Below are positions 1 to 64,000 of a stretch of DNA of 64,000 nucleotides, one piece after another. How positions within the stretch are numbered: the first letter of the stretch is position 1; the number at the start of each line of letters is the position of its first letter. The stretch lies in contig NZ_SJPY01000002.1 of NCBI RefSeq assembly GCF_007860185.1, positions 713,775 to 777,774 of the forward strand, written 5' to 3'. This DNA is from Novipirellula aureliae. Lineage in GTDB: Bacteria; Planctomycetota; Planctomycetia; Pirellulales; Pirellulaceae. The notes beneath the pieces were generated by a model. That model saw nothing but the letters and a program-made list of their open reading frames with translations. It did not search any database and was not told where the DNA came from. The translations under genes and the position numbers were made by a program.

Positions 1-1801
1 TTGTAGGTGTGCGAACGCCTTTGTAGCTGCCCATGAAAATATTGGCATACACTTCATCTCCACTGTTTGCATACCAAACGTGCGGATGGAAGCTGTTATT
101 GACCGCAATATTGTTCCACGCATGGCGTCGGAAGCCTTCACGCAGTTTCAGCCCACCGCTGAGCATCAGATTGTTATAGAGGTCGTAGTTGCTCGACCCG
201 TCATCGAGGTCAATGTCCCAACCGTGATCGCAGCGCCAGCGGCTGTCGCGAATGGTCGTTGTCTTCATGGCATCGAGAAACGGCATCGTCGGATCCTTAT
301 CGATCTCTCTCTGCGAAAGACTTCGATCCGAGTGCCAGAAGCGATCTCGGCCCCAAGAGTTGAACGATCCATGGTCGTGCGTTTCGAGCACCGTATCAAA
401 CACGTCGCAACGTTCGATCAAATGGCCGCCCCATGCACCGTCGCCGATATTAATCCCCGAGCGGGCACAGTCATATACCGAACAGTCGCGCACCGTGATT
501 TCGGAAGCCATATCCATCATCACCCCGGCCGGCTGACGCTCAACGCGGCCAATACCGTGAATCAAACAATCCTCGACGGTTCCAAGGCTTGGATAATTAT
601 CCGTTTTCGGACCAGGCGTTCGGTCAATTTTTGTCAGGTCATTCTTTTGACGGTATTCAAACAGCGGGTCACGCACCGCATCCGGATCGCCGACGAAACA
701 AACACCGCTGGCACCCGCATCATGAATGTGGCAGCCCTTCACCAACGTATTGCGATTGTAGTTGTTGACGAAAATCCCGTTGCCACCCACCTGGTCAAAC
801 TCGGTGTCGAGAATCTGGATGTGTTCGGTGCCCGTCAGGAAGAACGCGCCGCCGCGATAGATCGCCCAATCCGAACGCAACATCGGCTCCTTGGTGTCCA
901 TGAAAGTACGCGCGGCATGGCGTACAACAAATCCCTGCAGCGTGATGTATTTGACTGGGTTTCTTGCTGAACCTTGAAACTCAATGAGATGACGCAGACG
1001 CACCACTTCCACGGTGGCTTTCGAGAGATCGGTACCAGACTCCGGCTTATAGTAAAGCGTCGATGTTTTCGCGTTATGAAACCACTCGCCCGAAGCATCG
1101 AGTTCCTCGAAGACATTTTCCACCATGCGGAAATCCTTATGCATTCCCATCTGACGGTTATTCTGCCATCCACCCTCATAGGTCACCTCGCCCTTGGCGT
1201 CCTTACCGGTAATCAGATAGTGATATCCCCCCCAGCGTTTGGAGTGCATGGCATGGATATAACCGCCGGTCGGGTCCGCCCAGTTGGCAGCACGCTCTTT
1301 GGCAAAAGCGTCGGCCGCATAACCTTGATAGGCCTCGGTTTTTTTAGCGGCATCATAATTCGGGTAGCGCGCCATACGCTGGTTTTTACCGTTGATAAAC
1401 AGCTGGTCGATATCAAGCCCGTCTGGAGTTTTCGCCTGAAAGATTCCGTTCTCGTAAGGTTTCCAGTCGAGGTCCAGCTTGGAACCGCCGCTCAGCACCG
1501 CAGCCCCCTCGTTGACCGCCTTGTAAACAACGGGATTCTTTTCACTGCCCGAGTCTTGTGGTGTAAAGATCAAGGTTTCCGGCAGGTAATAGACTCCGTC
1601 CGCAACATGCACGGTAACCGCTTCACTGCCCGCTGACGCACGTGCCAATTTCTGGGCCGCGGCCAGCGAGGCAACGGGCTGATCGGAAGTGCCTCGATTC
1701 GTATCCGAGCCAGTCACTGCGACATAGATATCCGCCGCATCGGTTGCGGACCCTATCGGTCCGGCCAGGGCAAATAACAATGCCAAGGTCTGCATCTTCA
1801 T
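1..1801 (-). CDS. Secreted right-handed beta-helix glycan enzyme, GH141-like (C-terminus beyond window)
   Basis: About 600 residues are visible, read leftward, and the frame is still open at base 1, so the gene is cut by the window edge. The start at 1801 is chosen because AAGGA lies seven bases upstream; an in-frame ATG at 1816 has no ribosome site. A signal peptide (MKMQTLALLFALAG...) is followed by 'DIYVAVTGSDTNRG', the usual opening of large secreted beta-helix proteins, then 'NGKNQRMARYPNYD' and many short turns typical of a parallel beta-helix. The layout resembles the proteins at 14732-16990 and 18911-21103 and, from memory, GH141 fucosidase/xylanase-type enzymes. The exact substrate is not readable. 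It is the most downstream gene of the leftward polysaccharide block. Confidence 0.8.
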   Translation of the reverse strand, partial: MKMQTLALLFALAGPIGSATDAADIYVAVTGSDTNRGTSDQPVASLAAAQKLARASAGSEAVTVHVADGVYYLPETLIFTPQDSGSEKNPVVYKAVNEGAAVLSGGSKLDLDWKPYENGIFQAKTPDGLDIDQLFINGKNQRMARYPNYDAAKKTEAYQGYAADAFAKERAANWADPTGGYIHAMHSKRWGGYHYLITGKDAKGEVTYEGGWQNNRQMGMHKDFRMVENVFEELDASGEWFHNAKTSTLYYKPESGTDLSKATVEVVRLRHLIEFQGSARNPVKYITLQGFVVRHAARTFMDTKEPMLRSDWAIYRGGAFFLTGTEHIQILDTEFDQVGGNGIFVNNYNRNTLVKGCHIHDAGASGVCFVGDPDAVRDPLFEYRQKNDLTKIDRTPGPKTDNYPSLGTVEDCLIHGIGRVERQPAGVMMDMASEITVRDCSVYDCARSGINIGDGAWGGHLIERCDVFDTVLETHDHGSFNSWGRDRFWHSDRSLSQREIDKDPTMPFLDAMKTTTIRDSRWRCDHGWDIDLDDGSSNYDLYNNLMLSGGLKLREGFRRHAWNNIAVNNSFHPHVWYANSGDEVYANIFMGSYKGVRTPT

Positions 1802-1853
1802 CGTTGTATCCTTCATCGTATTTAAATTAGATATTTTCGTCGGGGTTTTGCTC

Positions 1854-3407
1854 TTACTTCTCGCCACTTTTCCAAAGCTTGATTTGATCAACATCATTTG
1901 CGGCCGCCGCACCCTCCGTACTACGTCCACGCGCGATGTCTGCCTCTAATAGAGCGAGCAAGCGTGCTGCCACTTCCGGTTGCGACGCATAGAGATTGGT
2001 TGTTTCGCTGGGATCGTTTTCCATGTCGTAGAGCTGCGCAACCGGAGCGTCGTTCTTTGCTGCAGCGTTTTCATTCGGAGCAGTCCAGCCACCGGACCCT
2101 TTGGCAAGCAGCAGCTTCCACTTGCCCTGTCGATAAGCAAAGTGGCCGCTGATGGAGTGGTGGATGATGCCGTTTCGGGATGAGACAATCGGCTCGCCTT
2201 TCAGTGCCGGTGCAAAACTCACACTGTCTTCGCCGGCATTTTTCGGCAACTCCGCGTCGGTTAGGTCTGCACAGGTCGCCATCAAATCGACGAGGCAAAT
2301 GGTTTGGTCGCTTTGACTGCCTGCTTTGATTTCGTTCGGCCAACGAACGATGAACGGCACCCGATGCCCACCATCCCATAAATCGGCTTTGGAGCCGCGG
2401 AACTGCGCGCTCGGGTAGTGCCCCTGCGCTTCCAAATCGCCAATTCTGGCCGCCTTTGAACAGCCGTTGTCCGCAGTGACGATGACGATGGTGTTATCGG
2501 CAAATCCAGAGTCGTCCACGGCCTTTATAATCTGACCAATCACATGATCGGTCTGCATGACAAAATCGCCATAGGTTCCTAGTCCGCTCTTTCCCTTCCA
2601 ATCCGCTGTCGGAACAATGGGGGTGTGCGGCGATGGAAGTGGGATGTAAACAAAAAAGGGCTTATCACCCTTCTGCTCCGAAATAATCTTCACGGACTCC
2701 TTCTCCAATTCGCCCAGCACATCAATCGCCTCGAAGTCCTCACCGGCAGGACCAGGCCGACGGAAGGCTTTGGCATGTGTGCCGGCGGTGACCCAATTGC
2801 GATCACGAATCCACACGTAAGGGGGAAAGTCCAGCGATGCGGGGATACCAAAAAAGGAATCAAAACCGAGATCAACCGGACCTCCCTGAATGGTTCCCTT
2901 CCAGTCGATATTTGAGAGTTCCTCGGGAGCAGACGCACCTTTGCCCATCCTTGCTCTCAGGATCGCCGTCGATTTTGGCGCGGCTGGTTTCCCATCGATC
3001 GTAGCCATTTCTAGCCCTAGATGCCATTTGCCGATCATGGCGGTCTTGTAACCGTTTTTTGCGAGCAAAGCCGGCACGGTCAATCGATCCGTCGGGATAA
3101 GAGGTTCGCCGTAGCCATTGAGAACACCGTCTTGTAACTTGGACCTCCAGTTATAGCGTCCTGTCATAATGCCGTAACGAGTCGGCGTACAAACCGATGA
3201 GCTGGTGTGCGCATCAGTAAAGATCATTCCTTCCGACGCCAACCGGTCCATGTGCGGAGTATCGATCTTACCTCGTTCCGGATTCAAGCAATGCACATCC
3301 CCGTAGCCCATATCGTCGGCGAGGATGAAGATTACATTGGGGTTCGAAGCCGCATGAGCGGTAAGGCCAAGAGAGGCCATCACTACGAAAATACATAGTC
3401 GTTTCAT
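1854..3407 (-). CDS. Secreted arylsulfatase (formylglycine-dependent, S1 type)
   Basis: A 517-residue type I sulfatase that hydrolyses sulfate esters, here probably on a polysaccharide in the periplasm or outside the cell. The signal peptide covers residues 1-20. Metal-binding 'ILADDMGYGD' follows at about 29-38, and the maturation motif C73-T-P-T-R77 marks the cysteine converted to formylglycine. 'GKWHLG' and a late 'DNG' motif complete the family signature. The start at 3407 (MKRLCIFVV) gives a clean signal peptide with GGAA upstream; a 14-residue longer reading from 3449 adds nothing signal-like. It lies 83 bases downstream of the DUF5060 protein. The sulfated sugar it acts on cannot be assigned by eye. 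Confidence 0.93.
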   Translation of the reverse strand: MKRLCIFVVMASLGLTAHAASNPNVIFILADDMGYGDVHCLNPERGKIDTPHMDRLASEGMIFTDAHTSSSVCTPTRYGIMTGRYNWRSKLQDGVLNGYGEPLIPTDRLTVPALLAKNGYKTAMIGKWHLGLEMATIDGKPAAPKSTAILRARMGKGASAPEELSNIDWKGTIQGGPVDLGFDSFFGIPASLDFPPYVWIRDRNWVTAGTHAKAFRRPGPAGEDFEAIDVLGELEKESVKIISEQKGDKPFFVYIPLPSPHTPIVPTADWKGKSGLGTYGDFVMQTDHVIGQIIKAVDDSGFADNTIVIVTADNGCSKAARIGDLEAQGHYPSAQFRGSKADLWDGGHRVPFIVRWPNEIKAGSQSDQTICLVDLMATCADLTDAELPKNAGEDSVSFAPALKGEPIVSSRNGIIHHSISGHFAYRQGKWKLLLAKGSGGWTAPNENAAAKNDAPVAQLYDMENDPSETTNLYASQPEVAARLLALLEADIARGRSTEGAAAANDVDQIKLWKSGEK

Positions 3408-3490
3408 TTTAAGTTCCAATATTTTGATTTCACAAATGCGATGCAGCAAACGGCACCTAAGTTAGCTGATAGTATCGATCCGTCACATTC

Positions 3491-5305
3491 TTAACGCTTC
3501 AGAAGAACAACCCAATCCTGTCCCGGCGTGCTCGGTGGCATTCCCAAAGAGACATTTTCCTCGCCACCGGTAACCGTCTTCGGAGTTCCGTCGATCAAAT
3601 CTCCGCCCGTACGTGGATTAAACCACTGAACGGAAAACGTTGTTCCCGCGGCGTTGGACAGATCCACCTTGGCTTCACCGCCGTTCTTCAAATAAAGCAG
3701 ATAGACCTGGCCTTCATTCGCCAAAGCCCAGTTATCGTCACCGATCGCCAAATCGTCATTCGGCTTCATGCCAGCAATGTCCTTCGCCAAATGTTCATTC
3801 ATAAATTTGGCGGCGTGCCCGATCGGCTTCCAGCAATCCTCGTGGACCGCATAGTCGATGTGCTTCACATCATCCTTACCAGTATAAAACTCCATATGCC
3901 CGCCGGCCAGAAGGGCGCCCCAAACGACATCTTTGCGAATAAGGTCCACCAAATTATTCGGCCTCCGTCCCCACCAGGGTTCATTAATCGCAACCACCCA
4001 TTTGTGGCCGCTAGCGGCACTCTCTTCGACCCATCTCAAAACCTCATCGTGATTGCTGAGCATGTTTTTTCTCGGTACGACTAAGGTCTGCAAACTAGCA
4101 CCCGTGTAGTCCTTGTATCCGATCAACTGAGGAAAGATATCGTCAAAGACACCGCCTGGACCATTGTGCACGGTAATGTGATCCTGATAACAAGTCAGCG
4201 CCCGAATTCGGCTCGCGAATTCTTTCCGCTGGGCGTGGGTATTCGGAACGTGGAACCCTTCACCTTTGGCCTGGTTCTCCTCACCCACATTCCATGTAAC
4301 GGCCATGTGATGCCCAAAGCGTGCAATCAGCTCGCGATATAAAATCTTACGAGCATCGGAAAACGTTCCCTTCCCATCCCGGTCTTCGAGATAGTTGGTG
4401 TTCTCGGATTCGGAAAGCTGGAAATGCACCATCAATCCCATCCGGTCAAAATGAGTAAAAAGCACCTCCCACTGGCCTAGCTTTGAGACGTCGTACACAT
4501 CGATGTTATCCATACCGGTCCACGGCCAGGCCTCTTTGCCATCCCCATAGGCATTCATGCACAGGAAATAGTGTGAATTGAGCCCCAGGGCTGAAAGGTA
4601 ATTGATCAACCCAATGATTCCCTTGCCTTTTTCATTCGCCCAGGTTGGATCGCCGGGTTTCCAATCTTTGATATTTGGCGAATACAGATCGTTTTCATGT
4701 CCGGGGGTTCCATCAAACTCACCATACTCCAACAGCACTTCGGGACTGTTAACGCCGCATTTAATGAAATAATCACCATCCGCAAACCGCAGGTAGTGTT
4801 CACCAACATACTCCAGCTTCCCTTTGGCCCTAAAATCCTTTCCCGACTTATCCTGCGGTCCAATTTTAAAGCTTCCGGTCTCACCGTCGGGAGCGGTTCC
4901 GCCCGTCCCGCCGGATAGGTTCGCCGCCACATTCTTCCCGGTAACAAAGCTGACCTTGTAGTTCCATTCCCCTTCCTCTCCAGCGGCAAAGCGTGTTTTC
5001 CATTTGTTTCCGCTTGTAGCAGAACTATTGGCCGGGTCGCCGTCCGCATCGAAAAAACCGGGAACCTTGTATTCCTTGCCACTCGGCGAAGTGAACGTTA
5101 CATCCAACCTGTAGTTTCTAAATACAGCAGACGATTCATCGACCTGTGGTCCATCGAAGACGACCTCAATACGATGCCACTTTTTTATCGTGCCATCGGC
5201 ATTTCGCTCGCCATCAACAACAGCCGCAAATGATGAAACCGACACCGTGCTGAGCAACAGTGCGCCGATTGCGACCAAGTAAAAACTCAACTTAGCTAAC
5301 TTCAC
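3491..5305 (-). CDS. DUF5060 domain TIM-barrel glycoside hydrolase-like protein
   Basis: 604 residues with a signal peptide (1-27). An N-terminal beta-sandwich at about 28-125, with phrases such as 'EVVFDGPQVDES' and 'GEWNYKVSF', matches the DUF5060 domain. A long TIM-barrel-like catalytic region follows, with 'TWNVGEENQ' and 'INEPWWGRRPNN' as candidate acid residues. The C-terminal ~90 residues ('VYLLYLKNGGEAKVDLS...') resemble the small beta domain called 'putative collagen-binding'. Proteins of this architecture occur in polysaccharide loci and are presumed glycoside hydrolases; the substrate is unknown. It sits between two sulfatase genes on the same strand. A degraded copy of a similar C-terminal region may survive at 58386-58872. 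Confidence 0.8.
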   Translation of the reverse strand: MKLAKLSFYLVAIGALLLSTVSVSSFAAVVDGERNADGTIKKWHRIEVVFDGPQVDESSAVFRNYRLDVTFTSPSGKEYKVPGFFDADGDPANSSATSGNKWKTRFAAGEEGEWNYKVSFVTGKNVAANLSGGTGGTAPDGETGSFKIGPQDKSGKDFRAKGKLEYVGEHYLRFADGDYFIKCGVNSPEVLLEYGEFDGTPGHENDLYSPNIKDWKPGDPTWANEKGKGIIGLINYLSALGLNSHYFLCMNAYGDGKEAWPWTGMDNIDVYDVSKLGQWEVLFTHFDRMGLMVHFQLSESENTNYLEDRDGKGTFSDARKILYRELIARFGHHMAVTWNVGEENQAKGEGFHVPNTHAQRKEFASRIRALTCYQDHITVHNGPGGVFDDIFPQLIGYKDYTGASLQTLVVPRKNMLSNHDEVLRWVEESAASGHKWVVAINEPWWGRRPNNLVDLIRKDVVWGALLAGGHMEFYTGKDDVKHIDYAVHEDCWKPIGHAAKFMNEHLAKDIAGMKPNDDLAIGDDNWALANEGQVYLLYLKNGGEAKVDLSNAAGTTFSVQWFNPRTGGDLIDGTPKTVTGGEENVSLGMPPSTPGQDWVVLLKR

Positions 5306-5391
5306 AACATCAACTCCTCTAATTTCTTATTCTGTATATTGGTGTTCGTCTTACTGGATGACTCTTTGGATTGTCCCGTCTTCCTGGACAT

Positions 5392-6774
5392 TTAATTCTC
5401 GCCACGCGTCGGGCTGACACAGTTGGGGTCGACTTGGGTGGGCAGCGTAGCCTTCCAGTCGAGGATCATCTTCTTTAAACGGGCGACGATCTCCGGATGC
5501 GACTTCGCCAACTCATTACCGGCATCTTCCGCGCGGTCGGTTTTCAGATTGTGGAGCTCGACGCGTTTGGTATCCTCGGTCATCATGAGCTTCCAATCGC
5601 CGTCGCGAACCGCAAAGTGCGGCCACCAATCGGGCTCGATTTTAGGGCCGCGCCATTCCCAAAAAATCGGACGCGATCGCGTGATCGTTTTTCCTTGCAG
5701 GGCGGGGAGCAGACTCTCGCCGTCGCCTTGATAATCGGCAGGCACTTTTACCGCCGCGGCGGCACAAAGCGTCGGCAACAGATCGACGGCGGTCAAGACC
5801 GTCGTGGCGTCCGTCACTCCGGCGGGCGTGTGCCCCGGCCAACGGACAATAAACGGCGAGCGAACACCGCCTTCATACAAGCTCCGCTTCTTGCCACGCA
5901 GGCCGCCGGTTTGGCCGATGCTGGCCCACGTACCGTAGCCCGAGCCGCTTTTTTTGTGCTGCGGATCGGCGTGGGTCCATTCTGGTCCATTGTCACTCGA
6001 AAACATGACGATGGTGTTGTCCGCCAAACCTTCTCTTTCCAGTGCGTCGAGAATCAGGCCAACCGCATTGTCGCCGTCGGTGATGACGGCTGAATAAACC
6101 TGTTTCTGCTCATCGAGATGCTTCCACCTTTCCATCGATTCCGGTGTAGGTACATGCGGCGTGTGACTTTCGTGTAGCCACACATTGACGAAGAATGACC
6201 GATCTTTGTTCTCCTCAATGAATGCGACCGTGTCCTTTGCTGTATCGTGCAATGGCTCCGGCTTACCCCATCCCGTTCCACCGTTGAAGACGGCGTAGGT
6301 GTCGTAGCCATACGCCTCCGGCTTCGGGGCTTCCTCCACTCCACTATTGGTCAGATGCCACTTACCAAAATGTCCTGTGCGATAGCCTGCCTGTTGGAAC
6401 AATCGCGGTAGCATGGTGGCCTTTGGATCGAGCCAATCGGGCATGTTCCGGTTACGATTCGCCGAGGACGAGGCGAAGTGCTGGTGCACCGAGAACCGCG
6501 CCGGGTACTTGCCCGTCATCACCGCGGTGCGACTCGGCGAACAGACGGGGTTGAGCACATTGAACTGTTGAAAGTCCATCCCCTCACTGGCCAATCGGTC
6601 AATGTTCGGAGTCTTCAACCACTCATGTCCGTGACAGGAGAGATCCCCCCAGCCCCAGTCATCGGCATAGATGAAGACGATGTTGGGTTTGTCGGATGCA
6701 GCATGCGCCGCCACGCCTGCGATGCAGCAAAGCGTCAATAACAATGATCTCAACAAGGTTCTCGACATCATCAT
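5392..6774 (-). CDS. Secreted arylsulfatase
   Basis: 460-residue sulfatase with an N-terminal signal peptide (about 1-26), 'IYADDWGWGDLSCHG' for metal binding and the maturation motif C78-S-P-S-R82. 'GHFGKWHL' and 'SSDNGPEW' are also present. Its ATG overlaps the last four bases of the upstream GH29 fucosidase (ATGA), so the two are probably translationally coupled. That is good circumstantial evidence that desulfation and defucosylation act on the same glycan. It is a close relative of the sulfatase at 13269-14630: both have 'YADDWGWGDLSCHG', 'LKTPNIDRLASEG' and 'VCSPSR'. Confidence 0.93.
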   Translation of the reverse strand: MMMSRTLLRSLLLTLCCIAGVAAHAASDKPNIVFIYADDWGWGDLSCHGHEWLKTPNIDRLASEGMDFQQFNVLNPVCSPSRTAVMTGKYPARFSVHQHFASSSANRNRNMPDWLDPKATMLPRLFQQAGYRTGHFGKWHLTNSGVEEAPKPEAYGYDTYAVFNGGTGWGKPEPLHDTAKDTVAFIEENKDRSFFVNVWLHESHTPHVPTPESMERWKHLDEQKQVYSAVITDGDNAVGLILDALEREGLADNTIVMFSSDNGPEWTHADPQHKKSGSGYGTWASIGQTGGLRGKKRSLYEGGVRSPFIVRWPGHTPAGVTDATTVLTAVDLLPTLCAAAAVKVPADYQGDGESLLPALQGKTITRSRPIFWEWRGPKIEPDWWPHFAVRDGDWKLMMTEDTKRVELHNLKTDRAEDAGNELAKSHPEIVARLKKMILDWKATLPTQVDPNCVSPTRGEN

Positions 6775-8249
6775 TCCCCTGTCACCGCTTGAGGTAATGA
6801 CTGTCGGCCAGCACGGTTACTTTCCCGAATATCGGTATGTCTCATTCTCCGATTGGTATACCAGTGATACTTCCCTTTGGCATCCGGATCGGTGACGATG
6901 GGTGCATCATACTCCACAGCAATCACAGTGTCTCTTGTATCCAGCGCCTTCGCAGGCACTTCAATCGACGTGACGTTACCGCTTGCGTCGTAACTCACCG
7001 GCAAAGCCTCACGCTTCGGATCTGCCAGGAAATAAGCCTTGGACGGCTTGCCAACGATACCATTAAACTCAATGCCTTCCGGCTTCCACTCCAAAACATG
7101 CAGATAGAGGGTCTTGTCCTTTTGCGTCATCGCTCCCCACCAGAAATCGTAATCAACCGGTGAGTAATGGGTGCCGTAGATCGACTCGCCGTTGACTTCC
7201 ATCCATTGGCCGACTTCTTTGAGTCGCTCGATCTCTTCAGGTACCAAGGTTCCTTCCGGAGTCGGGCCGACATTAAGCAGGAGGTTCACACCCCGCGCCG
7301 CACACAGTGCCGTAAATTCAATGATGTCCTTGGGGCTTTTCCAGGCATCGTCGGTACGGTCGTAGCCCCAATTGTGGCGCATGGTCATGCAGGTCTCGGT
7401 GTCTTCTGTCATTCGCTTCTTGGGAAGCATCCGATCAGGAAGTGATTCAAAGTCGGCGTACGTGCGCTGCCCGACCGGCACTCGACGACTGTAAAGACGA
7501 CTGCAGATCACCGCATTGGGTTGCAGCTCGCGTACGCGTGCGCCTTGCGCGTTGGCTTCGATGACATCATTACCGCCCACATCAAACCAGAGGACCGCCA
7601 TTTCGCCATAGTTCGACAGCAGCTCATCGAGATTTGTCTCGACCAGTTTTAGATACTCCTCTGTCGACAGTGTTCCGGCGTTACCTCTACCTCGTGAGCG
7701 GTGATACCAATCCTTGAACTGGGAGTAGTACACTCCAAATTTGATTCCCTGCTTGGCACATTCTTGTGAAAGCTCTTTGATAATATCGCGTTGAAACGGA
7801 GTGGCTTCCATGACGTTATAATCGGTGGCCTTCGTCTCAAACAGGCAAAAGCCGTCATGGTGTTTGGAGGTGATGACCATGTACTTCATGCCCGCCTGCT
7901 TGGCGGTCGAGACCCACTTTTCGGCATCAAATTCGGTGGGATTGAATTTTGGTGCCAATGTATTGCGGTATTCCTCTTTTGGAATATTGGCACTATTCAT
8001 CAGCCATTCCGCACTGGCCCCTCCCTGTTCCTTGCCATAGTCCTTGCCCTTCCATTCCCCGCCCTGAACGGAATAAAGCCCCCAGTGGATAAACATGCCA
8101 AATCGGGCTTCACGCCACCAATCCATGTGAGAATCGTCGGTGCGACTGGGACTGGTGGTGCCGTTGTCTGGGTCGGCAGCAACAACCGCCGGAACGCTTA
8201 AGAGGCAGGCTTGAACCACCGCCAGGAGGATAAACTTATTCTTTTTCAC
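6771..8249 (-). CDS. Alpha-L-fucosidase, GH29
   Basis: 492 residues with a signal peptide (about 1-25). 'WWREARFGMFIHWGLYS' (44-60), 'ITSKHHDGFCLF' (HHDGF 130-134), 'FGVYYSQFKDWY' and 'VLWFDVGGND' follow in the standard GH29 order. Asp223 in 'WFD' is the expected catalytic nucleophile of this retaining family. The enzyme should release alpha-linked L-fucose from oligosaccharides, outside the inner membrane. The C-terminal part forms the usual beta-sandwich. The stop overlaps the start of the downstream sulfatase by four bases. Confidence 0.95.
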   Translation of the reverse strand: MKKNKFILLAVVQACLLSVPAVVAADPDNGTTSPSRTDDSHMDWWREARFGMFIHWGLYSVQGGEWKGKDYGKEQGGASAEWLMNSANIPKEEYRNTLAPKFNPTEFDAEKWVSTAKQAGMKYMVITSKHHDGFCLFETKATDYNVMEATPFQRDIIKELSQECAKQGIKFGVYYSQFKDWYHRSRGRGNAGTLSTEEYLKLVETNLDELLSNYGEMAVLWFDVGGNDVIEANAQGARVRELQPNAVICSRLYSRRVPVGQRTYADFESLPDRMLPKKRMTEDTETCMTMRHNWGYDRTDDAWKSPKDIIEFTALCAARGVNLLLNVGPTPEGTLVPEEIERLKEVGQWMEVNGESIYGTHYSPVDYDFWWGAMTQKDKTLYLHVLEWKPEGIEFNGIVGKPSKAYFLADPKREALPVSYDASGNVTSIEVPAKALDTRDTVIAVEYDAPIVTDPDAKGKYHWYTNRRMRHTDIRESNRAGRQSLPQAVTGE

Positions 8250-8296
8250 ATGATTTACTTTGTTCTTTATTGTTGCTAAATCGAAACTGGATGGGG

Positions 8297-10939
8297 TTAT
8301 TCAGAAAGCAGATTTAAGTGGTCCAAGCGAGCGAGCGGTCTGTCAGCGGAAAGCGTTATGTCGTTGACCCCTTTGTTCAACTGCACCGTTTTACGGTCCC
8401 ATGCCCAAGTCGTATTCCCTGATGTACACCAGAAAACAATGTCACCGAGCGTTTCTTCATTCACACTCACTGCTACCGGGTATTGGCCTTCTTCGAGTGC
8501 ATAGCGGAACTCCATCGTATACAACCCGGCTTTCGGAGCCTCGTATCTCCATGTGATCGTTGACGCTTCGGTTTCCGGATCAAAGTCAACATATCCACTT
8601 CCCGTGAATCCGGACGTTTCATTCGCCGACTTTCCGTTTTTGAAAATGGCATCCTCCGCCTCTAGTATAACCCCGCCCTCGGTAACCTCCAGCGAAGCGA
8701 TTTGCGCATCCGTTCCACCAGCAATTTCGATGTCATGCAAAACATCCTTCATATAGCTGCGCCAATCGCTATGTCCAATGCGGTTCATCCAAATCGGATT
8801 AGTATAACGAGTCATCGCCGAAGCGACATACAGTCGCCAATATTTTGCCGCCGACTGCAACTCATCGATCGCACGCTGTTGGCGATCCGCATCGTTGTTT
8901 TCTCGATACACCGCTAACTCCGCCGCACCGCGAATCTTGTGAGCATAGTATTTGCCCATATAGGCCATCGATTGGATATCTCCTAACGTCAACCTCAACT
9001 CTTTATTCCCACGATGTTTCATCTCTGCGATGAGGGCTAAGGCCTTTTCAGCGTGAGCATGGATTTGCTCTGAAACATCGATAGGCGTGACGCCATCGTA
9101 ATCTGGGTTCGTCCCGTAATCTCGGATCGATTGATAGCCAGTGGTGCTCAGTGGATCTAAGCTGATGAACCGGTTCACATCGTGAAAGCCTGTCTTCGTT
9201 TTCGCGAAACCGGGTCTTCCCTTGCAACCTTCGATATACCAATGAAGGTCGAGCGGGCCCCAATGCAATCCGGTTGTTTTCGGATACACCATCGATGCTT
9301 CCTGCCAAGCCGCAAAAAGATCCGAGGCTCGAACTTGAGGAAAGCGTTTCTGTATCACCGCGATAAAACGTTCGTTTGGCATCTCGGGGTCATAACCCAA
9401 CCGCCCCCAAATCATCCAGTGATACCAGTGTTTTTCTAATTCGATTTGCCGCGTGGGATCCGGCTCGGTGCTAAGGAACTCGCGTCCCCACACATATTGA
9501 TCCGATCCGAGATAGAATCCTTTGGATACATCATGAGGGATGTTCTTAATGAAGGTTCTGACAAAATCGGGCGCGCCCCACCGGAAATAATAAACATCAT
9601 CATTTCGTAACGTCCAAGTCGTTTTGACATCGTCGCGTTCCCTTAAGGTTTTAACAAAGTCCTCATGAAACGGCATGGTCAACGCACTATACACGTGAGC
9701 CTTTGCATACTTGAAACTGAAAATGAACTCGATGTTTGGGTGGTCCATCAACGGCTTGAATCGATTCAGAACCGCATCGACGCCGGTATCATGTTGCCTG
9801 TGAATAAACATGATCTTGCGATCGGGATCCTCCGCCAAGGCATCCAGTACACCCTGCCCATAGGTTTCGAAGGCCCAGTCCTCTTTTTGCTCCACCGAGT
9901 GCTTGCGCATGTTCTCGCCCGGAGTCAGCCCAATGCCGGCCAAATCCGGATACGTCTGAACCATCGCTTTTACGCTCTTACGGAAATAGTCTCGTGTAAT
10001 CGGATTATTGATGTCGTCATCAATTCCGTACTGTCCATTCGTCCCATAAGAAAAGATGTTCCAAGTGATGATCCAGAAGTCCACATTCCGGGACTTGGCG
10101 TAGGCCATAACGCGACGCCAAAAGTCAATTTTCTGATCGATTGTCAGTTGATGAAGCGTCTCGGTCTGGCTCAGCATTTCATCGTCGACCAAGCCGACGC
10201 CCAGCCCACTGTAGAGTTCTTTAAATTGAATTGTACTCCGCTTAACATCATCCAAGGCGACCTTCTCGTAACCTGGCACCTTCACCATCGAAGGAAACGG
10301 GTGCAGTCCCCATAACGAAATATGGTTGTAGCGAGATCGAGCCAGCTGATCGATGTAGTCGGTCCAGAAGTCCCAACTCCACATCTCGTAGATATTATGC
10401 TGGCCCGCATCGGACATGTCCGAGTAACTCGGCGTACGCAGATCGAGCGGGCAATTGAACTTCGTACCTCGCTTGGGCATATAAGGATTTTGCTCGTCAT
10501 TTTCGATCGCAGTCAATCCACCCGCGGCTATGATCTCCGCGATTTCCAAGCCACCGTACATGACGCCTGCCGAATCGGCTCCAATCAACCAATAGGCGAT
10601 TCGATCGCCCTCTTGAATACGACGGATAGCAAAACCTTCGGACTTGAGTCCCTGCGGTAAGACACCACCCGCCTCCTGAAACGCGGAGACGGATGCCGGG
10701 TCGTCGAGACGCGTTAGAACAATACTCACGACCGAATCCGACGGGAGCAACTTTAGCGATGCTATTCTCACCACCACATCCCCATTCGACCGCAATGCTT
10801 CCTCAATATCTTGCACTGCGAATGCAGCCATGCCATCGCCTGGGTCGCTTACCACATTGACTTGAGTCGCCCAAGTTGTTGGAACCGCGAACAAACAGAC
10901 ACTAAGCAAAGCACACGTTCCGATTGCGTATTTCTTCAT
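8297..10939 (-). CDS. Alpha-glucuronidase-like glycoside hydrolase with C-terminal CBM6/CBM35-type domain
   Basis: 880 residues with a signal peptide (1-24). The N-terminal ~130 residues look like the small domain that precedes alpha-glucuronidase-type barrels (GH67 N-terminal type). Residues ~150-600 form the putative barrel, with '[18 protein letters not shown]', '[10 protein letters not shown]' and '[10 protein letters not shown]'. Residues ~755-880 ('LEAEDAIF', '[10 protein letters not shown]', '[10 protein letters not shown]') match a CBM6/CBM35 carbohydrate-binding module. The paralogue at 41790-43910 has the same catalytic region but lacks the binding module. The family assignment (GH67/GH115-like) is from motif impression and the reaction is not proven. 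Uronate removal would fit a fucoidan-like substrate. Confidence 0.68.
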
Positions 10940-10986
10940 CTCATCACCCTACCTTATTGGCTAAACTGTCCACCGCTGTTTCTTCC

Positions 10987-12204
10987 CTAACGCCAGGTAA
11001 TTTTGGCTTCCCTTGTTTCGGTATTGACCCAAACGCTGGCATGCTCAAACTCACGAGTGAACTCCCAACCATCAGGCGTGGATCGTTGGTAAGCCCCCTT
11101 GGGCGGGCCAAGTGTTTTTTTGAATTCAGGATAGTCAACCAGGGCACCGGATGACAGTTTCCACCCCCAGCTGTACATAAAATACGAGTAAGGCTGCGCA
11201 CCGATCAGATAGCAAGCATGGGCGAACTCCAACTTCTCCTTGGAGAGCTCCGGCATGTTCGGCTTCATGTTTCCTCGGCTTGTCCCTTCAACCCCTAGGC
11301 GGAATACGGAAATCTTTCCGTCCTTGGCATTTCTTAACATATGCCCCCATTCGGAAAGTAAACTCTCCTTGTTGGATTTCACGGCTGCATAGTTTTCAAA
11401 CATGATCGCATCACTGACAGGATAAACATATTTTGCGTCGTCACTGTAGGCATTGTTCGCCAGTAGAATTTTGTCAGGACCGATCGCCTGTTTGAGCGCC
11501 GCCATCATCTGGCCCATGGCCTTTTCAACCTCCGGCCTCAGTTCCTTATCGCGATACATGATGTTGCCGTGCATTTGGTCAATGAAGGCACCATCGCAAC
11601 CCGCGTCTTTCACTCCGGTCGAAACCGTTTTCACCCACCAGTCGCGGAAATCGGGATTCAGCACGTCGTAGCAAAAAGCAATGCCAAATCGTTTGATCAG
11701 TTCACCCGTTTTGGGTTGGGTGATTAGGAACTTCTTTAGCTCTGGATGTGCGTCGATACGCTGACTGGTGAAGTTTTCGTTGTACGAGGTGTAAGGCCAA
11801 GCAAAGGCAGCGTTGAAGTAAAACAACACCTTCATGTCCGGTTTGATCTTCTTAAACGCCGCCGCTTCATGCTTGGCACCTAATTCAGCGGCACCGAGTT
11901 GCCCCATCCCATGTGATTTTTCGATGCACAGAAAATCCGTTTGCTCGGCAATAAAACGAACCTGCTCAGGACGGAGCACACGACTCTTATCGCCAAACAT
12001 GAGATAGCGAGGCGTGGTTTCCCAACTGAATTTAGGATAGAAGTCCTTGGGTACAAATTGACTGCCATCACTGTTGATCAAAGATCGGTCATTCTTCTGG
12101 TCGTTTGGCGTTTGCGCGCAAACCACCCCGGCGCCTACGCACAGCACCATTCCAATCCAACCCGTCAGGACTACATTTGCATGTTTCATCATATCGTCTT
12201 TCAA
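10987..12204 (-). CDS. Putative glycoside hydrolase, TIM barrel (GHL15-like)
   Basis: 405 residues; a signal peptide lies within the first ~30 residues, and the Met at residue 6 is an alternative start. The body has the pattern of hypothetical glycosyl hydrolase families built on an alpha-galactosidase-like barrel: 'VLFYFNAAFAWPY', 'FCYDVLNPDFRDWWV', 'GCDGAFIDQMHGN' and 'ILLANNAYSDD'. Asp in 'FIDQ' and in 'CYDV' are plausible catalytic or binding acids. I cannot name a substrate. It is the last gene before the hairpin-repeat array, which separates it from the next upstream sulfatase. Confidence 0.65.
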   Translation of the reverse strand: MKDDMMKHANVVLTGWIGMVLCVGAGVVCAQTPNDQKNDRSLINSDGSQFVPKDFYPKFSWETTPRYLMFGDKSRVLRPEQVRFIAEQTDFLCIEKSHGMGQLGAAELGAKHEAAAFKKIKPDMKVLFYFNAAFAWPYTSYNENFTSQRIDAHPELKKFLITQPKTGELIKRFGIAFCYDVLNPDFRDWWVKTVSTGVKDAGCDGAFIDQMHGNIMYRDKELRPEVEKAMGQMMAALKQAIGPDKILLANNAYSDDAKYVYPVSDAIMFENYAAVKSNKESLLSEWGHMLRNAKDGKISVFRLGVEGTSRGNMKPNMPELSKEKLEFAHACYLIGAQPYSYFMYSWGWKLSSGALVDYPEFKKTLGPPKGAYQRSTPDGWEFTREFEHASVWVNTETREAKITWR

Positions 12205-12264
12205 TGTTTATTGAAAATGAGAACCGTAAATTTATAACTTCGAGTGCTTCAACCACATTAAAAC

Positions 12265-12330
12265 GTGGGGTAGGCATCCTGCCTGCCAATCCGTCGTTGT
12301 CGTAAATCGCAGGCTGGAAGCCTACGCCAC
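12265..12330. repeat. REPIN-like inverted pair at the head of the hairpin array
   Basis: Two ~22-base copies of one short element face each other: left arm GTGGGGTAGGCATCCTGCC..., right arm ...GGCTGGAAGCCTACGCCAC. They match at about 19 of 22 positions, with a ~20-base spacer. The right copy recurs once per unit in the adjacent tandem array. The arrangement is that of REP doublets (REPINs), though the sequence is not the enterobacterial one. Confidence 0.75.
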
Positions 12331-13214
12331 GCCAACCTTTACTTGTAACGTAGTGGATCTTGTTAAAGATCCTTCCACATGAGGGATCTTTAACAAGATC
12401 CACTACGGCAACTGTAAATCGCAGGCTGGAAGCCTACGCCACATCAACCTTTACTTGTAACGTAGTGGATCTTGTTAAAGATCCTTCCACATGAGGGATC
12501 TTTAACAAGATCCACTACGGCAACTGTCGTAAATCGCAGGCTGGATGCCTACGCCACATCAACCTTTACTTGTAACGTAGTGGATCTTGTTAAAGATCCT
12601 CCCACATGAGGGAGCTTTAACAAGATCCACTACGGCAACTGTAAATCGCAGGCTGGAAGCCTACGCCACGTCAACCTTTACTTTTAGCGTAGTGGATCTT
12701 GTTAAAGATCCTCCCACATGAGGGATCTTTAACAAGATCCACTACGGCAACTGTCGTAAATCGCAGGCTGGAAGCCTACGCCACGCCAACCTTTACTTTT
12801 AGCGTAGTGGATCTTGTTAAAGATCCTCCCACATGAGGGAGCTTTAACAAGATCCACTACGGCAACTGTCGTAAATCGCAGGCTGGAAGCCTACGCCACA
12901 TCAACCTTTACTTGTAACGTAGTGGATCTTGTTAAAGATCCTTCCACATGAGGGATCTTTAACAAGATCCACTACGGCAACTGTCGTAAATCGCAGGCTG
13001 GATGCCTACGCCACATCAACCTTTACTTTTAGCGTAGTGGATCTTGTTAAAGATCCTTCCACATGAGGGATCTTTAACAAGATCCACTACGGCAACTGTC
13101 GTAAATCGCAGGCTGGAAGCCTACGCCACGTCAACCTTTACTTGTAACGTAGTGGATCTTGTTAAAGATCCTTCCACACGAGGGATCTTTAACAAGATCC
13201 ACTACGGCAACTGT
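12331..13214. repeat. Tandem array of eight long hairpins, period 112-115 bases
   Basis: Units start with CGTAGTGGATCTTG at 12349, 12461, 12576, 12688, 12803, 12918, 13033 and 13148. Spacings are 112, 115, 112, 115, 115, 115 and 115; the 3-base difference is an extra CGT after CAACTGT. Each unit holds a large hairpin (about 23-base arms beginning CGTAGTGGATC and ending GATCCACTACG, ~11-base loop) and a small hairpin (AGGCT-GGA-AGCCT). A linker ending AACCTTTACTTGTAA joins units. Copies differ by a few substitutions only (loop, linker, one arm base in units 3 and 5). No open reading frame of note crosses it. It fills the gap between two genes of the leftward block. Confidence 0.95.
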
Positions 13215-13268
13215 ACGGGTTGGACTTAAATCCTATTTTGGAGAGAAAGTCTGATGGAACATTCTGGA

Positions 13269-14630
13269 CTACTCGTCACCATCCTCTTGTGTGTTTCGAT
13301 TCCGCCTAGCTCCACTTCGAACGGTGGTCGGATCGGGGGTGGTGGGCAGGGTGGCCTTCCAGTCGAGCACCATTTTGGTCAGCCTGGCCGTAATTTCGGG
13401 GTGCGTTTCTGAAAGATCTTTGGCGATGTCCTCGGCGCGATCCGATTTCAAGTTATGCAATTCGGACTGGGTGCCGTCGAAGTTGGTTACCAGTTTCCAA
13501 TCGCCGTCGCGAACCGCTAGGTCCTCGGATCGATACCTCCAGAAAAGGGGCCGGGTGCGTGTCACAGGCTTCCCATTGAAAGCCTCCAATAGATTTTCGC
13601 CATCGCCCTCAGCCTCCGCGGGAGGAGTCACTCCGGCAGCCGCGCAGAAGGTGGGCAGCAAATCGACCGCGGTTAATACAGTGGATTCATTCTTCATCCC
13701 GGCTGGAGCGTGACCAGGCCAACGTAGAATAAACGGCGTCCTTACCCCACCTTCAAAGAGACTTCGTTTGCGGCCACGCAAGCCGCCGGTTTCTCCGACA
13801 CTGTAGTAACTACGCCAGGCCCCCGGTTTTCCTTTCTGGGTGGCATCGCCGGTGTCCTCCGGCCCATTGTCACTGGAAAAGACCACGATCGTATTCTCTG
13901 CGATGCCGGCTTTATCGAGAGCATCAAGAACCATTCCAACCTTGTTGTCGCCTTCGGTAATGACCGCCGCATAGACTTGTTTTTGCGGATCGAGATGCTT
14001 CCAAAGCTCCAGGGGCTCGGGGGCAGGTGTATGGGCCAAATGACTCTCGTGCAGCCATACATTCAAATAAAATGGCTGGTCCTTGTTCGCTTCAATGAAC
14101 TGCACCGCTCGTTCAGCAAGTTCGTTGCCACTTTTGGGAACCTGTGGACCAGGGCCGCCGTAAACCGCCGATTCATCGATTCCGTAGTCGGCCATCGTCG
14201 GCGTGCCCTTACCCATATGCCATTTGCCGAAATGTCCCGTCCGATATCCGGCCGCTTTCAGAAAACGCGGGGTGGTGGGCGCTTTGCCGTCGAGCCAATC
14301 AGGCATCTCCGACGCCCGATTGGGGCCAAAAATATGGTTGATGCCAAAGCGTGAAGGATACCGTCCGGTCATCGCCGCCACGCGACTGGGGGAACACACC
14401 GGATGAAGCACGTTGAACTGCTGAAAATCAATGCCCTCACTGGCCAGCCTGTCGATATTGGGAGTCTTCAACCAGGTGTTTCCATGACACGACAGATCCC
14501 CCCATCCCCAGTCATCGGCATAGATAAAGACGATATTAGGTTTGGCCGGTGGAACCGGGACATCGTCCGCACGCACCACGGCCAACGGAGCGAGCAGCCA
14601 TGCGATCAAAATCGTGAGGGTCTGTTTCAT
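13269..14630 (-). CDS. Secreted arylsulfatase
   Basis: 453 residues from the Met at 14630, chosen because it starts a classical signal peptide (MKQTLTILIAWLLAPLAVVRA). In-frame Met codons further upstream (to 14708) would put a polar stretch first, and none has a clear ribosome site. Signature elements are 'YADDWGWGDLSCHG', the maturation motif C79-S-P-S-R83, 'GHFGKWHMGKG' and 'SSDNGPED'. It is closely similar to the sulfatase at 5392-6774, so the two are likely paralogues acting on related sulfate positions. The hairpin array begins just downstream of its stop codon. Confidence 0.92.
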   Translation of the reverse strand: MKQTLTILIAWLLAPLAVVRADDVPVPPAKPNIVFIYADDWGWGDLSCHGNTWLKTPNIDRLASEGIDFQQFNVLHPVCSPSRVAAMTGRYPSRFGINHIFGPNRASEMPDWLDGKAPTTPRFLKAAGYRTGHFGKWHMGKGTPTMADYGIDESAVYGGPGPQVPKSGNELAERAVQFIEANKDQPFYLNVWLHESHLAHTPAPEPLELWKHLDPQKQVYAAVITEGDNKVGMVLDALDKAGIAENTIVVFSSDNGPEDTGDATQKGKPGAWRSYYSVGETGGLRGRKRSLFEGGVRTPFILRWPGHAPAGMKNESTVLTAVDLLPTFCAAAGVTPPAEAEGDGENLLEAFNGKPVTRTRPLFWRYRSEDLAVRDGDWKLVTNFDGTQSELHNLKSDRAEDIAKDLSETHPEITARLTKMVLDWKATLPTTPDPTTVRSGARRNRNTQEDGDE

Positions 14631-14731
14631 TGCATTGATTGAAAGGTTATTCATTGGTTGCATTGATTGAATTTCGGGCTCCATGGGATACCCCTTTATA
14701 AATGGCAATTCCCTTGCCTACACATCAGCGA

Positions 14732-16990
14732 TCACTGTCCGAGCGAAGAACGATCCTTCAATCGCCCCATCTTCGAAACATCCAGCGGCTCAATCCCTAA
14801 TTTCAAGGCCGGACTGCCAGGCCGAAAACTAAAATCGCCGCCTGCCGGGTCCTCAAATAGAGGATCGCCAACGAGACTCGCCTGCTCCTTGCCGACCGCC
14901 CGCATCTTCGCGAAATGCTCATCCATCCAGTGCGGGTCGGTTGGATGGTAGTAGAGGTTTGCATCCATCTCTAACGTCTCGAGTTTGGGTCCTCCCGTCG
15001 TCTGCCCTTTTCTCATCGTTTCGGATTGGGCAAGACCACCCTCAGGATTCGAGATGATGATATTTCGCTCCACCTTGGATCCTGTCACCGGGACCCACTC
15101 AAAGCTGATGTAACCGTTTCTGGGCATCACGACGGGGTCCACAATGAAATTGTTGATGATGTCGTTTACCCCCTTGGAGGCGATACCCGCTGCATGGCCG
15201 CCGTTGTTGTAGAGGACGTTGCCGTAGATAAGCGTCTCATGCTGGTCATCATCACAACGGATGGCCGCCGGCAGAGAATGCGAAAGATTGTCATGCAAGT
15301 AGTTGTAGCGGATGATATTGCCCGTCCCCGTTCCCGATACATAGACGCCGTTTCCGTCCGAGAGCAACTGAACCGCATGGGAAATCTCGTTGTATTCAAA
15401 AAGATTGTGCCGGGAATGGAGATACTTTTCGCGAAGCTTCCAGTTGGCGTAACCACCCCGTCCCCTTCCGCCATTCCCTTGAGCCAGCTCTTGGCGACGT
15501 ACGGTCTTGCCGCCGCCTGAGCGGGTGCTGATAACCACCGAGCAATAACCGCTATGGTGGATTTCGTTGTGTGTGATTCGATTGTGCCCACTTTGCCAGG
15601 CCCACAGGCCCGGTGATTGCCAGGTGATTTCGCTAAAATGATGAAGGTGATTATTGACAATCTCGTTATGGTGATTGGCGTCTTTGGTACCGAGTCCATA
15701 ACCTACCAGCAGAATCCCAGCCTCACCCAGATGAGCGAATTCAGAGTCCACGATACGATTCCGTTGGGCATGCAGGTCCAGACGCAGGCCCGTACCTCCA
15801 GAATCAAGAAAGCGGCAAGCCGTCACCCGGCAATCTTCGGCTCCCCGAAAACGAAGTAGCGCGGTAGGTCGATCGAAGATATCCCAAGAGTGTTGCAATC
15901 CCCAACCTGCCAAAGCTTCATTGCTGGTCCAAGCCCAGCGGTCTGCGTGTGAAAACGTCAGTCCAGAAAAAGCAATGCCACGCACCGGAGTATCGGTGGG
16001 GCCATCATAATCGATTTCTCCCTCGACACGAATCAATTCGCTAGTACAGGGTGCCAAAATCCCGCGAGGAGCTCCATCGGTGTCCGGATCGGAGGGCCAC
16101 AAATAGATTTTACGTGTTGTCGTGTTGACGACCCATTCGCCGGGTTCATCGAGTTCCTCAAGGACATTCTCAACCCACACCGATGCGGCGGAATCACCCA
16201 TCAAATTTAGAAGATAAGGTGGCAGGCTTCCCATCCGACCAGCCGCCGCGACTCGAGTCTTGGCTATCCCAGCCTCCTCGTCGACCGATTCAAGCGGGAG
16301 CATGTTGATTTCATAGGCGACCCCTGGCCTAACTTGGATTTCCACGTCGCCCAAGTTGTCCCAGTTTTTCAACGCACCTTTAGGGAAGTGCAATGTTCGG
16401 TTGTCCCCGTTCTTGGTCGGTAAGAACCCCTCACCTCTGGCACGATTCAACCGTCCCTTGGCATCATAGAGAGTGTGGAATCCATCCAAACCGCTGGGTA
16501 TCTCAGCGACCCAAACTTTACCAACCGATTGGGCAGGCAATTCCGCTGGTGCGGTTTCCAATCGTTCCCAACCGGTAACCGGCACCCCTGCACTGATGAC
16601 GGGGTTTTCTCCAGGAAAAGCGGCGAAGGTCAAAAAAGCAGAACTCGTTTCCTCACCGGCACCATACGGTTCAAGCGATACGTCGCCAGGCTCCGCAGGA
16701 GAACCGTCTTCTATTCCCAGCACCAAGGTTTGGTTCAACGGATGACGTCCTTCGCGAAGCGTGATCACGGCGGGCTCTGTATTGCCCGCTTTACGCAATG
16801 CTCGAACCGCCGCCACCGCCTCAGGAAGCGATCCATAGGGTTTCGTCAGGCTACCATCGGCCTGGGCATCGCCGTCGACGGACACATAGATGTCAACGGC
16901 ATAACTCTCAACTGGCGCAGCCAAAACCATCAACAACAGTATCCACTGAAATCGATTCTGTAGCCCAAAGAACTTTGGTTGAGTATTCAT
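14732..16990 (-). CDS. Secreted right-handed beta-helix glycan enzyme (GH141-like)
   Basis: 752 residues with a signal peptide (about 1-31). 'DIYVSVDGDAQADGSLTKPYG' is followed by 'TLREGRHPLNQTLVL', an 'ISAGVPVTGW' beta domain, 'HTLYDAKGRLNRARGEGF' and a long parallel beta-helix rich in 'N..NEI.....' turns ('HNEIVNNHLHHFSEI', 'HNRITHNEIHHSGY'). The order matches the neighbours at 18911-21103 and 1-1801 and recalls GH141 enzymes. The many histidines and acids on the helix face could form the active site. Function beyond polysaccharide attack is not readable. Confidence 0.8.
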   Translation of the reverse strand: MNTQPKFFGLQNRFQWILLLMVLAAPVESYAVDIYVSVDGDAQADGSLTKPYGSLPEAVAAVRALRKAGNTEPAVITLREGRHPLNQTLVLGIEDGSPAEPGDVSLEPYGAGEETSSAFLTFAAFPGENPVISAGVPVTGWERLETAPAELPAQSVGKVWVAEIPSGLDGFHTLYDAKGRLNRARGEGFLPTKNGDNRTLHFPKGALKNWDNLGDVEIQVRPGVAYEINMLPLESVDEEAGIAKTRVAAAGRMGSLPPYLLNLMGDSAASVWVENVLEELDEPGEWVVNTTTRKIYLWPSDPDTDGAPRGILAPCTSELIRVEGEIDYDGPTDTPVRGIAFSGLTFSHADRWAWTSNEALAGWGLQHSWDIFDRPTALLRFRGAEDCRVTACRFLDSGGTGLRLDLHAQRNRIVDSEFAHLGEAGILLVGYGLGTKDANHHNEIVNNHLHHFSEITWQSPGLWAWQSGHNRITHNEIHHSGYCSVVISTRSGGGKTVRRQELAQGNGGRGRGGYANWKLREKYLHSRHNLFEYNEISHAVQLLSDGNGVYVSGTGTGNIIRYNYLHDNLSHSLPAAIRCDDDQHETLIYGNVLYNNGGHAAGIASKGVNDIINNFIVDPVVMPRNGYISFEWVPVTGSKVERNIIISNPEGGLAQSETMRKGQTTGGPKLETLEMDANLYYHPTDPHWMDEHFAKMRAVGKEQASLVGDPLFEDPAGGDFSFRPGSPALKLGIEPLDVSKMGRLKDRSSLGQ

Positions 16991-17080
16991 GTTTCGGTTT
17001 TCTTTCTAGGTTGTTGCTTCTTCTGCAAGTCGGATACAGGTTTCGATCCTTATCGTTACAATCGCCGGTCGACGTCCGTA

Positions 17081-18613
17081 TTACTCTTCGTTGTTCGTCC
17101 TATTGTTGCGTTGTTTTCTGGCTCCCTTCTGATCCCACGGGACCGTCCGATCGAAGAGTTCGGCAAACTGCTGATAATTGTTGTAGGGAACCGCCTCCTG
17201 CTTCCATGAATCCAGTTCGGCATCGTATTTTTTGCGCATGGCCTCAAGGATCGGAGCCGCCTCCGGGTTGGTGGCCATATTCGTCATCTCCATTGGATCT
17301 TTGGTTAAATGGAACAACTCCTCGGTCGGCTGCATCGTGGAATCACCATACCACCAGTAGGTATATTTCAGATCCTTGGTGAGAACGGTTAACGCGGTAT
17401 TTGCCCCATTTCCAAAGACATTCATAAACGCCATCTGCTCGCGCACGTCGGCCGCGGGGTCGTTCAACAGCGGCAACAGACTGACGCCATCCATGTTGTC
17501 GGGAATCGGCAATCCCGCTAGTTCCAGTATCGTTGGTGCAAAATCGATGTTGCCGGTCAGCGCCGGGCTGCGCAGCTGTTTGCCAGCCGTGGGACTTCGA
17601 GGATCAAAGATGATGAGTGGCCCATGCGATGACTCTTCATACGACAACTCTTTGGATGCCAAGCCATGGGCCCCGGCGAAATAACCATTGTCGCTGGTGT
17701 AGATAATCACCGTGTTGTCTGCAATTCCTTGTTCCTTCAGCTCGTCACGGATCATTCCGATGGCGACATCGATGGCATAGATCTGTTGATAATATTTCCT
17801 CATCTCGCCGTTGTAGTTGGTATCGTAGTGCCAATCGACGAATTGTTTGTATTCCCTCCCCGTCCGGCTTTGGGGAGCCAGGTGTTCGCCGTTCTCGCGT
17901 CCGAAGTTCGCGGGTTTGGTAAAGGTTATCCCAGCGTAGACATCGTCAAATCTCGGATCAGGCGTCGCCGGTTTGTGGGGTGCTTTAAAACTGATCGAAA
18001 GACAAAAGGGTTTCTTCTGCTTTACCCCTTCACGAATCACATCCTTTCCGAACGCCCCATAGGAGAGCGTTGAATGCGGATACTCCTCTGCATATTTCGC
18101 CATGGCGCGGTTTTGTTTGGTAACGTAGCTCGACTGCCCCGGCGCACCACCCCAGATGTCGAAGTCGCTCTCACACATTCCCGGCTTGCCATTCTGTCCC
18201 CGTCCCTCGACGACAAATCCGAACTTACCAGCAAATGCCGTCAGGTAGCCCGCGTCGCGGAGCAGGACGGGATAGGATTTCGCCCAAACTTCGGGCCTCA
18301 TATTTCCATGGCTAAAATTGGTACCGGTTTTGTATTCATACATTCCCGTAAAGACCGTAGCACGACTGGCCATGCAGATGGCGGTCGTGTTGTAGTGCCG
18401 ATCAAAGATCAGGCCATCACGTCCCAACGCGTCCATATTGGGAGTCACCATCTCTGGGTTTCCGTAGCAACCGACCGAATCTAAATTCTGATCGTCTGCC
18501 ATCAGATAGATGATATTGGGATGCTCAGAAGGAGGCGCCGCGATCGCAAGTTCGGCAACCAGGCAGCACGTTCCAAGTAGGACTGTGGCTATAAATTTTC
18601 TCATGTTGTCCAT
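17081..18613 (-). CDS. Secreted sulfatase with C-x-A-x-R maturation motif
   Basis: 510 residues with a signal peptide (about 1-26) and '[16 protein letters not shown]' for metal binding. The maturation motif is C80-M-A-S-R84, with Ala in place of the more usual Pro; this is an accepted variant of the formylglycine site. 'FAGKFGF' replaces the usual 'GKWH', so this enzyme belongs to a different subfamily from its neighbours, closer to heparan N-sulfatase/choline-sulfatase-like groups. A long polar tail '[14 protein letters not shown]' ends the protein. It lies between two beta-helix proteins on the same strand. Confidence 0.88.
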
Positions 18614-18850
18614 GTCTTATTCAAATAATTGATTTGTGGAAGGCTCTCGATTCGTTATCAACCTGTGATCCACGAAAACGTTTCGATTGCTGTTGTTAAT
18701 AAAATTCAACTCGATGTCGGTTGCTTTTGCGTTAACGGAGGGATCAGCACACCCGCATCTGTGACAACACGCTCGCCCCCACTGGCGACCTCCGACCCTG
18801 GTTGGAGTCAAAGGCGCCACACCGGACGGTTGATCGCGACGACAATCTAG

Positions 18851-18921
18851 TCGATTGCCCGGCTACTCGATTGCCCGGCTACTCGATTGCCCGGCTACTC
18901 GATTGCCCGGCTACTCGATTG
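18851..18921. repeat. 16-base tandem repeat spanning a stop codon
   Basis: Four complete copies plus seven bases of TCGATTGCCCGGCTAC. The first-read unit (in the leftward direction) contains the last codons and the TAG stop of the beta-helix gene at 18911. The 16-base period places a TAG in each reading frame in turn. Confidence 0.95.
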
Positions 18922-21103
18922 TTTGTGGGCTACGCAATCCGATTTGAGACATATCAATTGGTACGATGCCCATTTCCAACGCGGGTGAACCGGGTTGGAA
19001 TCGAAAGTCGCCGTTTTCCGGGTCGACGAACATTGGGTCTGTCGCCCGACTGTTTGCGTCCACTCCATCGGCTTGTTGTTTTTCCAGCATCTGTTGTCCT
19101 AATTCTGGAGCGACGGCGCAGTAGTAGATATTGAAATCCGTATCGGCATCTTTCGCACGGGCTAGTCGACGCCCTCTGCTATCTTCGGTTTTCCTTCCAT
19201 TCCCGGGAGCCAATTCATCGATAAATACCGATTCTTGGTTGACCGAATAAAAGACGTTTCGTTTGATTACCGCGCCCTCCAACGGGCCTTCTCGCAGCGA
19301 CATGTAGTAGCCTCGAGGCGGGGCAAGCACGTCCACTACCAAGTTATTTTCGGCACGATTATTGAGTTTTAAAATGATCCCTTGTGCCATGCATTTGTAA
19401 ATCAAATTTTCAGCGATCAGCGTATCACGTTGCCCTCCATCGGTTCGAATCGCCGCCTGCATCAGCATGGGAGTGACCAGGTGGTGGATATAATTTCGAC
19501 GGATCACATTGCCCGCACCCGCTCCGCGAATGTAGATTCCGTTGCCGTCGCCCATCGTTTCCATAACGTTGTGAATCTCGTTGTATTCGATGGCGTTGTC
19601 ATGCGAGTGAAGGAATGGTCGAACATCTTCTAGCGTCGGATTCCTAGACAGGTTACCTATTTCATGCCTCCGAATCGTTCGACCTAGCTCGCGGCCGTTC
19701 TTCGCGAAAAAGTGGGTCATGCATCCGGAGATGATCATTCCACAGTAAGGCATATGATGGATCAGATTGTTCGCCACGCGATTCTCGCCACTCTGCCAAA
19801 TCATGATGCCAGGCGAATGCATGTAGATTAGCCCCATATGATGAATGTGGTTGTTGTCGACGAGATTTTTTCGATTCACATCCTTGGTGCCCGGACCGTA
19901 GCCGCAGAGCAGGATTCCAGCGCCTCCCATATGCTCGATATGGTTACCGGTAATCTTGTTTTCCTGTCCATGCAGATCGACGCGGATCGCACCGCTGCCA
20001 CTATGGGCAAAGTGACATTTCTCAATCGTGCAATTTTCGGTTCCGCGCAGGCGAACCAAGGCATTGGCTTTATCGAGCATATCCCAATCATGCTGCAGCC
20101 CGGCATCGTCCGCGGTGAGCTGATAGCGTTCGCCATGCATGAACGTCAGCCCCACGAAACGCAGATTCCGCACCGGCGTGTCGGTGGGGCCTTCCTTGTC
20201 GACCTCGCCTTCGATACGAATCAACTCCGTCAATTGAGGAGCCAAGACGGTCGTCTTGTTTCGCGGCCAAAGGTAAACCTTGCCCTCCTTCGTATTGAGA
20301 ACCCATTCACCGGGTTCGTCGAGTTCCTCCAGAGCATTTTCAACCCAGCACGACTCGGTAGTCGGCAGGAAATGAAGTTTGTTCATGGCGTAGGTTGCAT
20401 CGAGTGATGTCCTGGCCAACTGTTTTTCTTCATCGACCGACTCCAATGGCAACACATTCGAAATCCAGGCGTGATGCGGACGGACAATGATCTCCACATC
20501 TTCCACGTTGGGCCAATTCTTCAATCGGCCCGCTGGGAAGTGCAGCTGATTGCGACTGCCCCCACCGAGCGGGATAAACCCTTCGGATCGGGCTCGCGGG
20601 AGTAAACCCTCCGCATCATAAAGGGTGAAGAATCGATCGGAGACATCGGCCACCCAAATGTTGCCATTGGCTACCGCAGGTAGGCCAGGCAGTGCATCGG
20701 TTACTTTCGTCCATCCCTCGATCTCTTTGCCCGAGCTGAATACTGGCGTCTCGCCAGGATACGCAGCATAAGTGACGGTCGAATCGCCCTGCGGAGAATC
20801 TTGTATTCCAAACACAACGGTTTCGCTGAGTTGGTAGGTTCCCTCGCGAACTTCGACAACAAGATCCTCGGACGGACGCGTTCCCATCTCTCGAATCGCG
20901 TCACGCGCCCGCTGCAGTGTGGCGAATGGACCATCTGCGCCTTCATCATCGGGCGTGGGCAAGGTACCACTCCAAGCGTCGGAGCCATTGGGGGACACAT
21001 AGAAATCCGCAGCGTCTAGGTAATACTCGGTTCGAGTACTAACGACACCGAACATCATCAATGTCAACACATAAACGTATCGTTGATTCATTAAGTTTCT
21101 CAT
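18911..21103 (-). CDS. Secreted right-handed beta-helix glycan enzyme (GH141-like)
   Basis: 730 residues. A hydrophobic signal region near residues 8-22 is followed by 'DFYVSPNGSDAWSGTLPTPDDE', 'VEVREGTYQLSETVVF', 'FSSGKEIEGW', 'FFTLYDAEGLLPRARSEGF' and a beta-helix with 'ENKITGNHIEHMGGAGI' and 'NRKNLVDNNHIHHMG'. It is a clear paralogue of the protein at 14732-16990, with the same landmarks in the same order. It starts four bases after the esterase stop at 21108, so the two genes are almost certainly co-transcribed. Its stop codon lies inside a 16-base tandem repeat. Confidence 0.82.
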   Translation of the reverse strand: MRNLMNQRYVYVLTLMMFGVVSTRTEYYLDAADFYVSPNGSDAWSGTLPTPDDEGADGPFATLQRARDAIREMGTRPSEDLVVEVREGTYQLSETVVFGIQDSPQGDSTVTYAAYPGETPVFSSGKEIEGWTKVTDALPGLPAVANGNIWVADVSDRFFTLYDAEGLLPRARSEGFIPLGGGSRNQLHFPAGRLKNWPNVEDVEIIVRPHHAWISNVLPLESVDEEKQLARTSLDATYAMNKLHFLPTTESCWVENALEELDEPGEWVLNTKEGKVYLWPRNKTTVLAPQLTELIRIEGEVDKEGPTDTPVRNLRFVGLTFMHGERYQLTADDAGLQHDWDMLDKANALVRLRGTENCTIEKCHFAHSGSGAIRVDLHGQENKITGNHIEHMGGAGILLCGYGPGTKDVNRKNLVDNNHIHHMGLIYMHSPGIMIWQSGENRVANNLIHHMPYCGMIISGCMTHFFAKNGRELGRTIRRHEIGNLSRNPTLEDVRPFLHSHDNAIEYNEIHNVMETMGDGNGIYIRGAGAGNVIRRNYIHHLVTPMLMQAAIRTDGGQRDTLIAENLIYKCMAQGIILKLNNRAENNLVVDVLAPPRGYYMSLREGPLEGAVIKRNVFYSVNQESVFIDELAPGNGRKTEDSRGRRLARAKDADTDFNIYYCAVAPELGQQMLEKQQADGVDANSRATDPMFVDPENGDFRFQPGSPALEMGIVPIDMSQIGLRSPQTIE

Positions 21104-21107
21104 GGAG

Positions 21108-22055
21108 TTAATCTTGTTGTTTCAATGGTGTGACCTTCTGCAATGCGTATTCCGCGCTAATGCGTTGAATTTCCTCCACACCTGGAACCGGGTCTCCTCC
21201 GGCTTTCCTCCAATTATGGCCAGCGTTCTTCACGATAATCATTTCAACATCAGCTCCAATGCGATCCGCCTTTTCCTTCAAATGAATCGCATGCGGCAGA
21301 GGGATCGTCGCGTCGGTATCACCTTGCAAAACGAGCATCGGAGGACTGTCCTTCTTGATCCAGTAGTAGGAACTCATTTCCTCGAAGGCCTTCGGATTCT
21401 TTTTGTAACCGTTATCGTCACCCGTGATCCTACTGCCAAAGCGATTAGGATTCTTGTCCGAAAAAGTGGTTTTAAAAAGGTTGACATCCGTAAAATCAGA
21501 TGGTCCATACCAAGAGATTCCCGCGCGTGGTTGAACATCGATCTCAGCAAGTTTCGGATCACCGACAAAGTTCTCGGGCGAGGCATACGTTAGCATTTGA
21601 GCGAGCTGCCCCCCCGCCGAGTCGCCAAAGACGACAATCCGATCCGGATCAATGGAGTATTGCTCGGAGTTCTGTTTCAAAAAACGCAGTCCATCCATCG
21701 CATCCGTGACGCAATCACGCATCAGAACACCCTGTCCCTTCTTGCAGAGCCGGTAGCTGATCGACACACAGACGAATCCATTTTTTGACAACTGGCGAAA
21801 CATGGGCAGCATGAGTGGCTGCCCGAATTTCTCTTTGTTCCCTGCGGCCCAGCCTCCACCATGCACGTAGTAGATCACCGGCGCCTTTTCCGACACCTGG
21901 GTTTCAGGCATGTAGATATCCATCAGCAGCTTTCGCTGGCCGACTTGCTTGTAGGGAACATCGCGGAAACTTTGCCCATCCCACTTTGGCGTCTGGGCAT
22001 AACCGATGCTTCCGGTCACCAGGACCAGCAAAAGAATCTTTAGAGTTTTCATCAT
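21108..22055 (-). CDS. Secreted alpha/beta-hydrolase esterase (acetyl-esterase-like)
   Basis: 315 residues with a signal peptide (1-20). The oxyanion motif 'HGGGW' is at 65-69, the nucleophile elbow G144-D-S146-A-G-G at 144-149, and the catalytic His lies in 'VKNAGHNWRKAGG' near the C-terminus. This matches the hormone-sensitive-lipase/BD-FAE type of carboxylesterase often found in polysaccharide loci, where it removes acetyl or other acyl groups. It is flanked within ten bases by a sulfatase upstream and a beta-helix protein downstream. Removal of O-acetyl groups before chain cleavage is therefore a reasonable inference. Confidence 0.88.
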   Translation of the reverse strand: MMKTLKILLLVLVTGSIGYAQTPKWDGQSFRDVPYKQVGQRKLLMDIYMPETQVSEKAPVIYYVHGGGWAAGNKEKFGQPLMLPMFRQLSKNGFVCVSISYRLCKKGQGVLMRDCVTDAMDGLRFLKQNSEQYSIDPDRIVVFGDSAGGQLAQMLTYASPENFVGDPKLAEIDVQPRAGISWYGPSDFTDVNLFKTTFSDKNPNRFGSRITGDDNGYKKNPKAFEEMSSYYWIKKDSPPMLVLQGDTDATIPLPHAIHLKEKADRIGADVEMIIVKNAGHNWRKAGGDPVPGVEEIQRISAEYALQKVTPLKQQD

Positions 22056-22063
22056 CTCCGTTT

Positions 22064-23878
22064 CTAATTCCTTACCTGTGGTGGAACACGTCCATACGAG
22101 GGATCATAAACGGGAATGCCCATGCCTTGCGGAGTTTGCCAACCGGCTTTCGGTTGGTGCGTCACGTAGGCATAGTACGGCGTGGCGGTCTGGCCGGGGC
22201 CAATGAAGACAGGGGCGAGTTTGGTGATACCCTTTTTCAACGTGACCTTGAAAGTGACCTCTTTGGCCCCTGGGGGGATGTCTTTGATCTCGTCGACATC
22301 ACCGATACGCAGTCGCGCCTGTTTGTAGTTGAAAGCCTTGCCATAGGTACCGTCGTTGATGCCCTTGTCGGCTTCAACGGGCCAGCGGCGTAGCGAGATT
22401 TCATAGTCGCCGTCGCGTTCGACCTCGATCGCCCAAAACGATTCCTCTGCAACCGCCCCTTGTTTAATGTGTCCCTGGTTCCATGGCGGAAGTTTGTCGA
22501 TCAGCCAATCGTGTGACGAAAGCGAAACAATGGGCGAACGATCGGACCCGATAACCATATAGCTGGTGAGGTCGTGCTCGGAAGAAACGTCGTCCCAAAA
22601 CTGATCGTACTCGGCCCGTAAACGTTCGACCACTTCCGGATGCTGGGCGGCCAAATCGGTGGCCTGCATCGGGTCGGAACTCAGATCGTAAAGTTCCTTG
22701 CCATTGACCAAACGCCAACGGTCGGTCATCACGGCGCTCTTGCGCCATTTGATCGGGTCAACCACACGCTGTGATTCAACCACCAACGCACGATCCGGCC
22801 AATTCGAGCCATCGCCGTGAAGCAGGTCTGCAATACTGCTGCCATCGAATTCGATCTCGGGCGCCTTGAGCCCGCAAAGATCGATGAAAGTGGGTAGGAT
22901 GTCGATGTGTGCCGTTAAACGCTCGATCGATTTTCCTGCTTCGACCTTTCCGTCGGGCCAGCGAATGATAAAGGGGACACGGTGACCGCCGTCGTACTCG
23001 GAATTCTTCATCCCACGCTGACCGCCGTCGTAGCCACGTCCGTCTTTCAAACCGCCCGCGCTGCCGTTGTCGGTCATGAATACCAAAATGGTATTGTCGG
23101 CGATCCCCTGGTCATCAAGCAACTTCATGAGCTTGGCCAAGTTGTCATCGATGTTGGTGATCATCCCGTAGAATTCAGTGATCGAAACCTGAGGATTTCC
23201 TTCGTAAGGCTTGGTGTATTCCTCGGGGCAGTAGTACGGACTATGTGGCGCGTTGGTAGAGATATAGGCGAAGAACGGCTTGTCTTTGTTGGCCTTTATG
23301 AACTTCATCCCCTCGTCGAACCAAACGTCCGTGCAGAAGCCTTCGAAACGCTGGTGCTTTCCGTTGACGATGTAGGTGTCATCGAAATAATCGTTGCCCC
23401 AATAATCGGGCGCTTGGCCGACACCGCCAGCTTCATGGTAAACACTATGCTGGAAGCCCCGGTCCTCGGGACGGTAAGGATAGCAGTCGCCAAGATGCCA
23501 TTTGCCAAATAGCCCGGTGACATAACCGTTGGCACTAAAGACATCAGCCATGGTTGTTTCACGCCGTCGCAACATATTGCGGCCCTGAACCGTGTGCCAG
23601 ACGCCGACGCGATCGGAGTAGCGACCGGTCATCAGCGCCGAGCGAGTCGGGGCGCACGTGGGATCAACGTGAAAGTTGTTGAGCAGTGTTCCCTGCTTAC
23701 ACAACTCGTCGATGGTCGGAGTTTTGATCGCTGGGTTACCGGTGAAGGCCACATCGCCGTAGCCCTGGTCATCGGTAATGACAATCACAACATTCGGTCG
23801 GCTTCCTTCGTCTGAATAGACCGAAGGCGCCATCACGACGGAGAGCATCAAGAATTGAAAAAAACGTCTTACTAACAT
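22064..23878 (-). CDS. Secreted arylsulfatase with C-terminal beta-sandwich extension
   Basis: 604 residues. The signal peptide (1-22) is followed by '[12 protein letters not shown]', the maturation motif C75-A-P-T-R79 and '[21 protein letters not shown]'. '[10 protein letters not shown]' comes later. After the usual ~450-residue sulfatase core there is an extra domain of ~120 residues ('[11 protein letters not shown]', '[12 protein letters not shown]', '[14 protein letters not shown]'). The sulfatase at 52272-54047 shares both the core motifs and this extension, so they are true paralogues. It is nine bases upstream of the esterase, consistent with an operon. Confidence 0.93.
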
Positions 23879-23988
23879 GGTGACCCTTTGGAAAAATTGG
23901 TTTATTGAGTTGAATGTAGGTGTGTGTCGATTGCGCGAGTTGCCAAGCTAAATATTGCTTGGCGATTCGCTAGACATGGTTACCGTTG

Positions 23989-25446
23989 TTACTCCGAGTT
24001 GCCTTGCTCACTGACGGATTCTTCCAACGAGACCTTCACAACGGTGTCATATTCATCGAGAGGGCCCGCGGGAAGCGTGAGTTTGAGAACGCCATCTTCT
24101 TGGACAATGTCCGCCTTTTCGCCTGTCGCCAAATAGGCCGCAGAGTTAACAGCCGAGGACAGGCCGTCCACGGAAAGGACGCCAGACTCGGGCCACTGAA
24201 GAATATGTAGGTAGAGCGTCCTGCCATCCTTGCTCGCCGAGATGTCGCCCCACTCAGGACGCTCGGCCAAAGGATTGCGGACCGTCGCGTAAATCGATTC
24301 GCCGTTGACCTTGAGCCAGTCGCCCATGACGCCGTATATCCGCACGGCCTCAGGATCGAGTTGGCCATTGCCCATTGGTCCGTTGTTGATCAACGCGTTA
24401 CCGCCAGCGCAAATGGTGTGTACGAAACGATGAAGCATTTCTTCGGGGGTGTGGTAATAGCAGTTCCCTTTGGTCTTGTATCCGAAGGAGGAGCTAACAC
24501 TGTCAGGCGACTCGACATAAAGCGGAAGTTTCCGCGTGGGAACCTCTTTATCGCCGATCGAAACATAGTCATAGTACGGCAAATATCTCGCTTCGATCTT
24601 GCCTCTGCCGGAATGGATAATGCGTGAGTTGATCAGGCAGTCGGGACGATATTTGCGAACCATGTCGCTAAACTGCTTGACTCGCTCGAGATTCATCCCG
24701 ACGGGTGTATCAAACCAGATCAGATCCAGCTCATAATTCTTCACCAGCTCTTCCACTTGCGGGAGACTCTTTTTCATGATGTATCGATCCATGTCTTGCT
24801 CGAAGTCTTCCGGCAACTCAGGATGGATATCGTGGAGCCCTGCTCGTTTGTTCAAGAAGGGGGCATCAGGCTCATCCCAGTCTTGAGCTTGAGAGTAATA
24901 AACACCGAATTTTAGTCCTTGACGATGACACGCCTCGCTCAGCTCCTTGATGATGTCGCGTTTGAAGGGTGTATAGTCGACGATGTTGTAGTTGCTAACC
25001 ATCGATTTGAAGAGCGCGAAACCATCGTGATGCTTCGACGTGATCACGACATAGCGGATGCCAGAATCCTTGAAGGTCTTGGCCCACTCGTCGGCATCAA
25101 AGTCAGCGGGATTGAACTGCGCGGCGATTTCGTGGTATTCCTGGGCCGGAATCTTGGCGGAGATTTGAATCCACTCCGAATAACGAAACCCGGAGCCACG
25201 GCCCTGGTACTCACCTTCCAGGGATGAGTAGACACCGAAGTGAATGAACGCGCCAAACTTGGCGTCACGGAACCACAGGTTTTGCCGGGCGATCGAATCC
25301 GCTGTCTGCTTCAAGTCCTCCGCAAAGCGATTTTCAAAACCCGCGCTTCGCTGCCCTGCATTGGACCTCTTCGGATTGACGGTTTGAGCCTGCAACGGCA
25401 GGACGCCGACCATCATAATGAGCAGAGGGAAAGCGACGGTTTTCAT
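23989..25446 (-). CDS. Alpha-L-fucosidase, GH29
   Basis: 485 residues from ATG 25446, preceded by AGGA at six bases; a longer in-frame reading to 25518 lacks a signal peptide at its N-terminus. Signal peptide 1-20, then 'LWFRDAKFGAFIHFGVYS', 'VITSKHHDGFALF', 'GVYYSQAQDWDEP' and 'LDLIWFDTPVG', with Asp246 as the expected nucleophile. Core and order are the same as in the GH29 at 6771-8249, but identity is only partial, so the two probably prefer different fucose linkages. It is the first structural gene downstream of the sigma/anti-sigma pair. Confidence 0.94.
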   Translation of the reverse strand: MKTVAFPLLIMMVGVLPLQAQTVNPKRSNAGQRSAGFENRFAEDLKQTADSIARQNLWFRDAKFGAFIHFGVYSSLEGEYQGRGSGFRYSEWIQISAKIPAQEYHEIAAQFNPADFDADEWAKTFKDSGIRYVVITSKHHDGFALFKSMVSNYNIVDYTPFKRDIIKELSEACHRQGLKFGVYYSQAQDWDEPDAPFLNKRAGLHDIHPELPEDFEQDMDRYIMKKSLPQVEELVKNYELDLIWFDTPVGMNLERVKQFSDMVRKYRPDCLINSRIIHSGRGKIEARYLPYYDYVSIGDKEVPTRKLPLYVESPDSVSSSFGYKTKGNCYYHTPEEMLHRFVHTICAGGNALINNGPMGNGQLDPEAVRIYGVMGDWLKVNGESIYATVRNPLAERPEWGDISASKDGRTLYLHILQWPESGVLSVDGLSSAVNSAAYLATGEKADIVQEDGVLKLTLPAGPLDEYDTVVKVSLEESVSEQGNSE

Positions 25447-25545
25447 GTTTAATCCTGGTTGTTGGTGGTAGTGTTGCTTTGGCAAGGTGGAATCCATGCC
25501 GCTGAATATCCATGCCACTGAATGATGATCGATAGGGTGGAGTCG

Positions 25546-27321
25546 TCATGGCCGCCCCACTTCGTAAATGTGACGAATTTCCTGGTCGTCCAATGCCTCA
25601 CCAAAGACGATCAGTTCGTCCATGCAACCATTGAAGTTGCGAACCTGTCTCCGTAGGCGTTCTGAGTTTTTCAATGTCGAGTTGACCGGCAGACTCCAGT
25701 TTCCAATCGTCGCGTTGCCGATCGTCAGCAATCCCGACGCCGCCTCATGCAACGCTTCTCGAGAGGCCAATTCGCCATTCACGTAGTGCGAAACTCGCGA
25801 TTTGCTGTTGTCGTATACCGTTGCAAGATGCACCCACTGGCCCAGCCGAAACAGATTAAAAATCGAGTCGGTCTTGTATCCGTACTTGCCTTTCACAGGG
25901 TGCTTCACCCCGAGAATCAGCACGCCATCCCCGCGAATCTGCCAGTGAGGTCCGTTCGTGTCAAATCCGTCCGTTAGTAGCAGTGAATTGAATGATCGAT
26001 CGAGCCCATCGACTCGTAGCCATGTTGAATACGTCAACGACTCGAATTCTCCCGGCAGGGTGACCCGCACGCGATCGCCTGGTCGTTTGAACTGCAACGA
26101 TGTCTTGCTTGGCCAGCGTCCCTCCGACCACTCACAGCCAACGATCGCACCTTCAAGCATTGTGCCATTGGAACCATATCCGATCAAAAGCCGGTCGTCG
26201 GAAACGTTGCGATCGAACGGGAAGTACGCAACCACTCGCGGATCGTGCAGCAGCGAATCACGAAACATCCTCCATTCGAGAAGGTGTTCTTGTCGCCGCA
26301 AGTGAGCCATCGTGCTTAATCGATTCGGCGTCACGAAATCGAATTCGCGAGTGTCGATTTTTCGCGACTCGCCACCGTGATCCAATGACACCGCGTCGCC
26401 GGCGGTCAGCTCGCGTCGCGTCGTCACATTGCGATCGGACATGGCATCGTAGAGCTCCACGGAACCATCAAAGACGTGAACTTCGGTGGATCCATCAACC
26501 GCCACGTCGACGCCGAACTCCGTGCCCAAATCCACCAACTCCACCGTTGGCGCCAGCACCGCAAATCCTCGAGCCGGTTCAGGAACGTGGACTCTCAGTC
26601 GCCCTGACCGGCAAATGACACGAGAATCATCCAGAATCTCAAGCGAAGCCGGCCCCTCGGCGACAACCGTTGCTCCGCAGTAGAACTCCAATTGCAGCAA
26701 TCCAGCGCTCCACTCTAGCAAACCCGGTGGAATCGTTTCGCCCACTGCCCAATCCACCGTTTGTGCGCCCTGTAGACCGGAAACTCGTGTCAGCACGGCA
26801 ACCCCGGCGTCACTCGTTTCTTCCTCGCCACGATTGATCCTCGTAATCGCTAAATCATCCTTGCCCCGCTGCCTGTCGTTCTGAAATATCACACTCGCCA
26901 GAATCACCAAGGCAACCGCTGCGGTCATCCAACCGGCGAGGCCTCGTGCGACCTGCCAACCCGACTTTTCGTTACTCGCGGAAGCCTGTCTCAGCTGCCC
27001 GGAAGCCTGTTTCCATTGCCCGGATGCCTGCCTCAACTGCCCGCAAGCTTCGTCACGCGCCGATGCCATCACCTGCTCAAAAAACCTGCCGGTGTCCTCG
27101 TTGGCGTTAAGGCGAACCTTCAGGGCATCCATGAAACGGTCAGCGTTTCGCAACGGATCTTCGTATTGAGACAACCGGTCGCTCATCGATAGATGCTGAC
27201 GAAGCCGTGTCAACAACTCTCGGTCATCCGACACAATCTCGGTTAGCTCATCCATCTGCGCCGCAGTGATATCGTCATCCAACAGCAGGTGCAGCAATTC
27301 ATCAAAGCGATTTTTTGACAT
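25546..27321 (-). CDS. Membrane FecR/LamG protein, probable anti-sigma-type regulator
   Basis: 591 residues. Residues 1-125 are cytoplasmic and end in a repetitive stretch (94-114) where an eight-residue unit, 'QASGQLR/W', occurs about 2.5 times. One transmembrane helix spans ~129-147. A FecR-like domain follows ('GATVVAEGPASLEI', 'VELVDLGTEFGVDV', 'VFDGSVELYD') and then a LamG/concanavalin-type domain from ~375 to the end. The gene starts three bases after the sigma-factor stop. In planctomycetes such sigma plus FecR/LamG pairs are common. By analogy with FecR, the outer LamG part could sense a glycan and release the sigma factor; that is inference. Confidence 0.85.
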   Translation of the reverse strand: MSKNRFDELLHLLLDDDITAAQMDELTEIVSDDRELLTRLRQHLSMSDRLSQYEDPLRNADRFMDALKVRLNANEDTGRFFEQVMASARDEACGQLRQASGQWKQASGQLRQASASNEKSGWQVARGLAGWMTAAVALVILASVIFQNDRQRGKDDLAITRINRGEEETSDAGVAVLTRVSGLQGAQTVDWAVGETIPPGLLEWSAGLLQLEFYCGATVVAEGPASLEILDDSRVICRSGRLRVHVPEPARGFAVLAPTVELVDLGTEFGVDVAVDGSTEVHVFDGSVELYDAMSDRNVTTRRELTAGDAVSLDHGGESRKIDTREFDFVTPNRLSTMAHLRRQEHLLEWRMFRDSLLHDPRVVAYFPFDRNVSDDRLLIGYGSNGTMLEGAIVGCEWSEGRWPSKTSLQFKRPGDRVRVTLPGEFESLTYSTWLRVDGLDRSFNSLLLTDGFDTNGPHWQIRGDGVLILGVKHPVKGKYGYKTDSIFNLFRLGQWVHLATVYDNSKSRVSHYVNGELASREALHEAASGLLTIGNATIGNWSLPVNSTLKNSERLRRQVRNFNGCMDELIVFGEALDDQEIRHIYEVGRP

Positions 27322-27324
27322 CCA

Positions 27325-27894
27325 TCAGCCCTCCACCGTCCGTAGTTCGATACACTGTTTCAGCTGCTGCCGAATCCGCGACAACGATTGTCGCACCGCA
27401 GCTGGCTTCATGCCAAAATGATCCGCAAGATCCGGAGCTTTCCATCCGTCGCCATAACGCCCCGACACCAACTCTCGGCTTTTCGGCGCCAGCTGCTCAA
27501 CGCAATCTCGCAGCACTGGAATGCGGCCTTGTTCCCACGATTCCGGTTCTGGCTCAGTATCCGCCGCACCGACGAGCAAGTCCGCCAACCCTTGGTGCAG
27601 TAGACGTTGATGGCGTAGCTGCTTGCGAAGTTCGTTCCGTACCAGATTCCGAGCAATCCCACGCAACCATTTCCCGTAATCCCTCTGCTGATCAAACGAA
27701 TCTCGCTCGCGCCAGGCAACCAAAAACGCTTCTTGAGCCAAATCGTCCACCCAATCGGGGTCCACCCCTAGCGTCCGTACATAAGATCGCAATTGCTGAT
27801 GCTGCTGAGCAACCAGCTCTGCAAATTCAGGCAATTCTGCAAATTCAGGCAGATCTGCAGTTTCAGGCGAAAGGGTGGGATCTTGGGGTCTCAT
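27325..27894 (-). CDS. ECF-type RNA polymerase sigma factor (planctomycete type)
   Basis: 189 residues from ATG 27894; a TTG start at 27930 would add 12 residues, and neither has a clear ribosome site. Region 2 is recognisable in 'LVAQQHQQLRSYVRTLGV', 'DDLAQEAFLVAWRERDSF' and 'YGKWLRGIARNLVRNELRK'. Region 4 is in 'LAPKSRELVSGRYGDGWKAPDLADHFGMKPAAVRQSLSRIRQQLKQC', with a typical helix-turn-helix (given here only as a description of residues ~143-185). It is immediately followed by its membrane partner and heads the 28-kb leftward block. It is the best candidate for the regulator of the sulfatase/fucosidase genes. Confidence 0.9.
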   Translation of the reverse strand: MRPQDPTLSPETADLPEFAELPEFAELVAQQHQQLRSYVRTLGVDPDWVDDLAQEAFLVAWRERDSFDQQRDYGKWLRGIARNLVRNELRKQLRHQRLLHQGLADLLVGAADTEPEPESWEQGRIPVLRDCVEQLAPKSRELVSGRYGDGWKAPDLADHFGMKPAAVRQSLSRIRQQLKQCIELRTVEG

Positions 27895-27930
27895 ACTATA
27901 ACTTTGTCGCGACGCGTTAAAGTGTGACAA

Positions 27931-28495
27931 TGGATTAAATGTTCACCGTCGTGAGGGGTTCATCTTCGGAATCACAGACGAACCGATTCTTCACTCGGTA
28001 ACCATCAACCACTTCCGACAAATTCTCGTTCGGCTTGTTCTGGCTTGTTCTGGCTTGTTCTGGGAAGCCACTTATGGGGGGGCAAGGCTGGCGTTGATCG
28101 GGAACGCAGCGACAAAGAACTCGATTCGATGGAGCGCCGCATGACAGTAGCCTGAAAAACACATTCGACGTTCGAGACCAAATTAACGACCACCAGAACG
28201 TCGCACGGTAAACGATTCTACCTTTAAGAAATGTCGTGTCCATCCTCTGTTTGAATGAGATGGCGGCTTTTTCAACTTGTCTCTGCGCAGAATTCGGTGG
28301 CACAAGAGGTATCCGTTCTGCCGTTTTTGAAGAAGAGGCGATGCTTTTTGTAGCGAAAAACGGCCAACAGTTTCGGCAACCGTCAAACAGACACCCAAAT
28401 GCCGAAGGTCTTGGCGACTTTCGCTACGCGACAGGACGCGAGTGAGTCCCGTTTCCAAAATGATCACCCCATTGGAAAATTGAGAAAAAGACTCA
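27931..28495. other. Intergenic region between divergent units, repeats only
   Basis: No convincing gene. It contains a 10-base direct repeat CTGGCTTGTT in three copies around 28031-28060. At 28397-28440 it has a stretch related to a planctomycete interspersed repeat (CCGAAGGTCTTGGCGACTTT followed by CGCTACGCG). It must also hold the promoter of the sigma-factor operon, but I see no confident -35/-10 pair. Confidence 0.6.
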
Positions 28496-28523
28496 TTGAC
28501 ATATCGCAAGGTGACGATATATT
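28496..28523 (+). promoter_or_regulatory. Sigma-70-type promoter of the arsR-like gene
   Basis: TTGACA at 28496-28501 and TATATT at 28518-28523, with a 16-base spacer, sit 28 bases upstream of the start codon. The -35 box is perfect and the -10 is one base from consensus. Confidence 0.8.
28501..28520. promoter_or_regulatory. Palindromic operator, probable ArsR-family binding site 1
   Basis: ATATCG-N8-CGATAT, a perfect 6+6 palindrome that fills the space between the -35 and -10 boxes. A repressor bound here would block its own promoter. A near-identical site lies at 28964-28983. Confidence 0.75.
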
Positions 28524-28550
28524 AGACCTATTGAACCTTGGGGAGATGTC

Positions 28551-28889
28551 ATGGCTACTGCAAAACCGACGAAGCAATCGAAGCCGCTTGGTAGCGTCCA
28601 GGCGTTTGCGGCTGCGGCGGAGTGTTTGAAAACGTTGGCTCATCCCGTTCGCTTGAGAATGGTCCAGTTGTTGCTCCACGGCCGCTATACCGTCGGCGAA
28701 ATCGCGGAGGACTGCGAAGTTCCCGACAATGTTGCGTCGGAAAACTTGCGTTTGTTACAGCGGTGTGGCTTTTTGGACAGTGAGCGAGAAGGCCGGAAAG
28801 TGTTCTACGAAATTGCTGAATCGCATTTGGCAGAATTGATGAATTGTGTGGAAGGGCGATTTTTGAATGGCCAATCCAAGGATCAATAA
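28551..28889 (+). CDS. ArsR/SmtB-family transcriptional repressor
   Basis: 112 residues; GGGGAG lies five bases before the ATG. Winged helix-turn-helix elements are clear: 'LKTLAHPVRLRMVQLLL', 'YTVGEIAEDCEVPDNVASENLRLLQRCGFL' (residues ~46-75) and the wing 'SEREGRKVFYEI'. Four cysteines are spread through the chain (AEC, EDC, QRC, MNC). Members of this family sense metals, or in the BigR/SqrR branch persulfide, through Cys pairs. The genes that follow (rhodanese, sulfur exporter, persulfide dioxygenase-like) favour a sulfide/persulfide sensor. That assignment is inferred from context. Confidence 0.9.
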   Translation: MATAKPTKQSKPLGSVQAFAAAAECLKTLAHPVRLRMVQLLLHGRYTVGEIAEDCEVPDNVASENLRLLQRCGFLDSEREGRKVFYEIAESHLAELMNCVEGRFLNGQSKDQ

Positions 28890-28931
28890 TGTGAAGTTGA
28901 TGATGTGAAGTTGACAATGCGAAGTTGACGA

Positions 28932-28955
28932 GGCCGATATCGGCCCCTTTTTTTT
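28932..28955 (+). terminator. Intrinsic terminator after arsR-like gene
   Basis: A 14-base perfect palindrome GGCCGATATCGGCC (28932-28945) is followed by CC and eight T residues. A perfect palindrome leaves only a tight hairpin, so efficiency is uncertain. Three imperfect copies of GAAGTTGA lie just before it (28891-28930). Confidence 0.65.
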
Positions 28956-28963
28956 AACCAAAC

Positions 28964-28983
28964 ATATCGTCGCCTGTCGACAT
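28964..28983. promoter_or_regulatory. Palindromic operator, probable ArsR-family binding site 2
   Basis: ATATCG-N8-CGACAT differs from site 1 (28501-28520) at a single half-site base and has the same N8 spacing and the same preceding AC. It lies 44 bases upstream of the rhodanese start codon. This suggests that the repressor also controls the downstream sulfur genes. Confidence 0.7.
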
Positions 28984-29026
28984 TACGACAATTCAGGGCG
29001 GCGTCACACCACCACGGGAGAACTTG

Positions 29027-29572
29027 ATGCAAACGATCGATGTGAAACAATTGGCAGCGGAACAAAGCCGGAACGAAATTGACGTCATTGATGTACGCAT
29101 GCCTACGGAGTTTCGCGAGATTCACGCCGAATGTGCTCACAACGTTCCACTGGACTCGCTCGACCCCAACGCCGTGATGGCGTCCCGAAACGGATCGGCC
29201 GACCAGCCTTTGTATGTGATCTGTCGCAGCGGCAATCGCTCGGAGCAAGCCTGTAAAAAATTCATGGACGCTGGTTTCAAAAACGTTGTCAACGTCGAAG
29301 GTGGCACGACGGCATGGGACAAGGCGGGACTTCCAGTCGTACGTGGTAAGAAAGCCTTTCCACTGATGCAGCAGGTGCAATTGACGGCCGGATTCCTAAC
29401 CTTGCTCGGAGTCGTGTTGGCATACTTCGTCCACCCCTACTTTGCCGGACTCTCTGCCTTTGTCGGGGCCGGGTTGATGTTTGCCGGAGCGACGGGCGCC
29501 TGCCCGATGGCTTCTGGACTCGCGAAGATGCCTTGGAATCAATGCGATGGCGGAGGCTCATGTTCGGCCTAG
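29027..29572 (+). CDS. Rhodanese-domain protein with C-terminal membrane anchor (YgaP-like)
   Basis: 181 residues. GGGAG stands six bases before ATG 29027; a TTG three bases earlier is less likely. A single rhodanese domain (residues ~1-105) has the active loop 'CRSGNRS', with Cys as sulfur carrier, and ends in 'VNVEGGTTAWDKAGLPV'. Residues ~115-165 form two membrane helices ('LTAGFLTLLGVVLAYFV', 'LSAFVGAGLMFAG') like the DUF2892 part of YgaP. It should handle sulfane sulfur at the inner membrane. It is the first gene of the sulfur operon and overlaps the next gene. Confidence 0.9.
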   Translation: MQTIDVKQLAAEQSRNEIDVIDVRMPTEFREIHAECAHNVPLDSLDPNAVMASRNGSADQPLYVICRSGNRSEQACKKFMDAGFKNVVNVEGGTTAWDKAGLPVVRGKKAFPLMQQVQLTAGFLTLLGVVLAYFVHPYFAGLSAFVGAGLMFAGATGACPMASGLAKMPWNQCDGGGSCSA

Positions 29573-30384
29573 CCATCCTGTTCGGATGGGTTGTCGGTTT
29601 TGCACTGGGACTAACCGGTGGAGGGGGCGGCATCTTCGCGGTACCCCTGCTTGTTTACGGACTGGCGGTTGCTCCTCGCGAGGCCGTCGGTATCTCACTG
29701 GCCTCGGTCGGTGGCACCGCTTTGTTTGGTACGGTGCCTCGACTCGTTCGCGGCGAAGTGGAACTGCGTACAGGTTTGCTGTTCGCGGTCGCTGGGATGT
29801 TGGGGGCTCCAGTCGGCTCGTACGTGTCGACGCTTGTTCCTGAGAACATGTTGCTGGTGATGTTTGCCGGGCTGATGTTCGTGGTGGCACAGCGGATGTG
29901 GTCCAAGGCTTGCAATCCAATTTTACCGAGTGGCGTTTGCCCCACCGAAAGCGAACCGGGGCCAGATCGAAGTGCTTGCCAGCGTGACGCCGATGGCAAG
30001 CTTCGACTGACGTCGCGATGTGCCCGACTGTTGGTGCTGGTTGGGCTAATGACGGGCGTACTGTCGGGCCTGTTCGGTGTCGGAGGTGGTTTTGTGATTG
30101 TCCCGGCGCTGGTGATCTTCAGCGGTATGGCAATCCATCAAGCGGTCGGAACCTCCTTGTTCGTGATCGTTTTGGTAAGCATCAGTGGCGTAGCGTCGCA
30201 CTTGGCAAACGGAAACGAACTGTCGTGGGAAACCACCCTGCAATTCATGGTCGGAGGTTTTGCAGGCATGTGGCTGGGCGGCATCGTCGCTAAGCGATTG
30301 AAGGGACCGACGCTTCAGAAGACATTTTCGATTGCGGTTGTGTTGGTCGCGATTTTTGTGATTTTCAAGACAGTGGTTTTGTAA
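29560..30384 (+). CDS. TauE/SafE-family sulfur-compound exporter
   Basis: 274 residues of mostly membrane helices. The start at 29560 (GGAGG three bases upstream) gives 'MFGLAILFGWVVGFALGLTGGGGGIFAVP', the normal family beginning; ATG 29542 would add six residues. The second half repeats the pattern ('VGLMTGVLSGLFGVGGGFVIVPALVIF'), as expected for the two-repeat TauE/SafE fold. Proteins of this family export sulfite, sulfonates or related anions. It overlaps the rhodanese gene by 13 bases, so the two are translationally linked. Sulfite or thiosulfate export after persulfide oxidation is the natural reading. Confidence 0.9.
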   Translation: MFGLAILFGWVVGFALGLTGGGGGIFAVPLLVYGLAVAPREAVGISLASVGGTALFGTVPRLVRGEVELRTGLLFAVAGMLGAPVGSYVSTLVPENMLLVMFAGLMFVVAQRMWSKACNPILPSGVCPTESEPGPDRSACQRDADGKLRLTSRCARLLVLVGLMTGVLSGLFGVGGGFVIVPALVIFSGMAIHQAVGTSLFVIVLVSISGVASHLANGNELSWETTLQFMVGGFAGMWLGGIVAKRLKGPTLQKTFSIAVVLVAIFVIFKTVVL

Positions 30385-30412
30385 CCAATACGTTTCACGG
30401 GAGAACCGATAC

Positions 30413-31837
30413 ATGTTGCTCAAATATTTCTATGACGAAAAACTCGCCCACGCTTCTTACATGGTTGGATGCCAGCGGTCCAAAGAAGCGATCATCGTTG
30501 ATCCAGGCCGCGACATCGATCCGTACCTTGCAATGGCAGAGAAGGAGGACATCAAGATCGTCGCAGTCGCTGAGACTCACATTCATGCCGACTATGTTTC
30601 GGGAGCTCGCGAGTTAGCCGATCGAGTCGACGCGAAGTTATATGTCTCCGACGAAGGTCCAGCCGAGTGGAAGTACCTGTACCTAGACGATTACGATAGC
30701 ATGCCAGTTCACGACGGTGATCACTTCATGATTGGAAACATCCGGTTTGACGTTTTGCACACCCCCGGCCACACGCCTGAGAGCATTTCGTTCCTGCTGA
30801 CCGACCAAGGGGGGGGTGCCAACAAACCGATGGGCATTTTTACCGGTGACTTCGTGTTCGTCGGTTCAATCGGTCGACCGGACCTGTTGGAACAAGCTGC
30901 TGGTTTGATGAACACAGCCGAACCTGGTGCACGCGATTTGTTCAAGTCGACCGAGCGATTCAAAACGCTGCCCGATTACTTGCAAGTCTGGCCGGCTCAT
31001 GGAGCGGGAAGTGCATGCGGAAAAGGTCTTGGTGCCATACCATCGTCAACCGTTGGTTACGAAAAGCGGTTCAATCCGGCACTTCAGTTCAACGACGAAG
31101 ACGAGTTTGTGCGTTACATCTTGGCGGACCAACCGGAGGCGCCGAAGTATTTCGCGGTGATGAAGCGAGTGAACAAAGCAGGCCCGCGGATTCTTGGCGC
31201 CGATCACCATCACACCATGCTTGATCTCGCCGGTTTGGCGGATGCGGTCCAATCGGGCACCGTCGTCGACATTGCCCCAGCGTCCGAATTCGCCAAGGGA
31301 CATGTCCCCGGCACGATCAACATCCCACTCTCGATGCTGTCGCCTTGGGCGGGTTGGCTGGTGGACTACGATCAGCCGACGCACCTGATCTGCGAACCCA
31401 ATCAGCTCGAAGAAGCGGCGAGGCTATTGCACAAGATCGGTGTGGAGGAAATCGCGGGTGCTTTCAATGCGAGCGATGTCCGATCGAGCGACTTGGCAAC
31501 CGAAGTCTACGCAACCGGCACACCCGAGGACTTGTCACACAGTGTCGAAACGGGTGACGTAAAATTGCTCGATATTCGATCCAACGATGAGTGGAAAGAA
31601 GGTCACATCGAGCAAGCGGAGCACCGGTTCCTTGGTCGTCTACCAGAGCACCTGGACGAATTGCCACGCGATAAAAAAATAGTCGTCCAATGCCGTAGCG
31701 GGGCTCGATCGGCAATCGCGGCGAGCGTCCTGCAGGCCGCAGGTTTCAAGAACGTTGTCAACCTAACCGGTGGCTACGTCGCTTGGAAAAGTGCAGGTCT
31801 GCCAAGTGTCAAAACGCAACCTGCGATGAGCGGCTAA
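30413..31837 (+). CDS. Metallo-beta-lactamase-fold persulfide dioxygenase-like protein with two rhodanese domains (CstB-like)
   Basis: 474 residues. GGGAG lies nine bases before the ATG, in the same leader (CACGGGAGAAC) seen before the rhodanese gene. Residues ~1-235 are the metallo-hydrolase domain: 'ETHIHADYVSGA' (H56, H58, D60), 'HTPGHTPES' and 'GDFVFVGSIGRPDL'. A first rhodanese-like domain spans ~265-350, with 'THLICEPNQ' at the loop. A second, standard one ends the protein, with 'VVQCRSGARSA' and 'VNLTGGYVAWKSAGLP'. This order is that of CstB-type enzymes, which oxidise persulfides to thiosulfate or sulfite. Acts in the cytoplasm. Confidence 0.9.
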   Translation: MLLKYFYDEKLAHASYMVGCQRSKEAIIVDPGRDIDPYLAMAEKEDIKIVAVAETHIHADYVSGARELADRVDAKLYVSDEGPAEWKYLYLDDYDSMPVHDGDHFMIGNIRFDVLHTPGHTPESISFLLTDQGGGANKPMGIFTGDFVFVGSIGRPDLLEQAAGLMNTAEPGARDLFKSTERFKTLPDYLQVWPAHGAGSACGKGLGAIPSSTVGYEKRFNPALQFNDEDEFVRYILADQPEAPKYFAVMKRVNKAGPRILGADHHHTMLDLAGLADAVQSGTVVDIAPASEFAKGHVPGTINIPLSMLSPWAGWLVDYDQPTHLICEPNQLEEAARLLHKIGVEEIAGAFNASDVRSSDLATEVYATGTPEDLSHSVETGDVKLLDIRSNDEWKEGHIEQAEHRFLGRLPEHLDELPRDKKIVVQCRSGARSAIAASVLQAAGFKNVVNLTGGYVAWKSAGLPSVKTQPAMSG

Positions 31838-31925
31838 TTTGAACCATCGCGAAAATCGCACGATCGCATCACTCATGCCCCCCCCGCGTTCTCTCCTAGC
31901 AATCGAACAATCCAAACCTCGAACC

Positions 31926-32993
31926 ATGAAATACTCAGTCACATCAATCGTCCAACACCTCGTCCTTCTCGCTATCTCGCTTGCTGCTGCACAAGCTTAT
32001 GCCCAAGACTTGGAGGCGATTCCCAAGACCGCCGCCAAGCGGGGGGATTCGAAAGAGAAGATCGAACTTGGTAAGAGTCTTTACTTTGATCCACGACTCT
32101 CTGCTACCGGTACCGTTTCCTGCAACAGTTGTCACAACTTGATGGAGGGCGGTGACGATGGCCGTGCAACGTCGATGGGCGTCGACGGCCTGACGGGACC
32201 TCGTAATGCACCCACCGTTTGGAACTCCGTCTTTCAGGCCTCACAATTTTGGGACGGCCGGTCGGCGACGCTCGAAGACCAAGCGAAAGGCCCGATGGTT
32301 GCCAATGTTGAAATGGGAATGATCGGACATGACCAAGTGGTAAGCCGCATCAAAGACATCCCCGGCTACGTGGTGCAGTTTGAAGCAACGTTTGGAAAAA
32401 CAGATTCCGTTACGATTGAAAACGCGGTCGACGCGATTGCTGCCTTCGAGCGGACTCTGATCACGCCCAACTCAGCTCTCGACCGGTATCTCGTTGGCGA
32501 CAAACAGGCCATGAACGAGGCCCAAATTCGCGGCATGGAACTCTTCGAGTCGACCGGCTGTACCGAATGTCACGCTGGCCCGGCACTCAACGGCTGGCAA
32601 CCCGGAAGTGACGCCGAGTTTGTCGATTTTCCCCGATTTGAAGATTCCCCCTATGTCGAAAAGTATGACTTCGTTGCGGACGTTGGACGCTCAATGGCAA
32701 CGGGGGATAACGGGGATGACCATTATTTCAAAACGCCGACCTTGCGAAACATCACGCTGACGGCCCCCTACTTCCACAATGGTCGTGTCAATTCATTGAC
32801 GGAAGCCATTAGGGTGATGGCGTCCACGCAGCTTGATGTTAAATTCACAGATCAAGAGCTCGCCGACTTGGCGGCTTTCATGGAAGCATTGGAAGGCGAG
32901 TTTCCAAATCTCACCTTCCCTCGACTCCCATCACGTTCAGGCGAATCGGTTATTCACGCTTCGCTCAATGCTGGTCCCAGCGACCAGGGCTAA
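31926..32993 (+). CDS. Di-haem cytochrome c peroxidase family protein
   Basis: 355 residues from ATG 31926, which begins a signal peptide cut near 'AAAQAYAQD'; a longer in-frame reading from 31839 does not look secreted. Two haem c sites are seen: C-N-S-C-H and C-T-E-C-H, separated by about 160 residues. 'LGKSLYFDPRLSATGTVSC', 'GPRNAPTVWNSVF' and 'FDGRSATLEDQA'-type segments are family landmarks (here 'WDGRSATLEDQAKGP'). The enzyme would reduce hydrogen peroxide in the periplasm. It follows the persulfide gene by 88 bases in the same direction and may share its operon. Confidence 0.92.
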   Translation: MKYSVTSIVQHLVLLAISLAAAQAYAQDLEAIPKTAAKRGDSKEKIELGKSLYFDPRLSATGTVSCNSCHNLMEGGDDGRATSMGVDGLTGPRNAPTVWNSVFQASQFWDGRSATLEDQAKGPMVANVEMGMIGHDQVVSRIKDIPGYVVQFEATFGKTDSVTIENAVDAIAAFERTLITPNSALDRYLVGDKQAMNEAQIRGMELFESTGCTECHAGPALNGWQPGSDAEFVDFPRFEDSPYVEKYDFVADVGRSMATGDNGDDHYFKTPTLRNITLTAPYFHNGRVNSLTEAIRVMASTQLDVKFTDQELADLAAFMEALEGEFPNLTFPRLPSRSGESVIHASLNAGPSDQG

Positions 32994-33034
32994 CCATTGT
33001 TTTTCCTCCAACACGAAAGAGATGAGCACAAACC

Positions 33035-33523
33035 ATGTCAAAGAAACAAAAGAAACAAACGATCGAGAATCTTCAGCGAGCATTGTCAATGGAACTCACT
33101 GCGATGCACCAATACCAACTGCACGCATGTGTGCTGGATGATTGGGGTATGGATCTGCTGGCGGCCAAAATGCGTGAAGAGTTGCAGGAGGAACTCGGAC
33201 ATTCCGAGGAATATCTCGTCCGTATCCTGTATTTGAACGGTGATCCGAAATTGGATTTGGAAAAGACGCCCGTCCGAGCAACGTCGCTGAAAGAAATGTT
33301 TGAAACGGACCTCGCGGATGAGAAGGAAGCGATCGAGTTTTACACAACAGCTTCCATTGAGGCGAGCGAAGACCGCGACATCGGCACGCGGCAACTCTTC
33401 GAGCGAATCGCCATCGACGAAGAAGGGCACGCGAGTTGGTTGGAATTGCAACTCGACTTGCTCGAACGAATGGGCGAACCGGCCTACATCGCGAAACACA
33501 TGTCAACCAATGCAGCCGAATAG
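33035..33523 (+). CDS. Ferritin-like / bacterioferritin-family protein
   Basis: 162 residues forming a four-helix bundle. Di-iron ligands are placed as in bacterioferritin: Glu20, an E-x-x-H in 'EELGHSEE' (E53, H56), a Glu in 'DEKEAIEFY' and a second E-x-x-H in 'IDEEGHASW'. It should oxidise and store iron or detoxify iron plus peroxide. Forty-one bases separate it from the peroxidase gene, and a terminator follows. The pair with a peroxidase suggests protection against peroxide. Confidence 0.85.
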   Translation: MSKKQKKQTIENLQRALSMELTAMHQYQLHACVLDDWGMDLLAAKMREELQEELGHSEEYLVRILYLNGDPKLDLEKTPVRATSLKEMFETDLADEKEAIEFYTTASIEASEDRDIGTRQLFERIAIDEEGHASWLELQLDLLERMGEPAYIAKHMSTNAAE

Positions 33524-33603
33524 ATCACCCATTCTCTTTCAACCATTCCCAACGCAGCCATCGCTGAGGCTGCACCATGGCAACAGACGGCATCAAGATT
33601 AGA

Positions 33604-33632
33604 GCTCACCTGAACCACTGGTGAGCCCTTTT
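33604..33632 (+). terminator. Intrinsic terminator of the sulfur/peroxide operon
   Basis: Stem GCTCACC/GGTGAGC (33604-33610 and 33620-33626) with a nine-base loop is followed by CCCTTTTG. It lies 80 bases after the ferritin-like gene. Confidence 0.75.
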
Positions 33633-33700
33633 GCTTCCGTCGGGCTTGCCCCGGTTCGGAGCAACCACTCGGAGCAACCATGAATGCGAACCTTCCCGCT

Positions 33701-33747
33701 CGCCCCGCCCCCACGAATCGCCTGCCACGATTCGTGGGGGCGGGGCG
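33701..33747. repeat. Perfect 20-bp GC-rich hairpin
   Basis: Arms CGCCCCGCCCCCACGAATCG (33701-33720) and its exact complement (33728-33747) enclose a seven-base loop. No T-run follows, so it is not a simple terminator. The 485-base gap in which it lies (33524-34008) has no gene. A comparable GC-rich hairpin is at 49601-49673. Confidence 0.9.
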
Positions 33748-34008
33748 ACCGTCTTTGGGGGGGAAGCTTCCGTAGCCACCAGCGTTTTCATCCGCCCAGG
33801 CAAGCTCGCGAAAGAACGATAGAGGCCCCCCCAGAATTATTCTGTTCGAACAATCGAATAGGGTTTCTTTTCTTGCGAGGATGAATATGATGGGTGGGAT
33901 ATTCCTCTGTAAGAGCAAATGGAGGCTGTCGACAATAACCTTGGGTTGGCAACTTTGCATTGGCAACAACGCGCATTCACAAACCATCGAACCTTTCTGG
34001 AGCCTAGA

Positions 34009-35496
34009 ATGAAGAACCTGTTTTTTGTTGTCCTTGCACTACTGCTGTTCGTCCCCAATGTTGCAGGTGCCAGCGAGGGTACCAGCCCGACGGACACCTC
34101 TTCCGAGCTCGACACTTTAACGGAGCAAGGGGATGATGGAACGGATACTGCAGCGAACACAAAAGACAGGATCGCCTGGTACGAAAGCCTTAAATACGGG
34201 ATGTTCATTCACTACAACATGCCCACTTTTCATGGGGCCGCATCGATGGGCGCCAACTGTAAAAGTGCAGAGCCAGATCCTGATCCCAAAAAATGGAACC
34301 CAACCGGTCTCGATACCGATCAGTGGATGGAAGTTGTCAAAGCAGCTGGCATGAGTCACGCCATCCTTACCGTAAAGCATCATCATGGGTTTTGCCTTTG
34401 GGACAGCGCCCATACCGATTTCGATGTTGCAAGTAGTGGAAATACAACGGACGTCGTCGAAGCATTTGTCAAGTCTGCTAGAGCTGCAGGCATAACTTAT
34501 GGATTTTACGTTAATCTTGGACGAGACATCCATCACTGGGGGTGCAATCACCAGGTGCGGACAAATTCGCAATTTGAAGAGTTTCAGGAAAACATCGTTG
34601 AAGAACTACTAACGAAGTATCCGGATTGTGACATGTTGTGGTTCGATGGTCCCGCTGTGTATCCAAACAACCAGAACATGTACGATCACATCAAATCAAT
34701 CAACTCCGATGTCATCGTCATCAACAACTTTGGCGACAAGCCTGGAAATGTAGGTTGGCCTTACGATGTGGGGCACTATGAATTCAATTTCAGTTCACAC
34801 AATTATGAGCAAAACGAGTCCCACGGTGGAAAGGATTATTACGTTCCCAAAGGTATCTGCCACTCAATCTACAACAGCTGGTTTTGGAGACCGGGACTAA
34901 AGCTTAAGACGCAAAGTTCGCTCAAGGAACTCCATAAATTGATGATGGATAAAGGGGGGGTTGATCTGGTTAACTTGGGACCCAATCAGGCTGGGGTGAT
35001 TCCTCACTCAGGGCAATCCAACCAACGACAGCATATGATCGATCTTTACAATGATTTATTTGGGGTCGCCCCCCCCATCGATGATCGCGATGAATCCATC
35101 ACCTACGAAGGCAGCTGGAGTGAAACGGGAGATAGCAGTGATTACAACTCAACTTGCAAAGTGAGTAGCACGGAGAATGATTATGCTGAGTATACCTTCA
35201 CCGGCGAAGCGATCAAACTAGCTGTAAGGAAAGGGCCATCATGTGGGAAAGCGAACATCTATATTGATGGTCAGCTTGACGAGACCATCGATACTTACAA
35301 AGCCTCGACTCAAGGCGCAGCATACGTCTATGAAAACCATTCTTTATCCAACGCGACGCACACGATAAAGGTTGAGGTATCGCATGAAAAAAACACGTCT
35401 TCCACTGGCCATGATGTGAACATCGACTTTTTTGAGTATGGCTCGATCGGTGGTGTCACATCAGCGTCATCCTCCGTCCCCACACGGATGGAATAA
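34009..35496 (+). CDS. Divergent GH29-like protein with C-terminal carbohydrate-binding-like domain
   Basis: 495 residues; GGAG six bases before ATG 34009 decides the start. Signal peptide 1-20, then a polar Thr/Ser/Asp linker to ~50. 'WYESLKYGMFIHYNMPTF' and 'MLWFDGPAVY' keep the GH29 pattern, with Asp213 as candidate nucleophile. The conserved 'HHDGF' is replaced by 'HHHGF' (124-128), and spacing in the middle differs from the two other GH29 genes here. Residues ~360-495 form a beta-sandwich ('YAEYTFTGEAIKLAVRKGP', 'IYIDGQLDETIDTY') like an ancillary binding module. Specificity may differ from alpha-L-fucosidase. Confidence 0.78.
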   Translation: MKNLFFVVLALLLFVPNVAGASEGTSPTDTSSELDTLTEQGDDGTDTAANTKDRIAWYESLKYGMFIHYNMPTFHGAASMGANCKSAEPDPDPKKWNPTGLDTDQWMEVVKAAGMSHAILTVKHHHGFCLWDSAHTDFDVASSGNTTDVVEAFVKSARAAGITYGFYVNLGRDIHHWGCNHQVRTNSQFEEFQENIVEELLTKYPDCDMLWFDGPAVYPNNQNMYDHIKSINSDVIVINNFGDKPGNVGWPYDVGHYEFNFSSHNYEQNESHGGKDYYVPKGICHSIYNSWFWRPGLKLKTQSSLKELHKLMMDKGGVDLVNLGPNQAGVIPHSGQSNQRQHMIDLYNDLFGVAPPIDDRDESITYEGSWSETGDSSDYNSTCKVSSTENDYAEYTFTGEAIKLAVRKGPSCGKANIYIDGQLDETIDTYKASTQGAAYVYENHSLSNATHTIKVEVSHEKNTSSTGHDVNIDFFEYGSIGGVTSASSSVPTRME

Positions 35497-35587
35497 AGGT
35501 ATTCTTACCGGACACCTTCATTCCCTCTCACCTTCATTTCCTCTCACCTTCGTTACACAACGGAGACCTAGCGGGGAGGTTAAAATC

Positions 35588-37834
35588 ATGGACATAAAAA
35601 AACACCTCGTCTGTTTCCTTTCGGTGGTACTGTTGCCTGCCCAATGCGTTTTGGCCGGAAATATCATTGACACAGCGGATTACCCCTACTGGAGGCAACT
35701 CGCTTCCAGTTCGCCTTTTTTTGCTGCGATGAAAAGCAACGCGATCGATGCGGCAAACAATGGCACCGAGACACGCGATGTGATGGGGGGCTGCGCCCTT
35801 GCTTATATCTTGGATCCGGAAAATAGAGCTGGATACATCGATGGCATCAAAGAGAAATTCGGAACCCGGATTACAAACATGACCATCGGCACCGGGGCGG
35901 CCACCTCTTCGGTTCCTTCCCATGAACTGTTTTATGCCTTACTGGCACTCGATGTGATTCGTTCTGATCTGGATTCAGCAACGCTTCGCCGCTTTGAATC
36001 CGTTCTGAAAAGCAAAATCATGGATCTCTATATTGGAAAGTGGGATCCGCATGCCTGGGCGATGCGAATGCTGTGGTACAAATACATAGGGGATGAGCGG
36101 AATTTCCAGGCTGCAAAAGTGGAGTTTGATAGCGGTTTGTCGGAGCATTACATGCCAAACGACGGCGTCTCACCAGCTGGCAATGGGTACTGCGTACAGC
36201 GATGGAACTCGGTTGAGCGTTCCGCTAAAAATGCCACACCCGATTTGATGGAGTACATGGGCTATCATGAGTACTACACCAATCCTGGGATCATTGGGCT
36301 GAAAGAGTTTATGTATGGCTATGCAGTGGCCCCCTTTGGACGCATCCTGCTCTACGGCGATTCTCGCAGTACCGAAGGTCAGGTGCCATGGGATATTAAA
36401 GGGGGAAAGGTTGTTGTGTCCCCCCATATTCTTTCAGCGGCTAGGTATTCTCCCAAAGCCTACCAATACGCGATGTGGGTTCTGCGTGAAGGGGTTGGTG
36501 TGTCTTCGCTACGTTTAAAGGGACACTTGTCTAATTACTTAATTATGGCGGGGACCGCGGCCAAGAATGATCCAATCGCAGTTGAACTCAATGATGGGGT
36601 CATGGCTCCCAGCCGATTGTTTCAAAATTATGCCGCTTTCATTTCAAAAACTGACTCAACGAATGCTCTCTATATGAGCATGCTGAACCTGACAGGAAAC
36701 ACAGAGTACCATACCCATTTCGAAGTCAATGCTCTGGCTATGGCTGGATATGGGGAGATCCTATTGCGAAATGCTGGCTACAGTGGACCGGATAAGGATG
36801 TCACGGTGGATGGGGTGACCGCTACGTTTGATTACCTGCATTCAAATTCGGAGTCCGCCAATACCGTAATGATCGGTGGAGCAAGACATTCAGCAAAAGT
36901 GGGTGATGGGATTACGGAAGGATTCGTTGGACAAAATGTCGAGTATTGTAGAGGTGTGAGTACGACGGCTATCGAGGGGACCCATGCTAGAGATGTCGTG
37001 TTCGTGCAACCTTCCGATGGTGCTCATGGTTACTATCTCGTCATGGATCATGTCACCACGGACAATGCCGGGGAGAATGTTAATGTCGTATGGCACCCCA
37101 ATTCAGGTGCGTTAAAGACGGTTGCGCCGGAAACACACTACTTATCTGAAATCACAAAAGAAGACGGCGCGAATGGTCCACGTGTTTTTACTGAAAACGA
37201 AGTTGAACTCACGACATTTTTAGCGACTCCACCCTCTTCGGTTGAAATAAAGAGGACGGCGAATCAGGCAAGCCGATATTCCTATGCAGCAGATTATTTG
37301 GTCGCCAATTACGATCCGATCGACAAAAGGAAAGACATCCTTACCGTTTTATTTCCGGCAGACAAAACCCATCAAGTAGGCGAACTAACAAGAATCGAAT
37401 CCGAGGAGTATACGGGCTGCAAAATCGTTCAAGAAGAAATTGAAGATGTTGCCCTGACCTCCGATGGTAGCATGACCGGGCAACAAGGGGAGACAACGTT
37501 TCAAGGGGAAGATGTTCTCCTTAGAACGGAATCCGGAAAGTTGTCATCCTTTTTTGTCAAAGGGGTTTCATTTGATAATGGCCAGCGTACGCGTTGTGGC
37601 TTCCAGGCGGATCTGCCTATTGCGATTTATATGAACGCCGCGACTGCATCATCAGGGATGCGTGGAATAATCCATTCAAACGGAACCAAGGTGACTTTCT
37701 ATTATCCGGAAATAACCTCTGTGAAGATAAATGAACATGCTGTAGAGGCAACGGCATCGGGTCAAGGATGGGTCCAAATCCAAGTTCCCTCCGGTACTTT
37801 TAAGGTAGAGATCGTTTCACCTCATACTCTGTGA
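35588..37834 (+). CDS. Secreted polysaccharide lyase-like protein (heparinase II/III or related fold)
   Basis: 748 residues from ATG 35588, preceded by GGGGAGG at eight bases; the longer reading upstream is out of place in the leader. Signal peptide 1-23. The first ~330 residues look alpha-helical (alpha/alpha toroid): 'FYALLALDVIRSDLDS', 'PHAWAMRMLWYKY', 'SAARYSPKAYQYAMW'. The rest is beta-rich ('EYHTHFEVNALAMAGYGEILL', 'GYYLVMDHVTTDN'). A toroid plus beta-sandwich is the layout of heparinase II/III-like and alginate lyases; 'THFEVNALAMAGYG' resembles their central His/Tyr region. The uronate-containing substrate is an inference. Confidence 0.7.
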   Translation: MDIKKHLVCFLSVVLLPAQCVLAGNIIDTADYPYWRQLASSSPFFAAMKSNAIDAANNGTETRDVMGGCALAYILDPENRAGYIDGIKEKFGTRITNMTIGTGAATSSVPSHELFYALLALDVIRSDLDSATLRRFESVLKSKIMDLYIGKWDPHAWAMRMLWYKYIGDERNFQAAKVEFDSGLSEHYMPNDGVSPAGNGYCVQRWNSVERSAKNATPDLMEYMGYHEYYTNPGIIGLKEFMYGYAVAPFGRILLYGDSRSTEGQVPWDIKGGKVVVSPHILSAARYSPKAYQYAMWVLREGVGVSSLRLKGHLSNYLIMAGTAAKNDPIAVELNDGVMAPSRLFQNYAAFISKTDSTNALYMSMLNLTGNTEYHTHFEVNALAMAGYGEILLRNAGYSGPDKDVTVDGVTATFDYLHSNSESANTVMIGGARHSAKVGDGITEGFVGQNVEYCRGVSTTAIEGTHARDVVFVQPSDGAHGYYLVMDHVTTDNAGENVNVVWHPNSGALKTVAPETHYLSEITKEDGANGPRVFTENEVELTTFLATPPSSVEIKRTANQASRYSYAADYLVANYDPIDKRKDILTVLFPADKTHQVGELTRIESEEYTGCKIVQEEIEDVALTSDGSMTGQQGETTFQGEDVLLRTESGKLSSFFVKGVSFDNGQRTRCGFQADLPIAIYMNAATASSGMRGIIHSNGTKVTFYYPEITSVKINEHAVEATASGQGWVQIQVPSGTFKVEIVSPHTL

Positions 37835-37948
37835 TGGCTTCTGCTACTCCGCCAGAATGATCAAGCTGCTATAAGTCATCCAATGATAGCAGCTCGACAG
37901 ATTGCCTTGCTTGTTGGCTTACTCCTTCTCATGACCGGAATGGCTCAG

Positions 37949-38004
37949 GCCAAGATTCATCGGCCAAGATTCATCGGCCAAGATTCATCGGCCAAGATTC
38001 ATCG
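37949..38004 (+). repeat. 14-base tandem repeat in the GH28-like pseudogene
   Basis: Four perfect copies of GCCAAGATTCATCG lie between the signal peptide and 'VLDYGAK'. Three extra copies add 42 bases, so the frame is kept. Confidence 0.95.
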
Positions 38005-38050
38005 TGTCTTGGACTACGGAGCCAAAGCCGATGGCGTTTACGAAAACGCC

Positions 38051-38354
38051 GCTAGCCCGGATGATTCATGGGCTTGCAAATTGTTTTGCTAACGTCTACG
38101 CCTTAAAGCGTTGACGTTCATTGCTCGAAAAACAGTCTGCGTATTAGCCGTTTTGACGTTAGCGGGCTGTCGATTTAATCGTTTAACGCTTAGCCGAAGG
38201 CGTCAGCTTTTCCATAAGCGGTCGCCTATGGCTTGGCGTTAAACAATCAGTCGAGTCAAACCGATTAAATCGACAGGCCGTTAGCCACGGTTCACACGAC
38301 AAATCACGCAGCCGTGGCTGTCGCCAAAACGGCTAATGAATCATCCGGGCTAGC
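38051..38354. mobile_element. Foldback (MITE-like) element, long copy, CTAG-flanked
   Basis: The ends are exact inverted repeats: GCTAGCCCGGATGATTCAT at 38051-38069 and its complement at 38336-38354. Both ends carry CTAG (38052-38055, 38350-38353), consistent with a 4-base target duplication. Inside are further nested inverted pairs: ATTAGCCGTTTTG/CAAAACGGCTAAT; GTCGATTTAATCG and its complement; and GTTTAACGC/GCGTTAAAC. A local hairpin AACGTCTACGC-N6-GCGTTGACGTT lies near the left end. No protein is encoded. The left ~90 bases are shared with the copy at 45463-45567. Confidence 0.9.
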
Positions 38355-38546
38355 ATCCAAAAGGCCATGGATGAGGCCTCGGCACCCGGTGGCGGCGTGG
38401 TTCTTTTCCATCCCGGAGAGTACCGCACGGCGACGATCTTTCTGATAGACAATGTGACCTTAAGATTGGAGAAGGATAGCTTGAAAGAAACGAAAGACTC
38501 CAATACCTGTAAAGAGAATCTCATGCAACAAAGACTTTTCACTTAA

Positions 38547-38905
38547 CGTTTTGTCGTCTTTTGTTTTGGTGTGCAGACGGCATTGTCTCTTGACGAGTTG
38601 GCGGCATCAACCGTTGTCTTACTATCGTTGTGGCTTGGCCCGTCAAAAAGAGGGAAGCCCGTAAGAAATAGTTCTTTCGGCAACGATTTGACAGAATGTC
38701 GACGAGAAATCAGAGGGCTCGATATCTCGGTTCTGCCTGGTTTTCGTCAATGGCTTCACCCCATCGACGCCAAACGGCAGCTTTTGCGACGCAAAACGTG
38801 ACACGACCGCGACAAAGTCGCCCTTACAGAGAGGGCCCGGTAGCGGTCGTGTAGACCTGCACTTGGCGATTCTTCTCACCACACTTCTCTACCGCAGGTT
38901 AACCA
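38547..38905. other. Intergenic region upstream of the peroxidase gene
   Basis: No convincing gene. A hairpin with nine-base arms CACGACCGC/GCGGTCGTG lies at 38802-38851. The rest shows no clear promoter or repeat to my eye. Confidence 0.5.
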
Positions 38906-41497
38906 ATGGAAAACTTCATCAGACGCTGGATTGACAATCCTCAACCCGCAAGTCGAAAAGCAACAACCAAGAAGCAGAGAAACAAACGCCGAACCATGCG
39001 TCGACGTCTCAGGGCGGAATCGTTGGAAGCTCGGCAGTTGTTGGCGGCCAACATCTTTCACAACGACGTGGTGCCGGAAGATGTGAACGAAGATGGTGTC
39101 GTTTCCGCTATCGATGCATTGACGATCATCAATCGTTTGAGCTACGCATCTCAACGCGGCGCTATTGACGACGGTGGTCTACTGCAGCGCGGACCTGGCG
39201 AAATGACGGACGTCAATAATGATGGCGTCGATAGCCCGCTTGACGCGCTGATGGTGATCAATCGATTGAGTCGTGATCGAGGTCGGTTTCGTTCGCCAGA
39301 CAGCGGCAACCACCATGACATCGACTTGCCCGCTGACGATAGGGATGAATTGCCCAGCGAACTTCCAACGGAGACGCCGCTGAGTGGCCTGCCGACGGAA
39401 TACCGATCGATCGACGGGTCGGCAAACAATCTTGAAAATACCGAACTGGGCACCGTCGGCACGCAACTGATTCGCGTTGCCGACAATGACTACGCCGATG
39501 GGATTTCGGAACCTGCTGGTGAAGATCGCCCCAGCGCACGCGAGATCAGCAACGTTTTGGCGACCGACGATGGTCTGATCAGCGATCGTGACATGTCCGC
39601 TTTCGTCTATGTGTGGGGGCAGTTCATCGACCACGACATCACACGCACACCATCGGGCGGCGAGTCGTTTGACATTGAGGTTCCAACAGGCGATGAATAC
39701 TTCGATCCGTTCGGGACAGGAAGCCAAACCATCTCGCTGACTCGATCCTTGTATGATTCCGAAACCGGAGTCGATTCTCCCCGTGAGCAAATCAACACGA
39801 TCACAACCTGGCTTGATGGTTCGGTTGTTTACGGGTCCGACGACGCCACCGCGACGGCGCTGAGAACACTTTCAGACGGTCAATTGAAGACGAGCGAAGG
39901 CGACTTGCTGCCGTTCAACAATGAAGAGACCTTTCCGGACGGAACACTGGCGATGGACAACGACGCCGGGATCGTTCCCAACGACGAGCTGTTTGCTGCC
40001 GGCGATGTGCGTGCCAACGAGAACATTGAGCTGACCGCAATCCAGACATTGTTCGTTCGCGAACACAATCGGCTGGCTGAAGAGATTGCCGCAGCAGACT
40101 CAACGCTGTCGGATGAAGAAATCTACCAACAAGCTCGAGCGATCGTGGTCGCGGAACTGCAAGCGATCACCTACAACGAATGGCTACCAGCATTCTTGGG
40201 CGCAGACACGATCAGTGATTATGAAGGCTATGACTCATCCGTTGACCCCACGATTGCCAACGAGTTCTCCACCGCAGCCTTCCGGTTTGGACACAGCTTG
40301 CTAGGCGACGATGTCGAGTTTTTGGATAACGAAGGGAACGAAAGCGCCGAAGAGATTCCGCTGAGTCAAGCCTTCTCCAATCCAGAAGCCGTGTCCGAGA
40401 ATGGAATCGATTCCATCATCAAATATCTGACGGCCGACCCTTCCTCCGAACTGGATATCCAAACCGTTGATAGCGTCCGCAATTTCCTTTTTGGACCTCC
40501 CGGATCGGACGGGCTCGACTTGGTGAGCTTGAACATCCAGCGGGGCAGGGACCATGGGTTGTCTGATTACAACTCAACGCGGGTCGCCTATGGACTCGAT
40601 CCTGTCGAAAGCTTTGCCGACATCACCTCGGATCCAGACGTCCAGGAAAAACTGGAACAACTCTACGGCTCCGTTGATGATATCGACCTGTGGGTGGGCG
40701 GCCTTGTCGAAGACCACGTAGAGGGTGCCAGTGTTGGCGAAACGTTCCAAGCGATCATCACCGACCAATTCGAGCGACTTCGCGACGCAGATCGGTTCTG
40801 GTACGAGAACACGTTCTCCGAATCGGCATTGGCCGAAATCGAAAGTACAACGTTGGCCGACATCGTTGAACGAAACACAGAACTAACCGATCTCCAAAAC
40901 GACGTATTCTTTTTCAGCGCGTCGATTTCCGGGACGGTCACAACGGATAGTGACGGGCGAACAAGCGCAAACGCCAATGACATCTCAAAGCAGGGCGGCA
41001 CCACGCAAGGTGCGTCTGATCAGGTCATTCAGCTGGTCAGCGATGGGGAAGTCGTCGCTGAAACGACAACGGATTCCGAGGGTCATTACCGCTTCGACGT
41101 TCAAGACGGTTTGCGGACCGGCGAATACGAGGTTCACTTGATCTCGCAAACCGATGACGTCGCCACAACAATCGCGATGAAAGAAGTCGCGATTACAACT
41201 GGTGATGTCCATCTGCAGGACCTTAACTTTTCAATCACCTGCGATGATAACGGCGATGAAATAGAAGTTACCCCCTCAGGCGACCACTCAGGATCACGGC
41301 CAGATTCCGGCCAGCGATCAGGTAGCGGTCAACGTTCCAATCTCGATCCTCGCTCCGGCCCTGGTTTTGGCAACGAGCAATCTAGCAACGGGCAATCTAG
41401 CCGCGCCGATCTGACGCGGGGAAGTTCGTTGAGCCCCGATCTTGTCGATCCGTTCTTTAGTGGCCAAGAGGACGCGTTTGGCAACCGGACCCGTTGA
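38906..41497 (+). CDS. Dockerin-bearing animal-type haem peroxidase
   Basis: 863 residues. The N-terminus is unusual: a basic stretch, then 'LRAESLEARQLLAA', the planctomycete 'LE.R.LLA' export-type signature. Two calcium-loop repeats follow, 'DVNEDGVVSAIDALTIINRL' and 'DVNNDGVDSPLDALMVINRL', forming a dockerin type I domain at ~55-115. The peroxidase domain covers ~160-670: distal His in 'WGQFIDHDI', 'LYGSDD'-like 'VVYGSDDATATALR', 'FVREHNRLAEEI' and proximal His in 'FRFGHSLLGDD'. A SdrD/B-like beta domain (~675-780) and a Ser/Gly/Arg-rich tail end it. Probably cell-surface; substrate unknown. Confidence 0.88.
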   Translation: MENFIRRWIDNPQPASRKATTKKQRNKRRTMRRRLRAESLEARQLLAANIFHNDVVPEDVNEDGVVSAIDALTIINRLSYASQRGAIDDGGLLQRGPGEMTDVNNDGVDSPLDALMVINRLSRDRGRFRSPDSGNHHDIDLPADDRDELPSELPTETPLSGLPTEYRSIDGSANNLENTELGTVGTQLIRVADNDYADGISEPAGEDRPSAREISNVLATDDGLISDRDMSAFVYVWGQFIDHDITRTPSGGESFDIEVPTGDEYFDPFGTGSQTISLTRSLYDSETGVDSPREQINTITTWLDGSVVYGSDDATATALRTLSDGQLKTSEGDLLPFNNEETFPDGTLAMDNDAGIVPNDELFAAGDVRANENIELTAIQTLFVREHNRLAEEIAAADSTLSDEEIYQQARAIVVAELQAITYNEWLPAFLGADTISDYEGYDSSVDPTIANEFSTAAFRFGHSLLGDDVEFLDNEGNESAEEIPLSQAFSNPEAVSENGIDSIIKYLTADPSSELDIQTVDSVRNFLFGPPGSDGLDLVSLNIQRGRDHGLSDYNSTRVAYGLDPVESFADITSDPDVQEKLEQLYGSVDDIDLWVGGLVEDHVEGASVGETFQAIITDQFERLRDADRFWYENTFSESALAEIESTTLADIVERNTELTDLQNDVFFFSASISGTVTTDSDGRTSANANDISKQGGTTQGASDQVIQLVSDGEVVAETTTDSEGHYRFDVQDGLRTGEYEVHLISQTDDVATTIAMKEVAITTGDVHLQDLNFSITCDDNGDEIEVTPSGDHSGSRPDSGQRSGSGQRSNLDPRSGPGFGNEQSSNGQSSRADLTRGSSLSPDLVDPFFSGQEDAFGNRTR

Positions 41498-41789
41498 CAC
41501 CGGTCTCGTTCTCACCCAACGGTGCAAAGCCGCTGAGGGTAGAAAGAAGAAATCCGATACGAATGACGCGGACTTAATGAGCCGACCGCGTGAACCTACC
41601 GCGTGAACCTACCGCGTGAGCCGCGGGCGTTGGCTGCCGCTGTTCCCATGCAATACCCGACAGTAGTTATTGTTGAACGTCAGATTGTCGATGCACCAAA
41701 AAACATTCGTTTTGCCCTGCGATGCCTGAAAAACCGACCATTTTGTACTGGGGATTGATGAATCAACCCACGGATTCTTCGCTGGAGTC
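41498..41789. other. Intergenic region between convergent genes
   Basis: Contains a 13-base direct repeat ACCGCGTGAACCT (41585-41619, two copies plus part of a third). Otherwise nothing recognisable. Confidence 0.5.
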
Positions 41790-43910
41790 TTAATTTTCAT
41801 TCTCCATCAGCAAAATGTCCTTTTTGGCATTTTCATAACCCTGTTGCCAGTCGGCTTGGCCGGCGCGGCTTAACAATTGGGATTTATATTGTTGCTGTCC
41901 GATCGCTGCATACTTCTCCCAATGCGTCAGCGCCTCTTTCAGATGAAGAATGGCTTGTCCCGGATTGCTGGCCTTATAATCTGCCGCGCGGATTTTTTCG
42001 GCGTAGTAATTTCCGAGGTGCGCCATAGCCTCAACGTCTGCGAGCGTGCGTTGCCACGCCTTGTCGCCTTTAATTTCCTGTAAGGCCGGCAACTCGTTCA
42101 GCACAAACTCAGCATGTCCCTGAATTTCATCCGCCATGCTTGATCCTCCTGCCTTCCAGCAGGTATCCGTGATGGCATGATAGCCTTTCCTGCCGGAGCA
42201 AGCTTCCACAGACCATTGAAAATCCCAGTCGTGCCAATGAGCACGATTCACGGCCGGAATAATCATCGACGACCGGGCCCACACAGATTGAAGCTTTTGG
42301 GTTGGCTTTCCAGGAAAGCGTTGTTGCATGGCTTTTTCGAAGTAGGCATTCGAGAGGGTAGGATCATAGCCAAGACGCCCCCACAGCATGTATTTATACC
42401 AGTGCTTTTCGACCTCGAGTTGACGGGGGGAGTCGGGCTCGGTACTGACGAATTCTCGTCCCCAGATATACCCATCCGATCCCATATGGAATCCCTCGGT
42501 TTGTTCCGCAGGAGGAAGGTTGTTGAGAAAGGCACGGACGTAGTCCGCATCACCCCATCGGAAATAGAAGATGTCGTCATTGCGTAAGTTCCACCACCAT
42601 TTTGTGCCTTTCGGTGCGTCGCGGAGAATCTCATCCACAAATGTCGGCTTCGTGTTCGAATACAAGCGGGCTTTCGCATATTTAAAGCTGAAATTAAATT
42701 CAACGCCGTCATCGAAACCCTCAAAGTGCTTCGTGATTTCGGGAATTTTCGACATCCAGTACCGATGAATAAAACGGATCTTCCGATCAGGCATCGCTTT
42801 CTTCGCATCCATCACGCCCAAGCCATACGTTTTCCAAAGCCAGTTTTCTTTTTGTTCGGGCGTGATCCGTTTCATGTTTTCGCCAGCCGTCACACCAATG
42901 CCCGCTAACAAGGGATAGGTTTCAAAAAGGCTTCGCACCGTTTTACGCATATAGTCGATGGTCGTTTCGTTGTCGATCGATCCGGTGATCCCATATTTCC
43001 CATCGGCGCCCCACACAAAAATATTCCAGGTGATGATATGAAATTCGATTCCACGATCCTTCGCATATTCCATCACCTCGCGCCAGAATTCTATTTTCTC
43101 CTCAATCGATATATTCTTGATGGTTTTCAGGTGATCCAAAACCTCTTGATTGACGGAATGCTCTCCAGCTCCTCCAGCGTATTTGTCAAACCAATTGTTC
43201 CAGTCCAAGTCCGCGATTTTCACATCATCCAACGCCACATCAGGATATTCCGGGACCTTCACCATGGAAGGAAAGGGATGTGGACTCCATAAGGTAATGG
43301 TGTTGTATCGATCTCGTGCGAGGGCATCGAGGTGCTCTTTCCAAAAATTCATATCCCACATGACGGCGATATTCTGCTGCGCCGCGTCTCCACAATCCGC
43401 ATAAGACGGCGTGCGCGCATCCAGCGGAATATTCATCTTTAAACCGCGTTTTTTAATGTAAGGCTGGCAGTCAATTTCCTGAACGGCTTCGATTCCGTCC
43501 TGCGCAATGGTTTCTGCCAGAGAGAGACCTGCATACATTGCTCCGGTCGCGTCCGCTCCAATCGCCCAAATGGTCAAAAGATCTTCGGTACGGGTAACCC
43601 GTATCGCGTAACCCTCTGCCAACATTTTCTCCAGGCCCTTTGCTCTAACTGCTTGGAGTCGCCCTGCTAAAACGTCATCGTCCTGAAGGCCCAATACCAA
43701 TCGAATGTTTTCGGATTTGTCAGTCAAAGCTGAGAGAGGTTCCATTTTCCATTCGTTTCCATTCAGCTTGATCGCCTGAGTGAGATCCTTCACCGCGAAT
43801 TGAATCGCAGGGATCTCGGAACGAGAATATATCGAAACGTTTTCCCCCAACACCATGCTTGTCCAAAGCGAGCATAAGCACGTTATCAAAGTCAGAATGG
43901 TTCTTTTCAC
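41790..43910 (-). CDS. Alpha-glucuronidase-like glycoside hydrolase (paralogue without binding module)
   Basis: 706 residues from a GTG at 43910, chosen because GGAGG stands eight bases upstream; another in-frame GTG at 43925 lies within that ribosome site. Signal peptide 1-23. It shares long stretches with the protein at 8297-10939: 'IWAIGADATGAMYAGLSLAE', '[19 protein letters not shown]', 'FHIITWNIFVWG' and 'GIGVTAGENMKRI'. It ends after the helical region and has no CBM-type domain. It lies alone between convergent and divergent neighbours, about 31 kb from its paralogue. Reaction inferred only. Confidence 0.7.
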   Translation of the reverse strand: MKRTILTLITCLCSLWTSMVLGENVSIYSRSEIPAIQFAVKDLTQAIKLNGNEWKMEPLSALTDKSENIRLVLGLQDDDVLAGRLQAVRAKGLEKMLAEGYAIRVTRTEDLLTIWAIGADATGAMYAGLSLAETIAQDGIEAVQEIDCQPYIKKRGLKMNIPLDARTPSYADCGDAAQQNIAVMWDMNFWKEHLDALARDRYNTITLWSPHPFPSMVKVPEYPDVALDDVKIADLDWNNWFDKYAGGAGEHSVNQEVLDHLKTIKNISIEEKIEFWREVMEYAKDRGIEFHIITWNIFVWGADGKYGITGSIDNETTIDYMRKTVRSLFETYPLLAGIGVTAGENMKRITPEQKENWLWKTYGLGVMDAKKAMPDRKIRFIHRYWMSKIPEITKHFEGFDDGVEFNFSFKYAKARLYSNTKPTFVDEILRDAPKGTKWWWNLRNDDIFYFRWGDADYVRAFLNNLPPAEQTEGFHMGSDGYIWGREFVSTEPDSPRQLEVEKHWYKYMLWGRLGYDPTLSNAYFEKAMQQRFPGKPTQKLQSVWARSSMIIPAVNRAHWHDWDFQWSVEACSGRKGYHAITDTCWKAGGSSMADEIQGHAEFVLNELPALQEIKGDKAWQRTLADVEAMAHLGNYYAEKIRAADYKASNPGQAILHLKEALTHWEKYAAIGQQQYKSQLLSRAGQADWQQGYENAKKDILLMENEN

Positions 43911-44447
43911 GTATCCTTCCTCCACTGTTATCCAATTGGTGATTCAAAGGCGTCGAAAATGTCTCTCGTCCCCGTTCCCCATGTTATCATTCACGGTTTC
44001 CTCAGACTATCGTTAAATCAGCGGCGAATCAAAAAATCATATGAGAGTGCGATGCTACGACTAAGAATTAGGGTTCGCCGTAGTGGACGAGGCTACGAGT
44101 CCTCCGTGATTTGCCTGACGTTCGGGACTCGTTGCCTCGTCCACTACCACTACCCTAAAATTACGCTGTGACAAATCGTTAGAGCTGAAGTTCTAGATTG
44201 CGTCGTTGCGGACCAGCGAGGAAATGGCCATACGGATGGGGCTCGCTTTCACGGAAGTCGCTTCGTTTGAATCCTCGTGATCTGAACGTGAAAGAAGCGA
44301 TTATGATGTTTGGCGAGAAGCAAGTGAAAGCTAGGCTGGTCAAAGGGAGAAGGGTAGCTTGGTTGAGTTTGCCTCTCTGGTTCCCATTGCTGCCGGCCAG
44401 GCACTGGCAGTCGAGTCGCGTCAATTTTTTTCATCAAAGGAGAAGAT
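43911..44447. other. Intergenic region with one long hairpin
   Basis: No gene recognised. The notable item is the hairpin at 44080-44147, listed separately. A purine-rich stretch with AGGAG before 44448 is the ribosome site of the next gene. Confidence 0.55.
44080..44147. repeat. Long hairpin with the same outer bases as the 12-13 kb array
   Basis: Arms GTAGTGGACGAGGC-TACGAGTCC and its near-complement (...CTCGTCCACTAC) are ~23 bases each, with a ~21-base loop. The outermost GTAGTGGA/TCCACTAC is the same as in the eight-unit array at 12331-13214, but the inner arm sequence is different while still pairing. Confidence 0.85.
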
Positions 44448-45353
44448 ATGAAGGGTTTGCTGGGTTTATCGGTCGCGTGTTTGTTGGGTAGTACGGTGAC
44501 GTTTGCGGCTCCCGTCCTCCCCGTCAAAAAAGGGTTGGTCCTCGATCTGAATGCCGATGTCGGCGTGACCGTTGAGGATGAATGCATGGTCACCTCGTGG
44601 CGGAATCAGGCGCCGGACCCTAAAGCGATTGATTTCAAGATCACCGAGGAAGGACGCACCAAGACTATCATCTCACAGAAAGAGCCAGGCACAGGTCGAC
44701 CGACCCTCAAAAAAAATGCAGATGAAATCAATGGGCATAACAGCCTTGTGTTTAGGGAAGATGAGCTGATCAACGACAATGACGAGGCATTCCACGGAAT
44801 GATAACTGGCGGCGGATATACTTGGTTTGCGGTTATAAAGCCTTACAAGCAGGGTGGACCTGGAAAAATTGACTCCATCTATCCAAACGCATTTTTCGGG
44901 TGCCTTCGAAATACAGGCAAACCTCAATTGGAGCCGGGACAATACGCAGGATTCTGGGGTTCATTCTATACGGATGGCCGAGTTTACATGGGTTCTCGTA
45001 ATGGAATGAGTAAAACGACTCGTGATCGTGTGAATACGCCTGAAGTAGAAGGCCCTCCTCCTGCAACCAACCAGTGGCACATCATCATGGGTCGGCAGGG
45101 CTCCGGGCAGGGCGTTGTACAATTAGAGCTGTTCGTAAATGATCCAACTAAAGTGGTCAATTCCCATGACTATCCTGTTGCGGATGTGGAGCCCAGCCGT
45201 ATGGCAATCGGCACCGAACGGAATGCGATCAATCATATGGGCAAAGAATCCTTTGATGGGGAACTCGCTCGGTTGTTGATGTTTGAAACCGCCTTGAATC
45301 AGCAGCAGATGCAAGCGGTCTATGACTATTTGAGAACGGTCTATTTTGAATGA
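44448..45353 (+). CDS. Secreted LamG/concanavalin-like domain protein
   Basis: 301 residues with AGGAG before the ATG and a signal peptide (1-20). The remainder reads as one concanavalin-type beta-sandwich: 'GLVLDLNADVGVTV', 'VTSWRNQAPD', 'NGHNSLVFREDE', 'YTWFAVIKPYK', 'QLELFVNDPTKVV' and the closing 'FDGELARLLMFETALNQQQM'. Such stand-alone domains bind or present glycans; no catalytic motif is visible. It stands alone and shares no strand with its neighbours. Confidence 0.75.
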   Translation: MKGLLGLSVACLLGSTVTFAAPVLPVKKGLVLDLNADVGVTVEDECMVTSWRNQAPDPKAIDFKITEEGRTKTIISQKEPGTGRPTLKKNADEINGHNSLVFREDELINDNDEAFHGMITGGGYTWFAVIKPYKQGGPGKIDSIYPNAFFGCLRNTGKPQLEPGQYAGFWGSFYTDGRVYMGSRNGMSKTTRDRVNTPEVEGPPPATNQWHIIMGRQGSGQGVVQLELFVNDPTKVVNSHDYPVADVEPSRMAIGTERNAINHMGKESFDGELARLLMFETALNQQQMQAVYDYLRTVYFE

Positions 45354-45462
45354 TCCGCACTCTACATCAATTCTTCTGACTTCTTCCGAAATCGAGCTCC
45401 CTGCAACTGATTCAGAACGACTTATAAACATGCAGTACGTGGCAACGCTTGGCATCGAGAGC
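45354..45462. other. Short intergenic stretch before foldback copy 2
   Basis: Nothing recognisable; together with 45463-45823 it forms a gene-free gap of about 470 bases between convergent genes. Confidence 0.5.
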
Positions 45463-45567
45463 CTAGCCCGGATGATTCATGGGCTTGCAAATTGTTTTGC
45501 TAACGTCTACGCCTTCAAGCGTTTACGTTCATTGCTCGAAAAACAGTCTGCGTATTAGCCGGGCTAG
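45463..45567. mobile_element. Foldback (MITE-like) element, short copy, CTAG-flanked
   Basis: A 97-base element lies between CTAG at 45463-45466 and CTAG at 45564-45567. It begins CCCGGATGATTCAT and ends ATTAGCCGGG. From the left CTAG through CTGCGTATTAGCCG it matches the long copy at 38051 almost base for base (two differences in the local hairpin loop and arm). It lacks the ~200-base inner foldback. It lies in an intergenic gap and disrupts no gene. Confidence 0.9.
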
Positions 45568-45823
45568 GCCGCATTCTCGAAATGTGGGATAGCCATTTTT
45601 TGGCTTCTGCGATCGTGTAGAGAATAAAGATGATCGAGCAATCTGGATGCGGATGAAGAATAGATCAGAAGCCTTGATCGAAACGCTGAAAGTAACAGCC
45701 ACGGCTAAAAGTAACATCGTTTTATCCAGACCCTGTTGTGTTGCATCAGGGCATCCTCGTTTTTCATCAAACGAAATGGAAAGTGGAACTCGCGGTTTGC
45801 TTCATTTATTTTGAACGATATTT

Positions 45824-46948
45824 CTAGTCGGTTCCTTCGCGTGCGAACAAGATGGTGCCAAAGCCGATATGGTCCCCCTTAAAGCCTGGTCCTTCCGGTC
45901 GGATCTTTTTGACGACGGCTTCGGTGTAGGGACAATCCAATCCCTTCCGAAATTTGTAGTGGTTGTAGACCATTTCAAAAATCGGCCGACGGTCGAACCG
46001 ACCTCGTCCCTCGGAAGCGATGGCGGTATGGTGATACTTACCGGTCGTGTCGGTGGTCTCCTGGAAGGGGACGTCGTGCCCCAGGTTGTAAGCGGCCGTG
46101 TACTCGAAACCGGCCAGGATGCGATTGTTCTCTGCACTGTATAGATCGAGACCCTGGTTCCAACCTATTTCTGCGACCACGGCCAGGTACCCCAGTCCCA
46201 GCATGGTATGCTGTTGATCACGACCACTCTCTTGGCACTGGCCTTCCGGATTAATCACATAGTGTGTTAGGCGGGCATTGTCCTTGCCGTGGTAGAACCA
46301 TTCTACCGCGTGGTCGAACATGACGCGATCGTCGGTGAATACCGCAATGGCCATCACGGTCTGGAGGGCCGCTAAAGACCAGTTGCCATTGGCAAAGTCC
46401 GCCATGTCCTTGAGTACCGGATCGTAGATGTTTCGGAGCATGGATTCCATACGTACAATATCATCGGTAGCCCACCCGGATTCGGTGTAACGCAGAATTT
46501 CAGCGGCCGCAGCGAATTTGACTCCGGAGATCCCGGCGCAGAGGATCTTATCTCGTCCACTAATGACCTTCAGCGTGGACGACCAGGCATTGAGTATCTC
46601 AATGGCCTTGTCAGCATGGGCTTGGTCACCCGTGATCGCCCACATCATGGCGTTCTGGTAGGCCGCGTTGGCATCACTCTCGTGTTCCGAGGATCTGACG
46701 CTGGGCTTTCGACCGGTTTCCTCGAATCCTCCGAGTACCTTGTAACGACTTGACGATTGCGAATGCTTTTGCAGAATCTTGAATCCGTCTAGGTAGGGTT
46801 GGGCTCCCGTTGCGACTTGCTGGCGCATGCGTTCTAGATCGGCGTGCGTATGCAAGATGCCGGGATGAACAAAGGACTTGGACTCTGCCGACACCACGGA
46901 TGCCACCGACAGGATTGCCATACTTAAGCAAAGGATTTTATGATTCAT
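45824..46948 (-). CDS. Secreted alginate-lyase-family polysaccharide lyase
   Basis: 374 residues from the Met at 46948, which begins the signal peptide 'MNHKILCLSMAILSVASVVSA'; an in-frame Met at 46999 gives a poor leader. The mature part is helical with 'HPGILHTHADLERMRQQV', 'NAAYQNAMMWAITGDQAHADKA', 'NGNWSLAALQTVMAIAVF' and 'ESGRDQQHTMLGLGYLAVVAEIGW'. These match the Alginate_lyase (PF05426) alpha/alpha barrel, used by PL5- and PL38-type lyases. His in 'RDQQHT' and nearby Arg/Tyr are likely catalytic. It should cleave a uronate polysaccharide such as glucuronan or alginate. Confidence 0.85.
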   Translation of the reverse strand: MNHKILCLSMAILSVASVVSAESKSFVHPGILHTHADLERMRQQVATGAQPYLDGFKILQKHSQSSSRYKVLGGFEETGRKPSVRSSEHESDANAAYQNAMMWAITGDQAHADKAIEILNAWSSTLKVISGRDKILCAGISGVKFAAAAEILRYTESGWATDDIVRMESMLRNIYDPVLKDMADFANGNWSLAALQTVMAIAVFTDDRVMFDHAVEWFYHGKDNARLTHYVINPEGQCQESGRDQQHTMLGLGYLAVVAEIGWNQGLDLYSAENNRILAGFEYTAAYNLGHDVPFQETTDTTGKYHHTAIASEGRGRFDRRPIFEMVYNHYKFRKGLDCPYTEAVVKKIRPEGPGFKGDHIGFGTILFAREGTD

Positions 46949-47005
46949 AACGTGTATTTTAATTACCCCAGGACCAGTTTGCATGATAAACGGCGTCAAT
47001 GGGCT

Positions 47006-47200
47006 TCATCGAATAGCATCCCGTTGAAACAGCATGCTCCTCATCTGGCCGTTACCGAGAAAGAGTGCCTCGTCCCAGAGTTGAGGTAGGAATTTCCAAT
47101 CGAGATCCTGTTCCGCGATAAAGCTGGGCCAGTCGACCTCCAAGTCAGCGGCAAGCACACTAGATCCGATCAGTGAAAGCGACGCCGCAAAGTAAAACAA
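47006..47200 (-). pseudogene. N-terminal stump of a GH95-like glycoside hydrolase
   Basis: 64 codons: signal peptide 1-18, then 'DWKFLPQLWDEALFLGNGQM', close to the 'W..ALPLGNG' opening of GH95 alpha-L-fucosidases, ending in a premature TGA. The full family runs to 700 residues or more, so over 90% is missing. It lies directly upstream of the alginate-lyase-family gene on the same strand and directly beside transposase debris. A deletion linked to insertion is the likely cause. Confidence 0.7.
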
Positions 47201-47657
47201 AAGCTATAGCATTTTATCATCGTATGAAGTGTTTTGTTTTTCACAAGAGTTCCTTTTTTCAAAAAATCCTGCACTCTTGGCTTTCATCGTTGCTCCTTCA
47301 CTGGAATTCTGGAGGAGAGTACCCATTGCCACTCTTGCTCGACTCCCTCGATGCCTCGGAGCAAGAAGCGAGGCAGATCGAACATCACCTTGATGACCGC
47401 GAACGGTGTTTCGCCGATAGGACGGCGCGACTGTATGCGATATTGGACTCCTCCTTCGGCCTCTTTGCTCGGTGCCGGCGTCGGGGCGTTTCGTGAACAT
47501 CATCCATCACTTCTCGACCGACGTCGCATTGTTTTCAGGCCGGAGGCCGATATATCCTTGCCGGTGGTGTAAGCCACCGAATCAAAGGCGTTTAGGTCGT
47601 CACAAGGCCGGAGGCCGATACATCATCGCTGGTTGCATCAGGCTGGCAAAGTGATTA
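47201..47657. other. Gene-free stretch with a 16-base interspersed repeat
   Basis: AGGCCGGAGGCCGATA occurs at 47537-47552 and 47605-47620, each followed by (TA/CA)TC. I see no credible protein. The right end runs into the transposase fragment at 47658. Confidence 0.6.
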
Positions 47658-48017
47658 TTGGCATTGGTGACTAAACCTGCCAATCGACCAAGAGCCAAGC
47701 CTCCTACCGGTGCAAGCGATACGGACGCTCGTGAGATCGTTCGTCGCTCAAGAGTTTACTATCGCAACCATCGTGGCCGGATGGACTATCCGGAGTACCG
47801 CCGACGCGGCTATCCGCTAACGAGCTCGATCATGGAATCGACGGTCAAGCAAGTTAATCGACGAGTCAAAGGGAGTGAAAAGTTTTGGTCAACCGCCGGT
47901 GGGGAAGCTGTCTTGGGGCTGCGAGCGGCATACATTAGCGACAGCAAGCCAATGGATAACTATCGGCAGCACCCCCAGCAAAACGCCAATGGCCAACGTG
48001 CTCACCTCGCCGCCTAA
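47658..48017 (+). pseudogene. C-terminal fragment of an ISKra4-like transposase
   Basis: 119 codons. 'YYRNHRGRMDYPEYRRRGYP' followed by 'TSSIMESTVKQVNRRVKGSE' and 'GGEAVLGLRAAYISDSKPMD' matches the C-terminal region of ISKra4-type transposases. The first two-thirds of the protein is missing. No inverted repeats were found around it. Confidence 0.65.
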
Positions 48018-48065
48018 GACCGCAAACCGTCAGGTGCACTCGATTCTTCTGACGAGGCTAAAAAA

Positions 48066-49460
48066 TCAATTTAAAGTCATTTCAATATTTATCCCCTTAT
48101 TTTCTAAAACCGAACCATCGGTTTCGATCTGACAATCACGTGCCTTTGCTCCAATTTTTATGGGCATTCCAGTTTCATTATTTAACTTCAGTCCCCTCGT
48201 TTCACTTTCACCAAAAGGTGACATGGATTCTCCGTGTTCAGGAGGGGTATATCCGATCAAAATTGGAAGTCCATTCGTTTTCTTTTTCCCATCTTCCGAT
48301 TTCAACACCACCTTATTGTTCTCACCCTGAACGGTAATCAGAGCGTGAACCAGACGATCCGATTCAGAAGGGGTTACAATCAATTCGACATCTAAATTGT
48401 TCCCTTCCACAAACATCAATGGACCATAATTAGCATCTCCCCTACAGTTCTTAACGATTGCACCATTCCCCAGCCAATAGCCACGTTCTGTGCCGATGGT
48501 CGTGCAATTTTCAAGTCGTATTCCACCGTTTGTTCTAAGTTCAAAGCCAGCCCGTGTGTTTTTGGCAGTACAGTTCTTGAAATGGATATTCTTGATTTGG
48601 CCATAGACGCGAAAACCGTCTTCGCATAATGATTTCATATAGCCAGGTGTAACGACGAATTCACCTTCACGGTTTGGAGTCCACGTTCGAAATTTCACAT
48701 CGAAAGCAGGCCCTGATGTTTCTGCCAGAATATCATCTGTTGACCGAACGGCTCCCTCTACATAGCAATCTTCGAAGTATATATTTTTAGCATTTTGCTG
48801 CACAAAATAACCATGACCAAAAGATCGCATATAAAGTTTGCACCCATCGAGTTTGGTGTCGCTACCGGTAACCAAAAGCCCACTATGCTTGCTATGTTTA
48901 ATTACGGTTTCTTTGGGTTTGCCCTTACCAAACAAATCGCCGTAACCATAAGGGTACGAACCTGAAACATGAAGTGTAATATTCTTAAGAACATTACCGT
49001 TACCAGCTACCTGAAGTGCGGCCCCTCCCGACGAAGTTCCTTCTCCATTGTATCTGATTAAAAGCCCCTTTAAGGTGTTGTTACTTCCAGTCATTAAAAA
49101 TTCACTGGTATGTACCGGAGGGCTTAATGCTTTACGCAAAGCATTGTCTACCTCAAGCTCCACGCCATCGAGCTTGAAAATATTGTTGCTTCCGCTGAAA
49201 GTGATAAATTGAAATTGCTTGTTATCATGACGGGCTCTCATCGAATCAACCGGCAAATAGCCTTCTAATGGATAAACACCGGGAGACATCGTTATGACAT
49301 TTCCACTTTTCGATGCATAATCTGCCAATTCATTCAAACTGCTAATCTTTACCTCAGCGGCGTTTATTGTGCCACACATAAACATCAGCCCAATAATCAA
49401 CTGCCATTTCCCATTTGACTGTTTACAAAATAATCTCCAGTATTTTTTGACATTCAACAT
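48066..49460 (-). CDS. Secreted right-handed beta-helix lyase-like protein (PL6/chondroitinase-B-like)
   Basis: 464 residues; the signal segment lies near residues 19-34 (a Met at ~26 is an alternative start). 'VKISSLNELADYASKSGNVI' then 'SPGVYPLEGYL' opens the fold. 'FKLDGVELEVDN', 'LLIRYNGEGTS', 'KHSGLLVTGSDTKLDGCKLY' and 'NIYFEDCYVEGAVR' repeat in beta-helix rungs. The layout resembles PL6-type lyases, but I cannot identify the Lys/Arg catalytic pair with certainty. It is very similar to the N-terminal ~440 residues of the protein at 50117-52162. Codon use is AT-richer than in the first 28 kb. Confidence 0.7.
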   Translation of the reverse strand: MLNVKKYWRLFCKQSNGKWQLIIGLMFMCGTINAAEVKISSLNELADYASKSGNVITMSPGVYPLEGYLPVDSMRARHDNKQFQFITFSGSNNIFKLDGVELEVDNALRKALSPPVHTSEFLMTGSNNTLKGLLIRYNGEGTSSGGAALQVAGNGNVLKNITLHVSGSYPYGYGDLFGKGKPKETVIKHSKHSGLLVTGSDTKLDGCKLYMRSFGHGYFVQQNAKNIYFEDCYVEGAVRSTDDILAETSGPAFDVKFRTWTPNREGEFVVTPGYMKSLCEDGFRVYGQIKNIHFKNCTAKNTRAGFELRTNGGIRLENCTTIGTERGYWLGNGAIVKNCRGDANYGPLMFVEGNNLDVELIVTPSESDRLVHALITVQGENNKVVLKSEDGKKKTNGLPILIGYTPPEHGESMSPFGESETRGLKLNNETGMPIKIGAKARDCQIETDGSVLENKGINIEMTLN

Positions 49461-49600
49461 GCTCTACCCTTCAAAGATTTCTTGGCTCTTCAGAATAATT
49501 AGTGGGCTGATTTATGATTTGCGCGACTTGTTTGGTTCGTGCGATTGTCGATTGGTCAGCGGTAAGCAAACACTCTCTCGGAGATCCGCAGAATGGGGCC

Positions 49601-49673
49601 GCCCCTCCCACCTCGCCATCGCTTCGGCCCCTTAACAGGGTGCGGGCCGAAGCGATGGCGAGGCGGAAGGGGC
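49601..49673. repeat. Long GC-rich hairpin
   Basis: Inner arms TCGCCATCGCTTCGGCCC and its complement pair perfectly around a ~13-base loop. Beyond a short mismatched bulge GCCCC/GGGGC also pair. It lies in the 650-base gap between the two beta-helix genes. Confidence 0.85.
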
Positions 49674-49715
49674 TAATCGAACCCTTTTTCTATTTCTTGA
49701 ATGCATCAGGCTGGC

Positions 49716-50033
49716 TTGGGATTCTGGCCAACTCTTCGCAAAGTGTTTTCAGAAACGCGAGAGCAACATTGTTGGGTTCATATGATTCCCTGCGGAACAC
49801 TGGAGTCACTTACGGACAACCAATCCGATTGAATTAACGTTTGCAACGATTCGACTTCGTCATCGACGCACAAAAGGCAGCGGCACTCGGCGTGCAAGTT
49901 TGGCGATGATGATTAAGCTGGCACAGCCTGCGTCGAAGCAGTGGAGGCGACTGAACTGCCACAAAAGATCACACTCGTCATCGAAGCACAGTCCTTCAAA
50001 GACAGAATGATGCAGGATGAAATCGCCGCTTAA
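49716..50033 (+). pseudogene. IS256-family transposase remnant with internal deletion
   Basis: Reading through frame changes gives 'LGFWPTLRKVFSETREQHCW' then 'VHM', and after a deletion 'FPAEHWSHLRTTNPIE' and 'FATIRLRHRRTKGSGTRRAS', ending at a TAA at 50031. These are the central and C-terminal hallmarks of IS256/mutator-type transposases ('FPAEHW.HLRTTNPIES'). Much of the region between is gone, and there is an in-frame stop. It separates the two paralogous beta-helix genes. Confidence 0.8.
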
Positions 50034-50116
50034 TTCATTTGCTCAAAACACAACGATTGACAATAACTCCACCGCATCTCGTAAAAGCTTTTTATCATTT
50101 AGGAAGTCTCAACGGA

Positions 50117-52162
50117 TTATAAATTTTCTGCAATTATCCGAGCGACCTCTTTTCCCTGCGCATTAAATCCCAGCTCATTATAATGAACGTTTCCAGGTTC
50201 TTGGGCCCATTCTTCAATATTTGGTTTAGTGAACGTATAGAGGTCATTTATTATGATGTCGGGATATTTAGCCAATACTTCCCTTGCTGCGTTATTGAAT
50301 TTTATGCTGTCACCCTCGAATCGGCCCTTTGCATTTGCGGGTACCGGAGTTGTTGTCGAAAAAATTAATTTTGCATTTGGAAACATTGATCTTAGCCACT
50401 TACAGATTCCATCTAAATTCTCCTTATACACACTTATTGACGATACTTGTTTACCTTCTTTCTTATTCAGATTCCCATTCTTAAGGTATTTTAAATCGTG
50501 TAAGCCAACATTAAAATGAATCAAATCCCATTTAAAATCCCATCCTCCTTCTAAGCCAGGTTGAAACATCGCATCATGCATTTTTTCCATATTCGGTATA
50601 AAATGGTCGCTGGAGCCTCCGTTCTTAAACAACCGAAATACTGTAGCCTGGCCCTCTAAGTTTTTTTGTACGGCTGACGTATATTTTATTGAAATAGAGT
50701 CACCATATAAAAGCACATTAGGAATTCCTTTTGCCGGATGAACATAATTAAAGCAATCCGTTTTATAGACCCCAGCGATCTTACTACCACACAATGTTTC
50801 CCAGGCAACCCTGCATATTTCCTTGTCGCTTATTGTCTTGGCTACATTAATATTTGAACCTTTATTTTCTAAAATCGGACCGTGGGTTTTGATTTCACAA
50901 TCGGTTGCCTTTTCACCAATAACAATTGGCATCGATGTCGTATTCGTAATGGTAATATTTTTAGCGGCTGCTTCCGGGATAGGCGATGATATTTCACCCG
51001 CGCTTGGCATTCCGTATCCAAGCATAATCGGAGTTTCTTTTTTTCTCGTTCCCTGATCACTGTTTTTAATAGAAACGTTATGGCCACTACCACAAATCGT
51101 TGCTACAGCATGAACCTTCATATCAGATTCGCCTGGCATTAGCGTTAAATCAATCTGCGAATTATTTCCAACGAGATACATTAAAGGACCGTATTTCGCA
51201 TCGCCCCGACAGTCTTTGGCAACAGCGTTATTCAAATAATACCCTCGTTCGCAATCAATCGCTTCGCAATTGCTTAAAGACGCCTTTGCCAGAGCAAAGC
51301 CTACTCGCATGTATTTTGCGGTGCAATTAATTGCGGTCACTTTACCGGTAGCATATGTGCGAAACCCGCATTCATTCAGAGACTTCATATAGCCGGACGG
51401 GATTGTTTTTTTGCCGTCATAGTTCCTGTATACAGAGGCAAAATCATGCTCAAACGCAGGGCCCGACACCTCAGCCAGCATCTGATCCGTGGGTCGAATC
51501 TGGCCTTCGGCATAACAGTCTTCGAAATACGTATTGCTACCTCCCTGAATGAAAAAGGCATGACCGAGTGAACGCATAAAAACGTTACAGGCATAAAGCT
51601 TAGTGTTGGTTCCGGTAATCAAAAGCCCACTGTGCTTTTTATGCTTAACTACACTTTTGGGACCCTTGCCAAGGTAGTCGCCATAACCATATGGGAACGA
51701 CCCTTTTACGCGAAGAGTAATGTTTTTAAGTACATTATCTTTACCGCCAACCGCGAATGCTGCTGATCCAAATGTAGTCCCTTCTCCCTTGTATCTTATC
51801 GTAAGACCACTGAATGTATTGTTGCTACCGGTTATTAAGAACTCACTGTTATGGAGAGGCGCTTTTAGAGCTGATCGCAATTCGTTGTCTACCTCAATTT
51901 CAACACCATCAAGTTTGAAAACATTTTCGTTTCCACTAAAGGTGATAAATTGAAATTGCTTGCTGTCATGCCGGGCTGCCATCGAATCAACCGACAAATA
52001 ATCCGTTAAAGGATAAACACCGGGAGACAGGGTTATGACATTTCCACTTTTCGATGCATAATCTGCCAGTTCTTTTAGACTGCTAATCTTTACCTCGGCA
52101 GCGTTTATGACACCTACTACATTCATCAGCAAAAAAGTTAATACACACCGCTGTATCTTCAT
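50117..52162 (-). CDS. Beta-helix lyase-like protein fused to an SGNH hydrolase
   Basis: 681 residues. Signal peptide 1-21. Residues ~22-440 are a beta-helix nearly parallel in sequence to the 464-residue protein at 48066-49460 ('VKISSLKELADYASKSGNVI', 'KHSGLLITGTNTKLYACNVF'). Residues ~475-681 are an SGNH/GDSL esterase domain: block I 'LLYGDSISIKY', block III-like 'HFNVGLHDLKY' and block V 'NVHYNELGF', giving Ser, Asp and His in the expected order. A bifunctional lyase-deacetylase (or other deacylase) is the simplest reading. The gene is AT-rich compared with the leftward block near 1-28 kb. Confidence 0.8.
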   Translation of the reverse strand: MKIQRCVLTFLLMNVVGVINAAEVKISSLKELADYASKSGNVITLSPGVYPLTDYLSVDSMAARHDSKQFQFITFSGNENVFKLDGVEIEVDNELRSALKAPLHNSEFLITGSNNTFSGLTIRYKGEGTTFGSAAFAVGGKDNVLKNITLRVKGSFPYGYGDYLGKGPKSVVKHKKHSGLLITGTNTKLYACNVFMRSLGHAFFIQGGSNTYFEDCYAEGQIRPTDQMLAEVSGPAFEHDFASVYRNYDGKKTIPSGYMKSLNECGFRTYATGKVTAINCTAKYMRVGFALAKASLSNCEAIDCERGYYLNNAVAKDCRGDAKYGPLMYLVGNNSQIDLTLMPGESDMKVHAVATICGSGHNVSIKNSDQGTRKKETPIMLGYGMPSAGEISSPIPEAAAKNITITNTTSMPIVIGEKATDCEIKTHGPILENKGSNINVAKTISDKEICRVAWETLCGSKIAGVYKTDCFNYVHPAKGIPNVLLYGDSISIKYTSAVQKNLEGQATVFRLFKNGGSSDHFIPNMEKMHDAMFQPGLEGGWDFKWDLIHFNVGLHDLKYLKNGNLNKKEGKQVSSISVYKENLDGICKWLRSMFPNAKLIFSTTTPVPANAKGRFEGDSIKFNNAAREVLAKYPDIIINDLYTFTKPNIEEWAQEPGNVHYNELGFNAQGKEVARIIAENL

Positions 52163-52271
52163 CTTCCATTTCCTTTTATCTCTAATTTACTAAATCACGA
52201 TTAATCTAAATGATTTTGGTTGGTTCGCATACAAACAACGCATGAGCTAGGAAATTCTTATATTAAATTCA

Positions 52272-54047
52272 TCAATCCATCCGCTCCGCTTTAGTATAAT
52301 ATGCACTACACAGCTGTTCCCCATCTTCATCCATAAACCAGGTTTCAATTTTATGGATACCCTCTGTGAGTTCAACTTTAAATTTCACTTCAGCCTGATC
52401 CGTTTCCGTACGGATGGTCCGGTCATAGTCTCCTATTCTGAGCCGGGCTTGTTTGACAGGAATTGCGCCCGCATTACGTCCTGTGCTATCCTTTATAGAT
52501 GCGGTAAGTGCCATTCCTGAAGCAGGGTGCCACCTGGAGAGCGTCAATTCATACATTCCGGTTTTTTCAACCAATACATCCCAGGCACCGATACGATCGC
52601 CGGCGATAAGGTTATTTATGTTATCAGCGTATGCTCCATGCCAATCACATGAATAGAGCATTGCGGGATTCTGCTCTTTCGATCCCAGATGGATATATCG
52701 TTTCTGGTTGTACCCTTTAACGGCTTCCTGCCTCCACTGCCTGTAATAATTTTGCATGTGACTGAATACGTCTGGATGCTTGTCAGCCACATCTGTTTTT
52801 TGTCCAGGATCTGAAGAGACGTCATACAATTCACTATCTTTGACAAGACGCCATTTCTTCCACATAACCGCTTTATTATCATCAGGCTTGTAGGGATTAT
52901 CATATTCAACCACGAGTATTCGATCGTCCAATGCATTAGGTTTACCCGAAAAAAGTGGTGCCAGAGAGGAACCGTCAAGTTCTTCATCTTCCGGGCCTTT
53001 CAACTTGCACCAGTCAATCAGTGTCGGAAGTAGATCCTGGCATTGCGTCAAGGTTTCTATGTCTCTGGCATCTCCCAGATTACCTTCTGGCCAACGGATA
53101 AACAAAGGAACCCTGTGGCCGCCGTCATAAGGATCTTTCTTGCTTCCGCGCATGCCCGCATTAAATACCTCATGCCCTTTGGCTGAACCATTATCCGACA
53201 TGTATATGAGCAGGGTGTTTTCAGCCAAGCCTCTCTCATCCAGGGTTTCGAGCAGCCTACCCATGTTTTCGTCGATATTAGCAATTTGCCCGAAGAACTT
53301 AGACACTACGGGTTCAATGCCTTTTTTAAGATAAGGATCTGAATACTCATCATCACACAGGTGAGGATCGTGCGGGCAGTTTGTGGGTAGATACAGAAAG
53401 AAAGGATCGCTACCTTCTTTCCAGTCCTTTATATAATCAAGAGCAAGGTCAAACCATGTATTTGTGCAATATCCTTCGAATCTTTCCATTTCACCATTAT
53501 GCCGAAAGTTTGCGGACCAATACGTATTCCCGAACCAATCTGCGATGGAACCAATACCGAAGGCACCAAATGTAATCGTTTCCTCAAATCCCCTATCCTG
53601 GGGCCGGTATGGATAACTGTCCCCCAAATGCCATTTTCCAAAGTGTGCGGTTCTATATCCTGAAGCTTTGAAGATGTCAGCCATCATGGGAAGATCCTCA
53701 CGGGGCATCGACCGACCCAAACAGACGGCGGTGGCTCCGGTGTCCAGAGCATCCCTGCCGGTTAGCAACTGTGCCCTGGTTGGTGTGCACATCGGTGCAA
53801 CATGAAAATCAGTAAAGCGGATGCTCATATCATGTAATTTATCCAGCACAGGCGTTTGCAATACCGGATTCCCATGCACGGAGAAATCGCCATACCCTTG
53901 ATCATCCGTCAATATGAGGATTACGTTGGGTCGTGCAGGATCATTTTCTTTTGCTTCTAATGACACGCAGGAAAGACTAAAAAATATGAGTGGCAACACC
54001 GCCAGGAATACAGTTTGAATTTTTGAAAATCGACTTTTGTTGTTCAT
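52272..54047 (-). CDS. Secreted arylsulfatase with C-terminal beta-sandwich extension
   Basis: 591 residues with a long signal peptide (about 1-32), '[17 protein letters not shown]', the maturation motif C87-T-P-T-R91, '[20 protein letters not shown]' and 'YMSDNGSAKG'. The C-terminal ~110 residues ('GMYELTLSRWHPASG', '[12 protein letters not shown]', 'VKFKVELTEGIHKIE') match the extension of the sulfatase at 22064-23878. Although paralogous, it is clearly AT-richer in codon choice, pointing to separate acquisition. It sits 110 bases upstream of the beta-helix/SGNH gene on the same strand. Confidence 0.93.
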   Translation of the reverse strand: MNNKSRFSKIQTVFLAVLPLIFFSLSCVSLEAKENDPARPNVILILTDDQGYGDFSVHGNPVLQTPVLDKLHDMSIRFTDFHVAPMCTPTRAQLLTGRDALDTGATAVCLGRSMPREDLPMMADIFKASGYRTAHFGKWHLGDSYPYRPQDRGFEETITFGAFGIGSIADWFGNTYWSANFRHNGEMERFEGYCTNTWFDLALDYIKDWKEGSDPFFLYLPTNCPHDPHLCDDEYSDPYLKKGIEPVVSKFFGQIANIDENMGRLLETLDERGLAENTLLIYMSDNGSAKGHEVFNAGMRGSKKDPYDGGHRVPLFIRWPEGNLGDARDIETLTQCQDLLPTLIDWCKLKGPEDEELDGSSLAPLFSGKPNALDDRILVVEYDNPYKPDDNKAVMWKKWRLVKDSELYDVSSDPGQKTDVADKHPDVFSHMQNYYRQWRQEAVKGYNQKRYIHLGSKEQNPAMLYSCDWHGAYADNINNLIAGDRIGAWDVLVEKTGMYELTLSRWHPASGMALTASIKDSTGRNAGAIPVKQARLRIGDYDRTIRTETDQAEVKFKVELTEGIHKIETWFMDEDGEQLCSAYYTKAERMD

Positions 54048-54186
54048 GTTTGTATCACTCCAATGACAAGGAATTTGTTTTTCACCGGCAGAAAATCTTT
54101 ATCGCCTTCGTTGACTCAACGCCTGCCGGAACAGGCACATCACAGAAGATATCATCCTTTAATTCCAAGAAAGACGAAGGACGCCA

Positions 54187-56364
54187 TTACTGTTTTTTAA
54201 ACAGTACGACCGAACGCCATGGGGCAACGGTTATGGAACCTGATACTGGTTTACCCCAAGGGTCAACGTAAGCCTCAGCTGACAATGAGAAAGTTTTAGG
54301 ATTGTCCGAATCATTGCATAAAAGCTGAATGAAATCCTCAGGGGCAGAGGATGCATCAATCATTATCGGCGCATCAAGATTTCCGATTGCATATTCGCGG
54401 GCATCATTCCATTCGGCCGCTGTGCTAAACCAGCGTTCATAAGGTGTGCATCCCGCATTGCAATCATACTGCCATTCCGTAACAACCTTCGATCCTATAA
54501 AGGGCGCGGCACACACATTATTTAAGAATATCCCCTGGTTTTCTAAATCGCATTGTTCAGAATCCTTTAAAGAAAAGGCAGTCGTACCCATATTTTGGTT
54601 TCGATTCGTGGCAGCAGAAGTGCGTACGATAACATTCTCTTCGAATCGATTTCTTGACATTGATGGAGGCGATGGTTCACCGGACGCCCGTTCATAAGGG
54701 TCACGATCATTGGTTGAGATTCCGGTTCCTTTGGCCAGGATAGTGTTGCCCAGGATTAAGTTATCCACCGAATTGAAATTGAGGTGAATTCCGCTAAATC
54801 GACCTTCAGTGTTTTTCGGAAAGGAGATGGTGTTGTAGCGAACAATGACATTCGCTGTTAAGAGATCACACTGGATACCTGTGCATAAGGGTACGCTAAC
54901 ACTCAGCGTTGGGTCGCCTGTTCCGGTTCCAACCTTATTGGCCGCCCCATTCATAATAATGTTTTCCTCTATGATCGTTCCCTTCTGATCATGATTCGTA
55001 TAAATGGCTCCTCCGTCATATACGACGAGGTTATATGTATCGACAATGTTGCGACGGAGCAGATTATTTCCACCCGAGTGACGAATGCCTATATAACCAA
55101 TATTGGTCATCTTGTTGTAACTCGCTTCTGAATTCCCACCCATAAGGTGTATGCCATACCTGCCGGAGGCACGTCCGGCAAACAAACCAATATTTAGCAA
55201 ATTATTTTTTGTGACAACAACACGACCTTGACCACGGGTACTGATACCTGAACCGAGGCAATTGCTTATGTTGTTGCTCTCTATTTGTGCAGTACTTTTT
55301 TCAAGACTAATACCATCCTGCCCACACAAGGCAATTTCGCAATCACTCACTTCGATATCCTGACAGGAATCGCCTCGAATCCCCATCGAACCAGCCATCT
55401 CAATCTTCAATCCTTTCAGAGCGACCATTTCCGCATTTACGATATTAACCACAGTAGGTTTTGCAGAATATTGGACAGACTTTGGAAGCGGTTTTGAATC
55501 AGCGTATAGATATAGAACGTGTGTGCTTGCATCAAAGAACCATTCGCCATCGACATCCAGTGTGTTCAAATGTTTCTGAAAGAAATAACCAGCCGCTTTC
55601 CGGAACCCATCCCCCTTTTTCTTGGGGACCTTCTCATTATTGATAATGTTCACGGTCGTCCCCTCAACAGAGGTGACCTTATAATTAGAATAGTCCCAGC
55701 CATTTTTGCGTAAGACAATCTCTGAACCGGCCAGTTCTTCCGCAGCAGTTAATTCCGGGTCATAAATTGATGTCTGTATCCGGGAATTAAAAGTATAAAA
55801 GGCAGCCTCTGTCGACAAATCCCCGTTTGGCGTACGGCCCAGCGGCAATGATGTGTTTTCACGTAACACCATCGTCACATCCGTTACATCAGAAGGAATT
55901 TGGTATTTATACACGTTGGTTCGCCCGGCTACCGGAGACCAGTCCCCTGATACGTCTTGAGCTCCTGATAGAACGGGTCGTTCTCCTTCTCCGTAGGCTC
56001 CAAAACTTATCTTATTCTGGTTTACCTCCAAGCTTCCTTCAAATCGGTCGCCTCGGCGGAAGAGTACAGATGCGTCCTCAAGTTGCGACATCTGTTGATT
56101 CACCTTATCAAGTGTTTTCCATGGCCCCGACGTGCCACCACTATATTCTGCCGCCATGCCATCCCAGGCGTCATCGCCAGCGTTCGATACATAAAATCTT
56201 GTGGCATCCGCATTCGGCACCTGATTTTCAAGAGGGTCTGAAGCAGAAAGCGAGGCAGGCGTTTGAGCATTTGCTACACCTGCGATTAACACCGTGATCA
56301 TCAGGGTCGTCGAGACAATAACTCTCATCTGACATTTATCATTCAGCTGCTTACATAACATCAT
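54187..56364 (-). CDS. Secreted right-handed beta-helix polysaccharide enzyme
   Basis: 725 residues with a signal segment near 17-33. 'TRFYVSNAGDDAWDGMAAEY' and 'GGTSGPWKTLDKVNQ' start the mature protein, then 'LFRRGDRFEGSLEV', 'PVLSGAQDVSGDW' and a long beta-helix ('DIEVSDCEIALCGQDGISLE', 'SNNISNCLGSGISTRGQG', 'SYNKMTNIGYIGIRHSGG'). The final ~60 residues form a beta domain ('ITVAPWRSVVLFKKQ'), a common end in glycan-degrading proteins. The exact lyase or hydrolase family is not readable. It is followed leftward by the sulfatase at 52272. Confidence 0.75.
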   Translation of the reverse strand: MMLCKQLNDKCQMRVIVSTTLMITVLIAGVANAQTPASLSASDPLENQVPNADATRFYVSNAGDDAWDGMAAEYSGGTSGPWKTLDKVNQQMSQLEDASVLFRRGDRFEGSLEVNQNKISFGAYGEGERPVLSGAQDVSGDWSPVAGRTNVYKYQIPSDVTDVTMVLRENTSLPLGRTPNGDLSTEAAFYTFNSRIQTSIYDPELTAAEELAGSEIVLRKNGWDYSNYKVTSVEGTTVNIINNEKVPKKKGDGFRKAAGYFFQKHLNTLDVDGEWFFDASTHVLYLYADSKPLPKSVQYSAKPTVVNIVNAEMVALKGLKIEMAGSMGIRGDSCQDIEVSDCEIALCGQDGISLEKSTAQIESNNISNCLGSGISTRGQGRVVVTKNNLLNIGLFAGRASGRYGIHLMGGNSEASYNKMTNIGYIGIRHSGGNNLLRRNIVDTYNLVVYDGGAIYTNHDQKGTIIEENIIMNGAANKVGTGTGDPTLSVSVPLCTGIQCDLLTANVIVRYNTISFPKNTEGRFSGIHLNFNSVDNLILGNTILAKGTGISTNDRDPYERASGEPSPPSMSRNRFEENVIVRTSAATNRNQNMGTTAFSLKDSEQCDLENQGIFLNNVCAAPFIGSKVVTEWQYDCNAGCTPYERWFSTAAEWNDAREYAIGNLDAPIMIDASSAPEDFIQLLCNDSDNPKTFSLSAEAYVDPWGKPVSGSITVAPWRSVVLFKKQ

Positions 56365-56556
56365 TCAATCCTTCCAATATTAATAATTGAATCCCAATAC
56401 CGTATCTTTTCGTATTTTGTATTTACCTCTGTCTCACTCTTTGAGATTGAGACATTGTACTAGAGTATTCGATTACATTCTATTACAAACGGGAATAACT
56501 CATGGGAAATACTCCAATTTACGAAATCACCTTTCGTAAAAGCTACAGAGCTATTG

Positions 56557-56685
56557 TCAATTAAAGCGACTGGGATCAAGACAGATAATTCCTTCAATGG
56601 TCACATCCTCAGAGTCATGCACCATGATGGTATAACGCCGCTTGGCCCGGGGAATATCGGGCTGCTCAATGATGCCCCTGCGGAA
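56557..56685 (-). pseudogene. Fragment of a GH28/GH49-like beta-helix gene, left of the IS3 copy
   Basis: About 42 codons reading 'RRGIIEQPDIPRAKRRYTIM' then 'VHDSEDVTIEGIICLDPSRF' before a stop. This continues the sequence at 58386-58872 on the other side of the IS3 element: the strings 'NISIRG' and 'RGIIEQPDIP' fit end to end, as in 'ISGRGIID' of GH28/GH49 proteins. The 3' remainder of the gene is gone. Confidence 0.7.
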
Positions 56686-56714
56686 TGTGTCAACGATAGT
56701 GAGACAACTTTAAT

Positions 56715-57977
56715 TCACGATTGGTGTAAAAGTTCAGGCTGGTCAGGGGCCAGCCCCCGAACCCCCGAGATTTTTTTTGGCATGACTCGGGTGTTCAAAG
56801 TGTTTTGTTCGTTTATCTTTGAAGAGTCCGGTGAAACAGACGTGGGCTCTGCGGAGACGCAACCCATTGAGGGATAACCGGATCGAGGGTGCGTCAAAGA
56901 CGTTACTTTAGGAGCCCTTGGGCAATTCGCTTGAGGGGCTTCGTTTTTTATTTCAAGCTCTCGTTTGGGTGCGTTGATCCAAACTGCTTTTGGACTACTT
57001 TCGGGCTTCGGCATGCCGCCCACGAAACGCTCGGGGCTGTTCTTCCATGCGTCTTGAAGCGTTAATTTTCTTGCAGCAATGATTTCGTCGGCTTGGCCGT
57101 CGTGCAACGATGCTGGAGTCAGCAAGCCGATGCCACTGTGATAATGCTCGTTGTTGTACCATCCAAAGAATTTCCGGCAGAACCGTAAGCCATCTTCGTA
57201 GCAACCAAAACGCTTTGGGAATTCAGGTCGGTATTTCATTGTTTTGAATTGGCTTTCCGAGAACGGATTGTCGTTGGAAACATGCGGTCGACTATGTGAC
57301 TTCGTAACTCCCAGCGAGCCGAGCAGCTGGGCTACTGAGTGGGATGTCATCGAAGGGCCACGATCGCTGTGAAGGATCAATTGTTCAGATTGGACTTCTT
57401 GTTTTTCAATCGTTGTTTCAATGAGTTGCTTCGCCAGATCGGCACTTTCGCGATGTGCCAACATCCAGCCGACCACGCAGCGGCTATAAATATCCAGGAT
57501 CACGTAGAGGTAGTAATAGGTCCATTTCTCCGGGCCTTTGAGCTTGGTAATGCCCCACGACCAGACTTCATTGGGGCCGGTCGCAAGGAGTTCAGGCTTT
57601 TGATAGTTGGGGTGTTTGAGTTGGTTTCGCCGTTCGCGGGAGCTTTGGTTTTCGGCAAGAACGCGATACATCGTCCGCACGCTGCAAAGGTAATCACCTT
57701 CGTCAAGCAACTTCGAGTAGACCTGACGTGGTGACTGATCAGCGAACCGTTCGCTGTTGAGTTGATCAAGCACCACTTTTCGTTCCTCGACCGAAAGCGC
57801 CCGAGCAGGAGTCGGTCTTCGCTGAGTTTGCCGATTGGGTTGGCGACGACGATAAAACGTCGCTCGCGAAACATTTAATGCACGACAGGCAGCGGAGACG
57901 CCGACTCGCTTGCTAAGTTGTTCGGCGGCTTTTAGTCTGCCTTCTCTTGTGATCTCGTCTGCATCATCTCCGAGACT
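56715..57977 (-). CDS. IS3 transposase OrfB (made by -1 frameshift), catalytic Asp lost
   Basis: 420 codons counted from the frameshift site. The reading starts 'SLGDDADEITREGRLKAAEQ' and 'SRATFYRRRQPN' (helix-turn-helix), then the integrase core. The core's second acid is in 'LILHSDRGPSMTS' and its Glu in 'NPFSESQFKTMKY'. The first acid should be in 'VWSWDITKL', but the sequence reads V-W-S-W-G-I-T-K-L (GGC instead of GAC, near 57555). A DDE enzyme without its first Asp should be inactive. The C-terminus is longer than usual and runs into the left inverted repeat. Free internal initiation at 57776 is also possible. Confidence 0.85.
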   Translation of the reverse strand, partial: SLGDDADEITREGRLKAAEQLSKRVGVSAACRALNVSRATFYRRRQPNRQTQRRPTPARALSVEERKVVLDQLNSERFADQSPRQVYSKLLDEGDYLCSVRTMYRVLAENQSSRERRNQLKHPNYQKPELLATGPNEVWSWGITKLKGPEKWTYYYLYVILDIYSRCVVGWMLAHRESADLAKQLIETTIEKQEVQSEQLILHSDRGPSMTSHSVAQLLGSLGVTKSHSRPHVSNDNPFSESQFKTMKYRPEFPKRFGCYEDGLRFCRKFFGWYNNEHYHSGIGLLTPASLHDGQADEIIAARKLTLQDAWKNSPERFVGGMPKPESSPKAVWINAPKRELEIKNEAPQANCPRAPKVTSLTHPRSGYPSMGCVSAEPTSVSPDSSKINEQNTLNTRVMPKKISGVRGLAPDQPELLHQS

Positions 57978-58324
57978 TTTTTTTGGACGTCAATGATCAA
58001 CTCTGCTTGTCGAAGTCTCTCTTCGAGGCGTTCATTCTCGCGTTTGAGACGAGCGATTTCTTGCTTGGCTGATGGTCCGCTGTTGGACTTTTTCGACGAG
58101 GACGAAGATGACACCGGTTGCTCCCGAAGTTGACGACGCCACCGCTGGATGACGGACGAATACAGGCCCTCACGACGCAGCAGGGCTCCAATCTCACCAG
58201 GCTTGGTACACGCTTCAGCCTCCAGTGCGATACGGTGTTTGTACTCGGAAGTGAAACGACGCCGAGCCGCCTTTTCCACAACCTCGGGATTTTTCCCAAC
58301 TTTTTTGCCAGTAATTTCGATCAT
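57932..58324 (-). CDS. IS3 transposase OrfA
   Basis: 130 residues: 'RRRFTSEYKHRIALEAEA' and 'GEIGALLRREGLYSSVIQRW' form the DNA-binding helix-turn-helix. A coiled coil with heptad leucines follows ('ARLKRENERLEERLRQAELI'), used for dimerisation. The run of eight A residues at 57977-57984, read C-AAA-AAA-A, is a standard slippery site. Slipping back by one base there gives an open frame straight into OrfB. Confidence 0.92.
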   Translation of the reverse strand: MIEITGKKVGKNPEVVEKAARRRFTSEYKHRIALEAEACTKPGEIGALLRREGLYSSVIQRWRRQLREQPVSSSSSSKKSNSGPSAKQEIARLKRENERLEERLRQAELIIDVQKKVSEMMQTRSQEKAD

Positions 58325-58385
58325 TCAAATTCTCCGTGCCCTCAACTTTGAAAAAACTCAAAGTTGTCTCACTCATGTTGGCACA

Positions 58386-58872
58386 GAGGGCTGCCCCGAA
58401 TACTGATGTTCTTGCCGCTCAGCTTAAAGGTCGGCAAAAGCATATCGCTGAGTCCGATTTGAACGGGCTTTTCATCCGCATCCATAGCCCCGCGGATATA
58501 AGCACCACCGGCAATATAGATGGTCTTGTTATCCCCGACACTCCGATTGGTGAGATCATGAACACCCGGACCAAAATAGACCACATCGGGATCATCGGGG
58601 TTAGGGTAAGTAGATCACACAGGCCTTGCCGGGACAGGCCAGGCACCAGCCTGCTGAGACCAAATCGTTATTGGCTTCCATCAGCCAGAAGGGGACGTGG
58701 TCCATGAAAAATTCTGTGGCATGTCCTGCATCATTCCAGGCCCGCTGGTAACCACGGAAGTCATTCACGGAATGAACCTTCACTGCCGAAGTAATATTCG
58801 ACTCCCCAGCGGTCGCGCCCATTCGCACCAATAACCACTGCTTTTTGTTGGCATCCTCTTCCAGACGAACCT
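58386..58872 (-). pseudogene. Fused remnants of glycan-degrading genes, right of the IS3 copy
   Basis: One open frame reads first 'WNDAGHATEFFMDHVPFWLM' and 'CLACPGKACVIYLPNPDD', recalling the C-terminal region of DUF5060-type proteins. It then continues as 'VVYFGPGVHDLTNRSVGDNK' and 'TIYIAGGAYIRGAMDADE', a GH28/GH49-like N-terminal beta-helix. The junction near 'NPDDPDVVYFG' may be natural or a recombination scar. It is cut on the left by the IS3 element and on the right by an IS256 transposase fragment, so no start survives. Confidence 0.65.
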
Positions 58873-59243
58873 TGGGATCAATTCTTCGATCGCCTGAGTC
58901 TTGCGAAGGTAAGCTGGTAAGACGCTCGGACTGAAAGTAACTCGCTTGTCTGGATCAGCAGTATTGTCACGAACACGACCTTGAGTGACGGAGATCGCTC
59001 CAGCGCCCGTCAGGATTTCACGTTCGGGGAGACTGCCATTTTTCACAACAAGCCGCCGACCACGTTCGTCACGGCGGTTGCCGTGTTGTGCGAGACAATC
59101 CTCCACTTCGACGTCAATCGCGGCTTGAAGCATTTTACGGACACCTTCACGGACACGCTCATCCAACGGACTTTTCTCGTCGAACGGAGCTCAAAAAGAG
59201 TTCACTTCCGGATCGAGCGACTCGTCCACTGGTAAAGCGGTTC
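58873..59243 (-). pseudogene. N-terminal fragment of an IS256-family transposase
   Basis: 'VDESLDPEVNSF', a stop codon, then 'DERVREGVRKMLQAAIDVEV', 'EDCLAQHGNRRDERGRRLVV' and 'LRKTQAIEELIP', after which the homology stops abruptly at 58873. This is the N-terminal ~130 residues of a mutator-type transposase. The missing central and C-terminal parts resemble what is found, on the opposite strand, at 49716-50033. Confidence 0.8.
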
Positions 59244-59393
59244 GTTCTGTTTTAACTTGGTTTATGGCGTATTCCTTTGACCACGTCGGGCCGCTGCAGG
59301 GTTCAAGTTCCAACAGGATGCGCCACCATTTTCATCCTTCCAAGAACACAACCTTTGATAATATCTCCTTCCTATCAGCGAAAGCCGTTTCAG

Positions 59394-60803
59394 ATGAACA
59401 ATAGAAAGATAGCGTTTTGTATAGTTCTATTTATGGGAACGATGTCTTGTGGCAACGCCCAACCACCCAACGTTATTATGCTTATGGCCGACGATCTTGG
59501 CTGGGGCGATGTAGGATTTAATGGCAACGAAAACATTATCACACCTAATCTTGATACGATGGCCGAATCCGGTATTCGATTTACTCATTTTTATGCGGCG
59601 GCACCACTTTGCTCTCCAACGCGTGCAAGCGTTTTGACCGGAAGAAGCCCTTTTCGTCAGGGAATTTTTGCTGCCCACACCGGAGGAATGCGCCCAGCAG
59701 AAAAAACAATCGCCGAAGTGCTTAAGAAAGAAGGCTACTCCACCGGTTTTTTTGGAAAGTGGCATTTGGGTTGGCTAGAACCGGACAAGGTTGAATCACG
59801 TGGTATTTTTTCACCACCCTGGCACCATGGTTACGATGAAACGTTTGCCACAAAAAGTGCCATGCCTACATGGAATCCAACCAAAACTCCTATTGGCTGG
59901 AAAGGCTGGAATCATAAAGGCGTTCCCAATAGCTCTCCTGATAAACCTTGGGGGTCACCCTATATCGAAAATGGTAAACGTGTTACCGAGAACTTAGATG
60001 GTGACGATAGTCGTGTAATAATGGATCGGGCAATTCCTTTTATCGAAAAATCAATCAATGAAGAAAAGCCATTCTTGGCAACCATTTGGTTTCATACTCC
60101 TCACGAACCTGTCGTTGCGGGTCCCGAATACTTGGCAATGTACCCCAATCTTTCGGAAGAACAAAAACATTTTTACGGTTGCATTACAGCCATGGACGAA
60201 CAAATTGGTCGCTTAAAACAATTCCTGAATGAAAAAGGAATTGCTGAAAACACCATACTTTTGTTTTGCAGCGACAATGGCCCTGCCGATCCTCAAGTAA
60301 GAAGCGGAGCAGCTTCAGCCGGCCCCTTTCGTGGGCACAAGCACCACATGTGGGAAGGTGGACTGCGTGTGCCTTCGCTTATCGAATGGCCAGGGCATGT
60401 AGATGCCGGAACAACTATCGATTACCAAGCCTGCACCAGCGACTATTTCCCCACAATCCTCGACATGCTCGATATCCCGGTGCCGAAGAATGTTCCGCTC
60501 GATGGGATTAGCCTGGTACCCATGCTCAACGGAGAATCAACGCAGCGTGAAGTGCCCTTTGCTGCCGGTTACCAACGGCTCTATAAAAACACCGAATTGT
60601 ATGCGTTTGTCGACGGACAGTATAAAATCTGTAATCCCGAAGTGGGCATGGATATGATGCTCTTCGATTTGGAAGCCGATCCTACAGAATCGAAAAACCT
60701 GGCAGAAGAAATGCCCGAGTTGTTTGCAAAAATGAATGCTAAACTCGAAGCGATCAAAAGATCGTGGCGACTAAGCCGCGAAGGGAACGACTACCAGTGG
60801 TAG
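59394..60803 (+). CDS. Secreted arylsulfatase, AT-rich, Bacteroidota-like
   Basis: 469 residues from ATG 59394. Upstream codons in the same frame run through transposon debris and are not coding. The leader 'MNNRKIAFCIVLFMGTMSCG' could be a lipoprotein or normal signal peptide. 'IMLMADDLGWGDVGFNGNEN', the maturation motif C73-S-P-T-R77, 'GFFGKWHLGWLEPDKVESRG' and 'LFCSDNGPAD' identify the family. Codon use (many AAA, GAA, ATT, AAT) and wording of motifs recall Bacteroidota sulfatases. It is the only rightward sulfatase of the window. Confidence 0.93.
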   Translation: MNNRKIAFCIVLFMGTMSCGNAQPPNVIMLMADDLGWGDVGFNGNENIITPNLDTMAESGIRFTHFYAAAPLCSPTRASVLTGRSPFRQGIFAAHTGGMRPAEKTIAEVLKKEGYSTGFFGKWHLGWLEPDKVESRGIFSPPWHHGYDETFATKSAMPTWNPTKTPIGWKGWNHKGVPNSSPDKPWGSPYIENGKRVTENLDGDDSRVIMDRAIPFIEKSINEEKPFLATIWFHTPHEPVVAGPEYLAMYPNLSEEQKHFYGCITAMDEQIGRLKQFLNEKGIAENTILLFCSDNGPADPQVRSGAASAGPFRGHKHHMWEGGLRVPSLIEWPGHVDAGTTIDYQACTSDYFPTILDMLDIPVPKNVPLDGISLVPMLNGESTQREVPFAAGYQRLYKNTELYAFVDGQYKICNPEVGMDMMLFDLEADPTESKNLAEEMPELFAKMNAKLEAIKRSWRLSREGNDYQW

Positions 60804-61101
60804 AAAATTTGCTGCAGTTTACCCCCAGCTCGCGGAACCCTCGGCAGGGCAAGCCCCAAGGATCCGCCCTGGAAATAGTCGTTAACGTTAGGGACAAACC
60901 ATAAGGTGGGCTTCGTGGTCGTCTTTCTTAAAGGCGGAGTCCGGGTACTCCCAGGGTTCGGCAGGATTCTCCAACAACGGCCACAGGCAAACAACACAAC
61001 GGCACTGACCCATAAAGCAACCTACTCATTGGCTCAACGTTGCTTAGATTCGATTCATTTCAAAAAGGTTCACTTAAAGGCGCAGTTGCGGCGACGTACC
61101 A
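60804..61101. other. Gene-free gap
   Basis: No recognisable gene. A ~45-codon minus-strand stretch containing 'ENPAEPWEYPDSAFKKDD' may be the relic of a coding sequence but is too short to place. Confidence 0.45.
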
Positions 61102-61326
61102 TCATTGTTTTTCAATTCGCTGGGTCGCTTCGGGAAGCACCAGTCGGGACGTGATATGCGAGACCTCTTGGATGTAGCGAATGTACTCAAGTCTGACCTG
61201 GCGATCGTTAATGACGGCTTCTTGAAGCTGCCGCTGCTCAGCTTCGGTCGCGATCCCTTCAAGCAACTTGGTCACCAGTTCATGGACTTGACCAAAACAC
61301 TGCGAATGGTGTTGATGTGGATTCAT
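61102..61326 (-). pseudogene. N-terminal relic of a FecR/LamG-type anti-sigma protein
   Basis: 74 codons: 'FGQVHELVTKLLEGIATEAE' and 'QLQEAVINDRQVRLEYIRYI' resemble the cytoplasmic start of planctomycete FecR/LamG proteins such as the one at 25546-27321. No transmembrane helix, FecR or LamG part remains. Its ATG overlaps the stop of the sigma-factor relic by four bases (ATGA), as in an intact pair. Confidence 0.65.
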
Positions 61327-61613
61327 AGCGGCAACTCCGCATTCAGGAGACGCTGCTCGACACAGCGTCTTAAAGACTTTCTGATTCGCTGGGAAGTCAA
61401 AATTACAAAATAAGCGACGCGAATCGCCCACGCGGCGAAATTGGACGCAGGTTCAAATTTGTCGAACTCAAGCCACAGCCTCACGGTCGCCTCTTGCCAA
61501 TCTTCGTCCGCATCGCTGAAGCGAGGGACGTTGGCCATGATGTACCCCCGAACGGATCGCCCGTGTTGAGCAATCAGCCGAGCGAATTCGGAATGTTCAG
61601 AATCCAGTGACAT
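61323..61613 (-). pseudogene. Truncated ECF-type sigma factor
   Basis: 96 codons from ATG 61613. 'HSEFARLIAQHGRSVRGYIM', 'DADEDWQEATVRLWLEFDKF' and 'SNFAAWAIRVAYF' are clear sigma region 2. After that the usual linker and region 4 helix-turn-helix are missing, and the frame ends in unrelated basic residues. Intact relatives have about 170-190 residues. Because the ATGA overlap with the next relic is kept, an internal deletion is more likely than loss of the end. Confidence 0.7.
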
Positions 61614-62021
61614 CGCTGACGAGGGTATAGGGCAACACCTCAAACAGAGGGCATAACGAGTACAGGTGGTTCGCAGGTCCACCAGCCAAATTGCAAGAAC
61701 GAAGTTGAAACGACGTCCCGCGTTCACGGGTGGTCAACGTATTAGGGTGACTTCCTCTGGTTTTGGACAGTAAATTCGCAATCGCTGAACCGCGAACGAC
61801 TGAAATTCATAAATATTTAAAATCTTGGGATTTATTTGTGTCCAAACGGAGTCGTGGCCTGCCCTATATTTCTACAGTCAAGTTCACAGTCAAGTTCAGG
61901 GCGATCGGTTCGGCACGAGCGCGTGAGACTGCAGTTTTAAGAGGATTTTTATGATCCCTCTCGATGTCGAACACCAAGCCCTTCTGTTCCAAATCCCCAC
62001 GAATTCCGAAGGAATGTATTA
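61614..62021. other. Intergenic region before the DUF1559 gene
   Basis: Contains a 12-base direct repeat ACAGTCAAGTTC (61874-61897, two copies). AAGGA about ten bases before 62022 serves the next gene. No gene or confident promoter seen. Confidence 0.5.
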
Positions 62022-63233
62022 ATGAATTTTCGAATTTCTCGCAGCGAGCGGGGCGGCTTTACGTTAGTCGAGCTTCTCGTCGTGATTGCAATCATTGGCG
62101 TCTTAGTCGGGTTGCTATTGCCCGCTGTTCAGGCCGCCCGAGAGGCCGCGCGACGCATGAGTTGCAGCAACAATTTCAAACAAATTGGCCTGGGAATCCA
62201 CAATTACCATTCTGCGTTCAGTCAGTTGCCAACGCACGGTACAGGTACCACCAACTATGGTATTGGTTATGATGAAGCGGTTGGTGCATCCAATCGTTAC
62301 GCAGACAGGACGAACCACAATAATTCCAGACTGAGCATGCTGGTAGGGATCTTACCATTTGTTGAGCAGCAGGGACTTTGGGAAGTAATATCGAACCCCT
62401 ACAACGACGGCACAAACCAGTTTCGCCCGATGGGGCCAACGCCCGAAAATATACGTTACGAACCTTGGAGTACCGAACTGCCCGCGTACCGCTGCCCTAG
62501 TGATCCCGGCTCAGGGCTGCCTGCTTTAGGAAGGACCAACTATGCTGCCTGCGTAGGTGATTCGAGTTGGGGTACGTCGATGTGGCGGCATTCGGATTTT
62601 AGCACTCCGCAAACCTGTTTACAGCAAACCCAGGCGTCGCTTCGAGGTTTATTCGTAAACTTCCAAAAGAAACAGTTCAGAGACTGCTTGGATGGGTTGT
62701 CCAATACGATTGCGATGGGCGAAATCTGCACTTACCTGGGAGACCAGGACTCTCGTGCGTCAATCTCAAGTGATGACTTGGGCGGCAACTCAGGTACCTT
62801 GGAGACAATGAGAGACGCTCCGCTGTCGTGCCGTGGTTCACTCGATCCCGAACGACCTCGCTATTGGGGGACGGACGGTACAGCTGAATCCCCCGACGGT
62901 GGGCGAGGCTATCGCTGGGCGGATGCGAGTGCCCTTTACACCAGCTGTATGACGATCTTGCCGCCAAATTCGGAGTTGTGCAGTGGGACCAATCCAAGCG
63001 CCCTGACGGTCGTTGGAAGCATGTCGAGTTACCATCAAGGTGGCTGCCATGTTTTGATGGGTGATGGGGCAGTCAAGTTCGTGACGGATTCGATCAATGC
63101 GGGTAACTCCAGCAACGGCCAGGTCTGGCTAGAGGGCACCGGCGTGCAGGCACCTGGTTCGGAGAGTCCCTACGGGTTGTGGGGCTCATTGGGCACGAGG
63201 GCTTCGAAAGAAGTCATCAGCGAGGAATTTTAA
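62022..63233 (+). CDS. DUF1559-domain protein with prepilin-type N-terminus
   Basis: 403 residues. '[20 protein letters not shown]' is a prepilin peptidase signal and hydrophobic helix, followed by '[20 protein letters not shown]' and '[12 protein letters not shown]', the typical start of DUF1559. The closing '[20 protein letters not shown]' has the H-x9-DG motif of this very large planctomycete family. Such proteins are thought to be pseudopilin- or surface-related; function is not established. A small lipoprotein gene follows. Confidence 0.95.
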
Positions 63234-63272
63234 CATCGTTCGTTGCTGAGTGAGTTCTCTCACTGAATCGAT

Positions 63273-63331
63273 AGGACGGGCGTTCCAGCCCGTCCTGGCA
63301 GGCTTGCGACAACGCTATCGAGCGTTGTCGC
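63273..63331. repeat. Two adjacent perfect hairpins
   Basis: AGGACGGGC-GTTCCA-GCCCGTCCT (63273-63296) and GCGACAACGCT-ATCG-AGCGTTGTCGC (63306-63331). They lie between the DUF1559 gene and the small lipoprotein gene. The big-plus-small hairpin pairing and the 'TTCCAGCC' loop recall the array unit at 12-13 kb. Confidence 0.85.
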
Positions 63332-63363
63332 ACTACATCACACAATTCCCGAAAGACATTTAA

Positions 63364-63534
63364 ATGAAAATTTCAGTTTTGCTTTTAATGGTTTCGCTGT
63401 TCGCAATCGTCGGAACGACCACTGGTTGTGGAGGCAGCGAGGAGCCTACGGTTGTCAAGCGAACCGAGGAGCAGATGTTAGACTATGAGGCCAGGATCAA
63501 GGCACGGAATGAAGCGGAGGCAGGTGACCGATAG
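63364..63534 (+). CDS. Small secreted lipoprotein following DUF1559
   Basis: 56 residues: 'MKISVLLLMVSLFAIVG' then 'TTTGCGG', a lipobox with Cys22 or so as the lipidated residue (Leu at -3 is replaced by Thr, so processing is not certain). The mature part is only ~35 charged residues ('EEPTVVKRTEEQMLDYEARI'). Such tiny lipoproteins often stand just after DUF1559 genes in planctomycetes. The gap of 130 bases holds two hairpins. Confidence 0.75.
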   Translation: MKISVLLLMVSLFAIVGTTTGCGGSEEPTVVKRTEEQMLDYEARIKARNEAEAGDR

Positions 63535-63727
63535 TCGCCTCAAAGACTGAGTTCAACGATAAGCCGAAAATCTCAATTGTCGACTCAGTCGTCGATCCTT
63601 GTTGATTGCACCGGTTTCGTTCGTTAGCTGATCCGAAAACAAATGGGTCATCCGAAACAAATGGGTCAAACCTGAATGCCGCGGGGTTAAGCGGGGTTAA
63701 GCTGCTCAAAACAACAGGTAGTAAGCT

Positions 63728-64000
63728 TTGAACCGCGAGGCACTACCGCCAGTGGTCACACTTTGGATGTTCCTGGGGCAAACGTTTTCTGCCGATCACT
63801 CTTGTCGTGACGCAGTGATGCGACTCAATGCCTGGCGAGTTGAGCGTGGCAAGCCAGCGGTTTGCACCAGTACAAAATCTTACACCGACGCACGACAAAG
63901 GCTTCCTGAAGAATTGTAGCCGAACTGGCTCGCTTAAACGTAGACCAAAAACGTACCCAACGATGAAACGCCCACGCCACGCCGCCAGAAGGGCAGCGGC
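63728..64000 (+). pseudogene. IS4-type transposase, frameshifted, cut by window end
   Basis: 'PPVVTLWMFLGQTFSADHSC', 'RDAVMRLNAWRVERGKPAVC' and 'SYTDARQRLPEEL' match the N-terminal region of planctomycete IS4-family transposases. The frame stops at 63917, but one added base there would continue as 'LAELARL', so a single-base deletion is likely. The remainder lies outside the window or is lost. Upstream at 63650-63705 are short direct repeats (GCGGGGTTAA twice). Confidence 0.7.

Follow-up and report, generated by a model that had tools for sequence, protein, structure and literature searches.

The window (the whole stretch of 64,000 nucleotides that was analysed) contains a cluster of sulfatase and glycosidase genes on the minus strand, and the gap between two of these genes holds a tandem array at 12298-13214, for which TRF reported a period of 115, 8.0 copies, 95% matches and a score of 1652. 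The array lies about 55 bp past the stop codon of the sulfatase gene, and its head lies about 60 bp ahead of the start of a reading frame for a GHL15-type putative glycoside hydrolase. The features of the locus, in which A and B denote two different REPs, are as follows:

10987-12204, minus strand: GHL15-type putative glycoside hydrolase, downstream in transcription (mechanical ORF, TTG start)
12243-12261, plus strand: left inverted-repeat arm AGTGCTTCAACCACATTAA (0 mismatches) of a putative IS630-like MITE shell around the B-REPIN of the head
12265-12330, no strand assigned: head of the array, a B-type REPIN, with its left REP at 12265-12287 (tag GTGG) and its right REP, inverted, at 12308-12330
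12302-12416, 12417-12528, 12529-12643 and 12644-12755, no strand assigned: array units 1-4 of 8
12756-12870, 12871-12985, 12986-13100 and 13101-13214, no strand assigned: array units 5-8
12308-12326, minus strand: B REP core of unit 1; the cores of units 2-8 start at 12420, 12535, 12647, 12762, 12877, 12992 and 13107
12350-12372, plus strand: plus arm of the A REP in unit 1; the others start at 12462, 12577, 12689, 12804, 12919, 13034 and 13149
12384-12406, minus strand: minus arm of the A REP in unit 1; the others start at 12496, 12611, 12723, 12838, 12953, 13068 and 13183
13269-14708, minus strand: sulfatase, upstream in transcription (mechanical ORF)

The eight units measure 112-115 nt and are 94-100% alike; they vary at 8 of 109 aligned positions and by a 3-nt length difference, which, as read off the sequence, separates two main unit lengths and consists of CGT in the link between units. 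From start to start, successive plus arms of A are 112, 115, 112, 115, 115, 115 and 115 nt apart. Each unit combines two inverted copies of a 23-mer, A (GTAGTGGATCTTGTTAAAGATCC), i.e., a REPIN, with one copy of B. Among the 16 copies of A in the array, 14 are perfect and two, the minus arms at 12611 and 12838, have one mismatch each. The B core (CGTAGGCTTCCAGCCTGCG), present once per unit, is perfect in six of the eight units and has one mismatch in the other two (at 12535 and 12992), and, as read off the sequence, the B copy of unit 1 doubles as the right-hand REP of the head's inverted pair. The preliminary description of this locus had reported eight tandem hairpin units of 112-115 bases, each including a small hairpin identical to an arm of the inverted pair that heads the array; both statements hold, the first by the TRF copy number and the fold of every unit, the second by a B core with at most one mismatch in 8/8 units.

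With regard to folding, a single copy of A forms a 7-bp stem with loop GTTA behind GTAG-T (ensemble frequency 0.92), i.e., a short hairpin preceded by the GTAG tag of a REP, and two inverted copies can pair over up to about 27 bp to form a long stem; the long hairpin of each unit is a doublet of this shorter hairpin-forming REP. RNA folds of the plus strand ranged from -48.2 to -54.8 kcal/mol over all eight units. In the one unit that was compared with shuffled sequences (12986-13100), the two strands gave -56.0 and -52.8 kcal/mol (z about -10 and -9.5), and none of 200 shuffles was as stable; the head (12255-12335) gave -40.2 kcal/mol (z -5.9).

A is dispersed throughout the genome. With up to 3 mismatches allowed, 457 copies were identified in 7.27 Mb and 40 contigs, 210 on one strand and 247 on the other, while the reversed A pattern, used as a control, yielded 0 copies; the B core, in the form GTAGGCTTCCAGCCTGC and with up to 1 mismatch, was found 47 times. 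A sample chosen without regard to REPs, positions 1-800000 of contig 1 (C1:1-800000; contigs are hereafter C1, C2 and so on), contained 74 copies of A in 36 clusters, as compared to 0 copies in one shuffle. These clusters comprised 19 doublets, 11 singles and 6 larger groups; all 19 doublets had GTAG on the outside and 17 had 32-34 nt between starts, so that A shows the inverted doublets at a set spacing that characterize REPINs. When copies were joined over a wider distance, 30 of the resulting 35 clusters were not located mostly within ORFs, as judged with a crude ORF caller that placed 88% of random spots within ORFs. Combining high copy number with a mostly extragenic location, A is thus a GTAG-tagged REP that often occurs as REPIN doublets and is mostly intergenic. 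The 12 B cores found in the sample with up to 2 mismatches had the tags GTGG (7), GTAG (4) and ATGG (1). The proposal that a REP-type element had been amplified in tandem is borne out, the stem being two inverted copies of A, and both of the checks that accompanied it, for dispersed copies and for a RAYT (Y1 transposase) gene elsewhere in the genome, gave positive results: the 457 copies of A and the RAYT-like gene, flanked by A, that is described below.

Within this genome, the array is nothing unusual, as 23 of the 59 tandem arrays with a period of 20-250 in the 800-kb sample include the core of A, of B or of a third REP family, C. The C core (GTCTCTCCGAGAC) is found in 12 of these 23 REP-bearing arrays, in up to 23 copies (e.g., C1:298807-299683), and hairpins like C flank a RAYT-like gene at C7:203808 (locus L090). 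On contig 13, at about 10050-10560 (L221), a segment of approximately 307 bp with three copies of A is present twice in tandem.

The transposase of A or B was sought among 13 matches of the Pfam Y1_Tnp model in the same genome (E 0.001), none of which was flanked by a near copy of either REP. Scans of their flanks at up to 6 mismatches for A and up to 3 for B yielded only a 3-mismatch B within the gene at L032 and a 5-mismatch A at L034, the latter of which reads as a copy of A split by a small inverted-repeat insert; this insert (L034 2356-2481) is a short element whose inverted repeats (TTAACGGCGTGTCGATTTAATC) are perfect over 22 bp, seemingly inserted in an A REP near the Y1 transposase gene. 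Repeats were present at all 10 examined loci of these 13, several being tandem arrays that adjoin the gene, while short two-copy repeats beside such genes may be due to chance. The arrays at these loci (L031-L043, on C1, C2, C3 and C6-C10) include ones with periods of 35 and 38 around L039, 71 beside L038 and 70 beside L042.

A profile of four RAYTs, run over six genomes, identified a RAYT-like gene that the Pfam Y1 model had missed, at about 420996-421565 on the minus strand of contig 5, i.e., on a different contig from the array. Copies of A lie on both sides of this gene (10 copies, 9 of them perfect, in the 3.3-kb locus L102), the arrangement expected of a RAYT with its own REPs. The protein of 195 aa has an HUH motif (HFH, in MPDHFHMLW) and a conserved tyrosine in YIARNPERAGLV; H69, H71 and Y130 are invariant in 6/6 relatives, and by analogy Y130 would be the catalytic tyrosine of a Y1-type fold. 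In its predicted structure, which is of middling confidence (mean pLDDT 62.5), the best fold match in the PDB was 4er8 (E 4.0e-8, TM 0.68 by target length), which is also the sole PDB entry that the protein matches by sequence (E 0.022, with matches accepted up to E 1). This entry, an E. coli protein, is TnpA-REP (RAYT) bound to its REP hairpin. The NCBIfam model REP_Tyr_transpos (NF047646) matched the candidate with E 5.6e-10 and 39.3 bits, under the curated cut-off of 80, and Pfam Y1_Tnp (PF01797) with 18.7 bits, under the cut-off of 23; neither database's cut-off, which is a convention rather than a biological feature, is reached, and this, together with the middling confidence of the model, counts against the assignment. 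The NCBIfam model matched 6/6 family members at E up to 1 (best 2.1e-10), and the RAYT-like proteins at L039, L041, L056 and L072 are likewise below 80 bits. The putative RAYT of A represents a divergent RAYT subgroup and is likely the cognate transposase of A. With regard to B, no RAYT was identified in this genome, which also weighs against a REP-RAYT origin of the array, and the nearest REP that adjoins a RAYT is GTGGCACAGGCTTCCAGCCTGTG at L094.

The pairing of A with this transposase recurs in other genomes. More than 20 copies of A were found in 3 of 40 genomes (our own, G000, as well as G012 and G015), which are also the only three with a RAYT above 370 bits, although these scores are partly built in, since the four sequences that make up the profile were all taken from this same trio. 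Among the other 37 genomes, three have a weaker RAYT (239-265 bits) and 34 have none at E 1e-10. The RAYT relatives in G012 and G015 have A-type copies on both sides, mostly the one-base variant GTAGTGGATCTTGCTAAAGATCC; no A was found in the flanks of two further hits in G015, L234, which has an internal stop codon, and the more distant L235 (273 bits). Four genomes (G001, G002, G008 and G011) carry 1-13 copies of A each without a close RAYT; this counts against the REP-RAYT reading and indicates that copies of A can outlive the RAYT or travel without it. Among 37 public RAYT hits, a list that may omit the source genome's own record, 21 loci (L168-L188) were scanned for REPs; the five top-ranking hits of the 37 all have A or its one-base variant next to the gene, namely those in Rubripirellula obstinata (89% identical), a Pirellulaceae MAG, Rhodopirellula baltica and two Pirellula MAGs. 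Two distant loci have hairpins with other stems, the tag GTAG and a similar loop (GTAGCTGAATTTGCAAAAATTCAG in a Planctomycetota MAG, L177, and GTAGCCGCGTTTGTAAAAACGCGG in a Limisphaerales MAG, L179). The remaining 14 scanned loci comprise nine without a GTAG hairpin and five with one to five hairpins of different kinds, among which the L176 hairpins resemble those of L177. These loci hint that in more distant relatives the stem of the REP changes while tag and loop stay. Going by this one mobile gene and its closest public hits, the window would probably derive from Pirellulaceae, perhaps from the vicinity of Rubripirellula.

A further feature, added here to the earlier reading of the locus, is that the head retains, at 12243-12261, one inverted-repeat arm, the left one, from a longer element; no right arm was seen at this locus. 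A complete, two-armed relative of the head element lies at C1 about 1508470-1508596, with arms CTAATGCTTCAACCACATT and AATGTGGTTGAAGCACTAG, and the head B-REPIN with its left flank is identical at 84 of 87 aligned bases to the part at about 1508470-1508558. Arms like CTAGTGCTTTGTCAGGGATGAGAATTAGGGTTGGC were found on at least one side of 12 of the 21 A-REPINs in C1:1-800000 at a threshold equal to the 99th percentile of 3000 random arms, with ties counted, and of 9/21 at a stricter score of 13; in the full set of A-REPINs the count was 22/41, a set that is biased because loci outside the sample had been fetched for holding copies of A or B. By eye, REPINs of other families also lie within such shells. 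Elsewhere in the window, at about 44046-44200, a REPIN of a different family (GTAGTGGACGAGGCTACGAGTCC ... GGACTCGTTGCCTCGTCCACTAC) sits in the same kind of MITE-like shell, and a REPIN like it is present at C1 about 7330-7483.

The arms were compared to the ends of an IS630-family element at L151 (about 2949-4176), which has two overlapping ORFs, the second scoring 129.8 bits against a cut-off of 100, and ends CTAGTGCTGCGTTACATCT...AGATGTAACGCAGCACTAG that form 19-bp inverted repeats; a left end similar to that of this element is found at L167 4218 (minus strand). Shell arms and element ends agree only in CTAGTGCT and a portion of the inner arm, and because this match is partial, the interpretation of the shells as IS630-like MITEs that enclose REPINs is put forward as a lead. 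In this lineage, the centre of such shells is occupied by REPINs of several families (A, B and two more as judged by eye), which could mean that a single-strand system (RAYT) and a double-strand system (DDE) are nested, either because the RAYT prefers the centre of a MITE hairpin or because the MITE carries REPINs as passengers; we regard such nesting as possible, if doubtful. If true, it would make the array a composite of two systems, amplified in part. REPIN, MITE and IS630 are named together in the available text of one earlier paper (PMC3189936).

We consider it highly probable that the array represents a local expansion of REPINs in which A was moved by a RAYT and the number of units grew by slippage or exchange. 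In outline, single-stranded A-REPINs would be moved by the RAYT encoded on contig 5, and one of them would have landed beside an older B-REPIN, within the remnant of an IS630-like MITE in the gap between the sulfatase and GHL15 genes. A segment of approximately 115 bp, comprising half of the B-REPIN and the A-REPIN, may then have been duplicated at a 3-nt match, TGT, and growth to eight copies could have followed by slipped replication or unequal exchange, aided by the hairpins. No excision or movement has been observed, which speaks against the part assigned to the RAYT. As read off the sequence, the two ends of the array share TGT only. The units are also mosaic: for 16 of 21 pairs of informative sites, all four combinations of variants were observed. 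Barring misassembly or repeated mutation, this points to exchange between units.

Misassembly bears on the array as a whole, as 917 bp of near-identical repeat are hard for short reads, the assembly is in 40 contigs and mosaic units would fit an artefact as well; the true copy number might then differ from eight and be perhaps one or two. However, the units can be told apart by their 8 variable sites and the 3-nt length difference, and many other arrays with other periods were assembled in the same genome, so we consider an artefact very improbable.

Other arrays of this genome provide a comparison. Among 40 REP-bearing arrays with computed edges, the ends overlap by at most 4 nt in 13, by 7-8 nt in 3 and by at least 10 nt in 24, where the edges are heuristic and three of these 24 (C1:298807, C1:481054 and L161) have overlaps 1-2 nt under a full period, so that they might instead count among the arrays with small overlaps. 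In 13 of the 24 with large overlaps, the overlap is 23-39 nt, about one REP long, which argues against reading these as slippage in particular, as it would also be expected from unequal recombination between REPs or from a RAYT acting on neighbouring REPs. By contrast, the arrays at C1:304567 (16 copies) and C1:653232 have both of their ends on direct repeats of 7-8 nt that lie within the REPIN, as slippage predicts; such repeats are present in every REPIN because each REP is itself palindromic, and for these two arrays slippage fits best.

The transposase might also make the tandem copies directly, by cutting single-stranded DNA 5' or 3' of the REP between C and T and joining neighbouring ends. 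Cleavage between C and T by a RAYT near REPs has been published (PMC8266576, in the part available), the junction of the window's array can be read as such a site, and both the share of sample arrays that hold an A, B or C core (23/59) and the tandem repeats beside several Y1-type genes (two-copy cases aside, as possible chance) are compatible with such activity. However, the edges of arrays lie at varied distances from the REP, and in the 12 arrays with an end overlap of at most 4 nt that were used for a junction test (L148, with an overlap of 4, was left out) a C|T site on either strand was possible at 3 junctions, as compared to about 3.1 expected by base rate. We thus judge direct production by the RAYT unlikely; given the mosaic units, the 3-nt end match and the lack of an excess of C|T junctions, growth by slippage or unequal exchange is most likely.

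The preliminary description had also taken the retention of long repeated stems as a hint of function, e.g., as a terminator bank. The latter was rejected, as 12100-13400 contains 0 terminator-like sites where 1.0 would be expected; the same interval contains 1 promoter-like site (1.4 expected), and no known RNA family matched the window at gathering scores. A broader proposal is that the array has been kept because, lying between the sulfatase gene and the GHL15 gene of a polysaccharide cluster, it stabilises mRNA or tunes expression. Its position between two same-strand ORFs, near the stop of one and the start of the other, and its very stable stems on both strands favour this proposal, as does the finding that EPS genes in Thauera are flanked by GTAG-1 arrays (PMC3733652, as far as its available text goes). 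If the gap is transcribed, eight hairpins could conceivably make the sulfatase transcript more stable or uncouple the sulfatase gene from the GHL15 gene, possibly as a by-product. Against a selected function stand the counts of terminator- and promoter-like sites and the related locus in G002, a genome of the same genus, where the GHL15 orthologue is 80% identical, the neighbour is another sulfatase-like reading frame and 40 kb contain neither A nor B when up to 4 and up to 3 mismatches, respectively, are allowed. In addition, the 35 clusters of A in the wider joining were 18 codirectional, 9 convergent and 5 divergent with respect to the adjacent genes, with 3 inside ORFs, as compared to 385 codirectional, 103 convergent and 104 divergent gene pairs overall, i.e., they have no clear orientation preference. 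Nothing measured supports the hint of function, REP arrays being common in this genome, and retention would require none, since recent growth, consistent with the likeness of the units and the related locus that lacks A and B, would be sufficient. We therefore regard maintenance for function as quite unlikely and prefer a local REPIN expansion.

REPs, REPINs, RAYTs, tandem REPIN clusters and the RAYT/repeat pairs of R. baltica have all been published before. Bertels and Rainey (2011, PMC3116915) described REPINs and tandem REPIN clusters in Pseudomonas fluorescens SBW25, and in the text available the SBW25 elements resemble those reported here in being inverted, extragenic REP doublets that cluster beside each cognate RAYT gene and in forming ordered, near-identical REPINs that are tandem together with flanking sequence. 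They differ in REP sequence, probably in phylum, in spacing (32-34 nt here versus peaks at 71 and 110) and in size, the largest such SBW25 cluster holding four REPINs plus one REP versus eight REPINs here. The GTAG families of Di Nocera et al. (2013, PMC3733652) likewise have, in the sections accessible, a GTAG tag (mostly GTGG in one family), a stem of mostly 6-9 bp, head-to-head dimers and clusters reiterated in tandem with flanking DNA; for R. baltica, the same sections mention different REP families as well as "a plethora" of genes for tyrosine transposases together with repeats that match them. IS630-like shells do not figure in these sections. BIME-2 of E. coli also consists of several tandem units of two opposed REPs, but with a different REP and with a described binding of gyrase (PMC2817692, part of the text). 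Searches for literature on palindromic repeats in Rubripirellula, or on "repetitive extragenic palindrom" in Rhodopirellula, found none by those terms.

What is added here is a particular REP-RAYT pair in several Pirellulaceae, a divergent RAYT subgroup and the putative MITE shells. The pair occurs far from the proteobacteria in which the REP-RAYT system was worked out, and in a genome with dozens of REP arrays of differing periods, the origin of such arrays, whether by slippage, exchange or RAYT activity, would be measurable.
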